NCBI RefSeq assembly: GCF_000517625.1
Contig: NZ_CP007055.1
Coordinates: 2,418,001 to 2,482,000, forward strand
DNA from: Halostagnicola larsenii XH-48
GTDB taxonomy: Archaea > Halobacteriota > Halobacteria > Halobacteriales > Natrialbaceae
DNA: 64,000 nucleotides
Reading direction: 5' to 3'
The notes under the pieces are model-generated. The model was not told where the DNA came from. It was given only the letters and a program-made list of their open reading frames with translations, and ran no database searches. Positions 1 through 64,000 of this stretch are shown piece after piece. Position 1 is the stretch's first letter; each line of letters starts with the position of its first letter. The position numbers and the translations under genes were made by a program.

Positions 1-1
1 C

Positions 2-442
2 GAGGACGGCCTCGAGATCCGCCGAGCGATCAACGACCGCCTCACGGTCGACCACCCGTTCACGGGCGAGTGCCATCCGGTCTCGCTCGTCGAATTCTAC
101 GAGGAAGGGGCGAACGTAGATCGAAATGTCGTCGTCTTCGGCGACGGGCAGGTCGACCGCTCCCCCTGTGGCACGGGGACCTGTGCGAAAATGACGCTCT
201 TGCACCGGAACGGCGCGCTCGCGGTCGACGAACCCTACACCTACGAGAGCATCATCGGAACCCGGTTTACGGGGCAGTTGCTCGAGGCCGAGCGACGCGA
301 CGGGATCACCGTCACGACGCCGGAGGTACGGGGATCAGCCCACATCACCGGCCAGCACACGTTCACGAAAGACCCAGAAGACGAGATTACGGGGCTTTCG
401 CTGACGGGAGCGGCCGACGGGATCGGGACGGAAACGCTCTGA
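2..442 (+). CDS. Proline racemase / hydroxyproline epimerase family protein (C-terminal part)
   Basis: The reading frame is open from the window edge to a TGA, so the N-terminal half of this gene lies outside. The visible part carries the family signature DRSPCGTGT, whose Cys is the second of the two catalytic cysteines of proline racemases and 4-hydroxyproline epimerases, followed by the typical ESIIGTRFTG and ITGQHTF segments. Members racemise or epimerise proline or hydroxyproline, or dehydrate trans-3-hydroxyproline; the residue that separates these activities sits at the first catalytic site, which is not in the window, so the substrate cannot be named. The gene converges on cheR. Confidence 0.9.
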   Translation, partial: EDGLEIRRAINDRLTVDHPFTGECHPVSLVEFYEEGANVDRNVVVFGDGQVDRSPCGTGTCAKMTLLHRNGALAVDEPYTYESIIGTRFTGQLLEAERRDGITVTTPEVRGSAHITGQHTFTKDPEDEITGLSLTGAADGIGTETL

Positions 443-493
443 GCGATCGAGCTGCCGAACGGATCGTCGAACGCTACTCGGTGCGGGTAGTCG

Positions 494-1306
494 TTACTCG
501 CCGCCGGGATACTGGTAGGTCTTATCGCCCGCGTTCACCGACTCGAACTCTTGGCGCATGCCGATCGGGATCGTTTCGGATTTGCCGATGACCATGTAGC
601 CGTCCTCGACGAGCGAGTCCCGGATCGTTTCGAAAATCGGCGTCTTGTGCTCGTCGTTGATGTAGATGAGAATGTTTCGACAGACGACCATATCGAAGCC
701 GGATTTCGATCGACCGTTGATCAGGTCGTGACGTTCGAACTCGACTGGTTCGCGGACCGTCTCCGCGACCTCGACGGAGTCGTCCCGTCTCGTGATGTAC
801 TGGGTCGGTCGCCCGAGAAAGTCCAGTTGGCTCGAGATGTCGTCAGTTTGTAAATCCTGATAGACACCGCCACGAGCCGTCTCGAGTGCGTCTTCGCTGA
901 TATCGGTCGCGAGGATGCTGATTCGAGATTCGTCGATTTCGCGATCGCTGTGTGCGAGCATCGACAGCGAGTAGGGCTCGCGACCGTCCGCACACGCCGC
1001 ACTCCAGATGCGGACCGACGATTTTTCGTCGGTCAGTTTCCGGAGGAGGGTCTGAATCCCCTCCCAGACGCTCGGGTTCCGAAAGAACCCGGTGACGTTG
1101 ATGCTCAGCGCGTCGAGGAGTTCCTCCTGTTCGGCTTCGTCGCGTTTCAACACCGAATAGTACTCCGCGTACGATCCGGAGTCAGTTCGGCGCATCCGCG
1201 ACGAGACGCGTCGGTCGAGGTAGCGTTCGTTGTAGTAACTCGTCGCGAAGGAGAGTTCCTCCTCGACGAACTCGAGAATCGGCTGAATAGTATCTGATGT
1301 ACTCAT
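494..1306 (-). CDS. cheR: Chemotaxis protein methyltransferase CheR
   Basis: A 270-residue protein of full family length. Residues about 1-75 are the alpha-helical N-terminal CheR domain, followed by the SAM-binding domain with IWSAACADGREPYSLSM (variant of SAGCSTGEEPYSLAM) and the later CRNILIYIN motif. It methylates glutamates on transducers using SAM, setting their adaptation state. It stands alone here, more than 40 kb from the cheF/cheC/cheY and transducer genes of the same window. TATA-like elements lie 15-50 bases upstream of the ATG. Confidence 0.95.
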   Translation of the reverse strand: MSTSDTIQPILEFVEEELSFATSYYNERYLDRRVSSRMRRTDSGSYAEYYSVLKRDEAEQEELLDALSINVTGFFRNPSVWEGIQTLLRKLTDEKSSVRIWSAACADGREPYSLSMLAHSDREIDESRISILATDISEDALETARGGVYQDLQTDDISSQLDFLGRPTQYITRRDDSVEVAETVREPVEFERHDLINGRSKSGFDMVVCRNILIYINDEHKTPIFETIRDSLVEDGYMVIGKSETIPIGMRQEFESVNAGDKTYQYPGGE

Positions 1307-1532
1307 AGCACGCGGTCCGAGATATATCGATACATGGAATCAGCGGCCTTATACGTACCGGCAGTTGGAAGTTACGGTTTTCTTAGATTTTTGTGAGTGA
1401 AAGAGGCGACGGAGCGGGGATAATCACTCAAGCGTAGCGGGGTATCACGACACAAATATCAATATCCTATCTGTTTGTCGCTAGGAGCCCCACTGGCAGT
1501 GACACTGAAATGGGTTCGCCGGGACGTACACG

Positions 1533-1787
1533 ATGAACGACATGGAACGGATCGATATCAGCGCGGGCTTTAGCATTCACGACTACCGAACGAAACTGAA
1601 ACTCCTCCACGACGACGGAGACACGCGAACGCTCGAGAACCGGGCGGAACTTGGCTGTCCCTCGTGCGGACGGGCATTCACTCGGTTATTCGTCACCGAG
1701 AACGCGACAGCGTCGTTCGACGCGCCGCCCGAGCGGCCGTTCTGTCTCGCCCGAACCGAAGCGAAACTACTGTTGTTGGCACACTGA
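1533..1787 (+). CDS. Small conserved haloarchaeal protein with CPSCG motif
   Basis: 84 residues, acidic, with the start of a zinc-binding pair (CPSCGRAF) in the middle and a second Cys in PFCLART near the end. The pattern 'short helical head, CPxCG, rigid tail with FCLART' fits small haloarchaeal proteins often annotated as flagella-cluster proteins, which would agree with the neighbouring cheR, but I recall this family only loosely. The gene is divergent from cheR; 226 bases between them hold AT-rich stretches suited to two promoters. Function unknown. Confidence 0.7.
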   Translation: MNDMERIDISAGFSIHDYRTKLKLLHDDGDTRTLENRAELGCPSCGRAFTRLFVTENATASFDAPPERPFCLARTEAKLLLLAH

Positions 1788-1830
1788 GTGCGGATACCGC
1801 CCAGCACCGGTCGACGACCGACAGCGGAGA

Positions 1831-3306
1831 CTACTCGAGCGTCTTGGGAACCCACGTTCGATTCGGATCGTCGGTTGCTTCCATCCACTCGACCAATCGC
1901 TCGCTCATCTCTCCCCGGACCTCCTCGTACGCCGGGTGCTCGATCAGGTTCTGCAGTTCCGCCGGGTCCGCCTCGAGGTCGTACAGTTCGTTCACGTCGG
2001 GACCGTTGTAGACGAACTTGTATCGGTCCGTGCGAACCATCCGCTGCGTATAGAGGCCGAACTCGTCGCCGTGGTACTGGGCGAACACCGAGTCCGGCCA
2101 CTCCGCGGGGCGGTCTCGCTCACGTCCGCGCTTGGCGTCGCTCTCGAGGAACGGAACGAGACTCCGCGCGTGAAACGAGTCGGGAACCGGAACGTCGCCG
2201 ATCTCGAGGAACGTCGCCGCCAGGTCGTGGAGCATGACCGGTTCCCGACAGACCGAGCCAGCCTCGACCACGCCCGGCCAGCGGACCTGCAGCGGAACGT
2301 GGTAGGTATCGTCGTACATCAGCGGGCCCTTGTTGAACTGCCGGTGCGAGCCCGCGAAATCGCCGTGATCCGAGGCGTGAACGACCACCGTCTCCTCGGC
2401 GAGGCCCGTCCGCTCGAGCGCCGCGAGAATCCGCTCGAGTTGGTCGTCGATCATAGTGACGAATCCCCAATACTTGGCGACGGCCTCGGCCCAAAGATCC
2501 CAGTCGAAGTCGGCGACGCCGCGATACTCGAGGTACTGTTTCTGTACCCGAGGTTTCCCGTCGTACGTTTCGGCGTAGCTCTCCGGCGGTTCGATCGCCT
2601 CGGGATCGTACATCGAGGCGTAAGGTTCGGGAACGACGTAGGGGTGGTGCGGACCGTAGAAATCGGCGCGGTGAAAGAAGGGGCGATCGCTATCGGCTTT
2701 TGCATGGGCTTCGATCGCGTCGATCGTCCGCTCCGCGAGAAACCAGGCTCGCGTCTCCTCGACATCGACCGGCGTCTTCGCGGCGACGAAAGTCCCGTCG
2801 CTTCCGTCGCGCGGAGCGTCGCCGGTGTAGACTGCCTCCTCGAATTCGACGTCGCCGACGGGAACGCCGCGCTCGTCGCGGTACTCGCGAAACGCTTCGT
2901 CGATGTCGTCGTGGTGCTTATCGCTGCCACCGAGATACGAGAACCCGAAGTCCTCGGGGGTCTGCTCGCGGCCGACGTGCCACTTTCCGGTGTACGTTAG
3001 CTCGTAGCCCGAATCCGCGAGCAGTTCCGAAAACGTCGGGAGTTCCGGCGGGAGATCCTGCTGGATCGCATCGGCTTCGTGGCAGTTGTTGAGCATGCCG
3101 TGGCCGTGGGGAAACAGTCCGGTCAGCAGCGACGCGCGAGCGCTCGAGCAGATGCTGATCGGCGTGAACGCCCGCTCGAAGCGCATCCCCTCGCTCGAGA
3201 GTCGGTCCATCGTCGGGGTCTCGACCGGAGGCCCGTCGGGTGCGCTGCAGTCGTAGCGCTCCTGGTCGGTGAGGACGAGCAAGACGTTGGACGGTGTGTC
3301 TGCCAT
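1831..3306 (-). CDS. Sulfatase family (alkaline-phosphatase superfamily) hydrolase
   Basis: 491 residues, usual arylsulfatase length. The N-terminus has the metal site (VLTDQERYD), then ICSSARASLLTG at residues 52-63, matching the sulfatase signature C-x-[PA]-x-R-x(3)-[LM]-T-G with Cys53 as the residue normally converted to formylglycine, but Ser replaces the Pro/Ala. YTGKWHVG and HASDHGDFAGSH provide the remaining catalytic Lys, His and metal ligands. Expected to cut sulfate esters; the substrate is unknown. No signal peptide is visible, so it is probably cytoplasmic. No formylglycine-generating enzyme is in the window. A TATA-like GTTAACTA lies about 25 bases upstream. Confidence 0.9.
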   Translation of the reverse strand: MADTPSNVLLVLTDQERYDCSAPDGPPVETPTMDRLSSEGMRFERAFTPISICSSARASLLTGLFPHGHGMLNNCHEADAIQQDLPPELPTFSELLADSGYELTYTGKWHVGREQTPEDFGFSYLGGSDKHHDDIDEAFREYRDERGVPVGDVEFEEAVYTGDAPRDGSDGTFVAAKTPVDVEETRAWFLAERTIDAIEAHAKADSDRPFFHRADFYGPHHPYVVPEPYASMYDPEAIEPPESYAETYDGKPRVQKQYLEYRGVADFDWDLWAEAVAKYWGFVTMIDDQLERILAALERTGLAEETVVVHASDHGDFAGSHRQFNKGPLMYDDTYHVPLQVRWPGVVEAGSVCREPVMLHDLAATFLEIGDVPVPDSFHARSLVPFLESDAKRGRERDRPAEWPDSVFAQYHGDEFGLYTQRMVRTDRYKFVYNGPDVNELYDLEADPAELQNLIEHPAYEEVRGEMSERLVEWMEATDDPNRTWVPKTLE

Positions 3307-3444
3307 CGGGACGGCTACACCGGGCGGCTAGTTAACGGTTACACCAGTGAGAAAGAGTGGATATCGAAACTCTCATGTGCCCGAATCTGACCAGCGTGAT
3401 TCAATTCAAAAACCTCCCACTCGTCCGAGTCGACAGATTCGTCG

Positions 3445-4749
3445 TTAGGAAAAGTCCTCGGCGGTCGGCCGCTCCGCGTCGCCGGGGAACTCGTCGACCG
3501 GGGCCTGCACCTGATCGCCCGAGTCCATATCCTTGATCGTCACCTCGTCGTTCGCCAGATCCTGCTCGCCGACGATCACGGTCGTCTCGGCGTTGATCGA
3601 GTCTGCGTAGTTGAGCTGTGCGCCAAAGGAACGGCCGGCGATGTCGGTTTCGACGACGTGGCCGCGCTCGCGGAGCGCGCGGGTGATCCGCGCGGCTTCC
3701 GATCGCGTGTCGCCGACCTGCAGGACGTAGTAGTCCGTCCGCACCGCCTCCTCGGGCCAGACGTCCGCCCGCTGTAAGAGCAGCGACAGGGTCGCGTGCC
3801 CCGGCGCGACGCCCACCGCGGGCGTCGGCTGGCCGCCGAACTGCTCGATGAGGTCGTCGTAGCGACCGCCACCGAAGATCGACCGCGAGACCTCGCCAGC
3901 GGAATCGAAGCACTCGAAGACGATCCCCGTGTAGTAATCGAGCCCGCGAGCGGTCTCGAGCGAGATCGTACAGTACTCCCGGACGCCGAAGTCCTCCGCG
4001 GCCTCGAGTACGTTCTGGAGGTTTTCGACCGCCTCGGTGACGCGCTCGGTGCCGGCGAACTCCTCGATTGCCTCGAGATCGCCCGCCGCGATCAGATCAT
4101 CGAACACCTCGGCCTGCTCGACCGTGAGCCCGGCGCCGACGAGCAGGTCGTGATACTCGGCCTGGGAAATTTTGTCGGACTTGTCAACGGCGCGGATCGC
4201 CGCCTCCGTGTCGATATCGGCGTCGTAGGTCTCGAGGACGCCCCCGAGGATGTCGCGGTGGGAGATGCGAAAGTCGAAGTCGGCCGACTCGAGCCCGAGA
4301 CCCGTCATCGCGTCCGCGGCCCACGCCAGAATCTCGGCGTCGGCTTCGGGTTCGCTCGAGCCGAAGATGTCGACGTTCGTCTGGTAGAACTCGCGCTGGC
4401 GGCCCTGCTGGACCTGCTCGTAGCGCCAGAACGGCCGCGTCGAGAACCACTTGATCGGCTTCGAGAGCTCCTGTTGCTTGGCGACGACCATCCGCGCAAC
4501 GGTCGGCGTCAGCTCCGGCGTGAGCGTGACGTGGCGACCGCCCTGATCCTCGAAGGCGTACAGTTCGTCGACGATGTCGTCGCCGCTTTTGTCCGTCCAC
4601 ATCGCCGCCCGCTCGAGCGCCGGCGTTTCGATCTCGCGAAAGCCGTACTGGCGGGCCGTCTCCTCGATGGTGTCGATGGTCCGCCGTCTGGCAGCCATCT
4701 CGTCGGGATAGACGTCACGAAAACCCTTGATCCGGTCGTACATGACCAC
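3445..4749 (-). CDS. hisS: Histidyl-tRNA synthetase
   Basis: 434 residues, the normal size. Class II catalytic core with motif 2 region FWRYEQVQQGRQREF, the histidine-specific motifs ARGLDYYTGIVFECF and SIFGGGRYDDLIEQFGG, and a C-terminal anticodon-binding domain (about residues 330-425). It charges tRNA-His. The ATG chosen begins VMYDRIKGFRDVYP, where homologues start. It follows the PP-loop ATPase gene by 74 bases on the same strand and may be co-transcribed with it. Confidence 0.97.
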   Translation of the reverse strand: MVMYDRIKGFRDVYPDEMAARRRTIDTIEETARQYGFREIETPALERAAMWTDKSGDDIVDELYAFEDQGGRHVTLTPELTPTVARMVVAKQQELSKPIKWFSTRPFWRYEQVQQGRQREFYQTNVDIFGSSEPEADAEILAWAADAMTGLGLESADFDFRISHRDILGGVLETYDADIDTEAAIRAVDKSDKISQAEYHDLLVGAGLTVEQAEVFDDLIAAGDLEAIEEFAGTERVTEAVENLQNVLEAAEDFGVREYCTISLETARGLDYYTGIVFECFDSAGEVSRSIFGGGRYDDLIEQFGGQPTPAVGVAPGHATLSLLLQRADVWPEEAVRTDYYVLQVGDTRSEAARITRALRERGHVVETDIAGRSFGAQLNYADSINAETTVIVGEQDLANDEVTIKDMDSGDQVQAPVDEFPGDAERPTAEDFS

Positions 4750-4823
4750 CCGTTCGAGCAGCGCGAACTTCTAACCTTTCGTTCGCGGACGGGTCGCACC
4801 GTACCGGTTCGGAACACGCTCCG

Positions 4824-5414
4824 TCACCGAAGATCGGTCACGTGCGTCTGCTCGTGATCGGGAAAACACTCGTCGATCGCCGCCTCGCCGTCCGCTTCGA
4901 CGAGAAGCGCCCTGAGTTCGGCCTCGTAATCCGCCCGCGTGATCTCCTCGCTCGGGCCGACAGTCACGTCGAACGTGTCCTCGACGATCCGGTCGACGGC
5001 TGTCCGGCCGAACCCCGAGAGGGGTGCGATGTAGTCGATCCCGTGGCGATCCTCGAGGCTCTGGGCCTGCGCACGCGATACCGTCGGGACTCGGTCGTCC
5101 CGGCGCGTGCCGTCGGCGACCGCGTCGTACCCTTCCTCGGCCGCCCGCTCTAAGGCGTGCTGGTGGACGAGCTGAATGCCGTTGCGTGGAAAGCCGTCCT
5201 CGCGGATTCGGTCGACGGCCTCCTCGGCGACGCCCGGATCGAGCTGGAGGCGCTCGAACGGAAAGTCCGTCGCCCGAGCGGTCGCTCGAGCGTGTTTCCA
5301 GTCGTCGGTGATGCCGAAATGCGCCGTCAATAGCGTGACATCGTAAAACCGCTCGAGGAGGACGGCAGCGAGCGTCGAGTCTTTGCCGCCGCTGTAGAGG
5401 ACTCCGAGCCGCAT
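4824..5414 (-). CDS. PP-loop ATP pyrophosphatase-family protein
   Basis: 196 residues beginning [17 protein letters not shown], with the SGGKDS PP-loop that binds ATP in enzymes adenylating tRNA, diphthine or small molecules. Further conserved blocks include HQHALERAAEEGYDAVADGTRRDDR and PLSGFGRT. The family occurs across archaea without an assigned substrate, although its position between ribosomal/PDCD5 genes and hisS suggests tRNA or translation work (inference). The start codon shares one base with the stop of the PDCD5-like gene (TGATG), so the longer in-frame upstream extension is rejected. Confidence 0.85.
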   Translation of the reverse strand: MRLGVLYSGGKDSTLAAVLLERFYDVTLLTAHFGITDDWKHARATARATDFPFERLQLDPGVAEEAVDRIREDGFPRNGIQLVHQHALERAAEEGYDAVADGTRRDDRVPTVSRAQAQSLEDRHGIDYIAPLSGFGRTAVDRIVEDTFDVTVGPSEEITRADYEAELRALLVEADGEAAIDECFPDHEQTHVTDLR

Positions 5415-5764
5415 CAGCGCCGCTTGATGTCGAAGCTTTTCTTCTCGGGCTTTAGTTCCTTGAGCAGTTGCTTCATCTTGTCGTCGTCGATCTTGCCCTG
5501 AATGCGCCCGCTCTGGGCGAGTGCGACGACCTGTCGTTCGACCTGTTCGCCGAACTGCTCTTTGCTCATCTTGACGGTGTTGAGCCGCTGTCGGGCCTCG
5601 TCGGTCAGGTGCTGGCGGAGCAGGGCCTGTTTTTGCGCGTCGGCCTGCTGTTTTGCGGCCTCCTGTGCCTGGTCGTCGCCCTGGTTTTCCGCACGATTCT
5701 GTAGCTCCTCCATCTTCTGCTTTCGCAGTTCTTCGATATCGTCCTCTGAAGGCGTGCCACTCAT
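5414..5764 (-). CDS. PDCD5-like DNA-binding protein
   Basis: 116 residues, highly charged, helical, starting [20 protein letters not shown] and containing the Gln/Ala-rich helix and the [12 protein letters not shown]... LLKEL core of the archaeal/eukaryotic PDCD5 (TFAR19) family. Archaeal members are small nucleic-acid-binding proteins. It is followed directly by the PP-loop gene with a one-base overlap and preceded by rps19e, a linkage common in archaea. Confidence 0.93.
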
Positions 5765-5917
5765 ACACTCGTGTATTCCCGCAGTGGGGAAAATGATTAC
5801 GGACCGGCCCGATCAGCGCAACCGCTCTCCGGGGGAATCGGTTCGAAAACGAATCGGTCGATACGTTCGCGTCTCCCGTTTCGCACTCGTCAACAGGGCC
5901 TCACGAAGCAGCGACGT

Positions 5918-6373
5918 CTACGCGTAACGCTCGAGTTCCGGACGGTCGAGGTCCTCGAGGACCTCACCGGCGGTTTCGTCGAGGAAACTCCGCCCGTCGG
6001 CGGTGATTCGGCGTCCCTGACCCTCCGCGGTCTCGACGAGGTCTTCGTCCTCGAGTTGCTGGAGGATGGTTCGGATCACGTTTCGCGAGCCGTCCGTTCG
6101 CTTGTCGGCGGACACCTGATAGCGGTTCGAACCGCCCTTCGCGCCACCGTACTCGGTCGAGAGACGTTCGACACCGACCGGGCCGGTATCGGCGACCTTG
6201 CGGAGCAGACTGGCAGCGCGGACTGCCCAGAAGTCGTCCTGTTCGGGCGGCAGGTCGCGGCTCGCGCCGGTTTTCGTGAATTGTGCCCAGTCGGGTTCGT
6301 CGAGTCGGTCCTCGAGGTCCTCGGCGAGCGCCTGAATCAGCGCGTCCGCCGGAACGTCGTACATCGTAGCCAT
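5918..6373 (-). CDS. rps19e: 30S ribosomal protein S19e
   Basis: 151 residues beginning MATMYDVPADALIQALAEDL, with the S19e signature region DDFWAVRAASLLRKVADTGPVGVERLSTEYGG and the winged-helix C-terminus. It is a small-subunit protein shared by archaea and eukaryotes. The start is fixed by homology and by a TATA-like TTAAATG about 25 bases upstream, which implies a leaderless transcript; the longer open frame upstream is spurious. Heads a leftward block with the PDCD5-like gene, divergent from thiL. Confidence 0.96.
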   Translation of the reverse strand: MATMYDVPADALIQALAEDLEDRLDEPDWAQFTKTGASRDLPPEQDDFWAVRAASLLRKVADTGPVGVERLSTEYGGAKGGSNRYQVSADKRTDGSRNVIRTILQQLEDEDLVETAEGQGRRITADGRSFLDETAGEVLEDLDRPELERYA

Positions 6374-6506
6374 TGGCGTTTGGTTCCCTTCCGCGGCATT
6401 TAAGACCATCGTTGTGGCCGTCGTCGGTGATCGTGAGCCGTCGTGGCACACCACGAGCGACGGCTCACGCCGGACGGTTTTTCGCACTCGAGTCGAAAGG
6501 GAGGGC

Positions 6507-7436
6507 ATGGACGAACGCGCCGCGCTGGCAGTGCTCGAGGACGAACTCGGGCCGGTCGGAGACGACGCCGCCGTCGTCTCCGACCTCGTCGTGACGACGG
6601 ACATGCTCCACGAGACGACCGACTTCCCGCCGGGAACGACCCGATACACCGCTGGCTGGCGAGCCGTCGGCGCGTCGCTCTCTGACGTCGCCGCGATGGG
6701 CGGGCGGGCGACCGCCGCCGTCGCGGCCTACGCCGCGCCCGAATTCGACGAGTCGGAGCTACTGGCGTTCGTTCGCGGTGCGAGCGACGTCTGCGACCTC
6801 GTCGGTGCGGAGTACGTCGGCGGCGACCTCGACGGCCACGAGGAGTTTACGGTAGCGACGACGGCGTTCGGGACGACGGATGCGCCCGTCCGCCGGAGCG
6901 GTGCCGAGCCCGGTGACCTCATCTGCGTCACCGGGACGCTCGGACGCAGCGCGGCCGCGCTCGAGCTATTCGAACGCGCAGACTCGAGCGAACGCCAGTC
7001 AGGTAGCGCTCAAACGGACACGAGCGATCGAGAGGCGGACCTCGAGCGCGCGAACGAACTGTTTCGATTCGAGCCGCGGGTCGACGCCGGACGGACGCTC
7101 GCGCCCCACGCGACCGCGATGATGGACTCAAGCGACGGGCTCGCCCGCTCACTCTACCAGCTCGCCGAGGCGTCGGAGTGCGGATTCGCCGTCGATTCCT
7201 CGGCGATTCCGATCGACGACGCCGTCTTCGACACGGCCGAGACGGACGAGGCGGCGCTCGAGCGGGCGATCACGTTCGGCGAGGACTTCGAACTCGTCGT
7301 GACGATTCCCGAAGCGGCGCTCGAGTCGGCCGAGGCCGCGACGACGGTGGCTCTCACGCCGATCGGAACCGTCGTCGACGACGGTATCACCATGGACGGA
7401 GAGCCGCTTCCGGATCGTGGGTACACGCACGGCTAG
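6507..7436 (+). CDS. thiL: Thiamine-monophosphate kinase
   Basis: 309 residues. PurM-type ATP-binding fold with GDDAAVV near residue 20, DMLHETTDF, AAMGGRATAAV, a GGDLDG motif and MMDSSDGLARSL in the second half. Phosphorylates thiamine monophosphate to the pyrophosphate cofactor. The ATG at MDERAALAVLEDELG matches the family start; an earlier in-frame ATG lies inside the divergent promoter region. A GGGAGG purine stretch precedes the start. Residues about 160-185 form a Ser/Asp/Glu-rich insertion typical of halophilic adaptation. Confidence 0.95.
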   Translation: MDERAALAVLEDELGPVGDDAAVVSDLVVTTDMLHETTDFPPGTTRYTAGWRAVGASLSDVAAMGGRATAAVAAYAAPEFDESELLAFVRGASDVCDLVGAEYVGGDLDGHEEFTVATTAFGTTDAPVRRSGAEPGDLICVTGTLGRSAAALELFERADSSERQSGSAQTDTSDREADLERANELFRFEPRVDAGRTLAPHATAMMDSSDGLARSLYQLAEASECGFAVDSSAIPIDDAVFDTAETDEAALERAITFGEDFELVVTIPEAALESAEAATTVALTPIGTVVDDGITMDGEPLPDRGYTHG

Positions 7437-7477
7437 GCTCAGAAGAGGGCCTGATACGATTTTCTGGAACCGAACGA

Positions 7478-8650
7478 TCAGCCGACGACCGTGACCGGAA
7501 CCGGCGTGAAACAGAGGAGTCCGATCCCGAACGTCGCCACTCCGAGCGCGAAGCGTTTGGGATCGAGCGGTTCGTCGTGGACGGGACGGGCGGGTCCGGC
7601 GGTCGCGACGAAGATGGTGATCACTCCCCAGAAACACCAGATGAGGACAGTGTTGAGGCTGTGGTCGCCGACGTAGTAGAGGTAGCCCGCGAGCGCGAAC
7701 AGCGCGCCGGGGACGATGGCTGCGATCGTTCGCTGGAAGGATCCCGCCATCGAGCGTAGAATGTGTCCGCCGTCGAGTTGCCCGACCGGGATGAGATTCA
7801 AGAACGTGACGAACAGCCCGACCCAGCCGCCGATAACGACCGGATTCACGTCCCTCGCGGGATCGTTCCGGTACAGTGGCTGGTCGAACGCCGACGCGAG
7901 AAACTCGAGCAACGGCGGGTAGCCGAGCCGGAGTTCGACCGTGTTCGGGTCGGTGAGGAGCTGGTCGGGGACGGCAACAGGCGGCAGGTGCAGACCGACA
8001 CTGATCACGCCGACCGTCGCGACGAGTCCCGCCAGCGGCCCTGCAGCGCCGATATCGAACAGCGCCTTGCGGTCCGGCATTCGACCTTTCATCTTGATGA
8101 CCGCACCCATCGTCCCGATGAGCGTCGGAATGGGGATGAAATAGGGGAGCGAGGCGCTGACTCTGTGGTACCGGCTCATCAGATAGTGTCCCATCTCGTG
8201 AACGCCGAGGACGCCGAGGATAGCCGCGGTAAACGGCCAGGCTTGCCAGATCTCCGCCGGGTTCGAAAACGGATCGGTATAGTACCACATCGAGCCGGCA
8301 AACAGCGTCGAGACGACCGTCGCAACGAACAGGAGGATGTTCGTCCAGGGAATTCCACGAACGCCGAGGCGGGTCGGTTCGGCGACGATGACGTACCGTC
8401 CGTCGCGAACCGTCAACCGTGCCTCGTAACCGGATTCTCGAAAGACCGACCACAGTTCGCGCATCATCGATTCGGGCGAAACCAGCGGCGTCCCGACGTA
8501 CAGAAGTGTCTCGTCCTCCCGTCGCGTTTCGGAAACGACGAACGTCGACTCGATCCGCTCGAGGGAGGGACCGTCATCGGGCGGGTCGACATCGTTGTTC
8601 ACAGAGGAATACCAGTGTCGTCCGACGGCGGACGAATCCGGGCCGTCCAT
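7478..8650 (-). CDS. Site-2 protease (M50) family membrane metalloprotease
   Basis: 390 residues with about six to seven membrane segments. Zinc site HEMGH (H151, E152, H155) in one helix and the third ligand in NLIPVGQLDGGH (Asp about 293). The first 100 residues are a soluble acidic domain. Family members cleave substrates inside the membrane, often to release regulators; the target here is unknown. The ATG beginning MDGPDSSAVG is chosen because a TTTATA box sits 25 bases upstream, giving a leaderless start, so the 27-residue extension is rejected. Converges with thiL. Confidence 0.92.
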   Translation of the reverse strand: MDGPDSSAVGRHWYSSVNNDVDPPDDGPSLERIESTFVVSETRREDETLLYVGTPLVSPESMMRELWSVFRESGYEARLTVRDGRYVIVAEPTRLGVRGIPWTNILLFVATVVSTLFAGSMWYYTDPFSNPAEIWQAWPFTAAILGVLGVHEMGHYLMSRYHRVSASLPYFIPIPTLIGTMGAVIKMKGRMPDRKALFDIGAAGPLAGLVATVGVISVGLHLPPVAVPDQLLTDPNTVELRLGYPPLLEFLASAFDQPLYRNDPARDVNPVVIGGWVGLFVTFLNLIPVGQLDGGHILRSMAGSFQRTIAAIVPGALFALAGYLYYVGDHSLNTVLIWCFWGVITIFVATAGPARPVHDEPLDPKRFALGVATFGIGLLCFTPVPVTVVG

Positions 8651-8674
8651 CACCGGTGGTTCACCCTCGGTTCG

Positions 8675-8680
8675 TATAAA
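8675..8680 (-). promoter_or_regulatory. TATA box of the M50 protease gene
   Basis: TTTATA read on the minus strand, 25 bases before the ATG of the protease gene. The distance is what a leaderless haloarchaeal mRNA needs and decides the start codon. Confidence 0.7.
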
Positions 8681-8821
8681 TGGACTGCCGGACGACAGGC
8701 ACTGATTATCGGCTGGGTGAGATCGGAACAAAATCGAGGCAGGATATGTCGGGCGCCGTCGCGGCCGCCGACACGAACAGGGGTGAACAACGTGTGAGAG
8801 GGGGTGTGTGTTATATCGGAG

Positions 8822-9061
8822 TTACGCGGGTGCGACGCGCCAGGTGGTCGCGCTCGTGTAGGACCACTTCTCGACCTCGAGATCAGTCGCAGATTCCGAG
8901 AGTTTGACCATTAGCGCGCCGATCTCTTTGGGGGACATACCGACATCATCAGCGATGAACTTTCCTTTGAAGTACAGTTCGCCGTCTTTTGCGCGATTGC
9001 GCAGGTAATTTTTCAGGCGACGTTCCTTGCTTTCCGTGGAGGATTGGGCTGTAGTGCTCAT
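8822..9061 (-). CDS. Small conserved haloarchaeal protein (DUF7123-like), winged-helix-like
   Basis: 79 residues beginning MSTTAQSSTESKERRLKNYL and ending SYTSATTWRVAPA. Very conserved in haloarchaea in my memory (DUF7123). The segment FIADDVGMSPKEIGALMVKL looks like a helix-turn-helix, and the closing part could form a wing, so DNA or RNA binding is plausible but not shown. The start is set by homology; a TTTATAAC box lies about 30 bases upstream. The longer upstream frame runs through AT-rich non-coding DNA. Confidence 0.85.
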   Translation of the reverse strand: MSTTAQSSTESKERRLKNYLRNRAKDGELYFKGKFIADDVGMSPKEIGALMVKLSESATDLEVEKWSYTSATTWRVAPA

Positions 9062-9315
9062 CGACGAATATGCCTTGTCGGGGAAGCATGTTATAAAGGG
9101 AGGTCGGTTAGCAGATTTTCGGATATGTTTAGGCCAAACGGGGTAAATAGACATTTTATGCCCCTTCACAACCGCCACTGAGACGATTTTATATCGGGTT
9201 AGAAATTTTATAACCGCCCCTAACATATTATCTCCAACCCTATGGACATATACCTTACATATCCATTGCCATATATTATTTGCGTTAATATATGCTCCCA
9301 ATTGCAGAATGTAAT
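9062..9315. other. AT-rich intergenic region with several TATA-like boxes
   Basis: 254 bases, far richer in A+T than the surroundings. It holds the promoter of the leftward DUF7123-like gene and at least three plus-strand TATA-like words (TTTTATG, TTTTATAT, TTTTATAA). A 19-base near-palindrome at 9197-9215 spans one of them. No open frame of note. It may encode a non-coding transcript or be a regulatory/structural site. Confidence 0.5.
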
Positions 9316-10146
9316 TTAATCAGTCCGGTCATGCACCCAGAATTCGTCCTCGACCGTGACCTCTTTTTTGAACAGCGGGACCTCGTCCTTCAATCGATTG
9401 ATGCCGTCTTCGACCGTTCGAAACGCCTCCTCGCGGTGGCCGGCGAGGACAACCACGAACACGATATCCTCGCCGTCCTCGACGATGCCGGTTCGGTGGT
9501 ACATGACGACTTCGTAAACGCCGTCTCGAGACTCGAGATCCTCCCGAAGCGCGGCCATCCGCTGCTCTGCAACGCCTTCGTACTTCTCGAACTCGAGGTA
9601 CTCCGTCCGGTCGTCGTCCGGGTCGTCCATCGCGCGCACCCGGCCGGTGAACGTCGCGATCGCGCCGGCTCGATCGGCCTTCGGCGAGCGCTTGACCTCC
9701 GCCACGAGCGATTCGAGGGTTTCGTACGGTTCGTGGTCCTCGAGCGCGTCAACGAGGTCGATCGCCTCGAGTTCGGCGGACGAGGTGATCGACGCGAGCA
9801 CGGGGCCGCCGTCAGACGGTTCGTCCCCCTCGCCGACGACGATCGAGGGGTGTCGGAGCGCTGGGACGCCGACGACGACAGCGTACTCACAGTCGCGAAC
9901 CAGCGTATCGAGCGCATCGCCGACGGAGAGGCCGGTTCCCGTGGCGGTCCAGTCGCCGTCCGCCCCGAGGTCGTAGGTTACGGCGCCGCCGGGCGTCAAC
10001 GCCTCGTGCGTGCCGTCGGCGATCGTCGCATCGTATCGAATCACGCCGACCTGCCCCGCTCGCGAGAGCCGATCGACGACGCGGTCGACGACCGTCTCGA
10101 GCGTTCCGTCGCTCGAGTCGCGCTCGAGGATACCAAGTACGTGCAT
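9316..10146 (-). CDS. moaE: Molybdopterin synthase large subunit MoaE with N-terminal MobB-like domain
   Basis: 276 residues. The C-terminal 140 are MoaE: RAGAIATFTGRVR, FEKYEGVAEQRM, MYHRTGIVEDGEDIVFVVV, AGHREEAF and PLFKKE with the active-site lysines. MoaE with MoaD adds sulfur to precursor Z to make molybdopterin. The N-terminal 130 residues (MHVLGILERDSSDGTLETVVDRVV...) resemble a MobB-type domain but lack a clear P-loop, as is usual in haloarchaeal fusions. A molybdenum/tungsten theme recurs in the tup locus at 36-40 kb. Start chosen at MHVLGIL. Confidence 0.92.
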   Translation of the reverse strand: MHVLGILERDSSDGTLETVVDRVVDRLSRAGQVGVIRYDATIADGTHEALTPGGAVTYDLGADGDWTATGTGLSVGDALDTLVRDCEYAVVVGVPALRHPSIVVGEGDEPSDGGPVLASITSSAELEAIDLVDALEDHEPYETLESLVAEVKRSPKADRAGAIATFTGRVRAMDDPDDDRTEYLEFEKYEGVAEQRMAALREDLESRDGVYEVVMYHRTGIVEDGEDIVFVVVLAGHREEAFRTVEDGINRLKDEVPLFKKEVTVEDEFWVHDRTD

Positions 10147-10329
10147 ACGCGACGGATAAGGTGCGTTCGTCTTTGTAGCTGTCGCCCTCGCCCGGCACAC
10201 TGGCCCGTTTTCCGTCGCGGTCGACATGCTTCGGGCAACGGAACGCTCGAGAGGATGTAAGAGACTCCCACGCTCTCGGAGCCGGGCTTGATAATCCTTA
10301 AGCCCGCCACTACGCTACACCGCTGTAGT

Positions 10330-11055
10330 ATGAAAGTGGTCGTTTCTATCGGTGGCAGCGTTCTCGTGCCCGACCCAGGTTCGGCTCGAGTCGCAGAACA
10401 CGCCGACGTCGTCGAAACGCTCGTCTCGGAAGGGTGTCACGTCGGCGCAGTCGTCGGCGGCGGCGGCGTCGCTCGGGACTACATCGGCGCTGCTCGCGAA
10501 CTCGACGCGAACGAGATCGAACTCGATCAGCTCGGGATCGACGTCACCCGGTTGAACGCGCGGTTGCTTATCGCCGCGCTTAGCGAAGAATCAGTCACCG
10601 CGCCCGCACACAATTACGAGGAGGCGAGCGAGGCGTTACACCGAGGAAATATCTGCGTCATGGGCGGCGTCGCACCCGCCCAAACGACCGACGCTGTCGG
10701 CGCGGCCCTCGCGGAATACGTCGACGCGGACCTGTTGATCTACGCGACCAGCGTTTCGGGCGTCTACAGCGACGATCCGAACGAAACCGACGGAGCGACG
10801 AAGTACGAGAAACTCACCGCGAACGAACTCGTCGACGTGATCGCCGGCCTCGAGATGAACGCGGGAGCGTCCGCGCCGGTCGACCTGCTGGCGGCGAAGA
10901 TCATCGAGCGGTCGGGAATGCGAACGATCGTCCTCGACGGCACCGATCCGGAGCGAATCGCACGGGCCGTTCGACGCGGCGAACACGAGGGCACCGACGT
11001 CATTCCGGAGCGGGCGGGCGAGGAGCCGACCTACTGGGCGAGCGACGAGCAATGA
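10330..11055 (+). CDS. pyrH: UMP kinase (archaeal type)
   Basis: 241 residues, amino-acid-kinase fold: MKVVVSIGGSVL at the start, AVVGGGGVARDYI phosphate loop, IYATSVSGVYSDDP, and the C-terminal ASAPVDLLAAKII. Converts UMP to UDP in pyrimidine biosynthesis. The ATG at MKVVVSIGG fits the family; 14 in-frame codons upstream are not used. It overlaps lysS by the four bases ATGA, so the two form an operon. Confidence 0.96.
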   Translation: MKVVVSIGGSVLVPDPGSARVAEHADVVETLVSEGCHVGAVVGGGGVARDYIGAARELDANEIELDQLGIDVTRLNARLLIAALSEESVTAPAHNYEEASEALHRGNICVMGGVAPAQTTDAVGAALAEYVDADLLIYATSVSGVYSDDPNETDGATKYEKLTANELVDVIAGLEMNAGASAPVDLLAAKIIERSGMRTIVLDGTDPERIARAVRRGEHEGTDVIPERAGEEPTYWASDEQ

Positions 11056-12806
11056 GTCCCGGATCGAACGCGCCGGACGATGCCGCAGAACCGATCGAAC
11101 AGCACGATACCGGGGAATCGACTAAATCGAACGACGCCGACGAAACGACCGAACCGGACAGTCCCTACACCCTCCAGCGCGAGGACGGGAACGAAACGCA
11201 CCACGCGTTCTGGGCCGACGACGTTGCAGACAGCGTCGAAGCTCGGGATCCCGAGGAGCCGATCGTTATCAAAGGCGGCATCTCGCCCTCCGGAGTGCCC
11301 CACCTCGGCAACGTCAACGAGATCATGCGCGGCTACTTCGTCGCCGAAGTCCTCCGGGAACGCGGCCACGAGGTCGAGCAGGTGTTCACCGGCGACGACC
11401 GCGACCCGCTTCGAGGGCTGCCGCGGACGCTCTGTGACCTCGAGGGGAACCTCGTCGATTTGGGCGAGGTAAACGCCGGCGCGCTCGGTCGAAACCTCGG
11501 CTCGCCCTACACCGACATCCCCGACCCCTTCGGGTGCTGTGACTCCTACGGCGACCACTTTTCCCAGATCATCAGAGACAGCGCGGCGGCCGTCGACGTG
11601 CCGATCGAGTTCGTCTCGACCACCGAACTCTACGAAAACGGCGATCTCGAGGAAGTTACCCGACACGTCCTCGAAAACCGCGACACCGCCCGCGAGGTGC
11701 TCTCTGCGTACCAGGACAAAGTCGAGGAAAACGGCGAGTACGTTCCGTTCAACCCGATCTGTGAGGAGTGTGGCAAGATCACGGAGACGGTAACTGCCAT
11801 CGACCTCGAGGCCGGAACCGTCGAGTACCGCTGTACGGACATGGACGCCGGCGACCAGACGATCGAGGGCTGTGGCCACGAGGGAACCGCAACGCTTCGC
11901 GAGGGGAAGCTGCCGTGGCGCTTCGAGTGGCCGGCCCAGTGGCAGGCTCTGGGCGTCGATTTCGAGCCGTTCGGAAAGGACCATGCCGAAGGCTCGTGGC
12001 CGAGCGGAGTCGACGTCGCCGAGAACGTTCTCGGCATCGAACCGCCCGTTCCGATGGTCTACGAGTGGTTCACGCTCGACGGCGAGCCGTTCTCCTCCTC
12101 GGCGGGGAACGTGATTCTTGTTTCCGACGTGCTCGATCTGATCGAACCGGAAGTGCTCCGATACTTCTTCGCGAAGGATCCGAGCAAGGCTCGAGACTTC
12201 AGCGTCGAACGACTCGACCTGCTGGTCGACGAGTTCGATCGGTTCGAGTCCGTATACTACGGCGAGGTCGAGGCGGACGAGGACGAAACGGCGTTCGCAG
12301 AGCGGGTCTACCCGCTGGTCGTGGACGAACCGAACGAGGACCGGATCCGGCTTCCGTACACCTTCGCCGCGGTGCTCGGCATGACCGACGATCCGGAACT
12401 TCGCGAAGAGATCGCCCGGCGGGAAGGACACATTCCCGAGGGTGCATCGGAACAGGCCATCGAGGACGCGCTCGCTCGCGTCGAGCAGGCCCGCAACTGG
12501 GCGCGACGTACCGAAAACGAGTTCGACTACGAACTCAAGCGCGGAGCGATTCCGGACCACGACTTCGACGAGACGATCGAAACCGCGCTCGCGGAGCTCG
12601 CGGACTTCATCGAGGAGGGCCACGGCCCCGACGAGATTCAAGAGGAGATCTACGAGACCGCAAAGCGCCACGACGTCGACATGGGCTCCTTTTTCGGAGC
12701 GGGCTACCGGCTCTTTTTCGACGAGGACCAGGGGCCGAAACTCGGTCCGTTCCTCGCGAAAGTGGATCGGGAGTTCGTCGTCGCCCGCCTGCGACGCGAG
12801 CGATAG
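11052..12806 (+). CDS. lysS: Lysyl-tRNA synthetase, class I
   Basis: 584 residues of the archaeal class I type. The HIGH-like motif is PHLGN within KGGISPSGVPHLGNVNEI, and the KMSKS-like loop is SSSAGNVI. A four-Cys set (CEECG ... C ... GCGHEG) lies near residues 235-275. The first 60 residues are a low-complexity acidic/Asn/Thr extension not needed for catalysis. Class I LysRS replaces the bacterial/eukaryotic class II enzyme in many archaea. Translationally coupled to pyrH by ATGA. Confidence 0.97.
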   Translation: MSPGSNAPDDAAEPIEQHDTGESTKSNDADETTEPDSPYTLQREDGNETHHAFWADDVADSVEARDPEEPIVIKGGISPSGVPHLGNVNEIMRGYFVAEVLRERGHEVEQVFTGDDRDPLRGLPRTLCDLEGNLVDLGEVNAGALGRNLGSPYTDIPDPFGCCDSYGDHFSQIIRDSAAAVDVPIEFVSTTELYENGDLEEVTRHVLENRDTAREVLSAYQDKVEENGEYVPFNPICEECGKITETVTAIDLEAGTVEYRCTDMDAGDQTIEGCGHEGTATLREGKLPWRFEWPAQWQALGVDFEPFGKDHAEGSWPSGVDVAENVLGIEPPVPMVYEWFTLDGEPFSSSAGNVILVSDVLDLIEPEVLRYFFAKDPSKARDFSVERLDLLVDEFDRFESVYYGEVEADEDETAFAERVYPLVVDEPNEDRIRLPYTFAAVLGMTDDPELREEIARREGHIPEGASEQAIEDALARVEQARNWARRTENEFDYELKRGAIPDHDFDETIETALAELADFIEEGHGPDEIQEEIYETAKRHDVDMGSFFGAGYRLFFDEDQGPKLGPFLAKVDREFVVARLRRER

Positions 12807-12904
12807 AGTAGAGACAGCCGACCCCACAAGCGCCTGTTCGCTCACCGACCGGTGGGCGATCACAGACAAAAGCCATTTGAGAACGCCACCCCGATAGAGT
12901 GATA

Positions 12905-14752
12905 ATGGAGTACGGTCCCCTCGAAGCCGCGTCGCCCGCGTTTCTCGAGCCGATCACGTCGGGCGGAATCGTGTCGTGGATCCTCGTCGGTATCGCGGCG
13001 TACTGGCTCGGGATCATCGCGATACAAAAACGGGGACTGTTACCGTCGTACGTCGAAACGCAGGGGCCAATTCTGACGATTCACACGAAACGTGGACGGG
13101 CGTTTCTCGACTGGCTCGCCGGCCCGAAGCGATTCTGGCGGGCCTGGGCCAACTTCGGCGTTGGCATCGCCATCGTCGTGATGGGAAGCATGTTCGTCTT
13201 CCTGTTGTTCGCGGCCTTCGGCGCGATCACGTCGCCCGAACCCTCGAGCATACAGACGCCGCGGAACGTGCTGGTGATTCCCGGCGTCAACGACTTCCTC
13301 CCGCTCTCTGCGACGCCCGGCATCGTGTTCGGATTGCTCGTCGGGCTGGTCGTCCACGAGGGCGGACACGGGCTGCTTTGTCGCGTCGAAGACATCGAAA
13401 TCGAATCGATGGGCGTCGCGATGCTCGCGCTGTTACCGATCGGCGCGTTCGTCGAACCCGAACAGGAGAGTTCCAGAAACGCGAGTCGCGGCGGGCAAAC
13501 GCGCATGTTCGCCGCCGGCGTGACGAACAACTTCGCGATCACGATCATCGCGTTCGCGCTGTTGTTCGGCCCGGTCGCCGGCTCGATCGCCGTCGCGCCC
13601 GGCGCGACGATCGCCGGCTCGGCACCCGACTCTCCCGCAGCGAACGCCGATATCGGCGCGAACGACCGGATCACCGCCATCGATGGCACGGCGGTCGAAT
13701 CCAACGGCGATCTTGAGGATCTTCTCGCGGAGACCGACAGCGAGGAAATCGAGGTCGAACTCAACGGCGAGGAAACGAAGACCGTAGAACGCTCGTTACT
13801 TGTAACCGCTGCGATCGAGGGTGGACCCGCCGATGTCGGCGTCGGCGATACGATCCTCGAGGTCAACGGCGAAGCTGTCGGCACGGAGGCCGGGTTCTAC
13901 GACGCCGTCGGCGACGCTGAAACCGCAACGCTCACTGTCGAACGCGGTAACGGCGGCGAGACCGTCGACCTCGAGGACGTACCGATCGGTGCAACGATCC
14001 AAGTAGCAGCGGACGCACCGCTCGAGGAGGCGGGTGCGCCGACGGACGAACCGCTCACGATCACCGCACTCGACGGTGAACGCATCCAGTCGACGGCCGA
14101 CCTCAGCACCTTCCTCGAGGAGACCGAACCGGACCAGGAAGTTGCCGTTTCGGGCTACGTCGGGGATGAACGCGTCGAGTACGACGTGACGCTCGACGAA
14201 CATCCGGAGTTCGAGTACGGACTGATCGGGGCACAGAGCACGCTCGAGGAAGCCTCGGGGATCTCGATGAGTGACCTCGGCGTGCAGTACTACCCCGCAG
14301 GCGACTATCTCGCGATTCTCGGCGGCGATCAGGACAATAGGTTCGGCGGGGTAGTCGACTCGTTCCTCGGGAAGGCCACCCTCGTGTTGCTCCTGCCGAT
14401 CATCGGAATCACACCGCTGATGTCGTTCAACTTCGCCGGCTTCACCGGCGGCGTCCAGAACTTCTACGAGGCCCAGGGAGCGCTTGCGGCGTTCGGCGAC
14501 GGCCCGGTGTTCGTCGCCGCGAACCTGCTTTTCTGGACCGGGTGGATCAACGTCCAGCTCGGCTTTTTCAACTGCGTCCCCGCGTTCCCGCTCGACGGGG
14601 GCCACATCCTCCGGACGAGCACGGAAGCGATCGCCTCCCGGTTACCGTTCGAGGCGACTCGAGGCATGATTCGTGCGGTCACGACGGTCGTCGGCGTGAC
14701 CATGCTGGTGAGTTTCCTCACGATGCTGTTCGCGCCGGGCATGCTCGCTTAA
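12905..14752 (+). CDS. M50 site-2-type membrane protease with PDZ domains
   Basis: 615 residues. Zinc motif HEGGH (H151, E152, H155) lies in a membrane helix (VGLVVHEGGHGLL), and the third ligand is in FNCVPAFPLDGGH near the C-terminus. Between them are two or three PDZ-like repeats (residues about 225-430: NDRITAIDGTAVES, GDTILEVNGEAV, ITALDGERI), a layout close to RseP-type intramembrane proteases. Substrate unknown. A GTG lies six bases upstream of the ATG used; either could start. Follows lysS by about 100 bases. Confidence 0.93.
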   Translation: MEYGPLEAASPAFLEPITSGGIVSWILVGIAAYWLGIIAIQKRGLLPSYVETQGPILTIHTKRGRAFLDWLAGPKRFWRAWANFGVGIAIVVMGSMFVFLLFAAFGAITSPEPSSIQTPRNVLVIPGVNDFLPLSATPGIVFGLLVGLVVHEGGHGLLCRVEDIEIESMGVAMLALLPIGAFVEPEQESSRNASRGGQTRMFAAGVTNNFAITIIAFALLFGPVAGSIAVAPGATIAGSAPDSPAANADIGANDRITAIDGTAVESNGDLEDLLAETDSEEIEVELNGEETKTVERSLLVTAAIEGGPADVGVGDTILEVNGEAVGTEAGFYDAVGDAETATLTVERGNGGETVDLEDVPIGATIQVAADAPLEEAGAPTDEPLTITALDGERIQSTADLSTFLEETEPDQEVAVSGYVGDERVEYDVTLDEHPEFEYGLIGAQSTLEEASGISMSDLGVQYYPAGDYLAILGGDQDNRFGGVVDSFLGKATLVLLLPIIGITPLMSFNFAGFTGGVQNFYEAQGALAAFGDGPVFVAANLLFWTGWINVQLGFFNCVPAFPLDGGHILRTSTEAIASRLPFEATRGMIRAVTTVVGVTMLVSFLTMLFAPGMLA

Positions 14753-14906
14753 GAAGCGTTCAATAGTACGTTCGGGAGGTCGTCGGTCTCTTGAACCACC
14801 GTGAGCCTGCGAGCGAACGAGTCGGTTGGGGAGGCGCCTTATCCTGTATTGACCACAGAAACTCGAGCAAACCCACACGAACGACTGATCCGCATACGTA
14901 CCCCAA

Positions 14907-15434
14907 TTACCCGTCGTCGTGGTCGACGCCGTGGCGCTCGTAGAACTCCTCGGGCGTGTCCTCGATGCGTTCGAACTCGGAATCAAAGTAGTGCTCGTGG
15001 TGACGGACGACCTGTTCGACGACCCAGGCGCTGAATTCCTCGTCGAAGCGCCACTCGCCCTCGAGGTCCGGGATCTCGAAGCGGTCGTCCGTCGAAAAGG
15101 CCGCGTAGACGTGGAAGAACCCGAGGATGACGTCGGCGAAGTCTCGAGCCTTTTCGGAGCCGCTCGCGCGCCGCTCTTCGAGTTCCTCGAGGCCGGCGTC
15201 GGTGAGTTCGAAGTACTTCCGGTCGGGTTCGTCCTCGCGCTCGATTCGCTCGGCCCAGCCCTTCTCCTCGAATTTGTAGAGGATGGGGTAGACGGAGCCG
15301 TAGGAGGGCTCCCAGTGACCGCCGCTGATGTCGCGAATCTCTTTGAGAATCTCGTAGCCGTACCGGGGCTTTTCCTCGAGGAGTTCGAGGACGAGATAGG
15401 CGATGAGTCCCTTCGGCGGCCCACTTTTCCGCAT
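14907..15434 (-). CDS. PadR-family transcriptional regulator
   Basis: 175 residues. Winged helix at residues 1-90 with GLIAYLVLELLEEKPRYGYEIL, GGHWEPSYGSVYPILYKFEEKG and KYFELTDAGLEELEER, classic PadR. The second half is helical and acidic with an HHEHYF segment and may bind a ligand or dimerise. Divergent from pitA with 120 bases between, so it may control that gene (inference). A TATA-like ATTTAC stretch about 25 bases upstream suits a leaderless start. Confidence 0.93.
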   Translation of the reverse strand: MRKSGPPKGLIAYLVLELLEEKPRYGYEILKEIRDISGGHWEPSYGSVYPILYKFEEKGWAERIEREDEPDRKYFELTDAGLEELEERRASGSEKARDFADVILGFFHVYAAFSTDDRFEIPDLEGEWRFDEEFSAWVVEQVVRHHEHYFDSEFERIEDTPEEFYERHGVDHDDG

Positions 15435-15554
15435 ATAACTCCGAGTTGACTCGACGGCCGTAAATGGTTTCGGTCACCGCAATCGTCGCCCGGCGTCGCC
15501 CCGACGCCGACAAAAACCCTGTCCTTCTTAGCGATCCCGTCCTAACCCCGTATC

Positions 15555-17120
15555 ATGGAACGACGCAGACCGCCACAGACCGACGAGGGTTGGTACGTCT
15601 TTCACGACTTCCGGTCGATCGACTGGGACGCCTGGCGAGACGCCCCCGAACGTCGCCGCCAGCAGGCGATCGAGGAAGGGATCGAGTACCTCTCGGCGTG
15701 CGAACGACTCGAGGACGCCGGGGAGGGCGACTCGGCGACGTACGGAATCCTCGGCCACAAGGCCGACCTCATGTTCTTGCATCTACGCCCGTCGCCGGCC
15801 GATCTCGACGTGCTCGAGCGACGGTTCGAACACACCGCGCTCGCGGAGTTCACCGAGCAGGTCGACTCCTACGTCTCGGTGACGGAGGTCTCGGGGTACA
15901 TGTCCGAGGAGTACTTCGAGGAAGACAGCGAGGTCGAAGACACCGGGATCGCTCGATACATCGAATCGCGGCTCAAACCCGAGATTCCGGACTACGAGTA
16001 CGCGAACTTCTACCCGATGGACAAGCGCCGCGACGACGAGTGGAACTGGTACGACCTCTCCTTCGAGGAACGGGCCGAGTACATGTCCGGCCACGGAGAA
16101 ATCGGCAAGCAGTACGCCGGACGGGTCACGCAGATCATCTCCGGCAGCATCGGTCTTGACGACTTCGAGTGGGGCGTCACGCTCTTCGGCGACGACCCGA
16201 CCGACATCAAGGAACTGCTCTACGAGATGCGCTTTGACCCCTCGAGTTCGCGCTTCGGCGAGTTCGGCCGATTCCTCTTCGGGCGACGGTTCGCACCCGA
16301 AAACCTCGGCGCGTACCTCGCCGGCGAGTTCGTCCCGCAGGAGGCCGCGAGTTCGGGTCACGGCCACCACGGCGGACATGGAAACGCGAGAGAGGGCGGT
16401 CATCACCACGGCGGTGACGACGGACACCACGGCGGTTCGGGCGGGCACCACGACAGTTCGGACGGACACGGCGACTCGAGCGCAGGCGGCCACCACGGTG
16501 GCGGGTCCGGTCACGGCGACGAAGACGATGCGAGCATCCGCGATGAACTCGAGGACGTCGGCGTCTACGCGGGCCAGCCACACGGCGAGGACGTCCACGC
16601 GGTCGTCCTCTACTCGGAAGCCGATTCCGACGAACTCTTCGAGGAGGTCGAGGGTCTGCGGAGTAACTTCGATCACTACGACACGCACGTGAAGACGGCA
16701 GTCTACGAGGGCTCGAGCGACGACGCCGAGACGGCGGTCGTGAGCCTCTGGGAGACCGAACGAGCGGCGAGTACCGCGGCCGGGTTCCTCTCCGACCTAC
16801 CCGAAATCGTCCGACAGGCCGGCGACGACGAGTCGGATTCCTGGGGAACGATGGGGATGTTCTACACCGTCAAGGACGAGCACCACGGGGATTTCGTCGA
16901 CACCTTCGGCGACGTGGCCGGCGTGCTCGCGGACATGGACGGTCACCGCAAGACGGATCTGCTGGTCAACCGCGAGAACGAACTCGACATGTTCATCGCC
17001 AGTCGCTGGGACTCCCGCGAGGACGCGATGGCGTTCTTCCGGAGCGACGCGTTCTCCGAGACCGTCGAATTCGGGCGCGACGTTCTGGCGGACCGACCAA
17101 GACACGTCTTCCTGGCCTGA
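15555..17120 (+). CDS. pitA: PitA-type fusion: chlorite-dismutase/HemQ-like domain, His-rich linker, antibiotic-monooxygenase-like domain
   Basis: 521 residues, an architecture known only from haloarchaea. Residues 1-260 are HemQ/chlorite-dismutase-like: FYPMDKRR holds the Tyr (153) used by coproheme decarboxylases and MSGHGEIGKQYAGRV the proximal heme His (180); the SIGLDDFEWGVTLF and MRFDPSSSRFGEFG segments are well kept. Residues 268-320 are a Gly/His-rich linker with 15 histidines. The C-terminal 190 residues form an ABM-like ferredoxin fold ending with SRWDSREDAMAFFRS. Heme binding and coproheme decarboxylation are likely by homology; the linker could hold metal or heme. Confidence 0.9.
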   Translation: MERRRPPQTDEGWYVFHDFRSIDWDAWRDAPERRRQQAIEEGIEYLSACERLEDAGEGDSATYGILGHKADLMFLHLRPSPADLDVLERRFEHTALAEFTEQVDSYVSVTEVSGYMSEEYFEEDSEVEDTGIARYIESRLKPEIPDYEYANFYPMDKRRDDEWNWYDLSFEERAEYMSGHGEIGKQYAGRVTQIISGSIGLDDFEWGVTLFGDDPTDIKELLYEMRFDPSSSRFGEFGRFLFGRRFAPENLGAYLAGEFVPQEAASSGHGHHGGHGNAREGGHHHGGDDGHHGGSGGHHDSSDGHGDSSAGGHHGGGSGHGDEDDASIRDELEDVGVYAGQPHGEDVHAVVLYSEADSDELFEEVEGLRSNFDHYDTHVKTAVYEGSSDDAETAVVSLWETERAASTAAGFLSDLPEIVRQAGDDESDSWGTMGMFYTVKDEHHGDFVDTFGDVAGVLADMDGHRKTDLLVNRENELDMFIASRWDSREDAMAFFRSDAFSETVEFGRDVLADRPRHVFLA

Positions 17121-17228
17121 TTGCTCGATCCGACGCCGTCGTTTTTCGTTCGAATCCGTTTTCGAGACGGCGGTGCGCGCTCAGAATATGGACTTGATCG
17201 AACCGTCCAGTTCGGGACCGACCGATCG

Positions 17229-18455
17229 CTACAATGAGAACACGTATGCCGCGCCGTAACCACCCTCGACGGATTGCCGCCAGTCTGCCACGACGGCGGT
17301 ATCGTCGGACAACGAGACGGCGTTTCCGAAGGTCTCCCCCGCACCGTTAGGGGCGACGAGCGTCTCCCGCCGGTCCCAGCCGTCGTCCGTCCGGACGAAG
17401 ACGGCGGTCGAATTCTGGCAGGCGTCGCCGACGAGTGCCGTCTCTCCCTCCAGGGAGACTGTTCCGATGCAGCTGGATTCGCCGCCGGTGAGGAGCGTCG
17501 TCCGCTGGCTCCAGCCCGCGTTCCCGTTTCGCTCGAAGACGGACACCGATCCCGCGGTATCGGTATCGTCATTACCGGCGACGAGAGCAGTCCGCTCCGA
17601 GAGTGCGACGGCGGAGCCAAACTTGTCGCCGGCGCCATCGTCGTTCGCGACGAGTCTCCCCCGTTGAACCCACTCGCCGTTCGACCGCTCGAACGCGAAC
17701 ACCGCCCCTGCGTTCGCACCGGCCGCCGTATCGCTCGTCGGCGCGCCGATCAACGCGACATCGCCGGCCAGTGCCACCGAGTGGCCGTACTCGTTCCCGC
17801 CGTCGCTGTCGTCGGGGACGAGTTCGGCCTGTTGATGCCAACCCTCGTCCGTCCGCCGGTACGCGAATGCCGATCCCTGCCACTCGCCGCTGTCGGCGGA
17901 AGTGGCTGGACACCCCAGGATCGCAGTGTCACCGTCGATAGCGATTGCGTGTACGTGTCTAGACGGATTCCCTTCCGAGTCGTCGACATCGGGAACGAGT
18001 CGTGCCCGTTGGTTCCACCCTCCGTCGCCCGACCGATCGAAGACGTACGCCGTTCCGGAGAGCCCTTCTTCCGACGTGTCCTCGTACCACGATCCGATGA
18101 GCACGGTATCGCCGTCTATCGCTATCGGATCCCCGAACTCGTCTTCCGGCGCGTCCTCGGGAAGGGAGAGTTCTGCCTCCTGACCCCACGTTTCGCTCGA
18201 CCGCTCGAAGACGTACGCCGATCCCGGACCGTCGGGCGACGACTCCGGTTCCGGGATCGTACTCGCGACGACGGTCTCCACCGACACGGCGACTCGAATC
18301 AGTTGATGTTCGTCGTCCGGATCATAGCGAGGGACGAGTTTAGCGGCGTCGTCGCTCGTGTTCCGAATACGGCTCGCACAGCCGGCCAGTCCGACGGCAA
18401 GTGCGGCTCCGCTCTTACACAGAAATTTCCGTCGACAGTCAGCATTGCTGGTCAT
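17229..18455 (-). CDS. FG-GAP-like beta-propeller lipoprotein
   Basis: 408 residues. The N-terminus CRRKFLCKSGAALAVGLAGC has twin arginines and a lipobox ending at Cys26, so it is probably a Tat-exported lipoprotein facing outside. The rest is six repeats of about 55 residues of the type 'VFERS..GW.Q...L......FG.SVAL.GD.ALIG', plus a closing AAYVFSL strand, which suggests a seven-bladed propeller closed by an N- and C-terminal blade. Function unknown; such surface propellers often bind carbohydrate or protein partners. A TTATAT box lies about 22 bases upstream. Confidence 0.85.
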   Translation of the reverse strand: MTSNADCRRKFLCKSGAALAVGLAGCASRIRNTSDDAAKLVPRYDPDDEHQLIRVAVSVETVVASTIPEPESSPDGPGSAYVFERSSETWGQEAELSLPEDAPEDEFGDPIAIDGDTVLIGSWYEDTSEEGLSGTAYVFDRSGDGGWNQRARLVPDVDDSEGNPSRHVHAIAIDGDTAILGCPATSADSGEWQGSAFAYRRTDEGWHQQAELVPDDSDGGNEYGHSVALAGDVALIGAPTSDTAAGANAGAVFAFERSNGEWVQRGRLVANDDGAGDKFGSAVALSERTALVAGNDDTDTAGSVSVFERNGNAGWSQRTTLLTGGESSCIGTVSLEGETALVGDACQNSTAVFVRTDDGWDRRETLVAPNGAGETFGNAVSLSDDTAVVADWRQSVEGGYGAAYVFSL

Positions 18456-18552
18456 ACGCTGACATCTTGTTCTATGATATAATTATCATTCGTAGCGATA
18501 TCTGAGATAGAATATCCGCTCACTGATTTTACCCCTTGCGGGCTAAAAACCG

Positions 18553-18726
18553 CTATCGCGGTTCGTCGTAAAAGAAGTAGCCGGCCAGCCCCGCGAGCCC
18601 GAACGCGAGCGTGAGATACGGCCAGTAGCCGGACTCCTGATCAGTCCAGTACGCGTGAGCGACGACGAACGCGGCGAACCCGGCGTGTGCGATCGCCGTC
18701 GCGAAGACGAACGCCTGTAGTTCCAT
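18553..18726 (-). CDS. Small two-helix membrane protein (57 aa)
   Basis: Read directly from the minus strand: MELQAFVFATAIAHAGFAAF at the start, a short polar turn (WTDQESGYWPY), a second hydrophobic helix and a C-terminal YFFYDEPR. Two membrane spans fill nearly the whole protein. Codon choice is strongly GC3, like true genes around it. No function recognised. Confidence 0.7.
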   Translation of the reverse strand: MELQAFVFATAIAHAGFAAFVVAHAYWTDQESGYWPYLTLAFGLAGLAGYFFYDEPR

Positions 18727-18858
18727 TGTCGTGGCTTACGCTGGCGGTGTGTTAGCTATTTCGAAGGGGAAACGCCGATAGCGAGGACGAGACGGACAGG
18801 AACTCGAGACCGATAGCTCTCGAGAGTGGATCAATCGAAACGGAACGAAAACACGAAT

Positions 18859-19242
18859 CTACAGGTCGTGGTCCGGATCGTCCTCGACGGAGCGTTTCAA
18901 CGAATCGCGTCGGGACTTGGCGTCTCGAGCGGTCGCCTCGAGGAGGAACTCGTTTTTCGCCGAGACGGCGTCGCCGGCGGCCTCGAGTTCGTCGGGGCCG
19001 AGTTCGGTGGGGTCGCGTTCGACGAAATCGACGCCGAGTTTGTCCTTCTTGCCGGAGTACTCGACCGTACCGACGACGATCCGTTCGAAGACCGGGTTGT
19101 CCGGTTCCCCGATGACGTAGAGATCGCTTCCTTTGTACTCCTCGGTGCCGGTGATTGGTCCGAAGTACTCCTCGACCGTGGCTTCCATGTCCGGAATCCG
19201 ATCCTCGAGGTGTTCACCACGTCGCATCTTGTACTCCTTCAT
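18859..19242 (-). CDS. Conserved haloarchaeal protein, DUF5611-like
   Basis: 127 residues starting MKEYKMRRGEHLEDRIPDM. The first 80 residues form a compact mixed fold (YFGPITGTEEYKGSDLYVIG, FERIVVGTVEYSGKKDKLGVDFVERD); the last 45 are a charged helical tail. I recall this as DUF5611, without known function. An upstream in-frame ATG would add 13 residues; the internal one is preferred because the conserved part starts there. Confidence 0.75.
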   Translation of the reverse strand: MKEYKMRRGEHLEDRIPDMEATVEEYFGPITGTEEYKGSDLYVIGEPDNPVFERIVVGTVEYSGKKDKLGVDFVERDPTELGPDELEAAGDAVSAKNEFLLEATARDAKSRRDSLKRSVEDDPDHDL

Positions 19243-19421
19243 GGATTGGAGATATACGGCTGCGTGTTTACCTCTTTTCATACTACCCGGCTGCTGAAGC
19301 CGCAGATTCGGCGACTCGAGGGCGGTCGCCGAACGATATCGACTCCAGAGATGTCGCCGCGTGATGGGACTGAGGCCGGTAACCGCTCTCGAGGCCGAAA
19401 CGGGTGCCGCGTTCGCTACCG

Positions 19422-19691
19422 TCAGAGCATAGAGAGCCCGACCAGAAAGAGTGTCGTGACCAGAAGCGAGGAGAAGGCCATTCCGTAGGCGAACAAACCA
19501 TACTCCGCGGGCCGTTTTTCTTCCTGCTCCGAATACAGTCTATACACTCCCACGAACAGAAGACAGAGAGCCGTCACAGCGTTCCCGACCACGGCGATAC
19601 GGAGATCCGGACGATAGATCATCGTCTGGGTTACCAGCAACATTGCTCCGCTATAGATAAAACAGAGTGTCACGAATCGAGACGGGTGCAT
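19422..19691 (-). CDS. Small membrane protein (three hydrophobic segments)
   Basis: 89 residues with hydrophobic stretches at about 8-25, 32-52 and 66-88, separated by a polar loop YRLYSEQEEKRPAEYG. Amino-acid use is less acidic than usual here, as expected for a membrane protein. No family recognised; the downstream and upstream genes give no hint. Confidence 0.6.
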   Translation of the reverse strand: MHPSRFVTLCFIYSGAMLLVTQTMIYRPDLRIAVVGNAVTALCLLFVGVYRLYSEQEEKRPAEYGLFAYGMAFSSLLVTTLFLVGLSML

Positions 19692-19802
19692 ACGGGGCGG
19701 TTATTCGCGTGTCAGTATATGATCTTCGACCAACACGGCCGTTCCCCAACATACCAACTCGACTCTGCCTATATCTCGAGAAGACCCGCAGACGTCGCCG
19801 TT

Positions 19803-20846
19803 TTAGGCGCTTCGCTCGCCGAGGTAGCCCTTTTTGCACTCCGGACAGATATCGCCGGTGCGGAGCGAACCGCTGTCTCCCGGCGCGACGAAACTACACT
19901 GCGGACAGTAAAACTCCGTACTCGAGCCGTCCGTCGGCGACCCCTCACCCGGAGCCGGCGCGCTTTGAGCGCTGGCGATCCCGGTTTCGGGGCGGGTCGA
20001 TTCCGCGGGAGCCGACTCGCGTTCGGAGTCGGGCCGTACGGTGTTCACACCGGTAACAGCCTCGGGCGTTTCCTCGGAGTTCGTATCCGATCCGCCGGTC
20101 GAATCGACGCTGTAATCGAACTGTTTTCCGGTTTCGGTGGTCGTAGAACCCGAATCCGAACTGGAATCCGAACCGCTCTCGAGGATCACTGCGTCGTCTT
20201 CGGGCTGGTCCTCGACCGCCGCCGATCGGTCCTCGAACCCGTCGGCATCGTCGGCCTCTCCACTGTCCTGCTCGTCGTCGGGCCAGGCGGTCGGTTCGTC
20301 GGACGTTTCGACGGGAGGGCCGACGTCTTCGGAGTCGGGCCACTCGCCGTGGCGTCGGTCACCAGCGTTCGCGTCGGTTCCGTCGTCCTCGAGGATCTCC
20401 CCGTCGTCGACGATCGGGTCGCCGTTTTCGTCCGTTGGAACCTCGAGTTCCTCGTCGTCGCTCGCTGCAGCCGCTTCGGTCTCTTCCCCCGAAGACGCCG
20501 CCGAAGTTGTGGGCCCTGCAGCTGTCGGCTCGGCTCGACCGTCGGCAGAACCGACTGCGGTCGGCCCGGGATTCGATCCGGCATCTCGGTCTGTGCTCGA
20601 GCTACCGGGAGCGGAACCGGCCTGATCCGCCGACGAGTCAGCCCCGTCAGGAGCGCGAGTAGATGCCCCACCGGGACCGATGCTCGTCACCTCCGTGTTC
20701 TCGCTGATGACGTTTCGCTCACCGCAGCGTTGACACGCTTCGAACTCCGTGACAGTGAGGACGACTTCGCTGCCCCGTTCTTCGCGCTCGCGATCGACTT
20801 CGGGCTCACCGTAGTTATGACCGAGCAGCGAACATCGCAGTACCAT
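19803..20846 (-). CDS. Acidic linker protein with two zinc-ribbon ends (DUF7093-like)
   Basis: 347 residues. The first 50 (MVLRCSLLGHNYGEPEV ... ACQRCGERN) and last 40 (YCPQCSFVAPGD ... ICPECKKGYLGERSA) look like zinc ribbons; the 250 residues between are disordered, rich in Ser, Asp, Glu, Gly and Thr. The shape suggests a scaffold or nucleic-acid-associated protein; I recall haloarchaeal homologues only as uncharacterised. The ATG is placed 25 bases after a TTTTTTATG box, a leaderless start. Divergent from the DUF6432-like gene. Confidence 0.8.
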   Translation of the reverse strand: MVLRCSLLGHNYGEPEVDREREERGSEVVLTVTEFEACQRCGERNVISENTEVTSIGPGGASTRAPDGADSSADQAGSAPGSSSTDRDAGSNPGPTAVGSADGRAEPTAAGPTTSAASSGEETEAAAASDDEELEVPTDENGDPIVDDGEILEDDGTDANAGDRRHGEWPDSEDVGPPVETSDEPTAWPDDEQDSGEADDADGFEDRSAAVEDQPEDDAVILESGSDSSSDSGSTTTETGKQFDYSVDSTGGSDTNSEETPEAVTGVNTVRPDSERESAPAESTRPETGIASAQSAPAPGEGSPTDGSSTEFYCPQCSFVAPGDSGSLRTGDICPECKKGYLGERSA

Positions 20847-21035
20847 TATCCAATCGTATCTAGTTACGGCATAAAAAACGTACTGCAAGTAGTATACTCG
20901 TTGACGGCTAGACGACTCACCGAGTCAGAGAGGGGGACGATCATCTCGAGGACCCAGAACACAGTCGAAAATACACTCACAACGATCTCGGAGAACGGCA
21001 AACGTCAAATCCCGGGTCGACAAATACGATACTGG

Positions 21036-21338
21036 ATGAAAGCGAAGTCGGAGTACCGGAATCGAGAGCGAACGCAGGTGGCGGTACTCGACGAACTCGT
21101 CAACAACCTCGAGGACGGCATGACCGTCTTCGAGCTTCGCGCGGCCGTCTCCGTCGAAATCGACGAACTCGAGGACGCGCTGGCGACGCTCAAGGACGAC
21201 GGGTTGATCGACGTCGACCGAACTGGCGGGAGAGCGGTTATCAAGCCGGACGATCGAGTCGTTCCCGACGTTTCGGACGAGGATGAGCAAGAAGAGTCGT
21301 CACTCGGAGAGTGGATCCGCGAGCGGCTTCCGTTCTAG
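21036..21338 (+). CDS. DUF6432-like winged-helix protein
   Basis: 100 residues, MKAKSEYRNRERTQVAVLDE at the start. The pattern VAVLDELVNNLEDGMTVFELRAAV... LEDALATLKDDGLIDVDRTGGRAVI is a winged helix-turn-helix, followed by an acidic linker and a final amphipathic helix LGEWIRERLPF. Probably a small DNA-binding regulator. The very long open frame upstream of this ATG is an artefact of antisense to the gene on the other strand. Confidence 0.85.
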   Translation: MKAKSEYRNRERTQVAVLDELVNNLEDGMTVFELRAAVSVEIDELEDALATLKDDGLIDVDRTGGRAVIKPDDRVVPDVSDEDEQEESSLGEWIRERLPF

Positions 21339-21457
21339 GCACCGACACCCAATCGAACCGAGCACCGGACTCGAGCAGTCGATTATCGCTCTCGAGAATC
21401 CGCCAGTGGACTTGAGAGATCGAAACGCCTGATATCGTCTGGCCCGTCTCTTTTCCT

Positions 21458-22612
21458 ATGACCGTTATCGAGTCGCGACACGAGGACCACGGGGCGACGT
21501 TCGGCGACCGGGGCGGACGAACCGTCGTCGAACACTACGGACGGCCGGAGCGGGCACACAGAGCCGTTCGAAACGCGGTCGGGTTGATCGAATCAGCCTA
21601 CGGCGTCATCGTGATCGAGGGAGCGGACCGCCTCGAGTACGTCGACAACGTCGTCACGAATCGCGTGCCGAGCGAGGACGGCGAGGGCTGTTACGCGCTC
21701 GTCCTCGATGCACAGGGCGGTATCGAGGTCGAACTCTACGTCTACAATGCGGGCGAGCGACTGCTCCTGTTCACCCCGCCCGCCCACGCCGAGGAACTGG
21801 CATCGGAGTGGTCCGAGAAGGTGTTCATCCAAGACGTCGAGATTCGCGTCGCGACCGACGAGTACGGTACCTTCGGGGTTCACGGTCCGAAGGCGACCGA
21901 GAAGGTCGCAAGCGTGTTGAACCGATCGTCGACGCCCGACGAGCGCTACGCGTTCGTCCGCGGGTCGATGGGCGACGAGGGCGTGACCGTGATTCGGACG
22001 GACGCGCTCACCGGTGAGGAGAGCTACGAGGTGATCTGCAGCGCCGACGACGCGGCGGCCGTCTACGACACCCTCCTGAATCAGGGACTGAACGCCGCGC
22101 CCTTCGGCTACCGAACCTGGGACACGCTCTCGCTCGAGGCAGGCTCACCCCTCTTCGAGACCGAACTCGAGGGACGGATTCCGAACGTCCTCGGACTCGA
22201 TCACGCCGTCGACTACGAGAAGGGCTGTTTCGTCGGCCAGGAGGTCGTCTCGAGGGTCGAGAACCGGGGAAGGCCGAGCAAACGCCTCATCGGGCTTTCG
22301 CTCGAAGCTCGATCCGAGGACGGAGACGAGGGGGGCGAAGATGGTGACGCCGGCGAGAACGACGAGAGCAACCAACCAGTTCCCGCGAGCGGCGCGGCCG
22401 TGTTCGACGGCGACGACGCCGTCGGCGAGATCACCCGCGCCGACGTGAGCCCGATGCTCGAGCACCCGATCGCGCTCGCGACGGTGGAGTACGGCCTCGA
22501 GGCCGAGGAGGTGACGGTTCGCGTCGACGGCGAGGAGGTGCCCGCAACGCGGGAACCGCTCCCGTTCGTCGAGGGGTCGGATCAGTCGGCACGATTGCCC
22601 GACTACGAGTAG
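21458..22612 (+). CDS. YgfZ/GcvT-domain protein, folate-binding Fe-S assembly factor or aminomethyltransferase-like
   Basis: 384 residues with the GcvT fold. The motif KGCFVGQEVVSR marks the YgfZ/IbA57 branch (K-G-C-[FY]-x-G-Q-E), whose members help build or repair Fe-S clusters using a folate. The C-terminal beta-barrel carries an acidic insertion rich in Gly, Glu and Asp (about residues 285-310). The annotation as glycine cleavage T protein is less likely because of the KGCFVGQE motif and absence of other gcv genes. Confidence 0.85.
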   Translation: MTVIESRHEDHGATFGDRGGRTVVEHYGRPERAHRAVRNAVGLIESAYGVIVIEGADRLEYVDNVVTNRVPSEDGEGCYALVLDAQGGIEVELYVYNAGERLLLFTPPAHAEELASEWSEKVFIQDVEIRVATDEYGTFGVHGPKATEKVASVLNRSSTPDERYAFVRGSMGDEGVTVIRTDALTGEESYEVICSADDAAAVYDTLLNQGLNAAPFGYRTWDTLSLEAGSPLFETELEGRIPNVLGLDHAVDYEKGCFVGQEVVSRVENRGRPSKRLIGLSLEARSEDGDEGGEDGDAGENDESNQPVPASGAAVFDGDDAVGEITRADVSPMLEHPIALATVEYGLEAEEVTVRVDGEEVPATREPLPFVEGSDQSARLPDYE

Positions 22613-22684
22613 GCCGCAGGGCGTTGCAGGGGAGATCCCAATCGGATCGTAGCTGCGTGGGAATCGACCGAACTCGAGGGCTTC

Positions 22685-23158
22685 TTACCCCGACGTGCCG
22701 TTCCGGAACCGCCGGGTTCCCGCGCGAAACGCGGTGAGAGAGCGGACACCGACCCACGAGAGCGCTAACAGTCCTGCGACAGCGAGGCCGATAATTGCCG
22801 GTTCGTTGTTCGCAAGGCCGAACGATATCGCGTTGAGCAGGATCCGACCGAGAGCGACGACTGCAGCGAACGCGACGACGCCCAACATCCCATGTCGAGC
22901 GAGCCGTCGGGTTCGAGTCCCGCGGTGGAGTTGGCCGAATCCGTGTAACCGGACGCGACAGATCTCCATCGCGGTGCCGTAGCCGAGAAGCAAGGCGACA
23001 AACAGAGCGGTCGCAGAGACCGGTCCGTTTGGGAACGCATCACCAGTTACGACGATCCACAGCGAACTTACCGCGACGAGGACCGTCACAGCAGTCAGCG
23101 GGACGAATAGGATCAGCGATCCCACCAGTACAGCCGCAGTCTGCAAAATATCCTTCAT
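22685..23158 (-). CDS. Four-helix membrane protein, function unknown
   Basis: 157 residues with hydrophobic segments at about 5-35, 46-66, 88-110 and 117-137 joined by Arg-rich loops (CRVRLHGFGQLHRGTRTRRLARHG), which places the loops inside. No signature recognised. Converges with the ygfZ-like gene, with 72 bases between. Confidence 0.65.
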   Translation of the reverse strand: MKDILQTAAVLVGSLILFVPLTAVTVLVAVSSLWIVVTGDAFPNGPVSATALFVALLLGYGTAMEICRVRLHGFGQLHRGTRTRRLARHGMLGVVAFAAVVALGRILLNAISFGLANNEPAIIGLAVAGLLALSWVGVRSLTAFRAGTRRFRNGTSG

Positions 23159-23301
23159 ACACCTTCGTTGACACCAGTTCGAAACCTACCGCCAAAGCTT
23201 TTGTCGTCGGCACCACCGCTCGAGACCGAACTTTGAGGAGAGAAATGCACGCCTGTACTAGCCGGGCACAGCGACTTGGTCCCACGCGGCGACGGTTCGG
23301 T

Positions 23302-23712
23302 ATGGACTCGAGTACGGACTTCGAGGAACTATCCGCACGTGTTCGAACCCAGTCGGAAGACGCCGCGGGGTCCGACACGGAACGAGTCACGATCAGATCC
23401 CTCGAGCAGGTGAGCTACGAGGGAATCGAGTCGCTGCTCGAGGTGTACGCGGTCGAAACCACCGATACTGGGGATCTCGTGCTCGTTCTTTCATCGCTCA
23501 ACGCCGAACTCCTGTTCGAGACCGACCAGAGTGATATCGACGACGCCGAGGATCTCGAGGGCAGTCTCGGTCACGACGTTCTCGTCGAAGAAGGAATGCC
23601 AGAGGACACGATTTTACTACTGGACCCGAACGCGGTGTCGGGCGAGGAAATCCTCGAGCCGCAGAACATCGTCTGTGGACTGGTCGGTGCAGCCGACGAA
23701 CCGAACGGCTAA
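23302..23712 (+). CDS. Conserved acidic haloarchaeal protein, function unknown
   Basis: 136 residues, MDSSTDFEELSARVRTQSED at the start. A core of alternating beta strands (VTIRSLEQVSYEGIESLLEVYAVET, LVLVLSSLNAELLFET) is followed by VLVEEGMPEDTILLLDPNAVSGEEIL. It could be a small beta-barrel domain. A longer in-frame start exists 19 codons upstream but adds a basic, unconserved-looking stretch. Confidence 0.65.
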   Translation: MDSSTDFEELSARVRTQSEDAAGSDTERVTIRSLEQVSYEGIESLLEVYAVETTDTGDLVLVLSSLNAELLFETDQSDIDDAEDLEGSLGHDVLVEEGMPEDTILLLDPNAVSGEEILEPQNIVCGLVGAADEPNG

Positions 23713-23772
23713 CTCGAGGGGAACGTGAGCGACGTTCCGAGCGGATGATTTTCGACGGACCGGTAAATCGAA

Positions 23773-24864
23773 TTATCGACGCAGACTCGAGACCATCGCC
23801 TGAACGTGCTCGAGCGAAAACGCGGAGGTCGGCCGGTCCATGTGGACGCCGATTTCGCCCGAAAGCGCGCCGAGGCCGATTCGCTGAACGGGTTCGGGCA
23901 GCGAATAGGCTCGCCGGATGAGGTGGCCGAGTCGCTGTTCGCGCTCGAGGTCCTCGCGCCAGGTGTGTTCGTAGGCCGCGAGCGTCGTCGGGCGATCGGG
24001 ATCGATCTCGCGGGCGGCGTGATCGGCACAGGTCATGCTATAGAGGATGCCGCCGCCGGTGAACGGTTTCGTCTGGGCAGCGGCGTCCCCGAGCAGGAAG
24101 CCCCGACGCGACGTAACCCGGTCCGGCGGGCCGATCGGAATCGCCCCCGAACACCGGTGTGAAACGTCGACTTCGTAGCCGTCGACGAGTTCCTCGAAGT
24201 GTTTGTTGACCTGTACCCCCGGCGGTGCGGCGAGGCCGTACTCCACGCCGGCGTCGCCGCGGGGAATCCGCCACGCGAAAAATCGCGGCGCGGTGAGATG
24301 CACGTCGACGAAGTCCTCGCGATCCGCCTCGTCCGAAAACGCGAGGACGCCGTGGAGCAATTCGTCCGGTTCCGGCAACGAAAGCGCGTCTCGAACCCTC
24401 GAACGCGGACCGTCACAGCCGGCGACCATCTTCGCCTCGAACGTCTCGGTGCCGTCGGGTCCCGACGCGTCGACTTCGACGGAACCGGTCGATTCGCGAA
24501 CGGCGGTGACGGTGTGCTCGTCTCGAACGTCCGCGCCCGCCTCCCGCGCGAGTTCCGCGAGGTGGCGGTCCAGTCCGACGCGGTCGATCACGTTCGAAAC
24601 GACCTCGTCCTTGTAGAAGGGGTAGGCGTCGCTTCCCGGTCCGTTGACGTGGAACCTAGCACCGCGAACCTCGTTTTGCAACAGTTCCTCGCGGGCACCC
24701 GCGCCGGCAAACTCCCAGATATCGGTACTGACGTGTCCCGAACAGGCCAGTGGCTCGCCGATCGACCCCTTCTCGAGGGCGAGCACGTCGTAGCCGTTCT
24801 CGGCCGCCCGACGGGCGAATCTCGCCCCCGGCGGGCCGACGCCGACGACGACGAAATCGTACAT
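23773..24864 (-). CDS. Geranylgeranyl-reductase-family FAD oxidoreductase
   Basis: 363 residues. N-terminal FAD-binding Rossmann motif YDFVVVGVGPPGARFARRAAE, then LALEKGSIGEPLACSGHVS (family Cys region), and the second FAD motif GFLLGDAAAQTKPFTGGGILYSM. Family members saturate the isoprenoid chains of archaeal membrane lipids or related quinones; the specific substrate is not clear. The ATG is preceded by TATTTAC at about 25 bases and a GGAGGTGA Shine-Dalgarno-like word, which exclude the five-codon longer form. Confidence 0.9.
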   Translation of the reverse strand: MYDFVVVGVGPPGARFARRAAENGYDVLALEKGSIGEPLACSGHVSTDIWEFAGAGAREELLQNEVRGARFHVNGPGSDAYPFYKDEVVSNVIDRVGLDRHLAELAREAGADVRDEHTVTAVRESTGSVEVDASGPDGTETFEAKMVAGCDGPRSRVRDALSLPEPDELLHGVLAFSDEADREDFVDVHLTAPRFFAWRIPRGDAGVEYGLAAPPGVQVNKHFEELVDGYEVDVSHRCSGAIPIGPPDRVTSRRGFLLGDAAAQTKPFTGGGILYSMTCADHAAREIDPDRPTTLAAYEHTWREDLEREQRLGHLIRRAYSLPEPVQRIGLGALSGEIGVHMDRPTSAFSLEHVQAMVSSLRR

Positions 24865-24984
24865 ACACGGACCCTTCACCTCCCCGAGTAAATAGTTTCT
24901 CGAGTCTCTCGGCTCGTCCGAATCGGCGTCTCAAAGAGAATCTGTGCGCTCGTTCGAATCCGTACGCTCGAGCGCGCCGCGACC

Positions 24985-25635
24985 TCAGGCGTCCGCGAGC
25001 AAGTCCCAGATGGCTTCACCCTCGCCCTCGAAGCGCTCGAGCAGCGTTCGGACCCGGTTCCGAATCTCGTCGTCGACGCGGACGTGGACCATCCCCTCGT
25101 CGGGCTGGCCGTAGACGATGCTCGCGCCATCCGGCGCGGCGACGATTGCGGGTAACGCGGCGAGATCCTCCTCGCCGTCGACGAGTATCGTGGTTGGCTC
25201 GTCGGCGGAGAAGCCGGTCACGAGCGCGTCGACAAGGTCTTCGGTGATCGTCCCCGGCGGGTTCTCGATCTCGAGGCTGACGCCCTGGGTGACAGTGCGT
25301 TCGATCTCCTCGTCGACCGCGCTGCGTTTGGTTCGACCGTCGACCATCGAGACGTCCGGCTGGCGACCTGCCTGTAGAAGGTGATACGTGACGACATCGC
25401 CGATCGCGATCAGCGGTCCGGAAACTGACGCCAGCAGGACATCCGCGTCGGTCTCGATGGGACCAAAGGGATCTTTGAGGTCGCCTCGAGCCTCGACGGG
25501 AAGCGAGAGCGAAGACTGGGCATCGGTGCTCGAGTCGGCTGCGCTCGGAGGAACGGAGTCGGTTTCGGTACCGCTATCGTCGGCAGTTCGACCGGGCTCT
25601 GCGTCGTCGCCGCGGTCCGGGTCGGCAGGAGTCAC
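24985..25635 (-). CDS. GTP-dependent dephospho-CoA kinase family protein (DUF359)
   Basis: 216 residues. The last 165 carry the family motifs DVVTYHLL, MVDGRTKR, NPPGTIT, VDGEEDLAALP and YGQPDEGMV. Archaeal members use GTP to make CoA from dephospho-CoA. The first 48 residues are an acidic Ser/Asp/Thr extension. Last gene of the eif2G-PIN-rpo7-spt4 operon, a linkage widespread in archaea. Confidence 0.93.
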   Translation of the reverse strand: MTPADPDRGDDAEPGRTADDSGTETDSVPPSAADSSTDAQSSLSLPVEARGDLKDPFGPIETDADVLLASVSGPLIAIGDVVTYHLLQAGRQPDVSMVDGRTKRSAVDEEIERTVTQGVSLEIENPPGTITEDLVDALVTGFSADEPTTILVDGEEDLAALPAIVAAPDGASIVYGQPDEGMVHVRVDDEIRNRVRTLLERFEGEGEAIWDLLADA

Positions 25636-25647
25636 GGGACGAACGGA

Positions 25648-25845
25648 TCACCGAACTTTGAGCGCGTACGCGCCGGGTTCGGTGACCTGCATCTCCGTTG
25701 CGATCTGGCTCTCCTGTGGATGGGCGATGACGACGTAGCCGGCCCAGTCCTCGGTCAGCGACGACGAGGCACAGCTCTCGCAGGTTTCGGCGTCGGCGTC
25801 GTTGACCCGGTGGCACTCGCGACAGACGAGACGATTCGATGCCAT
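25648..25845 (-). CDS. spt4: Transcription elongation factor subunit Spt4 (RpoE'')
   Basis: 65 residues: one zinc ribbon with CRECH near residue 8 and CESC near residue 22, followed by the conserved DWAGYVVIAHPQESQIA and the closing PGAYALKVR. Pairs with Spt5 to hold RNA polymerase on DNA. Lies two bases after rpo7. Confidence 0.95.
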   Translation of the reverse strand: MASNRLVCRECHRVNDADAETCESCASSSLTEDWAGYVVIAHPQESQIATEMQVTEPGAYALKVR

Positions 25846-25847
25846 CG

Positions 25848-26420
25848 TTATTCACCCGCTGCAGCTTCTTCGCGTTGCTCTCGGTCTTCCTGCAGCCAGC
25901 CGTGTTTGCCGAGGCCGGGCTGTTTCGCGGTCAGACCGATCTTCGAGTCTCGCGGGTTGCGTTCGTCGATGCTCTTGGTGACGATACGCGCACGGACGGC
26001 GTCGTCGACGCCGAGCGTGCGGTTGGATTCGTTCGACGCGAGTTGCTGATTCTCGGCGTCGAACGCGAGGTATTCGTCGCTGATCTGCGAGACGTGAAGC
26101 AGCCCGTCGACGGGGCCGATGCCGATGAAGGCGCCGAACTCGACGACCTCGACGACGGTGCCGTCGACGACTTCCTGCATCTGCGGATCGAACGTGATCG
26201 CGTCGAACTCGGCTTCGTAGTAGACGCCGGGTTCGTTCGGAAGGACCGTTCCCTCGCCGATATCGTGCACCTTGGTGACGGAGACGACGCTTCCGACTTC
26301 CTCGTCCATTCGTCCTTCAAGCTTGTCCTGGAGCAGTCGCTTGACGAGCTGTGGCGAAACGTCGCCAAGCTCTGCTGGCGGTACTTCTACGGTGTCAGTT
26401 AATCTAGCCCGTTTGTACAT
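25848..26420 (-). CDS. rpo7: DNA-directed RNA polymerase subunit Rpo7 (E')
   Basis: 190 residues. N-terminal tip domain MYKRARLTDTVEVPPAELG, followed by an S1 RNA-binding domain starting VVDGTVVEVVEFGAFIGIGPVDGLLH. The subunit forms the stalk of archaeal RNA polymerase with Rpo4. Ends in a short Glu/Ala-rich tail. Starts on the base directly before the stop codon of the PIN-domain gene, so it is tightly coupled. Confidence 0.97.
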   Translation of the reverse strand: MYKRARLTDTVEVPPAELGDVSPQLVKRLLQDKLEGRMDEEVGSVVSVTKVHDIGEGTVLPNEPGVYYEAEFDAITFDPQMQEVVDGTVVEVVEFGAFIGIGPVDGLLHVSQISDEYLAFDAENQQLASNESNRTLGVDDAVRARIVTKSIDERNPRDSKIGLTAKQPGLGKHGWLQEDREQREEAAAGE

Positions 26421-26807
26421 CTATGGTTGAGTTACTGCCAACTTGTTTCTCCCGCGTAATGCAATTACCGGTCTTCTCGCTTCGAGCACCCGGTCGCGTA
26501 GCGGGCGGTCGTTCGTGACGACGTAGTCGACCGCGCCCTCGCGGGCGAGTTCGACCAACGCGTCGTCTGCGTACGATTCGTCCGTGTCGACCACGAGACA
26601 GCGTTCGGTCGCCAGATCGTGGCCGACGGTTGCCGCGGTGCCCTCCGTCCCGCCTTTCTCCGAAAGGCGGCGGAGTTCTTCGACGACGGGTTGGGGCGTC
26701 GTCGGTTCGAACTCCCCTAAGAGTCGCTCGAGTTCGTCGAACAGTCGCACGTCGAGTTCGACCGGCATCATCAGCGCACTCGTATCGAGAGCGATCCGCG
26801 AAGCCAT
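26421..26807 (-). CDS. PIN-domain nuclease-like protein
   Basis: 128 residues. Acidic PIN residues are in place: ALDTSALMMPVE at the start, PVVEELRRLSEK, then DESYADDALVELA and VVTNDRPLRDRV. Related to the Fcf1/Utp24-type archaeal PIN proteins commonly found next to eif2G, so a role in rRNA or mRNA processing is more likely than a toxin; no antitoxin gene adjoins it. Follows eif2G by six bases. Confidence 0.9.
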   Translation of the reverse strand: MASRIALDTSALMMPVELDVRLFDELERLLGEFEPTTPQPVVEELRRLSEKGGTEGTAATVGHDLATERCLVVDTDESYADDALVELAREGAVDYVVTNDRPLRDRVLEARRPVIALRGRNKLAVTQP

Positions 26808-26813
26808 CGGAAC

Positions 26814-28046
26814 TTACTCCGTCAACGTGCCGAGACCGATCAGTCGCCAGCGCGCGCCGATCCGGCGGTTGATCGCGATTTTCGCGCCCGGATCGGCACA
26901 GACGGGCCGTTTGAGTTTGACCTCGCACTCGCCCTCGCGCGCGCTGGTGACCGCGCCGACGGTCGTCGACGTGCCGACGGTCATCATCAGGGGTTCGCCC
27001 GTACTGATCTCGTCGACGGTTTCGCCGCCGTCGACCCCGACGACCCGCTCGAGCAGGTCGACGTCCATCGTGAACTGCTCCCACGTCGGCGGCAGCGAAC
27101 CGGGCGGACCGGCCATCTGACCAGCCAGCGCGTCGCCTTTCGTCAGCGATGGGTCGAGACCCGTTCCGACGCCGAGTAAGCCGCCGGGCGTGACGGTGTC
27201 GACGTTTTCGCCGCCGGCCTGGAGCGAACGGATCGTCGTCTCGATCGGGACGTACTCGCTCTGACCGCCTTCTTCGACCTCGCGGCCGGGTTTGACCTCG
27301 AGGTCGTCCTCGATCTCGAGTTCGCCGGCGACCAGACTGCCGCCGAGGACGCCGCCGGCAAGGTCTCCGAACGTCGTTCCCGGTTTGTTGATGTCGAAGC
27401 TACGCGCGACGTGGAGCCGCGCGTCGGCATCCGGATCGGGGTCGGGCGTCGGGATCTCCTCCTCGATAGCGCCGATGAGCAGATCCATGTTCACGTCCTG
27501 TCCCGCGCTGACGGGGACGACGGGGGCGTCTTCGGCGACGGTCCCCTCGACGAACTCCTGAATCTGTTCGTAGTTCGATCGTGCCGTCTCGCCGTCGACG
27601 AGGTCGACTTTGTTCTGGGCGATGACGATGTTGTCGATGCCGATGAGATCCAGCGCCATCAGGTGTTCTTCGGTCTGTGGCTGCGGGACGGGTTCGTTGG
27701 CGCTGACGACGAGGACAGCACCGTCCATCAGCGACGCGCCCGAGAGCATCGTCGCCATTAGGGTTTCGTGACCCGGCGCATCGACGAACGAGACGGTCCG
27801 GAGCGGTTCGCTTTCGGAGCCGTCCGGACACTCCTCTTCGACGGTGTAGCATTCGGGTTCGTCGACGCCGGGACACTGCCGGAACGTCGCGTCCGCGTAG
27901 CCGAGCCTGATGGAGATACCGCGTTTCATCTCCTCAGAGTGCTGGTCCGTCCACGACCCACTGAGCGCCTGTACAAGCGTCGTCTTGCCGTGGTCGACGT
28001 GGCCGACGAGCCCAATGTTCACCTCCGGTTGTTGGTTTCCTGCCAT
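26814..28046 (-). CDS. eif2g: Translation initiation factor aIF2 gamma subunit
   Basis: 410 residues. G1 loop [13 protein letters not shown], switch region [19 protein letters not shown] (G3), AQNKVDLV (G4), then two beta-barrel domains. A cysteine knuckle ([11 protein letters not shown]... EEECPDG) is present as in other archaeal gamma subunits. Brings initiator Met-tRNA to the ribosome. The ATG at [15 protein letters not shown] matches homologues; 41 upstream in-frame residues are basic and spurious. First gene of a five-gene operon. Confidence 0.97.
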
Positions 28047-28258
28047 AAGACGATGAGTAATCTTGAATATGCCTTCCCGTGTGCGCTTGATAAACCTACT
28101 GTTCTCGGCCCGAATCCCCCGCCGGAAACGTACTCGAGTAGCAGTCGGTCGTCCCGGCTGGTAGGTCACACGGTTCGGGAGGTGAGCGACGATCCGGAAG
28201 GGAGATCACGGTTCGAGAGATCAGACCGCTTTTTGCGTTCGTCCCCCTCTCAGCAATC

Positions 28259-29338
28259 GTGTCCGAGTTTGCGTTCGAACTCGAGTTGTGCGCCCACCTC
28301 GAGTCGGTCGGCCGTCCCGAAACTGCCGACACCGACATCGTCGCGCGCCAGCTCGGCGGTGCCGTCGCGAAACCGGGCGGGCGCATCCTCGATATCGTCT
28401 GCGTCGAGCCGGGACCGGCGTTCGAGGATCGGCTGGCGCTGACCAGCGAGACGATCCCCGACGCCGCCATCGAAGCCGACGTCGGCCCCGGAACGGCCCG
28501 CTACTGGAAACGGGCGTTCCCCGACGACTGCCATCCCGAGCGCGCCAAAAGCGCCGTCGAGCGCGCCCTCGAGATCGACTTCTTCGAGGCCGACCTGCGA
28601 AACGGTCGCCGGTACGTCCGGCAGGTCGCTCGCTACCCCGACTGGTACGGACGGATCGTCGGCATCGAGAACAAGCCGGATCTGGGAACGCCCGGCGACC
28701 TCGAGGCCCAGCTTCGAACCGACGCGAGCCTCGGGCTGGTCGACGAGGCCGTCCTCGCGACCGAGAGCTACGTCACGCGGGCGCACCTCAATCGAATCCC
28801 CGAGGAGATCGGCGTCTGGCGCGTCTCGAGGGGAGAGAGGAGCGAAGGGAGCACAGCCGGGGCCCTCGAGATCGAAGTGATCCGGGAGCCGACGCCGCTT
28901 GCCGTGGACGAACCGGGCGTCGAGCCGCTCGAGTATCAGCCGGGCCACACCGATATCGCGATCGTCCCGCCGGAGCGAAAGGCCCGGACGCGCAGACGGA
29001 TCGCCGAACGAGCGTTCGGCAAGGGGTGGCGAACGTTCCGGTTTCCCGACTGTGAGGCCTGCGAACCGACGAACGACGGCGGTGGCGAAACGTCGGACGC
29101 CGTAGGCGATGGACGGCCCGGCGACTCCGGATCGGGGGCGACGACGCCGCTGCCGTTCTGTCAGTGGAAGGGCCGAGTCGTCGACGCCGAATCGGAGTGT
29201 GGACCCGCGTGTCCGGGCTACAAGCCGGGGGCGGAACCCGAAATCGACCTCGAGACGGAACGCGACCGGCGAACGCCGTGGCGGCGCGACCCGAGCGGGC
29301 GACGGCGACGCCAGTCCGGATTGGATCAGTTCGGATAG
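28259..29338 (+). CDS. DUF5787-like protein, possible PD-(D/E)XK nuclease with cysteine cluster
   Basis: 359 residues from a GTG start. Residues 1-185 read like a restriction-nuclease fold: Glu in a first helix (FELELCAHLE), Asp45 at a strand (RILDIVCVE), E137-N-K139 (GRIVGIENKPDL), then a helix with Gln151 and a strand DEAVLAT. The C-terminal third has Cys265, 268, 301, 314 and 318, a set able to bind zinc or Fe-S, as in Cas4/AddB-type nucleases. The annotation DUF5787 is from memory; nuclease activity is my inference. Divergent from eif2g. Confidence 0.75.
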   Translation: MSEFAFELELCAHLESVGRPETADTDIVARQLGGAVAKPGGRILDIVCVEPGPAFEDRLALTSETIPDAAIEADVGPGTARYWKRAFPDDCHPERAKSAVERALEIDFFEADLRNGRRYVRQVARYPDWYGRIVGIENKPDLGTPGDLEAQLRTDASLGLVDEAVLATESYVTRAHLNRIPEEIGVWRVSRGERSEGSTAGALEIEVIREPTPLAVDEPGVEPLEYQPGHTDIAIVPPERKARTRRRIAERAFGKGWRTFRFPDCEACEPTNDGGGETSDAVGDGRPGDSGSGATTPLPFCQWKGRVVDAESECGPACPGYKPGAEPEIDLETERDRRTPWRRDPSGRRRRQSGLDQFG

Positions 29339-29426
29339 CTCGAGGAAGCGAGTCGATTCGATCAGGGACGTTCTCACGGGCTCGAGGATGCATGCGGGTG
29401 GCGTCTTCGATCAGAGATCATGACAA

Positions 29427-29440
29427 TATATTTATATTAC
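29427..29440 (+). promoter_or_regulatory. TATA region of the YIP1 gene
   Basis: An AT run (TATATTTATATT) about 25 bases before the ATG of the YIP1 gene in otherwise GC-rich DNA; spacing fits a leaderless transcript. Confidence 0.65.
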
Positions 29441-29459
29441 CGGTCGGAATGACGATTCG

Positions 29460-30074
29460 ATGCCTCCAAAATCCCCGCTCGTTCATCCACGCGAGTACTT
29501 TCAGAAACGGTCTAATTCACTTCGTTTTGGTTTGGCAATCGTCGTACTGTACGCCGTCGCGACGACTGTGCTGATATGGCTCATTATGGATCAGTTACTC
29601 GCACAGATGGAAAACGTCCCCAGCGGTGCCACGGACTATATGAACGAACTCCTGAGCACGGCAGCGGTATTGAACCTCGTGATGGTCGCCATCTCACTGC
29701 TCGTCATCGCCGCGTTCATGCACTATTCCTGCGGTGGAAGCGACACCGACGGCTCGTTCGAAGACGCCGTCGCGGTCGCCGGATGGGCCTACGCGCCCAA
29801 TCTCCTCGAGCTTCCCGTCCGATATCTCCTCGCGCGAAACACGATCGCCAGTCTCGAACTGGACCTGGAAAATATACAGCAGGCCACGGCTGAAGTTCAA
29901 TCTCTCGAAGGAGCGCTCACGTTCCCGACGTTGCTGACGAGTATCGTCGTGGTCGGGTGGAGTATCTACATTCTCTCGAAGGGAACCGCCGGAACGCACG
30001 ACGTCGCTCTCGAGAAAACGTTCCTGCCGGCGGTCGTCGTCGGTGTCGTTGCACTGGTCTTCGAACTGATCTGA
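29460..30074 (+). CDS. YIP1-family membrane protein
   Basis: 204 residues: a cytoplasmic head with MPPKSPLVHPREYFQKRSNS, then about five membrane helices. The LVHPREYF pattern at the front, the FEDAVAVAGWAYAPNLL segment and the VVVGWSIYILSKG helix are typical of archaeal/bacterial Yip1 proteins. Function in prokaryotes is unknown; it may shape or organise the membrane. Confidence 0.85.
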   Translation: MPPKSPLVHPREYFQKRSNSLRFGLAIVVLYAVATTVLIWLIMDQLLAQMENVPSGATDYMNELLSTAAVLNLVMVAISLLVIAAFMHYSCGGSDTDGSFEDAVAVAGWAYAPNLLELPVRYLLARNTIASLELDLENIQQATAEVQSLEGALTFPTLLTSIVVVGWSIYILSKGTAGTHDVALEKTFLPAVVVGVVALVFELI

Positions 30075-30135
30075 GACGACGGCGGACTCAGCGAGCATAC
30101 TAGACTATTAGTTAGTTCAAATTCACGTATCGGGT

Positions 30136-30957
30136 ATGCCCTCCGACACCGACGATTCCCCGCGTCTCCGACGACGAACCGTGCTGGCTACCGCCGGTCT
30201 CGTTGGTCTCGGTGGCGTCGGCACCGTCTCCGGCTACCGGGCGCTCGCTCGCGAGCGCGAGGACGCCGAACTCGAGCGGACCCTGACCGTCGACGAGGAG
30301 TTCGACATCGACGAGAATCCGCCAGATCCCGCCCCCGAAGCACACGAACCCGATCGGCCCGATGGAGCCTTCCAGCAGTGTGAGCCGAATCCGGATCGAC
30401 TGCGTTCGGGGAGCCACATCGCCAATCTCTCGATGATCGACGCGTGGAACGAACTGTACCGAATCTGGGGAGACGGGGCCGACTCGAGCGGCGTCGACGT
30501 CCAGAACTCCATCAGCCTCGAGAAGGCGTCGGATCGCGTCGATGGCTCGTATCTCTACGGCGTTCGACTGTACTCGCAGTGTCACGTCGACAGCGGCCGC
30601 TTCGAGCGGTTGCGCCTCCGACGGCTCGAGCACGAACTCGCCGTCGATCCGGCTATCGAGGTTCGGTCGGTGCTTCCGGAACGACCGATCACCCCCGACA
30701 GCGGCCAGTGTGAGATGGGGTTTTCGACCGAACTCGAGAGCGGCTGGGCGGCTGGCTACGAACAACACTGGCCGGCGGGCGAGGGGACGATCACCGCCGA
30801 GCACGACGACGCCGTCACGCTCTCGCTCGAGGGGTCCATCTCGGACTCGGCGGCGATGCAAGGCCTGCTCGAGCTTCGAAGCGACCGTCAGCTGGTCGAG
30901 ATAGGCGATGTATTCACGTGGACGGTTCGCGGCGAAGCGACCCACCGCGGGTTGTAA
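30136..30957 (+). CDS. Tat-exported or anchored hypothetical protein
   Basis: 273 residues. The N-terminus LRRRTVLATAGLVGLGGVGT is a twin-arginine-like signal anchor. The mature part is soluble, acidic, with paired cysteines (QQCEPN, SQCHVD, GQCEMG), and begins with an acidic/Pro linker (DENPPDPAPEAHEPD). No catalytic motif found. Convergent with the MBL hydrolase gene, with eight bases between stops. Confidence 0.7.
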   Translation: MPSDTDDSPRLRRRTVLATAGLVGLGGVGTVSGYRALAREREDAELERTLTVDEEFDIDENPPDPAPEAHEPDRPDGAFQQCEPNPDRLRSGSHIANLSMIDAWNELYRIWGDGADSSGVDVQNSISLEKASDRVDGSYLYGVRLYSQCHVDSGRFERLRLRRLEHELAVDPAIEVRSVLPERPITPDSGQCEMGFSTELESGWAAGYEQHWPAGEGTITAEHDDAVTLSLEGSISDSAAMQGLLELRSDRQLVEIGDVFTWTVRGEATHRGL

Positions 30958-30965
30958 CCACCGAA

Positions 30966-31790
30966 TCAGAGGTCATACTGCTCGCCGTCGATCGCCAGCG
31001 GCTCTTCGAACGCTTCCTCGGCCGGGTAGTAGTGAGCGAGGTGGACCAGCCGCGTCCGATCGGCGTTCAGTTCGGCGGCGAGTTCGAGCGCGCCCTCTCG
31101 GGTCATGTGCTTCGTTCCGAACGTTCGGGGGACACCCTCGTCGTTCTCGTGGTGGCCGCCGATCGGGTGGAACTCACAGAGGTGGGCAGGCACGATCGCG
31201 TCGGCAAGCAGGAGGTCCGGATCGTCGAGGACCGCTCGAGACTCCTCGGGAACGTCGTAGCTCGTATCGCCCGAAATCGACAGCTTCGCCCCCGTTTCGG
31301 GATCCTCGATCGCCAGGCCGTAACAGACCAGCGGCGGATGAGTCACGGGGGCGAGCGTCACGTCTAACCCGCAGATGCGAACCGGCTCGAGCGGCGTCGT
31401 CGGGTGGACCGTCACCGGATCGAGGTAGTGGTAATCGCTTTCGACCGTTTCGGCGACGCTCTTGCCGGTCTCCGGGTCGGTTTCGTCCGCCGCGTAGACG
31501 TCGAGTTCGTCGATAACCCGAAAGACGTTGCCCAGGCCGTCGAGGTGGTCGAAGTGAATGTGCGTGACGACCGCGGCGTCGGGCAGCGGAACGTCCTCGC
31601 GCAGAAACTGGTAGCGAAAGTCGGGGCTGAAATCGATCAACAGCGATTCGTCCGTTCGCTCGTTCTCGAGGTGGACCGAAAACCGGGTGCGTTCGACGCC
31701 GCGCGCTCGAGCGGCCTCGCAGGTGTCACAGTCACAGCCGACGGTCGGGGTTCCCGTCGTGTCGCCGGTCCCGAGTAACGTGACCCGCAT
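30966..31790 (-). CDS. Metallo-beta-lactamase-fold hydrolase (PhnP-like)
   Basis: 274 residues. Begins MRVTLLGTGDTTGTPTVGC with a CDCDTC zinc-site sequence as in PhnP-type phosphodiesterases; metal motif THIHFDHLDG (His77, His79, Asp81, His82); further ligands in SISGDTSYD and LAHYYP. Probably a cyclic phosphodiesterase or related hydrolase; the exact substrate is open. The ATG is two bases downstream of the DUF2237 stop, so the long upstream extension is rejected. Confidence 0.88.
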   Translation of the reverse strand: MRVTLLGTGDTTGTPTVGCDCDTCEAARARGVERTRFSVHLENERTDESLLIDFSPDFRYQFLREDVPLPDAAVVTHIHFDHLDGLGNVFRVIDELDVYAADETDPETGKSVAETVESDYHYLDPVTVHPTTPLEPVRICGLDVTLAPVTHPPLVCYGLAIEDPETGAKLSISGDTSYDVPEESRAVLDDPDLLLADAIVPAHLCEFHPIGGHHENDEGVPRTFGTKHMTREGALELAAELNADRTRLVHLAHYYPAEEAFEEPLAIDGEQYDL

Positions 31791-31792
31791 CG

Positions 31793-32242
31793 TCACGTCT
31801 CGCCGTCGACCGAGCCGCGGCTCTCGCCCGTATCTGTTCGTCCATCGTCGGTCCGCCACGCGTCGCTGACGCGCGCCCGTTCGTACTCGTGCTCGCGCAA
31901 CAGATCCGGATCGACGTCGCGAAGCACCGCTTCGTTGGTCGCCTCGAGAACCACCGGCGGGGCACAACCGGCTTCTTCGGCCTCGAGCCACCGGCCGAGA
32001 CAGAGACACCAGCGATCGCCCGGCTCGAGGCCGGGGAACTCGAACTGGGGTTTGGGGGTCGTCAGGTCGTTGCCCTGTGTCGCGCTAAAGGTGAGAAACT
32101 CCTCGGTCATCACGGCACAGAGTTCGTGTCGGCCGCGGTCGCCCTCGACGCGCCGACAGCAGCCGTCGCGGAGAAATCCCGTCTCCGGATCGGCGCTACA
32201 GGGCTCGAGTTCGGTTCCGTAGACGTTCCGATCGGTGGCCAT
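31793..32242 (-). CDS. DUF2237 family protein
   Basis: 149 residues with the family landmarks NVYGTELEPCSADPETGFLRDGCC, HELCAVMTEEFL, SATQGNDLTTP, PGDRWCLCLGRWLEA and VVLEATNEAVL. The family is found in bacteria and archaea without a known activity; the conserved cysteines and Trp-Cys-Leu-Cys motif suggest a metal or cofactor site. Forms an operon with the MBL gene. The last 30 residues are an acidic tail. Confidence 0.88.
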   Translation of the reverse strand: MATDRNVYGTELEPCSADPETGFLRDGCCRRVEGDRGRHELCAVMTEEFLTFSATQGNDLTTPKPQFEFPGLEPGDRWCLCLGRWLEAEEAGCAPPVVLEATNEAVLRDVDPDLLREHEYERARVSDAWRTDDGRTDTGESRGSVDGET

Positions 32243-32390
32243 ACGTGCAGAATCGAACGGGGGGACGAAAAGCGTGGCGTCAGCACTCGCGGGGAGAACC
32301 GCTCGAGAAAGCAGGGCGTCGAGTCAACAATCCTGATTAGACCAACGAACGAGCGGGACAGCATCAGTCGCGGGAACGAACGGGACCGCC

Positions 32391-33800
32391 TCAGTCGTGG
32401 CTGTGGTCGTGTGTGTGAGCGTGGTCGTGGTCGTCCTCGCCGCCACTGCTGTCGCCGCCGCCGATGTCGCCGCCCGCGACCAGCGCGTCGTGGTCGCCGT
32501 CGATCATGTCCATATTCTTCAGGTTGTCGCGCTCTTCGAACTCCTCGACGGCGTTGAGGAGGTCTCCCTGGGTGAGTTCCCGACGGTTTTCGGTCAGGGC
32601 CTCGAGGACGGCCTCTCGGAGCACCATTCGAAGATCGCTCCCGGTGAGCCCTTCGGTCGCCTCGGCGATGACTCCGGGATCGAACTCCTCGATGTCCATC
32701 GTGCTCGTGATCACCTGCAAAATGTCCGAGCGCATTCGAGAGTCGGGTTTCGGGAAGTTGACGATTTCGTCGAAGCGTCGCCACGCCGCGGCGTCGAGTT
32801 GGTCGGGGTGGTTGGTCGCCCCGATGAGCAACACGTCGTCTTGAATCAGGGAGATGTTGTCAATGCTCTTCAAGAGCGTGTTGACCGCGCGTTTGAGCGC
32901 CGCGTGCTCGTCGCTTCGTCGAGTCTTCGCGACGGAATCGAACTCGTCGATAAAGAGGATACACGGCGAGAGCCGCTTTGCGACCTCGAAGGTCTTGTCG
33001 ACGTTCTTGGCCGTCTCGCCCAAGTACTGACTCGTGATCATCGAGAGTTTGACCTCGACGAACGGCAGGTCCATGTCTCGAGCCAGCGCCTGCGCGGTCG
33101 AGGTTTTCCCGGTCCCCGGCGGCCCGACGAACAGGAGCTTTCCGATCTCTCGGAGCCCGATGTTCGCGAGGTAATCGCGGTGTTCGATCGCCTTCGCGAT
33201 CTTGTCGATTTCGTCCTCCTGACTCTCGGTCAACACCAGATCGTCGAGCGTGATGTCGACCTCTTCGGGCGCGCGGATCTCGACCAGGTCGAGCATGTCG
33301 TCGTCCTCTTCCTCGTCGAAGTACTCCTCGAGCAGCCCGTCGATCCAGACGCGGTCGGCCTGGATCGGCCGATTTCGCTCTCTGGCTTCCTCGTGGTCGA
33401 CGTCGAGGTCCTCGTGGTCCTCGAAGTGCTTTGCGAGGGTCGGGTTCTCGAGTACCCGCTCGTCGCTCGCCCGATCCGCGAACCAGTCCTCGGCCATGTC
33501 CCGCTGGGTGAGCGAGACGGTTCCGGAGAACTCGTCTCGGTCGGTGAACATGAGGTCGCCGACGGCGTTCCACGGAGCCTCGACGCCTGTCGCCTCCCGA
33601 ATCGTCTGATTGGTCGCCGACAGCGGTCGGGTAATTCCGCCCTGGCGAGCGCCACCCTGTTCGTCGGCGTCCCCTGTACCACTGGTCCAGAACACTTGCC
33701 GAACGCTGGGTTGCAAGTCGTTCTCGTCTAGCGATCTGTCGTCTGAATATACGCTCGTCGTGAGCAAGAACTCGACGACATCGAGCGCCGCATCACTCAT
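32391..33800 (-). CDS. AAA ATPase with acidic N-terminus and His-rich C-terminus
   Basis: 469 residues. Walker A GPPGTGKT at 226-233, Walker B ILFIDEFD at 281-288, sensor GATNHPDQLD and arginine-finger region AAWRRFDEIV; the C-terminal small domain (GLTGSDLRMVLREAVLEAL) is the classic AAA lid. The first 190 residues are a haloarchaeal-specific acidic domain; the end is DDHDHAHTHDHSHD. Probably an unfoldase-type ATPase; partner unknown. The only AAA gene of its operon position, alone between DUF2237 and UspA genes. Confidence 0.88.
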   Translation of the reverse strand: MSDAALDVVEFLLTTSVYSDDRSLDENDLQPSVRQVFWTSGTGDADEQGGARQGGITRPLSATNQTIREATGVEAPWNAVGDLMFTDRDEFSGTVSLTQRDMAEDWFADRASDERVLENPTLAKHFEDHEDLDVDHEEARERNRPIQADRVWIDGLLEEYFDEEEDDDMLDLVEIRAPEEVDITLDDLVLTESQEDEIDKIAKAIEHRDYLANIGLREIGKLLFVGPPGTGKTSTAQALARDMDLPFVEVKLSMITSQYLGETAKNVDKTFEVAKRLSPCILFIDEFDSVAKTRRSDEHAALKRAVNTLLKSIDNISLIQDDVLLIGATNHPDQLDAAAWRRFDEIVNFPKPDSRMRSDILQVITSTMDIEEFDPGVIAEATEGLTGSDLRMVLREAVLEALTENRRELTQGDLLNAVEEFEERDNLKNMDMIDGDHDALVAGGDIGGGDSSGGEDDHDHAHTHDHSHD

Positions 33801-33963
33801 TCCGTGATGCTATTGGCCACACGGCCTTAACGCCGTCGTCACGCACAGATCGTGCACTTCGACCCTGCGAGTCCCACGCAAATTTTGACGTTCTCACACG
33901 AACCGGGCGTCAGAACCCGGGAGTGGGCACAATAATTTTCGTCCGTCAGAACGCAGACGAGGT

Positions 33964-34332
33964 ATGAAGGTACTACTGGGTCTCGCCGGGAGCGACGAAT
34001 CGATCAAGACGCTCCGGCAAACGATCGATCGAACGGCAACCGTCGGTGACGACCTCACCGTCGTCATCGTCGACAAACCCGAATCGAAGCGATCCCAAAC
34101 GGAGATGCGCGAGCAGGCTGAAACGTTGCTCTCTGAGGCCGGCGTCGACGCGCCGGTCGAGACGCTCGAGGGCGACCCGGGAAGCGCGCTCGTAAACTTC
34201 ACGGAGCAGGGCGAGTTCGATCAACTGGTCATCGGCGGCGGCACCGTCAGCCCGATGGGGAAGATCAGACTCGGCCCGATCGCCGAGTTCGTGCTGTTGA
34301 ACGCACCGACGACAGTCAAACTGGTGCGATAA
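33964..34332 (+). CDS. Universal stress protein family protein
   Basis: 122 residues, short for the family. Starts MKVLLGLAGSDESIKTLRQT, with a nucleotide-binding-type C-terminal loop VIGGGTVSPMGKIRLGPIAEFVL in place of the usual GxxGxxxxxxGS. It is two bases from the following acetyltransferase gene and must be co-transcribed with it. ACAATAATTTT about 25 bases upstream is the likely TATA box. Confidence 0.85.
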   Translation: MKVLLGLAGSDESIKTLRQTIDRTATVGDDLTVVIVDKPESKRSQTEMREQAETLLSEAGVDAPVETLEGDPGSALVNFTEQGEFDQLVIGGGTVSPMGKIRLGPIAEFVLLNAPTTVKLVR

Positions 34333-34334
34333 CG

Positions 34335-34901
34335 ATGGTGCAAACGCGAGAGTACTCGGACGAACCATCCGGACCGTTTCCGAGGCCGCCCGGTTCCTTC
34401 GAGGACGGCGATGGGCGAACGATCGACCTCGAGGCACCGACCGAAGTCGACGACGAGCTGCTCGAGAACTTAGTCGAGATGTACGACGCGTTCGACCCGG
34501 TCGACCGCGCACAGGGGATCCCGCCGACGGGCGAAGGGCGGATTCGCAACTGGCTCGAGTCGATCGTCGACATCGGCATCAACGTCATCGCCCGCCACGA
34601 CGGCGACGCCGTCGGACACGCCACGCTCGTTCCGGATTCGGACGACCCGGAGGCGATCGAAGCGGCCAGCGATATCGAGTGGGAACTCGCGATTTTCGTC
34701 CTACAAGACTACCAGCGGGCGGGGATCGGAACCCAGTTGCTAGAGCACCTCCTCGGGCACGCAAACGACCTCGGCATCGAACGCGTCTGGCTTACCGTCG
34801 AACGGTGGAACGGCCCCGCGATCGCACTCTACGAGCGGGTCGGGTTCGACCAAACGGGAAGCGAGAGCTTCGAACAGGAGATGACGATCCGACTCGAGTG
34901 A
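34335..34901 (+). CDS. GNAT-family N-acetyltransferase
   Basis: 188 residues. Acetyl-CoA motif A is LAIFVLQDYQRAGIGTQLLEHLL (RxGIG), followed by GIERVWLTVERWNGPAIALYERVGF. The first 55 residues form an acidic extension. Acceptor unknown; co-transcription with a UspA protein points to a stress or protein-modification role. Confidence 0.9.
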   Translation: MVQTREYSDEPSGPFPRPPGSFEDGDGRTIDLEAPTEVDDELLENLVEMYDAFDPVDRAQGIPPTGEGRIRNWLESIVDIGINVIARHDGDAVGHATLVPDSDDPEAIEAASDIEWELAIFVLQDYQRAGIGTQLLEHLLGHANDLGIERVWLTVERWNGPAIALYERVGFDQTGSESFEQEMTIRLE

Positions 34902-34957
34902 CTGCAACGCAGTCGAGGGCGACGATTCTATTTTCGCGGTAGAAAGGCTAAAACGGA

Positions 34958-35416
34958 TCAAACCGACAGCACTGGTTGGCTCGCGTATGCGAGCACGTAT
35001 TCGGCGGCCCTCTCGAGGATATCCGCGTCCGAATCGGTGACCGACTCTCGCGGGAGAACGATGAAGTCCGCGCCGATCGCATCGGCCGCGTCGAGGACGG
35101 CGCTCCCGGGGTGGCGCGTCTTCTGTGTCTGTGAAAAGCCGTGGGTCACCGACCGCGAGTACGCGACGTCGGCGTCGTCGGCGAGCTGGGCGATGTCCGC
35201 GAGGAAGTCCTGCGTGCTCTCGGCGATGTCGGATTCGTCGACGGTTCCGGCGTCCATCCCGCGGACGACGCCGCGTCCGAGAATGTACAGCGTGTGGACG
35301 GACGCGTCGTAGCGATCGGCGACGGCGACGGCGTACTCGGAGGCGGTAGCTGACTCGACACTGCCGTCGACCGGTGCCAGAACGGTATCGACGGTGACGG
35401 GATCGCTGGCGTCCAT
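34958..35416 (-). CDS. Universal stress protein family protein
   Basis: 152 residues starting MDASDPVTVDTVLAPVDGSV. UspA fold: DTVLAPVDGSVESATASEYA at the start and an ADFIVLPRES strand later; the final ATP-loop (SDADILERAAEYVLAYASQPV) lacks the glycine-rich GxxGxxxxG motif, so nucleotide binding is doubtful. A long in-frame extension runs through the divergent promoter and into the next gene antisense and is rejected. Confidence 0.85.
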   Translation of the reverse strand: MDASDPVTVDTVLAPVDGSVESATASEYAVAVADRYDASVHTLYILGRGVVRGMDAGTVDESDIAESTQDFLADIAQLADDADVAYSRSVTHGFSQTQKTRHPGSAVLDAADAIGADFIVLPRESVTDSDADILERAAEYVLAYASQPVLSV

Positions 35417-35503
35417 GCTCGTGAGTGTGTACCCGGTCTTCAAAAAGCCACCTCCTGTTTCGCACCCGATCGACCTCACGGTCCGCTGGTGCGCTGCTGT
35501 ACG

Positions 35504-35510
35504 TTTATAT
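35504..35510 (+). promoter_or_regulatory. TATA box of the third UspA gene
   Basis: TTTATAT lies 24-30 bases before the ATG, consistent with a leaderless mRNA; it sits in a 117-base divergent promoter region shared with the opposite UspA gene. Confidence 0.7.
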
Positions 35511-35533
35511 CGGAGCGGGCGTAACGTCCCCGT

Positions 35534-35998
35534 ATGTTCGAAACGGTCGTCGTCGCAACTGACGGCTCCGAGAGCGTAAAACGTGCCGTCGACGTCGGAC
35601 TCGACCTCGCGAACCGCTTCGATGCGACGGTTCACGCCCTGTCGATCATCGACGCGGGCGAAGTCGACGCCTCGCCCGAACAGCTCCGCGAGGAACTCGA
35701 GACGGCCCTCGAGACGCACGCCGACGCCGCGCTCGCGACCGTCGAAGAACGGGCGTCGCTCGATCTCACGACCGCTATTCGAGAGGGCCGTCCCGCTCGG
35801 GAGGTCTGTTCGTACGCGCGCGAGATCGACGCCGACCTCGTCGTGACCGGAACGCGCGGTCGCCACGGCGAGAACCGCCTGCTGCTGGGCAGCGTCGCCG
35901 AGCGCGTCGTCCGAACCTCCCCCGTTCCCGTCCTGACCGTTCGACAGCTCGATCCGTCCGACGGCGGGTCGACTGGAGAAGACGCAGTCAGCGCCTGA
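35534..35998 (+). CDS. Universal stress protein UspA
   Basis: 154 residues with a full ATP-binding UspA pattern: FETVVVATDGSESVKRAVD at the start and TGTRGRHGENRLLLGSVAERVVRTSPVPVLTV (GxRGxxGxxxxxxGSV) at the end. Of the three UspA proteins here it is the one most likely to bind ATP. Ends in a short acidic tail. Converges with the ModE-type regulator gene. Confidence 0.93.
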   Translation: MFETVVVATDGSESVKRAVDVGLDLANRFDATVHALSIIDAGEVDASPEQLREELETALETHADAALATVEERASLDLTTAIREGRPAREVCSYAREIDADLVVTGTRGRHGENRLLLGSVAERVVRTSPVPVLTVRQLDPSDGGSTGEDAVSA

Positions 35999-36021
35999 AA
36001 ACGCGGTTGGGGTCGAACCCG

Positions 36022-36777
36022 TTACTCCGAGTGATCATCCGCAGACGGAGCGGACGCCATCGGAATCGCCCGCGCTGCGGTCGCTTTGAACGAGGCGCAC
36101 AGCGTCTTTCCGACCACGATTTCCAGCGAGTCGACGCTCTCCTCCGTGATGAGCGTCTCGAGTTCGATATCAGCGATCGACTCGGAGCCGGCCGTCGGTT
36201 CGCAGGCCCGCTCGAGTTCGAGCGTGACCTTCGCGACCCCCGCGTTCGAGTCGACCGACGAGACCGTGCCGGTGAACCGGTTGCGAAAACTCGTTTCTCC
36301 GCCCGTCGACGACTCCTCGGGATCCGAAAGGACGACCGCATCCGAACGAACGCCGACCTGGACGGTCGTCGCGCCCGCCGGAACGAGCGCCACCACGGGG
36401 CCGACCGCCGTGTCGACGGTCCCGAGCGTTCCCGTCCGCTCGCGAACCGTTCCCGCGAACACCGACTCGGTCGCGCGAGCGACGCCGTCGAGTTCCGTCC
36501 GGTGGCGTTCGAACTGCCGGCGGACCTCGAGCGCCGTCGACGTGAGCTCCGTACCGCCGCCGTCTTTGCCTCCACGGCGACGCTCCGTGAGGTCGCCGAG
36601 CGCCCCCTCGAGTTCGACGATCCGCTGCTGGAGGCGGGCGTACGATCGCCCGAGGGCGTCTGCCGCGGCGTGCATCGAGCCGTGTTGATCGATCGCCTCG
36701 AGCATCTCGATATCCCGCTGATCGATCGTGACGCCGTCGACGGACAGTTCGGTCTTGTACCCCTTCTCGAGCGTCAT
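36022..36777 (-). CDS. ModE-type molybdate/tungstate-responsive regulator
   Basis: 251 residues. N-terminal winged helix with DIEMLEAIDQHGSMHAAADALGRSYARLQQRIVELEGALG and LTERRRGGKDGGGTELT, the classic ModE pattern. The C-terminal half has one or two TOBE-like segments (NRFTGTVSSVDSNAGVAKVTLEL, LCASFKATAARAI) that bind oxyanion in ModE. Last gene of the tup operon, so it probably controls tungstate uptake or cofactor genes. A GAGGTG word six bases before the ATG is a likely ribosome binding site, inside the 21-base tandem repeat region. Confidence 0.9.
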   Translation of the reverse strand: MTLEKGYKTELSVDGVTIDQRDIEMLEAIDQHGSMHAAADALGRSYARLQQRIVELEGALGDLTERRRGGKDGGGTELTSTALEVRRQFERHRTELDGVARATESVFAGTVRERTGTLGTVDTAVGPVVALVPAGATTVQVGVRSDAVVLSDPEESSTGGETSFRNRFTGTVSSVDSNAGVAKVTLELERACEPTAGSESIADIELETLITEESVDSLEIVVGKTLCASFKATAARAIPMASAPSADDHSE

Positions 36778-36787
36778 TGTGTGTACA

Positions 36788-36829
36788 CCTCGTCCCGTCT
36801 CATCAGTACCTCGTCCCGTCTCATCAGTA
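36788..36829. repeat. Perfect 21-bp tandem duplication
   Basis: Two adjacent identical copies of a 21-base unit (starting CCTCGTCCCGTCTCATCAGT). The right copy covers the tupC stop codon, so the duplication added a second stop-containing copy to the tupC/modE gap without changing either protein. Each copy repeats a purine-rich GACGAGG word on the transcribed strand near the modE start. Confidence 0.9.
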
Positions 36830-37591
36830 GATCAGTTCCCCATCGATAAATTGCTGCGTGCGGTCGTCCTCGGGATCTTCGAAGATTCGATCCGTCTCGC
36901 CGACTTCGATAATGCCGTCGCCGAGGATCACCGCGACCTGATCGGCGATTCGCCGAGCCTGATTCATATCGTGGGTCGCGATGGCGACGCCGATGCCGCG
37001 GTCGCCAGCCTCGCGGACCGCGTTCTCGATCACCGCGGTGTTTCGCGGGTCCAGATCCGAGGTCGGTTCGTCGAGCAGGAGGAAGTCGGGGTCGTACGCC
37101 AGCGCCCGGGCGAACGCCACCCGCTGGGCCTCCCCGCCCGAGAGCGAGCCCGCGTGCTGCTCGAGTTTATCCTCGAGCCCGACGGTTTCGAGCGCTTCCA
37201 TCGCGTCGCTCGTCCCGTTTCGCAGGCCGACGAGGTCCGCGACCTCGCGGCGGAGTCGATCGGCCCACGACCGGCGAACGTGAAGGCCGTACTCGGCGTT
37301 TCGTCGAACGCTCGCGTCGAAGAGGCTCGCCTCCTGAAACACCATGCCGATGCGGCGTCGGCATTCGAGGCGGCGCTGAGCGGACGCCCGCCACACGTCG
37401 GTGCCGCCGTACTCGAGCGAGCCGTCTCGCGGCGGTTCGAACAGGGCGAGCAGCCGCAAGAGCGTGGTCTTGCCGACGCCTGAAGGACCGATGATAGCGA
37501 CGACCTCCCCCGGCGGAACTGCGAGCGAGACGTTCTCGAGGATCGTCTCGTCGCCGTAGCCGTGCTCGACGCCGACGGTTTGCAGCGTCAT
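36824..37591 (-). CDS. tupC: Tungstate ABC transporter, ATP-binding protein
   Basis: 255 residues. Walker [16 protein letters not shown] signature [17 protein letters not shown], Walker [14 protein letters not shown] and the H-loop IATHDMNQA are all present. It energises the TupB permease. The start overlaps the stop of tupB by the four bases ATGA. Substrate assigned from the tupA and tupB neighbours. Confidence 0.93.
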
Positions 37592-38298
37592 CGGTACCCC
37601 CCTTCGTCGCCGCCGAGTCGAACGACGACCGCGTTCACGAGCAAGACGAGCGCGACGAGGATCGCACCGAGGATCATCGCCGTCTCGAAGCGGCCCTGTC
37701 TGGCCTCGAGCTGGATCGCCGTCGTCAGCGTTCTGGTCACCGATTCGCCGTCCGCGCTCGCGATGTTCCCGCCGACCATGAGAACGCCGCCGACCTCGCT
37801 GATCGCCCGGCCGAAACCCGCGAGAACGGCGGTCGCGAGCCCGTAGCGAGCTTCCTTGATCGTCACGAGAGCGACGTCGACGCGCGTACCGCCCATCGCG
37901 AACGCGGCGTCTCTGACTCGCTGTTCGACGCTCGAGACCGCAGCCAGACTCACGCCCGTGATGACCGGGATCGCGAGGACGATCTGGGAGAGGATCATCG
38001 CCTCCGTCGTGAAGACGAGCTCGAGCGGGCCGAGCGGGCCCTCGTTCGAGACCGTAAAGAGCACGACGAGGCCGACGACGACGCTCGGAAAGCCCATGCC
38101 GGTCGTGATGATCGACGTCAGGAGATGTTTCCCGCGGAAGTCCCGAAATCCGACGAGCAACGCGATCGGAACGCTCACGAGCGTGCTAATAGCTACCGCG
38201 GTGAGGCTCACGTACAACGAGACCTCGATGATGCTTCTGATGTAGAGCCACTCGAAGGGGAACTCGGCGACGAGCGGGTCGAACGCGCCGACGATCAC
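37588..38298 (-). CDS. tupB: Tungstate ABC transporter, permease
   Basis: 236 residues with six to seven membrane helices. Begins [31 protein letters not shown]; the EAA-like loop is [31 protein letters not shown]. The start is a GTG overlapping the tupA stop (GTGA), preceded by GGAGGT; no upstream ATG is plausible because the longer frame runs antisense-like through tupA. TupB-type, not ModB, judged from its length and the TupA partner. Confidence 0.9.
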
Positions 38299-39221
38299 GA
38301 TACCTCCTCGAGTGCGGTCTCGGTCGAATCGTTCGAACTTCGCGGGGAGTACTGCTCGAAATTCGGCTCTTCTGCGAGCGCGTTCGGATAGAAGAGCTGT
38401 TCGCCGTCGACGGTATACTCCGCGACGATCTCCTGTCCCCGTTTCCCGGTCAGAAATCCGATGTAGTACATCGCCAGTTCGTACGCCGCGCTGGGTTCGC
38501 TCGCGGGATTGACCGCGATGATACCGTAGGGGTTCTCGAGCGCCGGGTCGCCGTCGGTGACCGGCCCGTCGACGAAGCGCTCGAGATCGAGTTGCTCGCG
38601 CGTATCGATGAAATTGCCGCGGACGGTGAGCAGGTACGAGTCGCGCTGGTCCGCCTGGACGAGCGTCTCGCCCATCCCCTGGCCCGTCTGGCGGTACCAC
38701 TCTCCGTTCGGGTCGATCCCGGCGTCGTCCCAGATCTCGCGTTCTTTGATATGCGTGCCGGAGCGATCCCCTCGAGACAAAAACGACGACTCGGTCGACG
38801 CAATCCGTTCGAACGCCGTCGCCGCATCGTCGACGGAAGCGATCGCCGCCGGATCGTCCGCGGGACCGGCGATAACGAAATCTCCCACCGCGAAATCGCG
38901 GCGGTTGATTCCGTCCCCGGTTCGGATGAACTCGTCCTCGAGCGAGCGAGCGTGGGCCATGACGGCGTCGACGTCACCGCGTTCGCCGGCGGCGATCGTT
39001 TCGCCCGTCCCACCCGAAACCGCCCGGACGGTCACGCCGTAGGCCGACTCGAACGCCGAGTGGAGTTCGTCGACCAGTCCCGAATCGTACGTACTCGTGG
39101 TGACTGCGACGGTGAGTTTCCCGGATGGGCCGTCCGACGCCGATCGATCCCGACCCAGACAGCCCGCCGACGCCGCCGAAATCCCGACCCCGACGAGAAG
39201 CGAGCGGCGTGGTATCTCCAT
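38295..39221 (-). CDS. tupA: Tungstate ABC transporter, substrate-binding lipoprotein
   Basis: 308 residues. [17 protein letters not shown] is a Tat-like signal with lipobox ending at Cys21. The TupA signature follows: [76 protein letters not shown]. Binds tungstate outside the membrane. Expressed from a promoter with a palindrome over its TATA box. A paralogue lies next to it. Confidence 0.93.
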
Positions 39222-39296
39222 GGAAATCACGGTGCCGGGAGAGCGTATAGACGTTACGGTTTTCGAAACCAGTAGAGATGTCGACTTCGTCAAGAT

Positions 39297-39314
39297 GTAA
39301 CCTATATAAGTTAC
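39297..39314. promoter_or_regulatory. GTAAC-N8-GTTAC palindrome overlapping the tupA TATA box
   Basis: A perfect 5-base inverted repeat encloses CTATATAA; read on the minus strand it is GTAAC-TTATATAG-GTTAC. The core is the only good TATA box before tupA, about 75 bases from its ATG. A dimeric regulator bound here would cover the TATA box; the ModE-type protein at the end of the operon is the natural candidate (inference). Confidence 0.6.
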
Positions 39315-39522
39315 GTCAGATCGGACTCGAGTCAGTTTAACTGCTCGTTCGGGGCTCGGTCGAACTGCGGAGTTCGTTCGGCAAGGGTTCGTTCGGCAGG
39401 GAGGTGATCGCGTCTCTACGAGCACGCGTATTCACTTCCCTCGGGGCTGATTGTGCCACCGTCGTGGCGTTCGTATCCGGTTCGGGTCGATCAGACGCGA
39501 TGAATCTCGACGGACCGCGCCG

Positions 39523-40443
39523 TTACTCCCCATCGCTTGCGCTCCACCCCTCGGGAACGTACTGCTGGAAGTCCGGATCCTCGGAGAGCGCTTGCGGGAA
39601 GAACAACTGTTCGCCGTTGGCCGTGAAGTTCTCGATGAGTTTCTGGCCCTCGGGCCCCGTAACGTAGCCGATGTAGGCCATCGCCAGATCGTACTCGACG
39701 TTGTCGTGGACAGCTGGGTTGACGGCGACGATTCCGTACGGGTTCTCGAGGAGTTCCGGCCCGCCCTCGATGGGGCCCTGCACGTGAATTTCGAGGTCGA
39801 GTTCGTCTTGCATCGAGAGATACGTTCCCCGATCGGAAAGCGTGTACCCGCCCTGTTGGTCGGCGTTTAACAACACATCGCCCATACCGTCCCCAATTTC
39901 CTGATACCAGTCGCCGCCGGGCTCGCTCGACGCTTGCTCCCAGATGTTCAACTCTTTGGTGTGTGTACCGGAGTTATCCCCGCGGGAGACGAACGTCGTT
40001 CCCGAATCGGCGATCGCATCGAACGCGCCGGTTACGTCCTCGCTGCCCGCAATACCGGCGGGGTCGTCGGCGCTCCCGACGACGACGAAATCGTTGAACA
40101 TGAGATCTCGGCGGTTCACGCCGTAGCCGTCCTCGAGGAACTCGTCCTCGAGCGAGCGGGCGTGGACCATCACGACGTCGGAATCGCCGCGTTCGGCTGT
40201 CTCGAGGGCCGCGCCCGTCCCCTGCGAAACGGTATCGATAGTGACGCCGTATCGCTCCTCGAACGGGAGGTTGATTTCGTCGAGCAAGCCGGTATCGTAG
40301 GTGCTCGTCGTCGTCGACACCGTAAGTGTCGTCCCGTTAATTTCCGCGCTGCCATCAGTTTCTTCGTTTCCAAGACAGCCCGCCAGTCCGGCGGCAAGGC
40401 CGCCCCCCACTGCAGTGATAAACGTTCGTCGTTGTATCGACAT
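39523..40443 (-). CDS. Second tungstate-type substrate-binding lipoprotein (tupA paralogue)
   Basis: 306 residues. Signal [19 protein letters not shown] with lipobox Cys23. Same layout as tup[78 protein letters not shown]. Both proteins end with a similar GEQLFFP/GEQLFYP...F.QY segment. No permease or ATPase gene is beside it, so it probably delivers tungstate or a related oxyanion to the TupB/TupC pair. 301 bases to tupA hold the tupA promoter and little else. Confidence 0.88.
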
Positions 40444-40639
40444 GGATACCACGAAGAACGCCACCCTGAAATAGGTACGGGCAACCAGAAACCACAATCG
40501 GTTACCAGACGCCCGTATTAGTAACGGAATATGAGTATCGAAACCATCCCTCGTTACTTCCGGGAGGAGCGTTCATCATTCGCGGCGCTCGAGCGGCGAT
40601 ACCGGCGGGTTCTTCCGATAGCGTCTCTCAACTGACGGT

Positions 40640-41866
40640 ATGTACGAAGATCTCATCGAGAGCGGCGAGTTATCCCTTGCCCGAAAGTCCGTCCTGCCGG
40701 GGACGGGGTTTTTCATGCCCGACGACCTCGAGGAGGACCTCGAGGAACAGGAAGCCAAATCAGCGCTCGAGGGCGCGGACGTCGCCGTCGTCGCCGATCC
40801 CGACGCCGACGGTCTGGCCTGCGTCGCGCTGTTGCGCGAAATGTACGGCGACGTGCAGAATATTCCAACGCCCGATGAGCGCGGCGAGGGAAGCGATGAG
40901 GACGAGTCAGCAGACGACAGCGAGGCGGGTTCCGACGCGGAGGACGACCTTCTCGAGGAGCCGGATCCGACCCCCCACAACGTCGCGCTCGTTCCGGGAA
41001 GCCCGCACAATCTCGAGGATTCCCTCCAGCAGGTCGCCGACCACGGCGTCGAGGGAATCGACCTCTACGTCTGTGACCTGTGTCCGGATCGCTACGAGTA
41101 CGTCGCGGACGAACTCGAGGCGGCCGTCGAAACCGCGAGCAGCGTCGAGTGGTACGACCACCACCAGTGGGACGACGGCGTCGCCCAGTCGGTTCGGGAC
41201 GCCGGCGTTTCCCTCGTCGTCGGCGACTCCGACGAGGAGTGTACCGCGGACGTCGTCTACCGCTCGCTCGAGTACGAGTTCGACGACAGGTTCGCGGAAC
41301 TGGCCGCGGTCACCCGCGATCACGACCTCTGGCTCCGCGAGGACCCCCGCAGCGATGACCTCGCGGATTACGCCTACTGGACCGACCCCGCCGAGTACGT
41401 CGAGGTCGTCCGCGAGTACGGCGCTGACTTCCCCGAGTGGGTCGAGGCGTACATCGCCGAACGCAGAGTCGAGAAAGAGGCCCTGATCGAGCGGGCCGTC
41501 TCCCGCTCGGAACTTCGGGAGGTCGGCGGCTACACCGTCGGCATCACCTACGGCCGGTGCTCGCAGAACGAAGTTGCCGAAGCCATGCGGGAACAGGGTG
41601 CCGACGCCTCCATCATCGTCAAACCCGCCGGCTCGGCGTCGATCCGCGGGACCGACGAATTCGACCGCTGTCACGAGGTCGCCGGAAAGGTAAACGGCGG
41701 CGGCCACCCGAAAGCCGCGGGCTGCAAACCCGACATCTACGACGACATGCTCGACTACGCCAACCACTGGACGACTCGAGGATCGGTCGCCAAACAGGTC
41801 ATTCTAGACGCGTTCGGTGCCGTCGTCGACGAGGAAACGCAAGAAGCGAGCGAAACAGCCGACTGA
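40640..41866 (+). CDS. DHH-family phosphoesterase
   Basis: 408 residues. DHH motifs: VVADPDADGLACVALL (motif I), DLYVCDLCPD, VEWYDHHQWDD (motif III), and the DHHA1-type end KVNGGGHPKAAGC. An acidic insertion lies at residues 80-110. Related to RecJ/GAN-like single-strand exonucleases and to nano-RNases; which one is not clear from sequence alone. Begins MYEDLIESGELSLARKSVLPG, like other haloarchaeal members. Confidence 0.88.
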   Translation: MYEDLIESGELSLARKSVLPGTGFFMPDDLEEDLEEQEAKSALEGADVAVVADPDADGLACVALLREMYGDVQNIPTPDERGEGSDEDESADDSEAGSDAEDDLLEEPDPTPHNVALVPGSPHNLEDSLQQVADHGVEGIDLYVCDLCPDRYEYVADELEAAVETASSVEWYDHHQWDDGVAQSVRDAGVSLVVGDSDEECTADVVYRSLEYEFDDRFAELAAVTRDHDLWLREDPRSDDLADYAYWTDPAEYVEVVREYGADFPEWVEAYIAERRVEKEALIERAVSRSELREVGGYTVGITYGRCSQNEVAEAMREQGADASIIVKPAGSASIRGTDEFDRCHEVAGKVNGGGHPKAAGCKPDIYDDMLDYANHWTTRGSVAKQVILDAFGAVVDEETQEASETAD

Positions 41867-41909
41867 CGCGACCGGGACCAACTGGCGGGACCAAGCGGAA
41901 GACGACTCC

Positions 41910-42602
41910 CTACTCTCGAGCGAAAAAACGGATCACGAGCTGTAGGACGTGGACGAAGACGCCGGCGACGGCGACGTAGACGCCGATAGTCTGGACCCCG
42001 ACGGACATGTCGCGACGGTCCCGGAGACGCCAGATCTCCCAGCCGAGTCGCAGGACGAATCCGAGGAAGATCAGGACGAAACCGACCAGCAAGACCGGCT
42101 CGAAGAAGGTCCCGACGGCGACGGCGATCACCCCGCCGATAAACGAGTAGGTGGCGTACGATCCCCAGTGGTCGAACGATTTCGAGCGCGCGTAGACGTA
42201 CCCCGCGACGAGCGCGGTCAAAATCGCGACGATGACCGCCGTCACGCCGAGAACCGTGAGTCGACTCTCGGCCGGAACGAACGAAAGGACGCCCGCGCCG
42301 AACACGCCGAACGCGAACTGCAGGATCACCATGCCGACGAAGGCGATGCCGAAGCTACCGCCCTCGACCCCCCGTTCGGCGATCAGTTCCCCGCCCGTGA
42401 TCGCCACGCCGTAGACGATCACCCCGATGATCGGTGCCTGAAACAGCGTCTCGTTGATCGCCGCAAGCGGCGTCTCGGCCACTGCGGCCATCAGGGCGAC
42501 GTTGATCGCCATCAGCACGCTCGCCCCGCCGATCACGCGAGCTTCGCGACTCGAGATGCCGAATCCACGGCCCGTTTCGTGCGGCGTTTCGACGGAACTC
42601 AT
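41910..42602 (-). CDS. Seven-helix membrane protein (possibly Bax-inhibitor-1-like)
   Basis: 230 residues with about seven membrane helices, an acidic/His head (MSSVETPHETGRGFG) and a charged loop WEIWRLRDRRD. The helix pattern and the NETLFQAPIIGVIVYG, GGVIAVAVGTFFEP segments are reminiscent of the Bax-inhibitor-1 family, but I cannot confirm it. Convergent with the DHH gene. Confidence 0.6.
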   Translation of the reverse strand: MSSVETPHETGRGFGISSREARVIGGASVLMAINVALMAAVAETPLAAINETLFQAPIIGVIVYGVAITGGELIAERGVEGGSFGIAFVGMVILQFAFGVFGAGVLSFVPAESRLTVLGVTAVIVAILTALVAGYVYARSKSFDHWGSYATYSFIGGVIAVAVGTFFEPVLLVGFVLIFLGFVLRLGWEIWRLRDRRDMSVGVQTIGVYVAVAGVFVHVLQLVIRFFARE

Positions 42603-42672
42603 AGGCGATCAAACCATACTGGGACGCAAAAAGCTGCCCCCTCAAGGTGATTCAAAAATGCCGACTCGCTCG

Positions 42673-43125
42673 TTACGGTTCCGCGGTCCAGCGATCCGAG
42701 TACGCCGTCCCACAGTCGCACTTCGCGTACGCGTGGACGACGTCTCCCTCGGCGTACAGCCCGCCGACGTCCTCGTTTTGCTCCTCGGCGAACGCGAACA
42801 CGAACTGGACGCCGTGGTCTGTGGACTCGTCCGCGTCGCCTCCGCCATCGGAGTCGCCCTCCTCGGGGCAGACGCCATCGGTCAGGTCGTCGTCGATCTG
42901 ACTCTCGGTCGCCATCGCCGATTTGGCGAAGGCCATCGCGTCCGTCCCCGTCGCGGCCTTGAACGCGTTTCGGCCGCTCTCGCCGTCGACGACGATCAGG
43001 ACGCCGCCCTCGACCGGCTCGCCGAACTGCTCGAGGCGGTCGTCCTCGACGTAGGAATCGGCCAGAAACAAGGCGACGTCGTCGGGGCGCTCGCCCGCCA
43101 GAAACTCCGCGCGTGGATCACTCAT
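42673..43125 (-). CDS. DUF5807-like protein
   Basis: 150 residues. Starts MSDPRAEFLAGERPDDVALFLADSYV; a central acidic linker (CPEEGDSDGGGDADESTDHG) separates an N-terminal alpha/beta part from a C-terminal part with VHAYAKCDCGTAYSDRW, which has a CxC knuckle. I recall it as a haloarchaeal DUF5807; no function. Divergent from cheF with 117 bases between. Confidence 0.75.
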   Translation of the reverse strand: MSDPRAEFLAGERPDDVALFLADSYVEDDRLEQFGEPVEGGVLIVVDGESGRNAFKAATGTDAMAFAKSAMATESQIDDDLTDGVCPEEGDSDGGGDADESTDHGVQFVFAFAEEQNEDVGGLYAEGDVVHAYAKCDCGTAYSDRWTAEP

Positions 43126-43242
43126 GGCTCGACAACCGGTCTCGAGCGGCAAAAAGACCGTCATTGATCGCCAGCGGGCGAGCGCGTACCCGGCCTCGAG
43201 CATGTCCGAAAAGTTAAGAGAATCCAGTCAGTAGCAATTGCC

Positions 43243-44124
43243 ATGGACGAGGATGTCGTCGCGGATATCACCGGTCGCTTCATCTTGAGCAACGGTGGTG
43301 AGAACGCGGGCAAACCCCTCGAGGGGCGGATCATCATGACCGAAAAGCGGGTCGTGCTCGCAACGGGGCAGACGAAAGAAACGGTCCCGTTGTCGAAAGT
43401 CATCGACGTGAACGTCGGGACGGTCCCCCAGCACGTCAAGCGCTTCTTCGGAGACACCGCGACGATCGGCTATCGAACCGACGACGGAACCCAGAGCGCG
43501 GTCATCGAAAGCTCCGACGAGAAGGTCGAGAAATTCGTCGCGATTCTCTTTCGCTGTCTGCTCAACGGCCAGAAAGTCGCCGTGAAACACCCGGCGCGGG
43601 TCGGCGGGCGAATCAAAGACACGAGCGTCGTCGTGGGGAAACTCCGCGTCAAGGACAGACAGGTCGAGGTGAAGACGAAATCCAGCGGCTTCGGTATCGA
43701 CGTGGCGACGGTGATGAACATCGGCCGAACGAACAAGATCGGCGACAGCGACGACCGGGTGACGCTGGTCGTCAAACACACCGACCAGGAGTCGGGGCTG
43801 ACACAGACCACGCAGATCGCGCCGGCCAAGAGCCAGTACGTGAATCTGCTCGCGCGATACTTCAGGCTCGAGTACGACGAGGTCCGCGAGGAGGTCGAGG
43901 AGATCGAACTAACCAATCCCGAAAAACGAGTGCTCGTCGGCGTTCACGCCACGGGCGGCGACATCGATTTCACGAATATGCTCGACGGCGACCCGGCCTA
44001 CGTGACGAACGTCCTGAACTCGGTTCGGAACAAACAACTGGTCGTCGAGAACGGCGACGGACTCTCGCTGACGCCCCAGGGGCGCATCGTCGTCAGCCAG
44101 CGGATCGAAGACGTCAACGCCTGA
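43243..44124 (+). CDS. cheF: Taxis adaptor CheF
   Basis: 293 residues of full CheF (DUF439) length. Starts MDEDVVADITGRFILSNGGE; the split PH-like domains carry VVLATGQTKETVPLSKVIDV and MTEKRVVL, and the C-terminal third is a winged-helix-like segment with NPEKRVLVGVHATGGDIDFT. CheF binds CheY-P and the archaellum motor, so it links chemotaxis to switching. A TTAAG-type TATA box is about 25 bases upstream. Confidence 0.95.
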   Translation: MDEDVVADITGRFILSNGGENAGKPLEGRIIMTEKRVVLATGQTKETVPLSKVIDVNVGTVPQHVKRFFGDTATIGYRTDDGTQSAVIESSDEKVEKFVAILFRCLLNGQKVAVKHPARVGGRIKDTSVVVGKLRVKDRQVEVKTKSSGFGIDVATVMNIGRTNKIGDSDDRVTLVVKHTDQESGLTQTTQIAPAKSQYVNLLARYFRLEYDEVREEVEEIELTNPEKRVLVGVHATGGDIDFTNMLDGDPAYVTNVLNSVRNKQLVVENGDGLSLTPQGRIVVSQRIEDVNA

Positions 44125-44253
44125 AAGCGGCTTCAGGCGCGAGATCGGCCGCTCGAGTTCGAGAGCGGTCTCGAGTGCGGACGGCGCGTCGGGGACATCC
44201 TCAGAAATCGCTTTTTCTCCCCAGCGGACCCACCAACGACGTTTCAAACTGAT

Positions 44254-44361
44254 GTCGACGGCGTCAGAACGGGTCGACGTAGAACAGGGGCCGGCGGCGT
44301 CAGACGAATCGACGGGAAAACAGGAGTCGACGGCGTCAGAACAGGTCGTTCGGATCGACTT
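44254..44361. repeat. Degenerate 36-bp tandem repeat (three units) at the 3' end of cheC
   Basis: Three units of exactly 36 bases starting at 44254, 44290 and 44326, each opening with a G(T/C)CG(A/G)CGGCGTCAGA word. The third unit contains the cheC stop codon and last codons, so the first two are decayed copies of the gene end. Copies 1 and 3 share 17 identical bases. Confidence 0.7.
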
Positions 44362-45544
44362 CCGTGTTACCGGAGTTCTCGATGAGAATCTCGTCTAAGG
44401 CCTCCTCGAGTTCGTCCCGGCGCGGCAGGGCGAGCATCTGGCAGGTGAACACCCGATCGCTGTCCGTTTCGATGCTCGAGTCGAGCAAGAACGCGTGGTC
44501 GTCGGTCTGGGCGATCTGGGCGATGATCGGGCTCATGATCGACGAGCCGATATCCGCGACGAACTTCGGCGGCGAGTGTTTGATCTCCGCGTTCAACACG
44601 TTCGCCCAGCCGTCGATGAACCCGCTGGTCATGATGTTGCCCAGTTCCTGAAGGGCACCCTGTTCCATCTCGCCCCACTCGCCTTCGGTCTCCATCGGTA
44701 CGAGCGAGTCGACGACCGCCCGTCCGGAGGGCTGATCGAAGAGGATGATCAGATAGCCGCTGAGTTTGCCCGTAAACTCCATGACGGTCCCGACGTAGCG
44801 TTTGGTGCCGACCTCCGCCGGAATGTCCTCGAGCGGGACGAGACTCAGCCGGCTAATGTTGACGCTCGTCTCGATGCCCGTCATCGAAGTGATGTTCGAG
44901 GCCGATTTCTCCGCCCCCTCCTTGGTCATCTCGTTGAACACCTCGAGTTTCTCGAAGGAGATGCTGGTGTCGGCCTGGGGCTCGAGGGCGGTCTCGAGGG
45001 AAGCCTGGTCCGGAACGAGCAGGATCCGGAAGTCGACGGGTTCGTTGACGCCGCCGCGGGAGGCTTCGACGCGACTGCGAAAGACCAGCAGGTGGCTGTC
45101 GCCCTCCGTCGCGGATCGTGGCAGGACTTCCGTTCCGGTCCCCTCGATGTAGCTCGGAGGCGAACTCTTGATCTTGGTGTTGAGGTGGTTGGCCCAGCCA
45201 TCGATGAACCCGCTGGTCATGATGTTGCCGACCTCTTTGATGCTGCTCTTTTTCATCTCGGGGTCGTCGGCCGGGACGAGCACGTCCGTCACCGCAGTGC
45301 GGGCCTGCTCGTCGAACGCGAGGACTGTCTCCCCGCGGATTTCGCCCGACAGGTCGATGCTGACGCCCGCGTACTCGTTACCGATGAACTCGTACTGCAG
45401 ATCGGCCGGGGACATCAACGAGACATCCGTCACTTCGACGCGCGTGCTGATTCCCGTCAGCTGTGAAAGTGATTTAACGGCCGACTGTGCGCCGTCGTGA
45501 GCGAGTTTGTTGTACGTCTCCAGGGCTCGAATATCGATTTCCAT
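44336..45544 (-). CDS. cheC: Tandem CheC-type phosphatase
   Basis: 402 residues, twice the usual length: two CheC domains in a row. Each has the phosphatase signature, IKEVGNIMTSGFIDGWANHL in the first and LQELGNIMTSGFIDGWANVL in the second, with the Glu and Asn that remove phosphate from CheY-P. The two copies are about 200 residues apart, and each is preceded by a helix with LTGIST or MTGIET. It lies six bases after cheY on the same strand. Confidence 0.95.
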   Translation of the reverse strand: MEIDIRALETYNKLAHDGAQSAVKSLSQLTGISTRVEVTDVSLMSPADLQYEFIGNEYAGVSIDLSGEIRGETVLAFDEQARTAVTDVLVPADDPEMKKSSIKEVGNIMTSGFIDGWANHLNTKIKSSPPSYIEGTGTEVLPRSATEGDSHLLVFRSRVEASRGGVNEPVDFRILLVPDQASLETALEPQADTSISFEKLEVFNEMTKEGAEKSASNITSMTGIETSVNISRLSLVPLEDIPAEVGTKRYVGTVMEFTGKLSGYLIILFDQPSGRAVVDSLVPMETEGEWGEMEQGALQELGNIMTSGFIDGWANVLNAEIKHSPPKFVADIGSSIMSPIIAQIAQTDDHAFLLDSSIETDSDRVFTCQMLALPRRDELEEALDEILIENSGNTEVDPNDLF

Positions 45545-45550
45545 GGAATA

Positions 45551-45907
45551 TTACCCGGCCGTGATGCTGTTGACTTCCTCGAGTACGCTCTCTTTCTGGA
45601 ACGGCTTCGTGATGTAGCCGTCCGCGCCCGCTTTGATCGAGTCTTTCATCTGTTCTGCCTGCTCGACGCTCGTACACATGACGACGGTCGCGTCCGGGTC
45701 GAGATCCGTGATCTCGTCGGTCGCTTCGATCCCGTCTTTGATCGGCATGACGATGTCCATGAAGGCGATATCCGGCTGTTCCTGCTGATACAACTCGACG
45801 GCTTCGACGCCGTTTTCGGCCTCCCCGACGATGTTGTGCTCCTCCTCGAGAATTTCCCGGAGCAGATCCCGCATGAATCCGGAATCGTCCGTAATTAGTA
45901 CGTCCAT
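45551..45907 (-). CDS. cheY: Chemotaxis response regulator CheY
   Basis: 118 residues. Acidic pocket Asp7/Asp8 (MDVLITDDSGF), phosphoryl acceptor Asp51 (AFMDIVMPIKDG), Thr in VVMCTS and Lys in YITKPFQ. Single receiver domain without output. Phosphorylated by CheA (outside this window), it would act through CheF on the archaellum. A TTTTATTAAG box about 25 bases upstream implies a leaderless transcript reaching into cheC. Confidence 0.97.
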   Translation of the reverse strand: MDVLITDDSGFMRDLLREILEEEHNIVGEAENGVEAVELYQQEQPDIAFMDIVMPIKDGIEATDEITDLDPDATVVMCTSVEQAEQMKDSIKAGADGYITKPFQKESVLEEVNSITAG

Positions 45908-45926
45908 AAGCGGTTCGACACACTCA

Positions 45927-45942
45927 GCTTACTTAATAAAAT
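45927..45942 (-). promoter_or_regulatory. TATA region of cheY-cheC
   Basis: On the minus strand the AT-rich ATTTTATTAAGTAAG precedes the cheY ATG by about 25 bases, as expected for a leaderless mRNA of the cheY-cheC unit. Confidence 0.65.
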
Positions 45943-46080
45943 TGGCCGTCGTTCCGCGAGAATTCCGAGGGCGATCGGGAGAACAGCTGAGACGAACTAC
46001 TATCCTCAGAGGTACTCGCAGTTATATACGTCCCGGGAGGTCTGAACGATCGCCGTTGTGCTCGAACGGGTACGAGGTCG

Positions 46081-46821
46081 TTACGAACGGACCGTCTCTC
46101 GAGCGCCCGCTGTCGGCTGACTGCCGGTTTCCGAGCCGTCGGAAACAGCGCCGATCCGTGCGAGCGCTTCGCGACCGCCGAAGAGGATCACGGTGAACCC
46201 GAGGATCAACACGGTATCGGCGTAAATCGCGATGCTCGCTCCGACGAACGTGTCGGTGACGCCGAGGTTGTACTCGGCCAGTATCCCCGAGAGCAACATC
46301 GCGACCCACGTGAGGATGGTGAGATACATGATCTTTACGTACAGCAGCCGCCGTTCGGGGTGTTTCCGGTCGGCCGATCGTCTGAACGGGCTCGTCAGGA
46401 GATAGATCGTCACACCGATCATGCACACCATCGAGACCATAATCGCAAGCCGAAGTATTCCGCCGGCCATCCAGCCGCCGAGCGTGCTCCAGTTCGCCCA
46501 CAACAGGGCGGCGACCAGTATCCCAATCGACCGGTAACTAACGCCGGACGACCGCTGTAACACGTACGCGAACGCCAGCCACAGGATCGTATAGCCAATG
46601 AAACGAGCACCCGACGTTTCGACGCCCGGTTCGACTTCGATCATCAGGAACTCGAGCGACATGAGCACGTAGGAAACGCCCATTCCCGCCGCGGCGATCG
46701 CTGGAAGGTATCCGTACTTTCGAACGTCTTTTGGGAGCTTCTGCGAGGCCCCAGCGATGACGAGCGAACCGACCACTAAAGCCAGGCCGAACCACCGGTA
46801 GAGGACGAGCTCACTGATCAT
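46081..46821 (-). CDS. Seven-helix microbial-rhodopsin-like protein lacking the retinal-binding lysine
   Basis: 246 residues with seven helices. Helix B has PAIAAAGMGVSYVLMSLEF (bacteriorhodopsin-like VPAIAFTMYLSML), helix C begins GARFIGYTILW (Arg73 aligns with BR Arg82; Gly76 with Asp85; Tyr77 with Trp86), helix F has Trp172 (BR Trp182). Helix G has ADTVLILGF: Asp202 aligns with BR Asp212 but Ile206 (codon ATC) stands at the Lys216 position, and helix G has no lysine. So no Schiff base with retinal can form there. It overlaps the transducer gene by 11 bases and follows it, as sop genes follow htr genes. It probably signals through that transducer by another stimulus. Confidence 0.75.
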   Translation of the reverse strand: MISELVLYRWFGLALVVGSLVIAGASQKLPKDVRKYGYLPAIAAAGMGVSYVLMSLEFLMIEVEPGVETSGARFIGYTILWLAFAYVLQRSSGVSYRSIGILVAALLWANWSTLGGWMAGGILRLAIMVSMVCMIGVTIYLLTSPFRRSADRKHPERRLLYVKIMYLTILTWVAMLLSGILAEYNLGVTDTFVGASIAIYADTVLILGFTVILFGGREALARIGAVSDGSETGSQPTAGARETVRS

Positions 46822-48562
46822 TGGTCCGTGTCACCTCCTCGGTTCGATCGGTATCGTTCGTCTCTCGTCGATCAGGCGCTCCCGCCGGATCGTCCACCCA
46901 GCCACCGTCGGCCTCTACGGCGATCCGTTCGGTGTTCGAGCGAGTTCCGGTTCCGACATCGAACTCGCTCAGTATCGACGCCAACCGTTCTGCCTGATCT
47001 CCGAGCGAATCCGCGGAACTCGAGACCTGCTCGATTGTCGCCGTCGTCTCTTCGGACGCCGCGGCGACCTTTTCTGACTGGTTGCTCGTCTCGGCCGAGA
47101 CGTTCGTCACGTCCGTGAGTACCGACGAGAGTTCCTGTGCGGCCTCGGCCTGATCGTCAGCCGTCGAATCGATCTCCTGAATTCGGCTATCGACCTGCTC
47201 GATTCCCTCGTTGACCGCGGCCAACTGTTCGTTCAACTCCTGAACCAGCCGCGAGGTCTGGGACAACTCGTCGTCGACCGAGTGGACTTCCTCCGCGGTC
47301 ACCGATGCCTGTTCTCGCATCGCGCTCAGGCGCTCGTCGATGTCGTCGACGCCGTCCATCGTCTCCTCGGCCAACTGCTTGATCTCGTTGGCGACGACCG
47401 AAAAGCGTGCGCCGCTCTGGCCGGCGCTCGAGGCCTCGATGTTTGCGTTCAACGCGAGCAGGTTCGTCTGGTCGGCGACGTCTTCGATGAGTTCCGTGAT
47501 TTCCCCGATCTGTCCGGCCTCGCGGGTAAGCGCCTCGACGGTCTCGACGACCGAGTCGGTCATCTCGACCAACCGGTCGATGTTGGCTTCGACCTCCGCG
47601 GCGTGTTCCTGGCCTTCGTTCGCGCTCGCGGTGACGTCTTCGGAGGTGCTTGCGATATCGCTCGTGGCGGCCGCGACCTCTTCGCTCCCCGCGGAGAGTT
47701 CGCTCACTCTCGAACTCGCGACGTCGAGTTGCTGACTCTGAGTCGTCGCCCCCTCAGAGATTTCCAGCATCGATTCAGAGACATCGCCGCTTGCGTCTCG
47801 GATCTGCTCGCTCGAGGCCTCGAGGTCGAGCGCCATCTCGTCGACGGTCGAACTCATCGTCTGGACGTTCTCGAGAACGGTCGTGATCTCCTCGAGCATG
47901 TCGTTAAAGGAGTCTGCGATCGCTTCGGTCGCTTCGTTCTCGATCTGCGGTTCCAGTCGGTTGGTCAGGTCGCCGTCGGCACACGCCCCCATCACTTCGG
48001 AGAAGCGCTGTGCTTCGTCGATCAGTTCCTGATTGCGACGTTCGGCCTGCTGTTGTGCCTCGCGGACCTTCTCCTGTTGGATCTCGAGTTCGTCCGAGCG
48101 TTCTCTGGCGTCCTCCTTGGCTTCCCGTGCCAGTCGTTCTTTCTCAGTCACTTCCTCGAGTGTCGTCTCGAGCGAGTCGCGCATCTCCTCGAGAGACGTA
48201 TACAGGGTCCCGATTTCGTCTGTTCGGTCCGTTTCCATATTCACGTCGAATTCACCGTCGCCGATCCGTTCGGCGCCGGCGGCTAGCTGTCGCAACTCGA
48301 GTCCGACGTTTCCGCCGACGATGATCCACGCGACGCCGAGATTGATGAACGTCACCATCATCAGTCCCGCCAGGGATGCTATCGAGCGTTCGACGACGAG
48401 ATCTGCCGGTCCCGAAACGATGTGCAGGCGAAAGATCAGCCCGGCAACGACCGTCGTGGCGATGATGGCACCGAATATCACCGCGAGTTTCGTACTGTAC
48501 TGTTGCCGAATTCGGCCGCCCCATGATATATCATAGTTCATGATAGATTTGTTTCCTCCCAC
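46811..48562 (-). CDS. Halobacterial transducer (Htr/MCP) paired with the opsin-like protein
   Basis: 583 residues. Two membrane helices (about 24-45 and 63-86) with a loop of only some 17 residues, no periplasmic sensor domain, HAMP segment next, then a long coiled coil with the signalling tip IEDVADQTNLLALNANIEASSAGQSGARFSVVANEIKQLAEE. A short-loop membrane part is the pattern of rhodopsin-coupled HtrII-type transducers. Ends in an acidic tail. Methylation by CheR is expected. A second ATG seven codons in is also possible. Confidence 0.88.
   Translation of the reverse strand: MGGNKSIMNYDISWGGRIRQQYSTKLAVIFGAIIATTVVAGLIFRLHIVSGPADLVVERSIASLAGLMMVTFINLGVAWIIVGGNVGLELRQLAAGAERIGDGEFDVNMETDRTDEIGTLYTSLEEMRDSLETTLEEVTEKERLAREAKEDARERSDELEIQQEKVREAQQQAERRNQELIDEAQRFSEVMGACADGDLTNRLEPQIENEATEAIADSFNDMLEEITTVLENVQTMSSTVDEMALDLEASSEQIRDASGDVSESMLEISEGATTQSQQLDVASSRVSELSAGSEEVAAATSDIASTSEDVTASANEGQEHAAEVEANIDRLVEMTDSVVETVEALTREAGQIGEITELIEDVADQTNLLALNANIEASSAGQSGARFSVVANEIKQLAEETMDGVDDIDERLSAMREQASVTAEEVHSVDDELSQTSRLVQELNEQLAAVNEGIEQVDSRIQEIDSTADDQAEAAQELSSVLTDVTNVSAETSNQSEKVAAASEETTATIEQVSSSADSLGDQAERLASILSEFDVGTGTRSNTERIAVEADGGWVDDPAGAPDRRETNDTDRTEEVTRTNDQ
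46831..46838 (-). promoter_or_regulatory. Shine-Dalgarno of the opsin-like gene
   Basis: GGAGGTGA on the minus strand, nine bases before the opsin ATG and inside the last codons of the transducer gene. It fits the 3' end of haloarchaeal 16S rRNA and indicates translational coupling; it confirms the opsin start. Confidence 0.75.
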
Positions 48563-48672
48563 GAATACGCATACCTATCTCGGTACGATCGATACGTGTT
48601 AACGGTCTAGATAATCCTACAGATAGTTAATTCTTCTCGCCGTGAGCAAACCGAGTCCCTCGACGAAAAGCC

Positions 48673-50346
48673 TCAGTCCGGCCGTGTGATGTGGAACGGG
48701 AGTCCCTCGACGCCATCGCGCTGGAACTGGTCGATCGTCGAGTTGACCTCGTGGTACTCCAAAATGTTCTCCTGAATCATTCGCTCTAAGATATCCGAGC
48801 GGAACTGCAGGTCGTCGTAGATGTCCCGCGTATCGGCGTATCCGAGCAGCGTCGCGATCTGTTCTTCGAGCACGTAGGAGTTGTTCATTCCCTGGAAGAC
48901 GATTTCGTCCTCGACGGGGTCCCAGTAGAACACCTGTCGGGTCACGACGCCGTCCATCTGGTCGGAGTAGCCCTCGATCTCCTGTACGCTCGTGACCCGC
49001 CGCAGGACGTCGTCGCCCTGTTTCACCCGGTTCTGGAACAGCGCCACATCGGCGTTGTCCATGAACGTCTCGGGGACGTTGATCGGGTCCCCGGTAAACC
49101 GCTGGATCATCGAGACGATATCGCTCGCGTGGAAGGTCAGCATGACGGGGTGGCCGGTCTGGGCCGCCTGGAAGGCCATCCGCCCCTCCTCACCACGGAC
49201 CTCACCCACGACGATGTATTCGGGACGAGAACGCAGCGCCGCCTCGACGAGGTTGAACATGTCGACATCGGCGCTGTCTTCGCTGCGACTCTCTCGAGTC
49301 AGCAGCTGCTGCCAGGTGTCGTGGGGCGGCAACACCTCGGCCGTGTCCTCCGCGGTGTAGATCTTCGAGTCACGCGGAATGAACGACATGATGGAGTTCA
49401 GCGTCGTCGTCTTCCCCGACGCCGTCTCGCCGACGACGAACACCGTCCGCTCGTTCTCGAGACACAGCCACAGGTACGCCGCGAGTTCGGGCGAGAGCGT
49501 CCCCCAGTTCGTAATCTGGGTGACCGAAAGCGGCACCTCGTCGCCCTGACGAATGGTGAGGCTCGGCCCCTTCACGCTCACGTCGTCGCTGTAAATCACG
49601 TTCAGACGCGAGCCGTCCGGGAGCGTCGAGTCGATGATCGGCTCCGCGTCAGTCATCGGGTTCCCGATCCGTTCGCCCATGTTGCTCAGCCAGCTATCGA
49701 ACTCCTCACGGGTGCCGAAATCGACGGTCGTCTCGACCATGCCGTAGGTGCCGTGATCGACGTAACACTCGTTGGGGCCGATCACGTGAATGTCCTCGTT
49801 GGCCGGGTCGCGCATGACCGGCTCGAGCGGGCCGAGGCCGACGATGTCGCGGTTCAACCGGTATCGGATGTTCTCGTAGGTCTCCTGTGGGACCTCCTGA
49901 ATTCCGGGATGAAACTTGACTTTTAACCGATCGATGATATTGGTTAGTTCGTCCCCTTTGATGTGGGTCGATTCCTGTAGCAACTCCTCGATCTGATCGT
50001 CGTACTCGGCGTCGTTCTCGGGGGCGGACTTGCTCGTACTCCGGCGCAACAGCGAGTCTTTGACCGTCTGGAAGACTTTCTGCTCTTCTTCGGAGAGCGT
50101 CGGCTCGACGGCAAAATACTGCATCTTCGCCCCGACGTCGCCGTAGATGTGGCTGAATATCGGGCCGCCGACGGGGTACAGGACGTTCGGGTGGTTGGTC
50201 TCGTACTCGGCAGAGGGCTCGTCGATCAGAATCGGAAACTCGCCGGTGATCTGTCGAAACTTCTTGAGATGATTTCGGAGGTGCGGGCGGCGGGCGGCAA
50301 GTTCACGGAGCTCGTCCGACGGCTTTGGTGTTCCCAGCTCTGTCAT
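48673..50346 (-). CDS. arlI: Archaellum motor ATPase ArlI (FlaI)
   Basis: 557 residues. Secretion-ATPase fold with Walker A VVGETASGKTTTLN, the Asp box (IYTAEDTAE), Walker B EYIVVGEVRGEEGRM and a His box. It powers both assembly and rotation of the archaellum. The ATG seven bases after the arlH stop is taken (TELGTPKPSDELREL); one more in-frame ATG lies six codons upstream and would overlap arlH. Follows arlH without a promoter. Confidence 0.96.
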   Translation of the reverse strand: MTELGTPKPSDELRELAARRPHLRNHLKKFRQITGEFPILIDEPSAEYETNHPNVLYPVGGPIFSHIYGDVGAKMQYFAVEPTLSEEEQKVFQTVKDSLLRRSTSKSAPENDAEYDDQIEELLQESTHIKGDELTNIIDRLKVKFHPGIQEVPQETYENIRYRLNRDIVGLGPLEPVMRDPANEDIHVIGPNECYVDHGTYGMVETTVDFGTREEFDSWLSNMGERIGNPMTDAEPIIDSTLPDGSRLNVIYSDDVSVKGPSLTIRQGDEVPLSVTQITNWGTLSPELAAYLWLCLENERTVFVVGETASGKTTTLNSIMSFIPRDSKIYTAEDTAEVLPPHDTWQQLLTRESRSEDSADVDMFNLVEAALRSRPEYIVVGEVRGEEGRMAFQAAQTGHPVMLTFHASDIVSMIQRFTGDPINVPETFMDNADVALFQNRVKQGDDVLRRVTSVQEIEGYSDQMDGVVTRQVFYWDPVEDEIVFQGMNNSYVLEEQIATLLGYADTRDIYDDLQFRSDILERMIQENILEYHEVNSTIDQFQRDGVEGLPFHITRPD

Positions 50347-50353
50347 TGCTAGC

Positions 50354-51112
50354 CTAGGCGACACTCCGGTTCTCGATCACGATTCCCGTACCGGATCGGA
50401 CCGAGTAACCGATTCGGTCACCGACCTGTTCGCCCATCCCCGCAAACCGCTTGATGAACAACTGTCGGCGGATATCGTTCCCGACCTCGATCATCTCTAA
50501 CTCGATGAACACGTCGGCGATAGACCGGAACGGGCCGATCGCCTCCTCGCCGACGGTCGAGGGGTCGACCGTCAACACGACGACTTTCCCCTGTGAGATG
50601 ATGTCTCGAAGGAACGAGATGATCTCGAGTGCGGCCTGACGTTCCTCGTTTTGCCTGACCAGCGCCTCGAATTTCGGATCGTTTCGCAAGATCGCGTCGA
50701 ACGTATCGATGATCACGACGTCCGCCGTCCAGATCGTCTCTTCGTCCATCAGATCCGTCAGCAGATCCTGTCGGTTCTGTTCGTCGTCGCTTGCCGTCAG
50801 CACGCTGCCGCTGTCTAAGTCGCCGTGTAAAAACAGCATGTTCTCGAACAGGAGGTGTTCCTCGACGTTGTAGTTCAGCGAGTGCATCTGCTTGACAAAG
50901 CCCTGTACCTCGAGTTCGGTCGAGAGGAACGAAACCGACTTGCCGGTTTCACACAGCCCGTAGGCAAAACGCTGGGAGATCGCGCTCTTTCCGGCGCCGT
51001 AGTCGCCTTCCATGAGGACGATACTCCCGGTTGGAATACCGCCGCCGAGTTCCTTGTTCAGTCGGTCACGGTCATCGAGTCCGATAGAGAAGATATTATT
51101 GAGTTGGCTCAT
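50354..51112 (-). CDS. arlH: Archaellum regulatory ATPase-like protein ArlH (FlaH)
   Basis: 252 residues. RecA/KaiC-like fold, Walker A EGDYGAGKSAISQ and Walker B ADVVIIDTFDAI; starts MSQLNNIFSIGLDDRDRLNKELGGGIP. Binds ATP without clear turnover and acts with ArlI and ArlJ. Its ATG overlaps the arlCE stop by ATGA, so the two are coupled. Confidence 0.96.
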   Translation of the reverse strand: MSQLNNIFSIGLDDRDRLNKELGGGIPTGSIVLMEGDYGAGKSAISQRFAYGLCETGKSVSFLSTELEVQGFVKQMHSLNYNVEEHLLFENMLFLHGDLDSGSVLTASDDEQNRQDLLTDLMDEETIWTADVVIIDTFDAILRNDPKFEALVRQNEERQAALEIISFLRDIISQGKVVVLTVDPSTVGEEAIGPFRSIADVFIELEMIEVGNDIRRQLFIKRFAGMGEQVGDRIGYSVRSGTGIVIENRSVA

Positions 51113-53946
51113 TCGTCTGCAGCCTCCGTCGTTTCCTCGTCGACGACGCCGTCGCGTTCCTCGCCCATCACGTCTCGGTGTGTCTCCCAGGAAGCGTCGG
51201 CAGTGGTTGATGACTCCGCCGACTCGTCCCACATCGTCTGGCCACCGTCGGTGTCAACGCCCTGTGGCGTGGCATCGGACGTGTTTCCAGCGCGTGGTTC
51301 GCCCTCCGAGTCGGACGCCTCAGGCGCGTTGCCCGACCCGTCCGAGGGGGCCCAGAAGCCGTCGTCCTGTCCGCCGGAGTTGCCTGCCTGGTCCCAGATC
51401 GCGTTCTCTCCCGCCGAGTCGGACGCCGAACTATCCCACAGCTCGTCGGGGTCGTCGTCTCCGTCGTCCGAATCGTCGAGCCAGTCCATTTCGTCGTCTT
51501 CCGGTGTATCCGCATCATCTTCTGGCACGTCTGCATCGTCTTTCGGGGCGTCCGTCTCATCCTCAACCGCGTCTGCATTTGGTTCCGAGACGTCTTCTGC
51601 GTCGTCTTCTGACGCATCGAACGCAGCAGCCTCATCCGAGCCCGGTCCGGTATCGGCCTGCGTCCACTCGGCGTCCTGTTGGGCCGGTTCGGTCTCGCCC
51701 GTCGACGTATCCGCGTTCGCCGAATCAGTTACGTCCCAGTCGAACTCTTCTGGAGTCGGTTCTGCGTCGGTCTCCGCTGGTTCGGGTTCGACGGGATCGG
51801 CGACAATCGACGCATCGTCCGTCGATTCCCCGTCGTCGACGCCATCGGAGTCGGCAACAGTCGAGTCGCCTTCCTGCCACTCGAGGGCCTGCGTCGTCGA
51901 CCGGGAGTCCGTTTCGGTCCGATCGGCCGCACTCGAGTGATCCGGAGCCGTCTCACCGGGTGCGGGCTCGCTGGCGGCCAGTGTCTCAGCCTCGCCGACG
52001 GCCGCTGTCTGCACATCGTCCCCTGACTCAGCCTCGTCGGTCGCGGCAGTCCCAGCGACGGCCGCAACGTCGTCACCAGTCACGATCTCAGCATCGGCGG
52101 TGTCACCGTCGGCCACAGTATCGTCGGCCACAGTATCGTCGGCGGTTACAGTGCCGGCGGCGGCCACAGTGTCGTCGGCGGGAACGCCGTCGTCAGCGAC
52201 GACAGCCTCGTCGATGGACTCAGCTCCCTCGGATGACTCGGTTGCTGGACGTTCCGCAAGGTCGATGGACGGTTCTGCGTCGTCGACTGAAGCCGACTGC
52301 TCGGTCGACGATACGTCGACCGGGTGTCTCTCGGGTTCGGCGTCGACGATCCAGCCGTTCGAGGCCGGAGCGCTCGAGCCGTCGTCGTTCCCGACGCCAA
52401 TGTAACTCACGAACGTCAGTTCCGTTCCGGTGTCGTCCGCCTCGATCGAGTCCGTCGATTCCGCTTCGACGACCGGGGATTCGGCCTCGGCATCGTCGTC
52501 GACTTCCGCGTCCGCTATTCGTTTCTCGATCTCCTCGACGTCCAGTTCGGTCTCCAGCCGGTCTGCCGGAATGCCTTCCTCGAGAACCCACTCGCCGAAC
52601 GTGAGCTGTTTTTTCTTCGGCGATGCGACCTGACTGATCCACCACAAGCTCCGTCGGTGGTCGATACCGAGCGAGGAGTTCGGCTGTGGATCCTCGAGGT
52701 CGGGGCCGCCGCCGAAGCCGTTGAGCATCGTCTGCAAGTACTCTTCGACGGGATCGTCGACCCAGTGGATCGAGCCGTAAAACCGGACCGTCTCCGCTGC
52801 GCCCTCGAGTCCGACCTCCTCGACGAGGTAATCCAGCCACTCCATGACGAGGAACTCCGTGTCGTACTCCGATGGGAGCGACTCGAGGTACGGCCTGCCG
52901 CCGTCGTTCCAGGCGTTTTCGATGCTGTCAGCGGACGCCGAGTCAGTGGACCGAGACTGGTCGGGCGTCGAGTCGTCCGTTTCGAAAACGTCAGCCGCGG
53001 TGGTCGAATCAGCACCTTCGTCACCGTCCGCGCCCGCGGGGGCGGCGATCGAATCGTCCGCCTGGCCGCCATCCTCGTCCCACTCCGCCGACCCCGACTC
53101 GTATTCGTCTTTGAGTTCGTCGAAGGAAAGGTTCTCGTCGCCGCCGACGGCGTCGTCCGTGCCGCTCTCGTCTCCAAACCCGTCGTCTGTGTCGTCTGCG
53201 TCGTCGAACTCGTCGTCGAAGTTGTCACCGAAGTCGTCGTCGGCGATCACATCCTCGTCGAGGAAGTCCTCCGCGTCGGCCGCCGAGATATCCTCGTCGA
53301 CTGGCGCTTCATCTTCGTCGTCGCCGTCGAACAGGCTGTTGCCACCGAAATCGCCGGTCCCCTGTGCGCCCCCGCTTCCGTCATCGAACGAATCGCTCAG
53401 CGAATCACCTTCGACGAAGGGGTTTACCCCCTGTGTCACCATCTCGTAGACTTCCAGTAGTTTCCGGATGTTCTCCTCGATGTCCTCGAGCGATTCGCTG
53501 ATCTTCTCGTTTTCGCTCTGAACGGTGTTGACCGTCGAGGAGAGCGACCCGACGTCGTTTTCCATCTCCTCGACTCGAGCCTCGATTTCGCTCGAGGCAT
53601 CATCCCCGCCACCGCCGCCGTCGTCGTCCATGTCGTCGAAGGACATGTCGCCGCCCATCATATCGTCGCCGCCACCCATCATCTCATCGCCGCCCATCAT
53701 GCCGTCGCCACCACCCATCATGCCGTCGTCGCCGCCGCCGAGTAGATCATCGCCACCACCCATGCCACCGCCATCGCCCAGGCCACCGCTCGAATCCGCA
53801 TTGGGCATCAATCCGCCGTCGCTCGAGCCGCCGGAGAGCCCGTTGCTCGAGCTGCCCGAGAGGCTGTCGTCACCAATCAGGCCATCGTCGCCTCCGGAAC
53901 CGTCGTCGTTCCCACCTCCGAACATATCACCGATTATAGATAGCAT
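51109..53946 (-). CDS. arlCE: Very long ArlCE (FlaC/E) archaellum protein with acidic Trp-motif tail
   Basis: 945 residues, over twice the length of the second copy. Order: start MLSIIGDMFGG, a Met-Gly-Gly-Asp repeat at 60-101 (MMGGGD and variants), FlaC coiled coil at about 120-177 (EIEARVEEMENDVGSL ... VTQGVNPF), acidic linker 178-345, FlaD/E domain at about 349-480 (RPYLESLPSEYDTEFLVMEWLDYLVEEVG), then a tail of some 460 residues, nearly all Asp, Glu, Ser, Thr, Ala and Gly, with isolated Trp in short acidic motifs (FDWD, MDWL, AIWD, GFWA, TMWD, ASWE). ArlCE proteins form the cytoplasmic collar that receives CheF/CheY. Coupled to arlH by ATGA. Confidence 0.9.
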   Translation of the reverse strand: MLSIIGDMFGGGNDDGSGGDDGLIGDDSLSGSSSNGLSGGSSDGGLMPNADSSGGLGDGGGMGGGDDLLGGGDDGMMGGGDGMMGGDEMMGGGDDMMGGDMSFDDMDDDGGGGGDDASSEIEARVEEMENDVGSLSSTVNTVQSENEKISESLEDIEENIRKLLEVYEMVTQGVNPFVEGDSLSDSFDDGSGGAQGTGDFGGNSLFDGDDEDEAPVDEDISAADAEDFLDEDVIADDDFGDNFDDEFDDADDTDDGFGDESGTDDAVGGDENLSFDELKDEYESGSAEWDEDGGQADDSIAAPAGADGDEGADSTTAADVFETDDSTPDQSRSTDSASADSIENAWNDGGRPYLESLPSEYDTEFLVMEWLDYLVEEVGLEGAAETVRFYGSIHWVDDPVEEYLQTMLNGFGGGPDLEDPQPNSSLGIDHRRSLWWISQVASPKKKQLTFGEWVLEEGIPADRLETELDVEEIEKRIADAEVDDDAEAESPVVEAESTDSIEADDTGTELTFVSYIGVGNDDGSSAPASNGWIVDAEPERHPVDVSSTEQSASVDDAEPSIDLAERPATESSEGAESIDEAVVADDGVPADDTVAAAGTVTADDTVADDTVADGDTADAEIVTGDDVAAVAGTAATDEAESGDDVQTAAVGEAETLAASEPAPGETAPDHSSAADRTETDSRSTTQALEWQEGDSTVADSDGVDDGESTDDASIVADPVEPEPAETDAEPTPEEFDWDVTDSANADTSTGETEPAQQDAEWTQADTGPGSDEAAAFDASEDDAEDVSEPNADAVEDETDAPKDDADVPEDDADTPEDDEMDWLDDSDDGDDDPDELWDSSASDSAGENAIWDQAGNSGGQDDGFWAPSDGSGNAPEASDSEGEPRAGNTSDATPQGVDTDGGQTMWDESAESSTTADASWETHRDVMGEERDGVVDEETTEAADE

Positions 53947-54417
53947 GACCAATTCATTCCTCAAACGGGTCTTTGTCCCTCGTCGCCCCAGAGAACTGGT
54001 TCGTCTTCGAAGGAGAAACCGTCATCTCCGTTTTGCTCAACGACGAGAGTACCCATATGGTAAGTAAATATGAACGTATGTATTAAGGTATTGTGGCCGA
54101 CGACATTCGTTCTTCCAGAATGCCCTAATCACACACTACAGACCCCTTACGTCGGATTTTTACCAATGCAATCGTAACGGGCACGATGTTTAATTCACAC
54201 CATAACCGGAGGATTCATCCTGGTTTTGCAGTTCGTGATCCCTGCGTATGACGATCACCTCGATCAACCCCATAGATCAGTCACGTCAAACAGTCACCTC
54301 GATCAGCCCTATCGATTAGTCACCTCGATCAATCCGATTGTCCGGTAATTCAGACTCTCAGAGCGGGCGAAGCTTTCTTTCTCCCTGGGGTCGAACCACC
54401 GTGTAGAGGGCTGGGTC
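53947..54417. other. Divergent intergenic region between arlCE and the flagella-cluster protein
   Basis: 471 bases, partly AT-rich near 54055-54185. It should hold promoters for arlCE (leftward) and the next gene (rightward). Three direct copies of TCACCTCGATCAACCC-like 16-mers lie at 54255-54270, 54294-54309 and 54320-54335. No credible coding frame. Confidence 0.7.
54255..54335. repeat. Three direct copies of a 16-base motif
   Basis: TCACCTCGATCA followed by ACCC, GCCC and ATCC, at spacings of 39 and 26 bases. The 12-base core is identical in all three. The last copy ends 82 bases before the ATG of the rightward gene. Could be binding sites for a regulator. Confidence 0.75.
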
Positions 54418-55047
54418 ATGACAAACGGTAATCCCGACAATCCAAAAGAAAACGCGGACGTTCCGCCCGTACTCCCCGAAGAACAACAGACGCCAGCAGA
54501 CGCCGGTGGCGTTCTCTCGCCCGACGACCTCGACATCTCCGAAAGTCCCTACGTCGCGGAGATTTCGGACGGTCGATACGTCGTCTCGCCGAACAAGAGC
54601 CCGCCGAACGTCGCCCAACAGGAGTCGCTGGCGACCCAGTCACAGTCCGGGAGACCGTCCCGTTCGCGCGGCGGTCGAAATGAGCCCGCAGATCGGGCGG
54701 GTACAGGCGGGCAGATACAGAGCCCCGAGGCCGCGCGAAGCGTCCTCGCAGACGAACTCGACCGACTCGAGTCCCGGTACGCGATCGATCTCATCTCCCA
54801 GTTCGACGGGAACACGATCCGCCACCGGACCGCCTCCGACGACGTCGTCGGAACGTTCGACAACCTCGTGCTCTGGTACGCCCAGAGCGTCTCACAGAAC
54901 ACGCCGACGACCCGCGCGATCTCGCTGTTGCTCGCCAGATCCGAGTTCGGCGCACCGCTGACCGAGACCCGACTCAGAAACGAGATCGGCAAACACGGCC
55001 TCACCGAGTCGAACACGATCGGCGACCTGCTCGAGCGACTCGAGTAG
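54418..55047 (+). CDS. Haloarchaeal archaellum-cluster protein, function unknown (DUF7500-like)
   Basis: 209 residues. An acidic disordered head (NPDNPKENADVPPVLPEEQQ), a short SPDDLDISESPYVAEISDGRYVVS motif, a Ser/Arg/Gly linker, and a helical domain from about 100 onward (EAARSVLADELDRLESRYAIDLISQF ... LRNEIGKHGLTESNTIGDLLERLE). Proteins of this shape often sit in haloarchaeal archaellum clusters; it is transcribed against the arl genes. Placed between arlCE and arlJ, it splits the motor genes. Confidence 0.75.
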   Translation: MTNGNPDNPKENADVPPVLPEEQQTPADAGGVLSPDDLDISESPYVAEISDGRYVVSPNKSPPNVAQQESLATQSQSGRPSRSRGGRNEPADRAGTGGQIQSPEAARSVLADELDRLESRYAIDLISQFDGNTIRHRTASDDVVGTFDNLVLWYAQSVSQNTPTTRAISLLLARSEFGAPLTETRLRNEIGKHGLTESNTIGDLLERLE

Positions 55048-55099
55048 CCGGCCGAGTCGGGGTCCAAATCCGTTATTTCTCGAGGCAGGCCAGTTGCGC

Positions 55100-55306
55100 T
55101 CAGTCGACGATTCGGTGATAGCCAGTCCGGACGAGCGATATCGCACCGAGGAACGTCAAGACGACAGCCCCAGCCGCGACGATGTGGTGCACTCCGGAAA
55201 GAAGCGGAACAGGCGTGTATCGGCCGAGGACGAAGGCGAGGACGGCGATAGCCCACAGGACGAACAGTCCGAACCCGACCAGAGCGAGGGCGAACCTCGA
55301 GTTCAT
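55100..55306 (-). CDS. Small two-helix membrane protein (68 aa)
   Basis: Starts MNSRFALALVGFGLFVLWAI and ends ISLVRTGYHRIVD; two membrane helices cover most of it. A TACAATTAC stretch about 25 bases before this ATG could be its promoter; the longer upstream frame (178 residues in total) has basic, low-complexity sequence and is rejected. Function unknown. Confidence 0.6.
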   Translation of the reverse strand: MNSRFALALVGFGLFVLWAIAVLAFVLGRYTPVPLLSGVHHIVAAGAVVLTFLGAISLVRTGYHRIVD

Positions 55307-55452
55307 GGTTGGGAAACGTATCGGATCGGAAGTAATTGTACCGGTCGAGAGGAAAAGCCACGGGTTGCGTTGTCCGACGAACTGGGACAACATGGCGGTG
55401 AGAGACTCGCGGGGTCGTGGTTCGAGGACAGTTGCTCCATCCGCTGGCGGAT

Positions 55453-55587
55453 TCACGCTCCGTTGATCAGGATGACCGCAGCCATAAACATCGCCAGCAC
55501 GAGTGCGTAGCCGAAGAGCAACAGTCCGCTGTGGATCGATTCGACCGCGCGCGAGTCCGTTCCGAAGTTGCGTGGAGGTCGAGTCAT
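55453..55587 (-). CDS. Small single-helix membrane protein (44 aa) after arlJ
   Basis: Read directly from the strand: MTRPPRNFGTDSRAVESIHS, then one membrane helix (GLLLFGYALVLAMFMAAVILI) and the end NGA. It starts 46 bases after the arlJ stop on the same strand and could be read from the arlJ transcript. An archaellum link is only positional. Confidence 0.55.
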   Translation of the reverse strand: MTRPPRNFGTDSRAVESIHSGLLLFGYALVLAMFMAAVILINGA

Positions 55588-55632
55588 TCGTATCAGTTCT
55601 TTCGATGTGAGTATTATTGCTCTTCCGGCCGC

Positions 55633-57354
55633 TCACAGGTCGACCGAGATCAGCACATTGACCAACCGCTGCGTGAGCGCGCCGGTGGCCCCGCCGATCC
55701 AGAGCAACGCCGTGAAGTGCAGATACGAGTTGCCGAAGTGGCCGCCGTCGGCGACGCGGAGTACGAGCGACGAGATGAACGCGTTGAAGATCAACACGAG
55801 GACCATCAGGTATCGAAGGACGGGCACGTCGTACTGGCCGGTGTGAATCAGCGACCCCGCGGCGATCTCGCCGCCGGTATCGATGTCGAACCCCGACAGC
55901 ATCACCGCCAGTTCCAGCCCGATGAACTGCGCGAACGTCGCGGCGACCGAGATCCCGTAAATGACCCCGATCAGCGTCGTTACCTTCTGTTTGCGCTGTT
56001 CTCGGAGATTGAGGATCGCGTTCATGTTGGTGCTGATGAGCCCCCCGAGTCGCTTCGGACCGCCGCCCATCTCTCGGCCGATCAGGTACATGTTACTGAA
56101 CTTCTGGATCAGAAACGAGTTCGCCTCGCCGGTGAAGTACCGCCAGGATTTCTCGGTGCTCAGGCGCATGTTCAGCCGGCGATAGAGGTTGTCGATGTCC
56201 TCGGTGAGCGGTCCGAAATTCTTCGAGCGGAGGCTCTCTAGCACCTCGCTCGTCGTGGCCTGTTTCGCGCTCTCGGTCGTCCCGAGCGCGCGGATGAAGT
56301 TGGGGAACTCCTGATCCCGCTTGAAGGTCCTTTTCTCCTCGTACCAGAACACCATGCCGGGGACCAACATCGGTAACGTCGCGATCGGCATGTACAACAA
56401 AAGCGGGATCGAGTGCACCGGAAACAGCGGCGGGATCATCTCGAAAAAGATCAACATCATCACGAAGACGAACAGCAGACTCAACGAGAAGCCGACGACC
56501 GTCGAGGCGAGCATCCGCTGTTTCGTCTTCGTACGGTAGCCCTCCTCTAGGTACCAGATCGGGTCGCTCGGGACGACCGCCTGGATCACGAAGAAGAAGC
56601 CGATCTGCACGAAGATGAACAGCACGATGACGAGGCTCACCGTCATGGTCGGGTTCGTCCCCGACAGCAGCGGGAGGACGATCGCGAACACGAGCGCGAA
56701 CGTCATCGAGATGATCATCGACAGGTACAGATCCTTGATGACGTCGAGGTTGTTCAGCGACTGTCTGTACACCGTCGAGTACTTCTCGATCAGCACCTCC
56801 TGTTCCTCGAGCAGGAACTTATCCAGTTCCTGGCCGGCCTCTAACGTGTAGGCCAACCGCTCGAAGAGGTCGGTCACCGACTCGCTGGGGACTTCCTTCG
56901 CGCGGCGTCGACACGCGTCGCCGAGGCTCAGGTGCCAGACGTCGACCAGATCGACGATCCGCTGGATCTCGTCTGCCAGCTCCCCGTACTGGTCCTCGAT
57001 GGCGAGCTGGCGAAAGACCTCCATCCGGTCGATGTTCGTCGTCGACAGGACGGTCATGTGGATCACCAGCAGGTGAAACCGTCTTTCCATCTCGATGCGG
57101 CGACTGTCGACCGCGAGACGCGGATACCCGATCGCCGTCGCGAAGATCAACAGTCCGAGCACCGGCAACAACAGTCGGACGACCAGAAGGACGTTCGCCA
57201 CGGCGGCGACGACGATCGTCGCGATGAAAACCACGAAGGCGGGGAGCAACACCCCCGAGACGTAGTACTTCGCCGGGAGTTCCATCTCCTCGTACGAGCG
57301 GATGATAGAGCCGCTGAGATTAGCTGCCGCCGCCGTGTTGTCTGCGATTCCCAT
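55633..57354 (-). CDS. arlJ: Archaellum membrane platform protein ArlJ (FlaJ)
   Basis: 573 residues. T2SSF-type fold twice, with membrane helices near 30-75, 205-265, 280-340 and 430-560; cytoplasmic loops include RRIEMERRFHLLVIHMTVLSTTN, LSLGDACRRRAKEVPSESV and ALGTTESAKQATTSEVLE. It anchors the ArlI/ArlH motor. It is preceded by a second arlCE gene, not by arlI, contrary to the usual arlH-I-J order. Confidence 0.96.
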   Translation of the reverse strand: MGIADNTAAAANLSGSIIRSYEEMELPAKYYVSGVLLPAFVVFIATIVVAAVANVLLVVRLLLPVLGLLIFATAIGYPRLAVDSRRIEMERRFHLLVIHMTVLSTTNIDRMEVFRQLAIEDQYGELADEIQRIVDLVDVWHLSLGDACRRRAKEVPSESVTDLFERLAYTLEAGQELDKFLLEEQEVLIEKYSTVYRQSLNNLDVIKDLYLSMIISMTFALVFAIVLPLLSGTNPTMTVSLVIVLFIFVQIGFFFVIQAVVPSDPIWYLEEGYRTKTKQRMLASTVVGFSLSLLFVFVMMLIFFEMIPPLFPVHSIPLLLYMPIATLPMLVPGMVFWYEEKRTFKRDQEFPNFIRALGTTESAKQATTSEVLESLRSKNFGPLTEDIDNLYRRLNMRLSTEKSWRYFTGEANSFLIQKFSNMYLIGREMGGGPKRLGGLISTNMNAILNLREQRKQKVTTLIGVIYGISVAATFAQFIGLELAVMLSGFDIDTGGEIAAGSLIHTGQYDVPVLRYLMVLVLIFNAFISSLVLRVADGGHFGNSYLHFTALLWIGGATGALTQRLVNVLISVDL

Positions 57355-57483
57355 AGTCTCTCAACCGCGTCGAAGTCCGCCGCGTTCGATCGTTCGGCGT
57401 CCGTCGCCGGGGAGACCGAAGCCCCCTCCCGATTCGCGTTCTGTACGTGTCGGGGTGCCTATACAAAATTTCCGGCCGGTCCG

Positions 57484-58572
57484 CTACTGACCCGGAACCG
57501 ATATCGCCTCCCGTCGATCCGACTCGGCGAGCAGGTCGGGTGCCTGCTCCGGCGTCGCGATCCAGGCGATGTACTGCAAGCTTCGTTTGTGCTCGTCGGT
57601 CTCGAGGACCGATCGCGGTTCGGGGTCCGCCGCCAGTTCGGTCGCCGGCTTCGAGTCGTCGCCGAAGCCGTTGAGCATCGACTGGAGGTAGGTCTCGACC
57701 GGTGCCGAGATCCAGTCGATCGACTCGTAGTAGGCGAGCGTCTGGGCCGCCCCGGAGATTCCGACCGTCTCGACGAGAAAGTCGAGCCACTCGATGGTCA
57801 CCAACTCGGCGTCGTTTCTCGAGGGCTGGGCGGCGAGATACGGCGGGTCGCCGACCTGCCCGTTCTCGCCGAGGTCGATCGCATCGACGGCCGGCTGGGC
57901 CGGTCCGTCGGCTCCCAGACCGTCATCGCCGTCGTCATCGTCATCGGTATCGTCGTCATCGAGTTCGAGCGGAACCGTCCCCTCGTCGTCGATCGAATCG
58001 TCGCCAAGCGCGTCGTCATCTGCAGCGTCCTCTCCGGCGAACTCGTCGTCCTCGAGCGAGGCGTCGTCGTCGAACTCGTCGCCGAAATCGTCGCCCGTCT
58101 CGTCGTCGGCGATGTCGTCGTCTAAGAATTCGTCGACCTCGGCGTCGACGATTTCGTCGTCGATCGCCTCACTGAGGTCGTCGTCATCGTCGCCGCCGAA
58201 AATGCCGCCGCCCTCGGTGTCGAAAGCGTTCCCGATCTCCTGATCCGCGGCGAATGGGTTGACGCCCTCGGTGACGATTTCGTAGAGGTCGACGAGTTTG
58301 TCGACGTTGCGCTCGACCGTCGAGATGGAGTCGCTGATCTTTTCGTTCTCGCCGCGGACGGTCTCGACTTTGTTCTCGAGGGATTCGACCTCCTTCTCGA
58401 TTTCGTCGAGCTGATAGGTGATCTCCATCTCCGAGTCGTCGTCATCGTCCTCGGCGAACATCGCGTCGTCGCCCATCAACCCCTCGTCGGCACCACCCAT
58501 CAGGTCGTCGCCGCCGCTTTGTGCGTCCGATTCGTCGTCGCCACCGCCGAGACCGCCGAAGTTCAGTACCAT
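57484..58572 (-). CDS. arlCE: Second ArlCE (FlaC/E) archaellum protein
   Basis: 362 residues. FlaC coiled coil at about 50-108 (YQLDEIEKEVESLENKVETVRGENEKISDSIS... VTEGVNPF), an Asp-rich linker, then the FlaD/E domain at about 245-350 (PPYLAAQPSRNDAELVTIEWLDFLVETVG... YLQSMLNGFGDDSKP). Same domains as the long copy but a normal-sized acidic linker and no extended tail. Lies between arlG and arlJ. Confidence 0.93.
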   Translation of the reverse strand: MVLNFGGLGGGDDESDAQSGGDDLMGGADEGLMGDDAMFAEDDDDDSEMEITYQLDEIEKEVESLENKVETVRGENEKISDSISTVERNVDKLVDLYEIVTEGVNPFAADQEIGNAFDTEGGGIFGGDDDDDLSEAIDDEIVDAEVDEFLDDDIADDETGDDFGDEFDDDASLEDDEFAGEDAADDDALGDDSIDDEGTVPLELDDDDTDDDDDGDDGLGADGPAQPAVDAIDLGENGQVGDPPYLAAQPSRNDAELVTIEWLDFLVETVGISGAAQTLAYYESIDWISAPVETYLQSMLNGFGDDSKPATELAADPEPRSVLETDEHKRSLQYIAWIATPEQAPDLLAESDRREAISVPGQ

Positions 58573-58583
58573 GCGTGTATCAT

Positions 58584-59084
58584 CTAGTTCGATCCGCCGT
58601 CATCGACGTGAAAGTCGATGCTGTCCTCGTTGTCGTTCGCGATCACCGTCACGGTCGTATCGCCCGAAACGTCGATGTCGTCGGCCGCCGCGACGTCGAT
58701 CCTGAGTTCGACCACGTCACCCGTCTGCCAGGAACTGCTCTCGCCGTACCGGTGTTCGAGTTCGAAGTAGTCGTGCGAGACGTACTGGCCGTCGAGTAAC
58801 ACGTCGATAGCCGAGTGGTGGACCTCGAGGTGCTCGCCGCCGATGTTCTTGACGTAGACCGTGATGTTCTCGTCGCCAGCCGCCGGGTCGTAGATCGCGT
58901 CGGGTTGGCCGGCGTCGCTGACGATGTCGACTTCGGTACCGATCTCCGTCGCGGTCGCAGCGCCCTGGGTCTCGATCGCCCCGCTCAAGTTGTCGACCTC
59001 GAGAACGAGCGTCCCCGCGATGCCCGCCGCAACGACGATACTCGCGATAAACAGAATAATGTGGGTCGCCGAAACGCTTGCCAT
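58584..59084 (-). CDS. arlG: Archaellum protein ArlG (FlaG)
   Basis: 166 residues. Starts MASVSATHIILFIASIVVAAGIAGTLV, an archaellin-like membrane helix, then an immunoglobulin-type beta domain (ENITVYVKNIGGEHLEVHHSAIDVLLDGQYVS). ArlG forms with ArlF the stator-like part in the pseudo-periplasm. It follows arlF directly (its ATG is the base after the arlF stop). Confidence 0.94.
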   Translation of the reverse strand: MASVSATHIILFIASIVVAAGIAGTLVLEVDNLSGAIETQGAATATEIGTEVDIVSDAGQPDAIYDPAAGDENITVYVKNIGGEHLEVHHSAIDVLLDGQYVSHDYFELEHRYGESSSWQTGDVVELRIDVAAADDIDVSGDTTVTVIANDNEDSIDFHVDDGGSN

Positions 59085-59612
59085 CTATTGAATCTCCTCC
59101 GTTGCGTCGGTGATGCCGTGTTCGGTCACCAGTTTGACCCGCTCTAGCTCGTCGCCGTCGAACAGGTCCGATACCGAGGTGCCATCGGACAGCGTGTCCG
59201 CATCGATCCGGATCTCGAGTCGAGCGCCGGGATGCCAGATATTCGAATCGGTTCGATCCGCGTCCGTGATCTCCTCGTCTCCGTCGACGTCAGCGACGGC
59301 GGTCTCGTACTCGTTCATATCGACGTATTCGCCGTTGAGCAAGAGATCGGTCTTCACCACGTCGAGTGCGGTCGTCCCGTCGTTGTCGATCGTGACGGTG
59401 ATCGAGTCGAGTTCGTCGTCGGCGTTGGTCGTCGTGGCAACCTCGTGGAATTCGATATCGGTGTTTAGCTGGTCTCGAGTGTGGTCGGCCTGGTCGGAAA
59501 AGGCGCTTCCAGCGTCGCTGCCGGCCGTAAACACCGTGGGGAACAGAACTCCAGCCGCTAGGAGAAAGCCGATGAGCATGATCGCAACTGCACCGCTCGT
59601 ACTAAACCCCAT
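59085..59612 (-). CDS. arlF: Archaellum protein ArlF (FlaF)
   Basis: 175 residues from MGFSTSGAVAIMLIGFLLAAG, again an N-terminal helix followed by a beta-sandwich (DSITVTIDNDGTTALDVVKTDLLLNGEYVD). Binds the S-layer together with ArlG. A TTTTTGCATATG element about 25 bases before this ATG marks the promoter of arlF-arlG-arlCE. Confidence 0.93.
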   Translation of the reverse strand: MGFSTSGAVAIMLIGFLLAAGVLFPTVFTAGSDAGSAFSDQADHTRDQLNTDIEFHEVATTTNADDELDSITVTIDNDGTTALDVVKTDLLLNGEYVDMNEYETAVADVDGDEEITDADRTDSNIWHPGARLEIRIDADTLSDGTSVSDLFDGDELERVKLVTEHGITDATEEIQ

Positions 59613-59628
59613 TACTTTCTCGAGAAAC

Positions 59629-59645
59629 AACGCATATGCAAAAAC
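59629..59645 (-). promoter_or_regulatory. Promoter (TATA region) of the arlF operon
   Basis: GTTTTTGCATATGCG on the minus strand, about 20-30 bases before the arlF ATG; the leaderless distance and the AT run in a GC-rich gap support it. Confidence 0.6.
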
Positions 59646-59789
59646 GCTCTGGCCATTGTGCGGTAGCACGGCACAGGAGTTCGCCCGCATTCGGCGGAGC
59701 GGAGCCTCGAGATGCGAATACGGGACCGCGGGCTGTGCGGGGACGAAAGACGAACAAATGAGAACGCGACTCGAGGGTCCGACTCGCGA

Positions 59790-60344
59790 TTAGAGGCGGA
59801 TCTTCTCGTCTTCTTCGGCGTCGAGCACGCTCGGAACGGTCAGTTCGTCGGTGATCTGTGCGCCGTCGTTGGTGACGATCTTGACTACCGCGTCGTCGCC
59901 CGGCTCGAGGACTCCTGCTTCGGACTCGATATCGAGGGTGATCGTCCCGCGGTCCTGACCGTTCTCGAGCACCGCCCTATCGCTGCCGTCGACGGCGACG
60001 GGAGTGTCGCTGACGTAGGCGTGCCCACCCGACCCTAAATAATCGATGACGATATTCTCGAGGTCGATCGGATTCGAGCCGGGCCCGAGACTCACAGTCA
60101 TTTCGATCGAATCAATATTACCGTCCGCGTCCACGGTGCCTACCGTGGTGTAGATCTCGAGGGTGTTCGAAACCTGTGCGATACTTTCCGTGCCGGTCGC
60201 TTCGGCCTGCGACTGGAGGACGCCAGCAGTGCCCATCAGGACGCCCGCCGTGAGCGCAGCGACGAGTACCATCGCTACGAACAGGATCAGCGTCCCAATG
60301 CCTACTTGTGCGCGTCTATCTCCGTCGGAGGCCGTCTCGTACAT
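59790..60344 (-). CDS. Short archaellin (minor, FlaA-like)
   Basis: 184 residues, about 120 fewer than its neighbours. Signal/helix: [42 protein letters not shown]; the cleavage position holds Ala where the long archaellins have Gly (RGQVGIG). The outer domain is short (MTVSLGPGSNPIDLENIVIDYLGSGG). It keeps the C-terminal archaellin pattern VTNDGAQITDELTVPS. May serve as a minor or cell-proximal filament subunit. Confidence 0.9.
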   Translation of the reverse strand: MYETASDGDRRAQVGIGTLILFVAMVLVAALTAGVLMGTAGVLQSQAEATGTESIAQVSNTLEIYTTVGTVDADGNIDSIEMTVSLGPGSNPIDLENIVIDYLGSGGHAYVSDTPVAVDGSDRAVLENGQDRGTITLDIESEAGVLEPGDDAVVKIVTNDGAQITDELTVPSVLDAEEDEKIRL

Positions 60345-60374
60345 TAAAGAATGAAATCCGAAGTGGATATGAAT

Positions 60375-61298
60375 CTACAGGGAGACCGATTCGGATTCGG
60401 TCAGCGTGGACGGAGCCATCAGGATTTCGTTGGTCTGGGCACCGTCTGCGGTCGTAATGGTGAACGTCGCGTCGCCACCGGCTTCGATCGTCTCATCCGT
60501 GTCGAAGTGACCGTTGGTGAGATCCATCGTAACTTCAGACGTGTCGCCCGACTCGAGGATTGCAGCCTCCGAATCGTCGACATCGTCGTCAGTGCTGGTG
60601 ATATCGAAGTCATCGAGGGTACCGCGCGTGGTTTCCGTGCCAACGAATTCGTACGTTGATGACGAAAGGTCGACTGCGTCAGCACCGGGACCAAGCGAAA
60701 CCATCAGCTGCACTTCAGTGACACCGTATTCACTGGAACCAGCTTCCTGGGGACTCGAGAGTTCAAGTTCGCCGTCGCTTTCATCGACATTGATATCGAC
60801 GCCATTTCCGTCGTTCGGATCAACATCGATGATGAACGTATCACCGGCCGTCAAATCTGAACTGCCAGAAGCACCGACTGTGATTTCAACGGTCGTTTGC
60901 TCGGTTACGTCACCCGAGAGAGTTTGACCGTCGAGGTCTGTTGTGCCATCTACACTGGCAGTTGCGAGTTCATTGCCATCTGCATCAGTTGCAGTAAGTG
61001 TGAATTCAGTATCAGTACTAAGACCAGCGTTGTCGTTGAACGTGATTGTCTCAGAAGCCGTCAGACTGTCATCGTAGATCTGCTCTACATTACCAGTCGA
61101 TGAGTCAATGGAGACGACGTTCGACACCTGATTCGTACTTTCCTGCCCCGTTGCCTCTGCCTGGGACTGCAGCAGTCCCGCAGTGTTGATCAGCACACCC
61201 GCCGCGATCGCTGCGACGAGCACCATCGCGATGAACACGATGAGTGTACCGATACCCACCTGACCGCGCTCTTCTTCGTCTGTGATTTGTTCGAACAT
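60375..61298 (-). CDS. Archaellin (copy 1 of 3)
   Basis: 307 residues. Start [20 protein letters not shown], cleavage expected after RG; hydrophobic helix to about residue 45, then a surface beta domain. The first 60 and last 110 residues are nearly identical to the other archaellins, whereas residues about 60-195 ([16 protein letters not shown] ... [13 protein letters not shown]) are specific to this copy. It builds the archaellum filament. Confidence 0.95.
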
Positions 61299-61327
61299 GT
61301 GTGTTTTATTACGCGCCGAGCACCCAC

Positions 61328-61344
61328 CAGAAACGATGTTTCTG
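61328..61344 (-). promoter_or_regulatory. 5'UTR hairpin of archaellin copy 1
   Basis: CAGAAAC-ATC-GTTTCTG: a perfect 7-base stem with a three-base loop, about 30 bases before the ATG, within the expected 5'UTR. It is identical in the next archaellin copy. Confidence 0.7.
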
Positions 61345-61375
61345 TGATATGCCGGACGTGTCTCGGCTTTCAAAG

Positions 61376-61390
61376 TATTATCTAATAAAT
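61376..61390 (-). promoter_or_regulatory. TATA region of archaellin copy 1
   Basis: ATTTATTAGATAATA on the minus strand, about 80-90 bases before the ATG; it predicts a 5'UTR of some 50-60 bases, unusual among the leaderless genes of this window. Confidence 0.6.
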
Positions 61391-61420
61391 ATTCTTGCCG
61401 ATTGAGAGGTGCGGATAAGT

Positions 61421-61767
61421 GTATCGGCCAACCGCGATATGGCCAGAAACGTAATAAGTGAACGATAAGAATCAGCCGACGAAGACCGGTTTCGCTAGTG
61501 ATCCTTCGAGCAGACTAGATCTAGTTAGGCAATCATACTTGATCAGATTCATCGACTATATTGATTGATGCTAAGAAACAATTGTCAAACCAAATCGTTT
61601 CATCGCTGAGATACAGTACTCATGAGATCGATCTAAGCGTTCCTTGGACTATCACTAATGGAGTTCACCAGAAGTCTGATTGTAGACCTTGAGTCATCAC
61701 CTGTTTAGCATACGCTCTCGAAGCAGGCTTCTCAAAAAATAACCGTTAGAACTGTTGTGAATCGATT
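61421..61767. other. Archaellin intergenic region 1
   Basis: About 350 bases between the promoter block of copy 1 and the stop of copy 2. AT-rich, with no coding frame. Short matches to the next spacer (AGTGATCCTTCGA, AAAAAATAACCG) show that the spacers were duplicated with the genes and then diverged. Confidence 0.75.
61734..61739 (-). terminator. Oligo-T terminator after archaellin copy 2
   Basis: T6 on the minus strand about 30 bases after the stop codon (GTTATTTTTTGAG), as expected for archaeal intrinsic termination; the same layout follows copy 3. Confidence 0.55.
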
Positions 61768-62694
61768 CTACAGGGAGACCGATTCGGACTCGGTCAGCGT
61801 GGACGGAGCCATCAGGATCTCATTGGTCTGGGCACCGTCTGCGGTCGTGATCGTGAACGTTGCGTCGCCACCGGCTTCGATCGTCTCATCCGTGTTGAAG
61901 TGACCGTTAGTGAGATCCATCGTGATCTCAGACGTATCGCCCGACTCGAGGATCGCAGCTTCCGAGTCACTGATATCGTCGTCAGTGCTGGTAATGTCGA
62001 AGTCGTCTAGAGTACCGCGCGTCGTTTCCGTACCAACGAATTCGTACGTTGCCGAGCTGAGGTCGACCGCATCAGCACCGGGGCCGAGCGAAACCATCAG
62101 CTGCACTTCAGTGACGCCGTATTCGTTCGTGGAGATTTCTCCATCAGACTCTTGACCGCTCGAGAGCGAGAAACCGCTATTGTCTTCGATGGTAACGGTG
62201 ACACCGCTTCCACCATTAGGATCCACAGAGATACTAGCAGAATCACCTGACGTGAAAGTAGTGCCACTGTAAGAATTAAGCGTGACATCGATGGTACTTT
62301 CTTCAGTCAATGGAACATCGGTGATAGCAGAGCCAAAGTTATCGACATCGATAGCCGTATAGCTGTCAATTTCGTCACCGCTCCCGTCAGAAATCGTCAC
62401 ATCAACGGTATCTCCTGACGAAAGATCAGTTGAACCCGTATCTAAGATGATATCTTCTTCTGTCGTCGTAAATATCTGGGAGACATCACCAGTTGACGAG
62501 TCGATTGAGACGACGTTCGACACCTGATTCGTACTTTCCTGCCCCGTTGCCTCTGCCTGGGACTGCAGCAGTCCCGCAGTGTTGATCAGCACACCCGCCG
62601 CAATTGCTGCGACGAGCACCATCGCGATGAACACGATGAGTGTACCGATACCCACCTGACCGCGTTCTTCTTCGTCTGTGATTTGTTCGAACAT
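61768..62694 (-). CDS. Archaellin (copy 2 of 3)
   Basis: 308 residues. Same start [20 protein letters not shown] and class III signal cleavage after RG, same C-terminal 110 residues; the middle (about 60-195: [18 protein letters not shown] ... [17 protein letters not shown]) is unlike copy 1. Own promoter and hairpin, so copies are separately transcribed. Filament subunit. Confidence 0.95.
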
Positions 62695-62816
62695 GTGTGT
62701 TTTATTACGCGCCGAGCACCCACCAGAAACGATGTTTCTGTGATATGCCGGACGTGTCTCGGCTTTCAAAGTATTATCTAATAAATATTCTTGCCGATTG
62801 AGAGGTGCGGATAAGT
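62509..62816. repeat. Archaellin 5' duplication block, copy 2
   Basis: Matches the block at 61113-61420; 62695-62816 is identical to it, covering promoter and 5'UTR. Diverges abruptly upstream of the promoter. Confidence 0.85.
62724..62740 (-). promoter_or_regulatory. 5'UTR hairpin of archaellin copy 2
   Basis: Same CAGAAAC-ATC-GTTTCTG stem-loop as in copy 1, at the same distance from the ATG. Confidence 0.7.
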
Positions 62817-63167
62817 ATACTGGCCGACCACACTTCGGCCGCAAGACTAATACAAATACAGGCAAAATCGAGCGACGGAGGCCGCTTTCGACAGTGATCC
62901 TTCGAACATATTAAATCTGTCCGGCGCAACCGCTCCCGGTCAGACTCACCTACCATAATAATTGATGTCAAGCAGCTACTGTCATTTGAAATTGTATTTA
63001 GATACGATAGTGAAACACTCTCGAGAAAAATTGAACCATCTCTCAACTCATTACAACTCGCTTTATGAAGACTAGTTAGAAGTCGTCACCAACTACGCTG
63101 TTCAGCATGTCCTCGAAGGAACGATCACTCGAAAAAATAACCGCTAAGACATGAGTGCGATCCGATT
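62817..63167. other. Archaellin intergenic region 2
   Basis: About 350 bases, AT-rich, no coding frame seen. Diverged relative of the first archaellin spacer. Nothing else recognised. Confidence 0.7.
63132..63137 (-). terminator. Oligo-T terminator after archaellin copy 3
   Basis: T6 run about 30 bases after the stop of copy 3 on the minus strand, in the same GGTTATTTTTT context as after copy 2. Confidence 0.55.
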
Positions 63168-64000
63168 CTACAGGGAGACCGATTCGGACTCGGTCAGCGT
63201 GGACGGAGCCATCAGGATCTCATTGGTCTGGGCACCGTCTGCGGTCGTGATCGTGAACGTCGCGTCGTCACCGGCTTCGATCGTCTCGTCGCTTTCGAAG
63301 TGACCGTTATCGACATCCATGATGATTTCGGACGTGTCGCCAGACTCGAGGATTGCTGCATCCGAATCGCTGACATCGTCGTCAGTGCTGGTGATATCGA
63401 AGTCATCGAGGGTACCACGGGTGGTGTCCTTACCCACGTATTCGTACGTGGTCGACGAAAGGTCGACTGCGTCAGCACCGGGACCAAGCGAGACCATCAA
63501 CTGAACCTCTTTAACGCCGTATTCGTTAGAGGCGATTTCGGCTTCCTGATCGCTCGAGAGTTGGAGGTCACCCTCATAGTCGCTAAGAGCGATTTCCACA
63601 CCTGTATCTGCTCCGTTGGAGTGGTCCACTTCGATCGTGTCAGTTGTTTCGCCGGACAGTTGGTCAGTAGTCAGGTCTACTTCGACGGTACTCGCATTGG
63701 TCAACGTGACACCTGTCATTGCCGTTTCAAGGTCACCATATTCAGAGCCATCTGCACCAATCGTCTCGGAGTAGGTCGTAGTATCACCATCAATCGTCGT
63801 GACGGTCACGTCAATAGTATCACCATCTGTAACTGGATCTGTTCCAGAGAAAGTGAAATCTTCCGTCTGTGTGTTCGACTCATCAACGAGTGTCGAGACG
63901 ACACCAGTCGACGAATCGATCGAGACGACGTTCGAAACCTGATTCGTACTTTCTTGACCCGTTGCTTCTGCCTGGGACTGGAGAAGACCTGCAGTGTTAA
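63168..64000 (-). CDS. Archaellin (copy 3 of 3), N-terminus outside the window
   Basis: 277 codons visible, from [18 protein letters not shown] (mid-helix) to the common end [15 protein letters not shown]. The signal peptide and first 45 or so residues lie beyond the right edge, so an internal ATG at 63809 is not the start. Its middle (TQTEDFTFSGTDPVTDG ... LQLSSDQEAEIASNE) is again copy-specific, while the last 110 residues match copies 1 and 2 closely. Confidence 0.93.
   Translation of the reverse strand, partial: NTAGLLQSQAEATGQESTNQVSNVVSIDSSTGVVSTLVDESNTQTEDFTFSGTDPVTDGDTIDVTVTTIDGDTTTYSETIGADGSEYGDLETAMTGVTLTNASTVEVDLTTDQLSGETTDTIEVDHSNGADTGVEIALSDYEGDLQLSSDQEAEIASNEYGVKEVQLMVSLGPGADAVDLSSTTYEYVGKDTTRGTLDDFDITSTDDDVSDSDAAILESGDTSEIIMDVDNGHFESDETIEAGDDATFTITTADGAQTNEILMAPSTLTESESVSL

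Follow-up and report, generated by a model that had tools for sequence, protein, structure and literature searches.

A conserved haloarchaeal DUF5787 protein with a predicted PD-(D/E)XK nuclease core, an inserted winged helix and a C-terminal cysteine site

The DUF5787 protein encoded in a stretch of 64,000 nucleotides of Halostagnicola larsenii XH-48 (contig NZ_CP007055.1; the whole stretch is referred to as the window) is one of two paralogues that together are a core chromosomal gene pair of haloarchaea. Its predicted structure can be assigned with high confidence to the PD-(D/E)XK fold, and the evidence as a whole points to a core haloarchaeal nuclease that probably acts on DNA, combines an MmcB-like fold with a metal site of four cysteines (Cys4), occurs as two paralogues and has a housekeeping function in repair or processing. 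DUF5787 (PF19100) is a Pfam family without assigned function. The features of the gene and its product are as follows (positions in the window, residues of the protein):

28259..29338, + strand: gene of the window-type DUF5787 paralogue, 359 aa, GTG start (ORF list, Pfam match)
28265..28309, + strand: core helix 1 (residues 3-17) with invariant E7 and near-invariant C11 (AlphaFold model; E7 in 97/97, C11 in 94/97 homologues)
28337..28411, + strand: core strands 1 and 2 (27-33 and 43-51) with R30-Q31-x-G33, R42 and the catalytic-type D45 at 28391-28393 (model, conservation)
28421..28633, + strand: predicted winged-helix domain, approximately residues 55-125, between D45 and the E-x-K strand (VIA-align rows, D-to-E spacing)
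28667..28675, + strand: E137-N138-K139, forming the (D/E)-x-K motif where core strand 3 (130-138) ends (97/97; model)
28700..28732, + strand: helix 148-158 with invariant Q151 and D155 (model, conservation)
28799..28813, + strand: P181-x3-G185 motif, common to MmcB-like proteins (both residues 97/97; hhalign alignment with MmcB)
28970..29032, + strand: basic helix and turn, residues 238-258 (helix 238-255), with R251, G256, W257 and R258 (model; E250, R251, G256 and R258 invariant)
29051..29212, + strand: Cys4 site of C265 (29051-29053), C301 (29159-29161), C314 (29198-29200) and C318 (29210-29212), predicted Fe-S or Zn ligands (each 97/97)

The first-pass annotation had read the open reading frame 28259-29338 as DUF5787-like, and this is confirmed by a full-length match to PF19100 (residues 27-323, E 1.4e-97, 327.2 bits), which exceeds the curated cut-off of 25 bits; the GTG start is consistent with the alignment of the homologues. 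With a limit of E 10, a Pfam search of the window protein listed PF19100 alone, without PF06319 or a Cas4 profile; the NCBIfam, PADLOC and PHROGs profiles yielded nothing of weight beyond it, and PDB sequence searches with DUF5787 found no relative. DUF7140 is weakly matched by 16 of the 66 DUF5787 proteins of alignment A2 (best E 0.0013), such that a distant relation is possible. Around 26 bases 5' of the GTG start, the sequence reads TTTTTG (28230-28235), which could be a TATA box of the archaeal type belonging to a leaderless transcript. An open frame of 375 aa on the minus strand (28250-29377) covers the whole DUF5787 gene; it was set aside as a gene and is likely a by-product of the high G+C content.

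Concerning its distribution, PF19100 exceeded the cut-off in 80 of the 392 genomes from the phylum and in 284 of the 293 sampled genomes of the order, including 253 of the 255 with a completeness of 90% or more and a contamination of 5% or less; Haloferax volcanii is also matched. The nine genomes of the order without PF19100 come from three families (f5, f38, f41) in which genomes are mostly small, and our own DUF5787 profile, in a search run without a positive control of its own, likewise gave no match in them. Nearly all carrying genomes possess two copies. The single paralogue in the genome of the window (G000:C1:744392-745225) exhibits 37% identity in the matched part, and in a tree of 97 homologues the midpoint root separates 43 sequences of the window type from 54 of the second type (support 1.0 and 0.925). 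Seven genomes with a single hit were examined (G398, G404, G406, G421, G435, G436, G501): their copy is always of the window type, and six of them are less than 90% complete; loss of the second-type paralogue in such genomes is possible. One distant genome (G227) gave a weak PF19100 match (E 2.9e-4, profile positions 206-276, in an open frame of 666 aa), which was not recovered by the A1 profile and was taken as chance. No DUF5787 match was found in IMG/VR contigs and phage records, and the plasmid searches matched one record, an 828-kb replicon (megaplasmid) of Natronorubrum bangense, in which DUF5787 is already annotated.

Conservation was counted over 97 homologues from both paralogue groups, including one sequence of unusual length (L081) that alignments A1 and A2 do not contain. 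Invariant in all 97 are E3, E7, E15, R30, Q31, G33, R42, D45, R58, Y126 and W129 in the first part of the protein, followed by E137, N138, K139, P140, L148, Q151, D155, P181 and G185, and by E250, R251, G256, R258, C265, C301, C314, C318 and R335 towards the C-terminus. DUF5787 has the motifs R42-x2-D45 and E-N-K-P-D. Among the eight residues singled out beforehand (D45, E137, K139 and five cysteines), seven are invariant, for which random choice, with 32 invariant columns of 359, gives a probability of 1.8e-7; this figure is crude, as cysteines and acidic motifs are conserved above average anyway.

AlphaFold2 models were obtained for the window protein (alignment of 79 rows; pLDDT 88.5, pTM 0.86) and for the second paralogue (66 rows; pLDDT 88.0, pTM 0.87). 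The PD-(D/E)XK fold has the order helix-strand-strand-strand-helix-strand, in which strand 2 carries D close to its beginning and strand 3 carries E-x-K at its end. Both models exhibit a helix, a strand, a strand with D, an insert, a strand with E-x-K, a helix with Q and a further strand; in the window protein these are helix 3-17 (E7, C11), strand 27-33, strand 43-51 (D45), the insert, strand 130-138 (E137), helix 148-158 (Q151) and strand 163-168. The predicted core elements hence occur in the order of the superfamily, with D and (D/E)-x-K on the expected strands. The proposed nuclease-type core, including the placement of D45 on a strand and of Q151 on a following helix, is thereby borne out, and neither an unrelated fold nor a lack of conservation of Asp, Glu or Lys was encountered. 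E137 and K139 were likewise rightly recognised, E137 lying in strand 130-138 and K139 just after it; this strand does not, as had been supposed, directly follow that of D45, since approximately 78 extra residues, predicted to form the winged helix, are situated between them.

The fold searches differed in what they recovered. Foldseek alone did not show the core: against the PDB no match reached E ≤ 0.001 (0 of 558 rows with E ≤ 10 for the window model and 0 of 690 for the paralogue model), and the top rows for both models are mostly unrelated proteins. Against viral structures there was again no match at E ≤ 0.001 (best row E 0.0033); among the best 50 rows two carry DNA-repair names, one of these being MmcB-like. 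VIA-align ranked 3dnx (length 146) at the top for both models, with Z 10.8 over 137 residues (rmsd 5.5) and Z 11.4 over 138 residues (rmsd 5.3), the rmsd of this match being large in either case. The rows below 3dnx comprise XisH, Can2, Card1, NucS/EndoMS, Bax1, PaqCI (Z 10.2 with the paralogue model), SfsA and BamHI, all of which we take to be PD-(D/E)XK folds. Because values of Z < 8 may reflect a common arrangement, weight was put on 3dnx, on PaqCI and on the agreement of many rows from the same superfamily.

For the insert between D and E-x-K, VIA-align gave rows to winged-helix proteins with both models. With the paralogue model, more than 40 of the best 50 VIA-align rows are, by our own reading, winged-helix proteins (Z 7-8.5, around 60 residues, rmsd around 2 A), and the spacing from D to E amounts to 87-95 residues in DUF5787 vs 13-14 in MmcB-like proteins, a difference that is explained by the insertion of the winged helix. 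This would be an unusual PD-(D/E)XK architecture, in which the two catalytic motifs flank a DNA-binding domain.

The relation to MmcB-like proteins suggested by 3dnx (SPO1766), the entry title of which says 'protein of unknown function' and no more, was followed by profile comparison. The MmcB-like alignment A7 contains seven of eight sequences tried, which come from phages and plasmids and are related to a protein of a Fusobacterium phage matching PF06319 (E 4.6e-5), and its profile has 3dnx as top match in the PDB (E 0.0085). MmcB of Caulobacter is reported to be a PD-(D/E)XK endonuclease that protects against mitomycin C (PMC9578287). In hhalign, DUF5787 (A1) scored 28.6 against A7 (E 0.0026, probability 11.6%) and the alignment headed by the second paralogue 27.0. 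A larger MmcB-like alignment (79 of 80 loci kept by length, and 79 distinct rows after A7's seven had been added and duplicates removed) raised these scores to 33.9 (E 0.0007, probability 26.7%, low in absolute terms) and to 31.9 over 72 columns. All controls remained below these values: column-permuted versions of A7 reached at most 17.5 in 150 comparisons with A1 and 21.2 in 100 with A2 (in which 18 of the 31 window-type sequences are included), the column-permuted larger alignment at most 20.5 in 100, and control alignments of Cas4, NucS, the neighbouring metallo-beta-lactamase (MBL) fold protein and eIF2-gamma 13.8-17.6 against A1.

The stretch aligned between DUF5787 and MmcB comprises 47-48 columns and begins in both around 25-27 residues past the E of E-x-K, such that D45 and E137 lie outside it; it includes the P-x3-G-(V/I) motif (P181 and G185, both 97/97). 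The distance from the K of E-x-K to P-x3-G is 41 residues in 43 and 46 residues in 48 of the 97 DUF5787 proteins, and 39-42 residues in 51 of the 79 MmcB-like sequences. We read the relation, on these alignments, as real but distant and not as family membership, because the PF06319 profile has no match to the protein and the MmcB-like motifs E-x-D and E-x-K-x-S-x2-D-x-K are absent. The PF06319 profile was also without match in genomes of the phylum (0 of 100). A 'MmcB-like' protein of Enterococcus phage iF6 was dropped as a relative, as it does not match PF06319. Comparison with PD-(D/E)XK families thus yields a weak similarity to a DNA-repair nuclease family that nevertheless beats the controls.

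Concerning the cysteines, the claim of a C-terminal cluster of five holds for four of them: C265, C301, C314 and C318 are present in 97/97, whereas C268 is kept in just 19 of 97 homologues, 55 having Phe. The four are all C-terminal to the core, with the spacing C-x12-35-C-x11-12-C-x2-3-C, and their blocks are modelled with pLDDT 94-95, the intervening loop 271-290 with 52-57. In the window protein, the loop between C265 and C301 (29054-29158) contains a Gly/Ser/Asp-rich insertion and is 35 residues long vs 12-23 in the other 96. As judged from the sequences, an Fe-S cluster and zinc are equally possible at the predicted site. A further cysteine, C11, which the first-pass annotation had not named, is near-invariant (94 of 97, Ser in three) and might be a fifth, occasional metal contact.

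C11 is also the residue on which the previously proposed resemblance to Cas4 and AddB would depend. Had it the role of an N-terminal staple ligand, DUF5787 would be an Fe-S nuclease of the Cas4/AddB/Dna2 type: it lies in helix 1 ahead of the active-site motifs, at least three cysteines follow the core in the order given for Cas4 and AddB, and E-x-K-P is present in both DUF5787 and Cas4. Cas4 and AddB possess one cysteine on the N-terminal side and three on the C-terminal side, these three spaced C-x2-C-x5-C, and a zinc ion can stand in for the cluster in a related nuclease (PMC3466216). In DUF5787, however, four cysteines are invariant without C11, their spacing is another one, C11 is replaced by Ser in three homologues, and the core is split by the winged helix. 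Furthermore, the hhalign comparison of DUF5787 with haloarchaeal Cas4 (10 of 15 loci aligned) remained at background level, as did that with NucS (9 of 20 loci), whereas Cas4 and NucS scored weakly even against each other (20.9), which advises caution concerning the method. Cas4 (PF01930) has no match in the genome of the window, in which a separate NucS (PF01939) is encoded. Cas4 and NucS were accordingly rejected as closest relatives, the likeness to the Cas4/AddB latch was not upheld, and membership in that type of nuclease appears improbable.

The surroundings of both paralogues are conserved. Among 31 window-type loci, including the window itself, with flanks of about 1-6 kb, such that the counts are lower bounds, an MBL-fold protein (PF12706) is situated nearby in at least 26, eIF2-gamma in at least 24, and a PIN protein, an RpoE1-like protein and an AAA ATPase in at least 21 each; the names eIF2-gamma and RpoE1 are our own assignments. 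The PF12706 gene of the window (30966-32009) represents a conserved convergent neighbour of window-type DUF5787. Among 15 second-type loci with flanks of around 5 kb, a homologue of a Nudix protein is found upstream in 14, and in locus L071, taken as reference, it immediately precedes the DUF5787 gene in the same orientation, which suggests a conserved operon of Nudix gene and second paralogue; DUF5797 and an S10-like protein occur in 13 each, and a TFIIS-like factor in 11. These surroundings are of a housekeeping kind and indicate no single pathway, and among the genes conserved around the two paralogues we recognised none known from DNA repair.

The neighbours eIF2-gamma and MBL protein of the window type, and ribosomal S10, the TFIIS-like factor and Nudix near the second type, would also fit a nuclease that acts in the processing or decay of RNA and not on DNA. 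Such a neighbourhood is a weak argument by itself, because haloarchaeal housekeeping genes cluster; the nearest neighbours in profile and fold are DNA enzymes, and the insert resembles DNA-binding winged helices, so that we consider an RNA substrate rather unlikely. PD-(D/E)XK nucleases are common in defence, and Card1 and Can2 are among the VIA-align fold rows, in line with the defence role that had been offered as one option and that would here be directed against viruses or plasmids. However, DUF5787 is near-universal (284 of 293 genomes of the order, 253 of the 255 of good quality), it is chromosomal and lies in fixed housekeeping neighbourhoods, no PADLOC family was matched (0), and the viral and phage scans were negative, with a single record from plasmids. 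A function in defence is for these reasons highly unlikely, and on the same distribution, context and viral and plasmid evidence a mobile element was rejected as well. The role is probably one in repair and not in defence.

On the preferred reading, DUF5787 would be a haloarchaeal PD-(D/E)XK phosphodiesterase with a core akin to that of MmcB-like DNA-repair proteins (3dnx). Through coordination of one or two Mg2+ or Mn2+ ions, E7, D45, E137 and K139 would cleave the DNA backbone, whereby Q151, R30/Q31 and R42 may hold the substrate and order the active site. The winged helix between D45 and E137 could grip double-stranded or branched DNA beside the active site, and the four C-terminal cysteines are predicted to bind a [4Fe-4S] cluster or Zn2+ and thereby to pin the C-terminal tail to the core. 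The protein would act in a step of repair or DNA processing that haloarchaea share; almost all haloarchaeal genomes contain both ancient paralogues, each with its active site complete, and a housekeeping function in DNA repair or processing is therefore likely. A more elaborate proposal, to which we give little credence, is that the paralogues form an obligate heterodimeric metal-cluster nuclease with a winged helix and an active site in each subunit, making incisions on the two sides of a lesion or of a branched structure in a lineage-specific repair that was fixed near the base of the haloarchaea; in such a heterodimer, the cluster would perhaps sense oxidative or desiccation damage.

Haloarchaea withstand extreme radiation and desiccation, and almost all of them possess a pair of DUF5787 genes, for which a candidate active site, a predicted winged helix and a putative Cys4 site can now be named. 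In the literature searched, with subscription papers outside its reach, no mention or prior description of DUF5787 or PF19100 was found, and among the texts of this set naming both MmcB and archaea, none was, as judged from its listing, about haloarchaea.

DUF5787 can be compared with several known nucleases. For the CRISPR ancillary nucleases Card1 and Can2, which are CARF-nuclease fusions, the likeness consists of fold rows (nuclease domain, VIA-align Z 6.8-7.8). NucS/EndoMS has a similar PD-(D/E)XK core (Z 6.8-6.9) and no profile similarity to DUF5787. Nucleases of the Cas4, AddB and Dna2 type are alike in combining a PD-(D/E)XK-type core with a C-terminal cysteine metal site, as is predicted in DUF5787, whereas number, order and spacing of the cysteines differ and profile similarity does not rise above background. 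With the MmcB-like proteins, DUF5787 has in common the order D ... E-x-K and, in most members of both, a distance of around 39-47 residues from K to P-x3-G-(V/I); they furthermore provide the top fold match in VIA-align (3dnx) and a profile signal above all controls. MmcB-like proteins possess E-x-D and E-x-K-x-S-x2-D-x-K motifs of their own (79/79), which DUF5787 lacks beyond D and E-x-K, and have no conserved cysteine cluster, whereas DUF5787 exhibits the C-terminal Cys4 module, the predicted winged helix between D and E-x-K, the invariant E7 and the Gln-helix. Among the systems compared, the MmcB-like repair family is thus a better relative of DUF5787 than Cas4/AddB.
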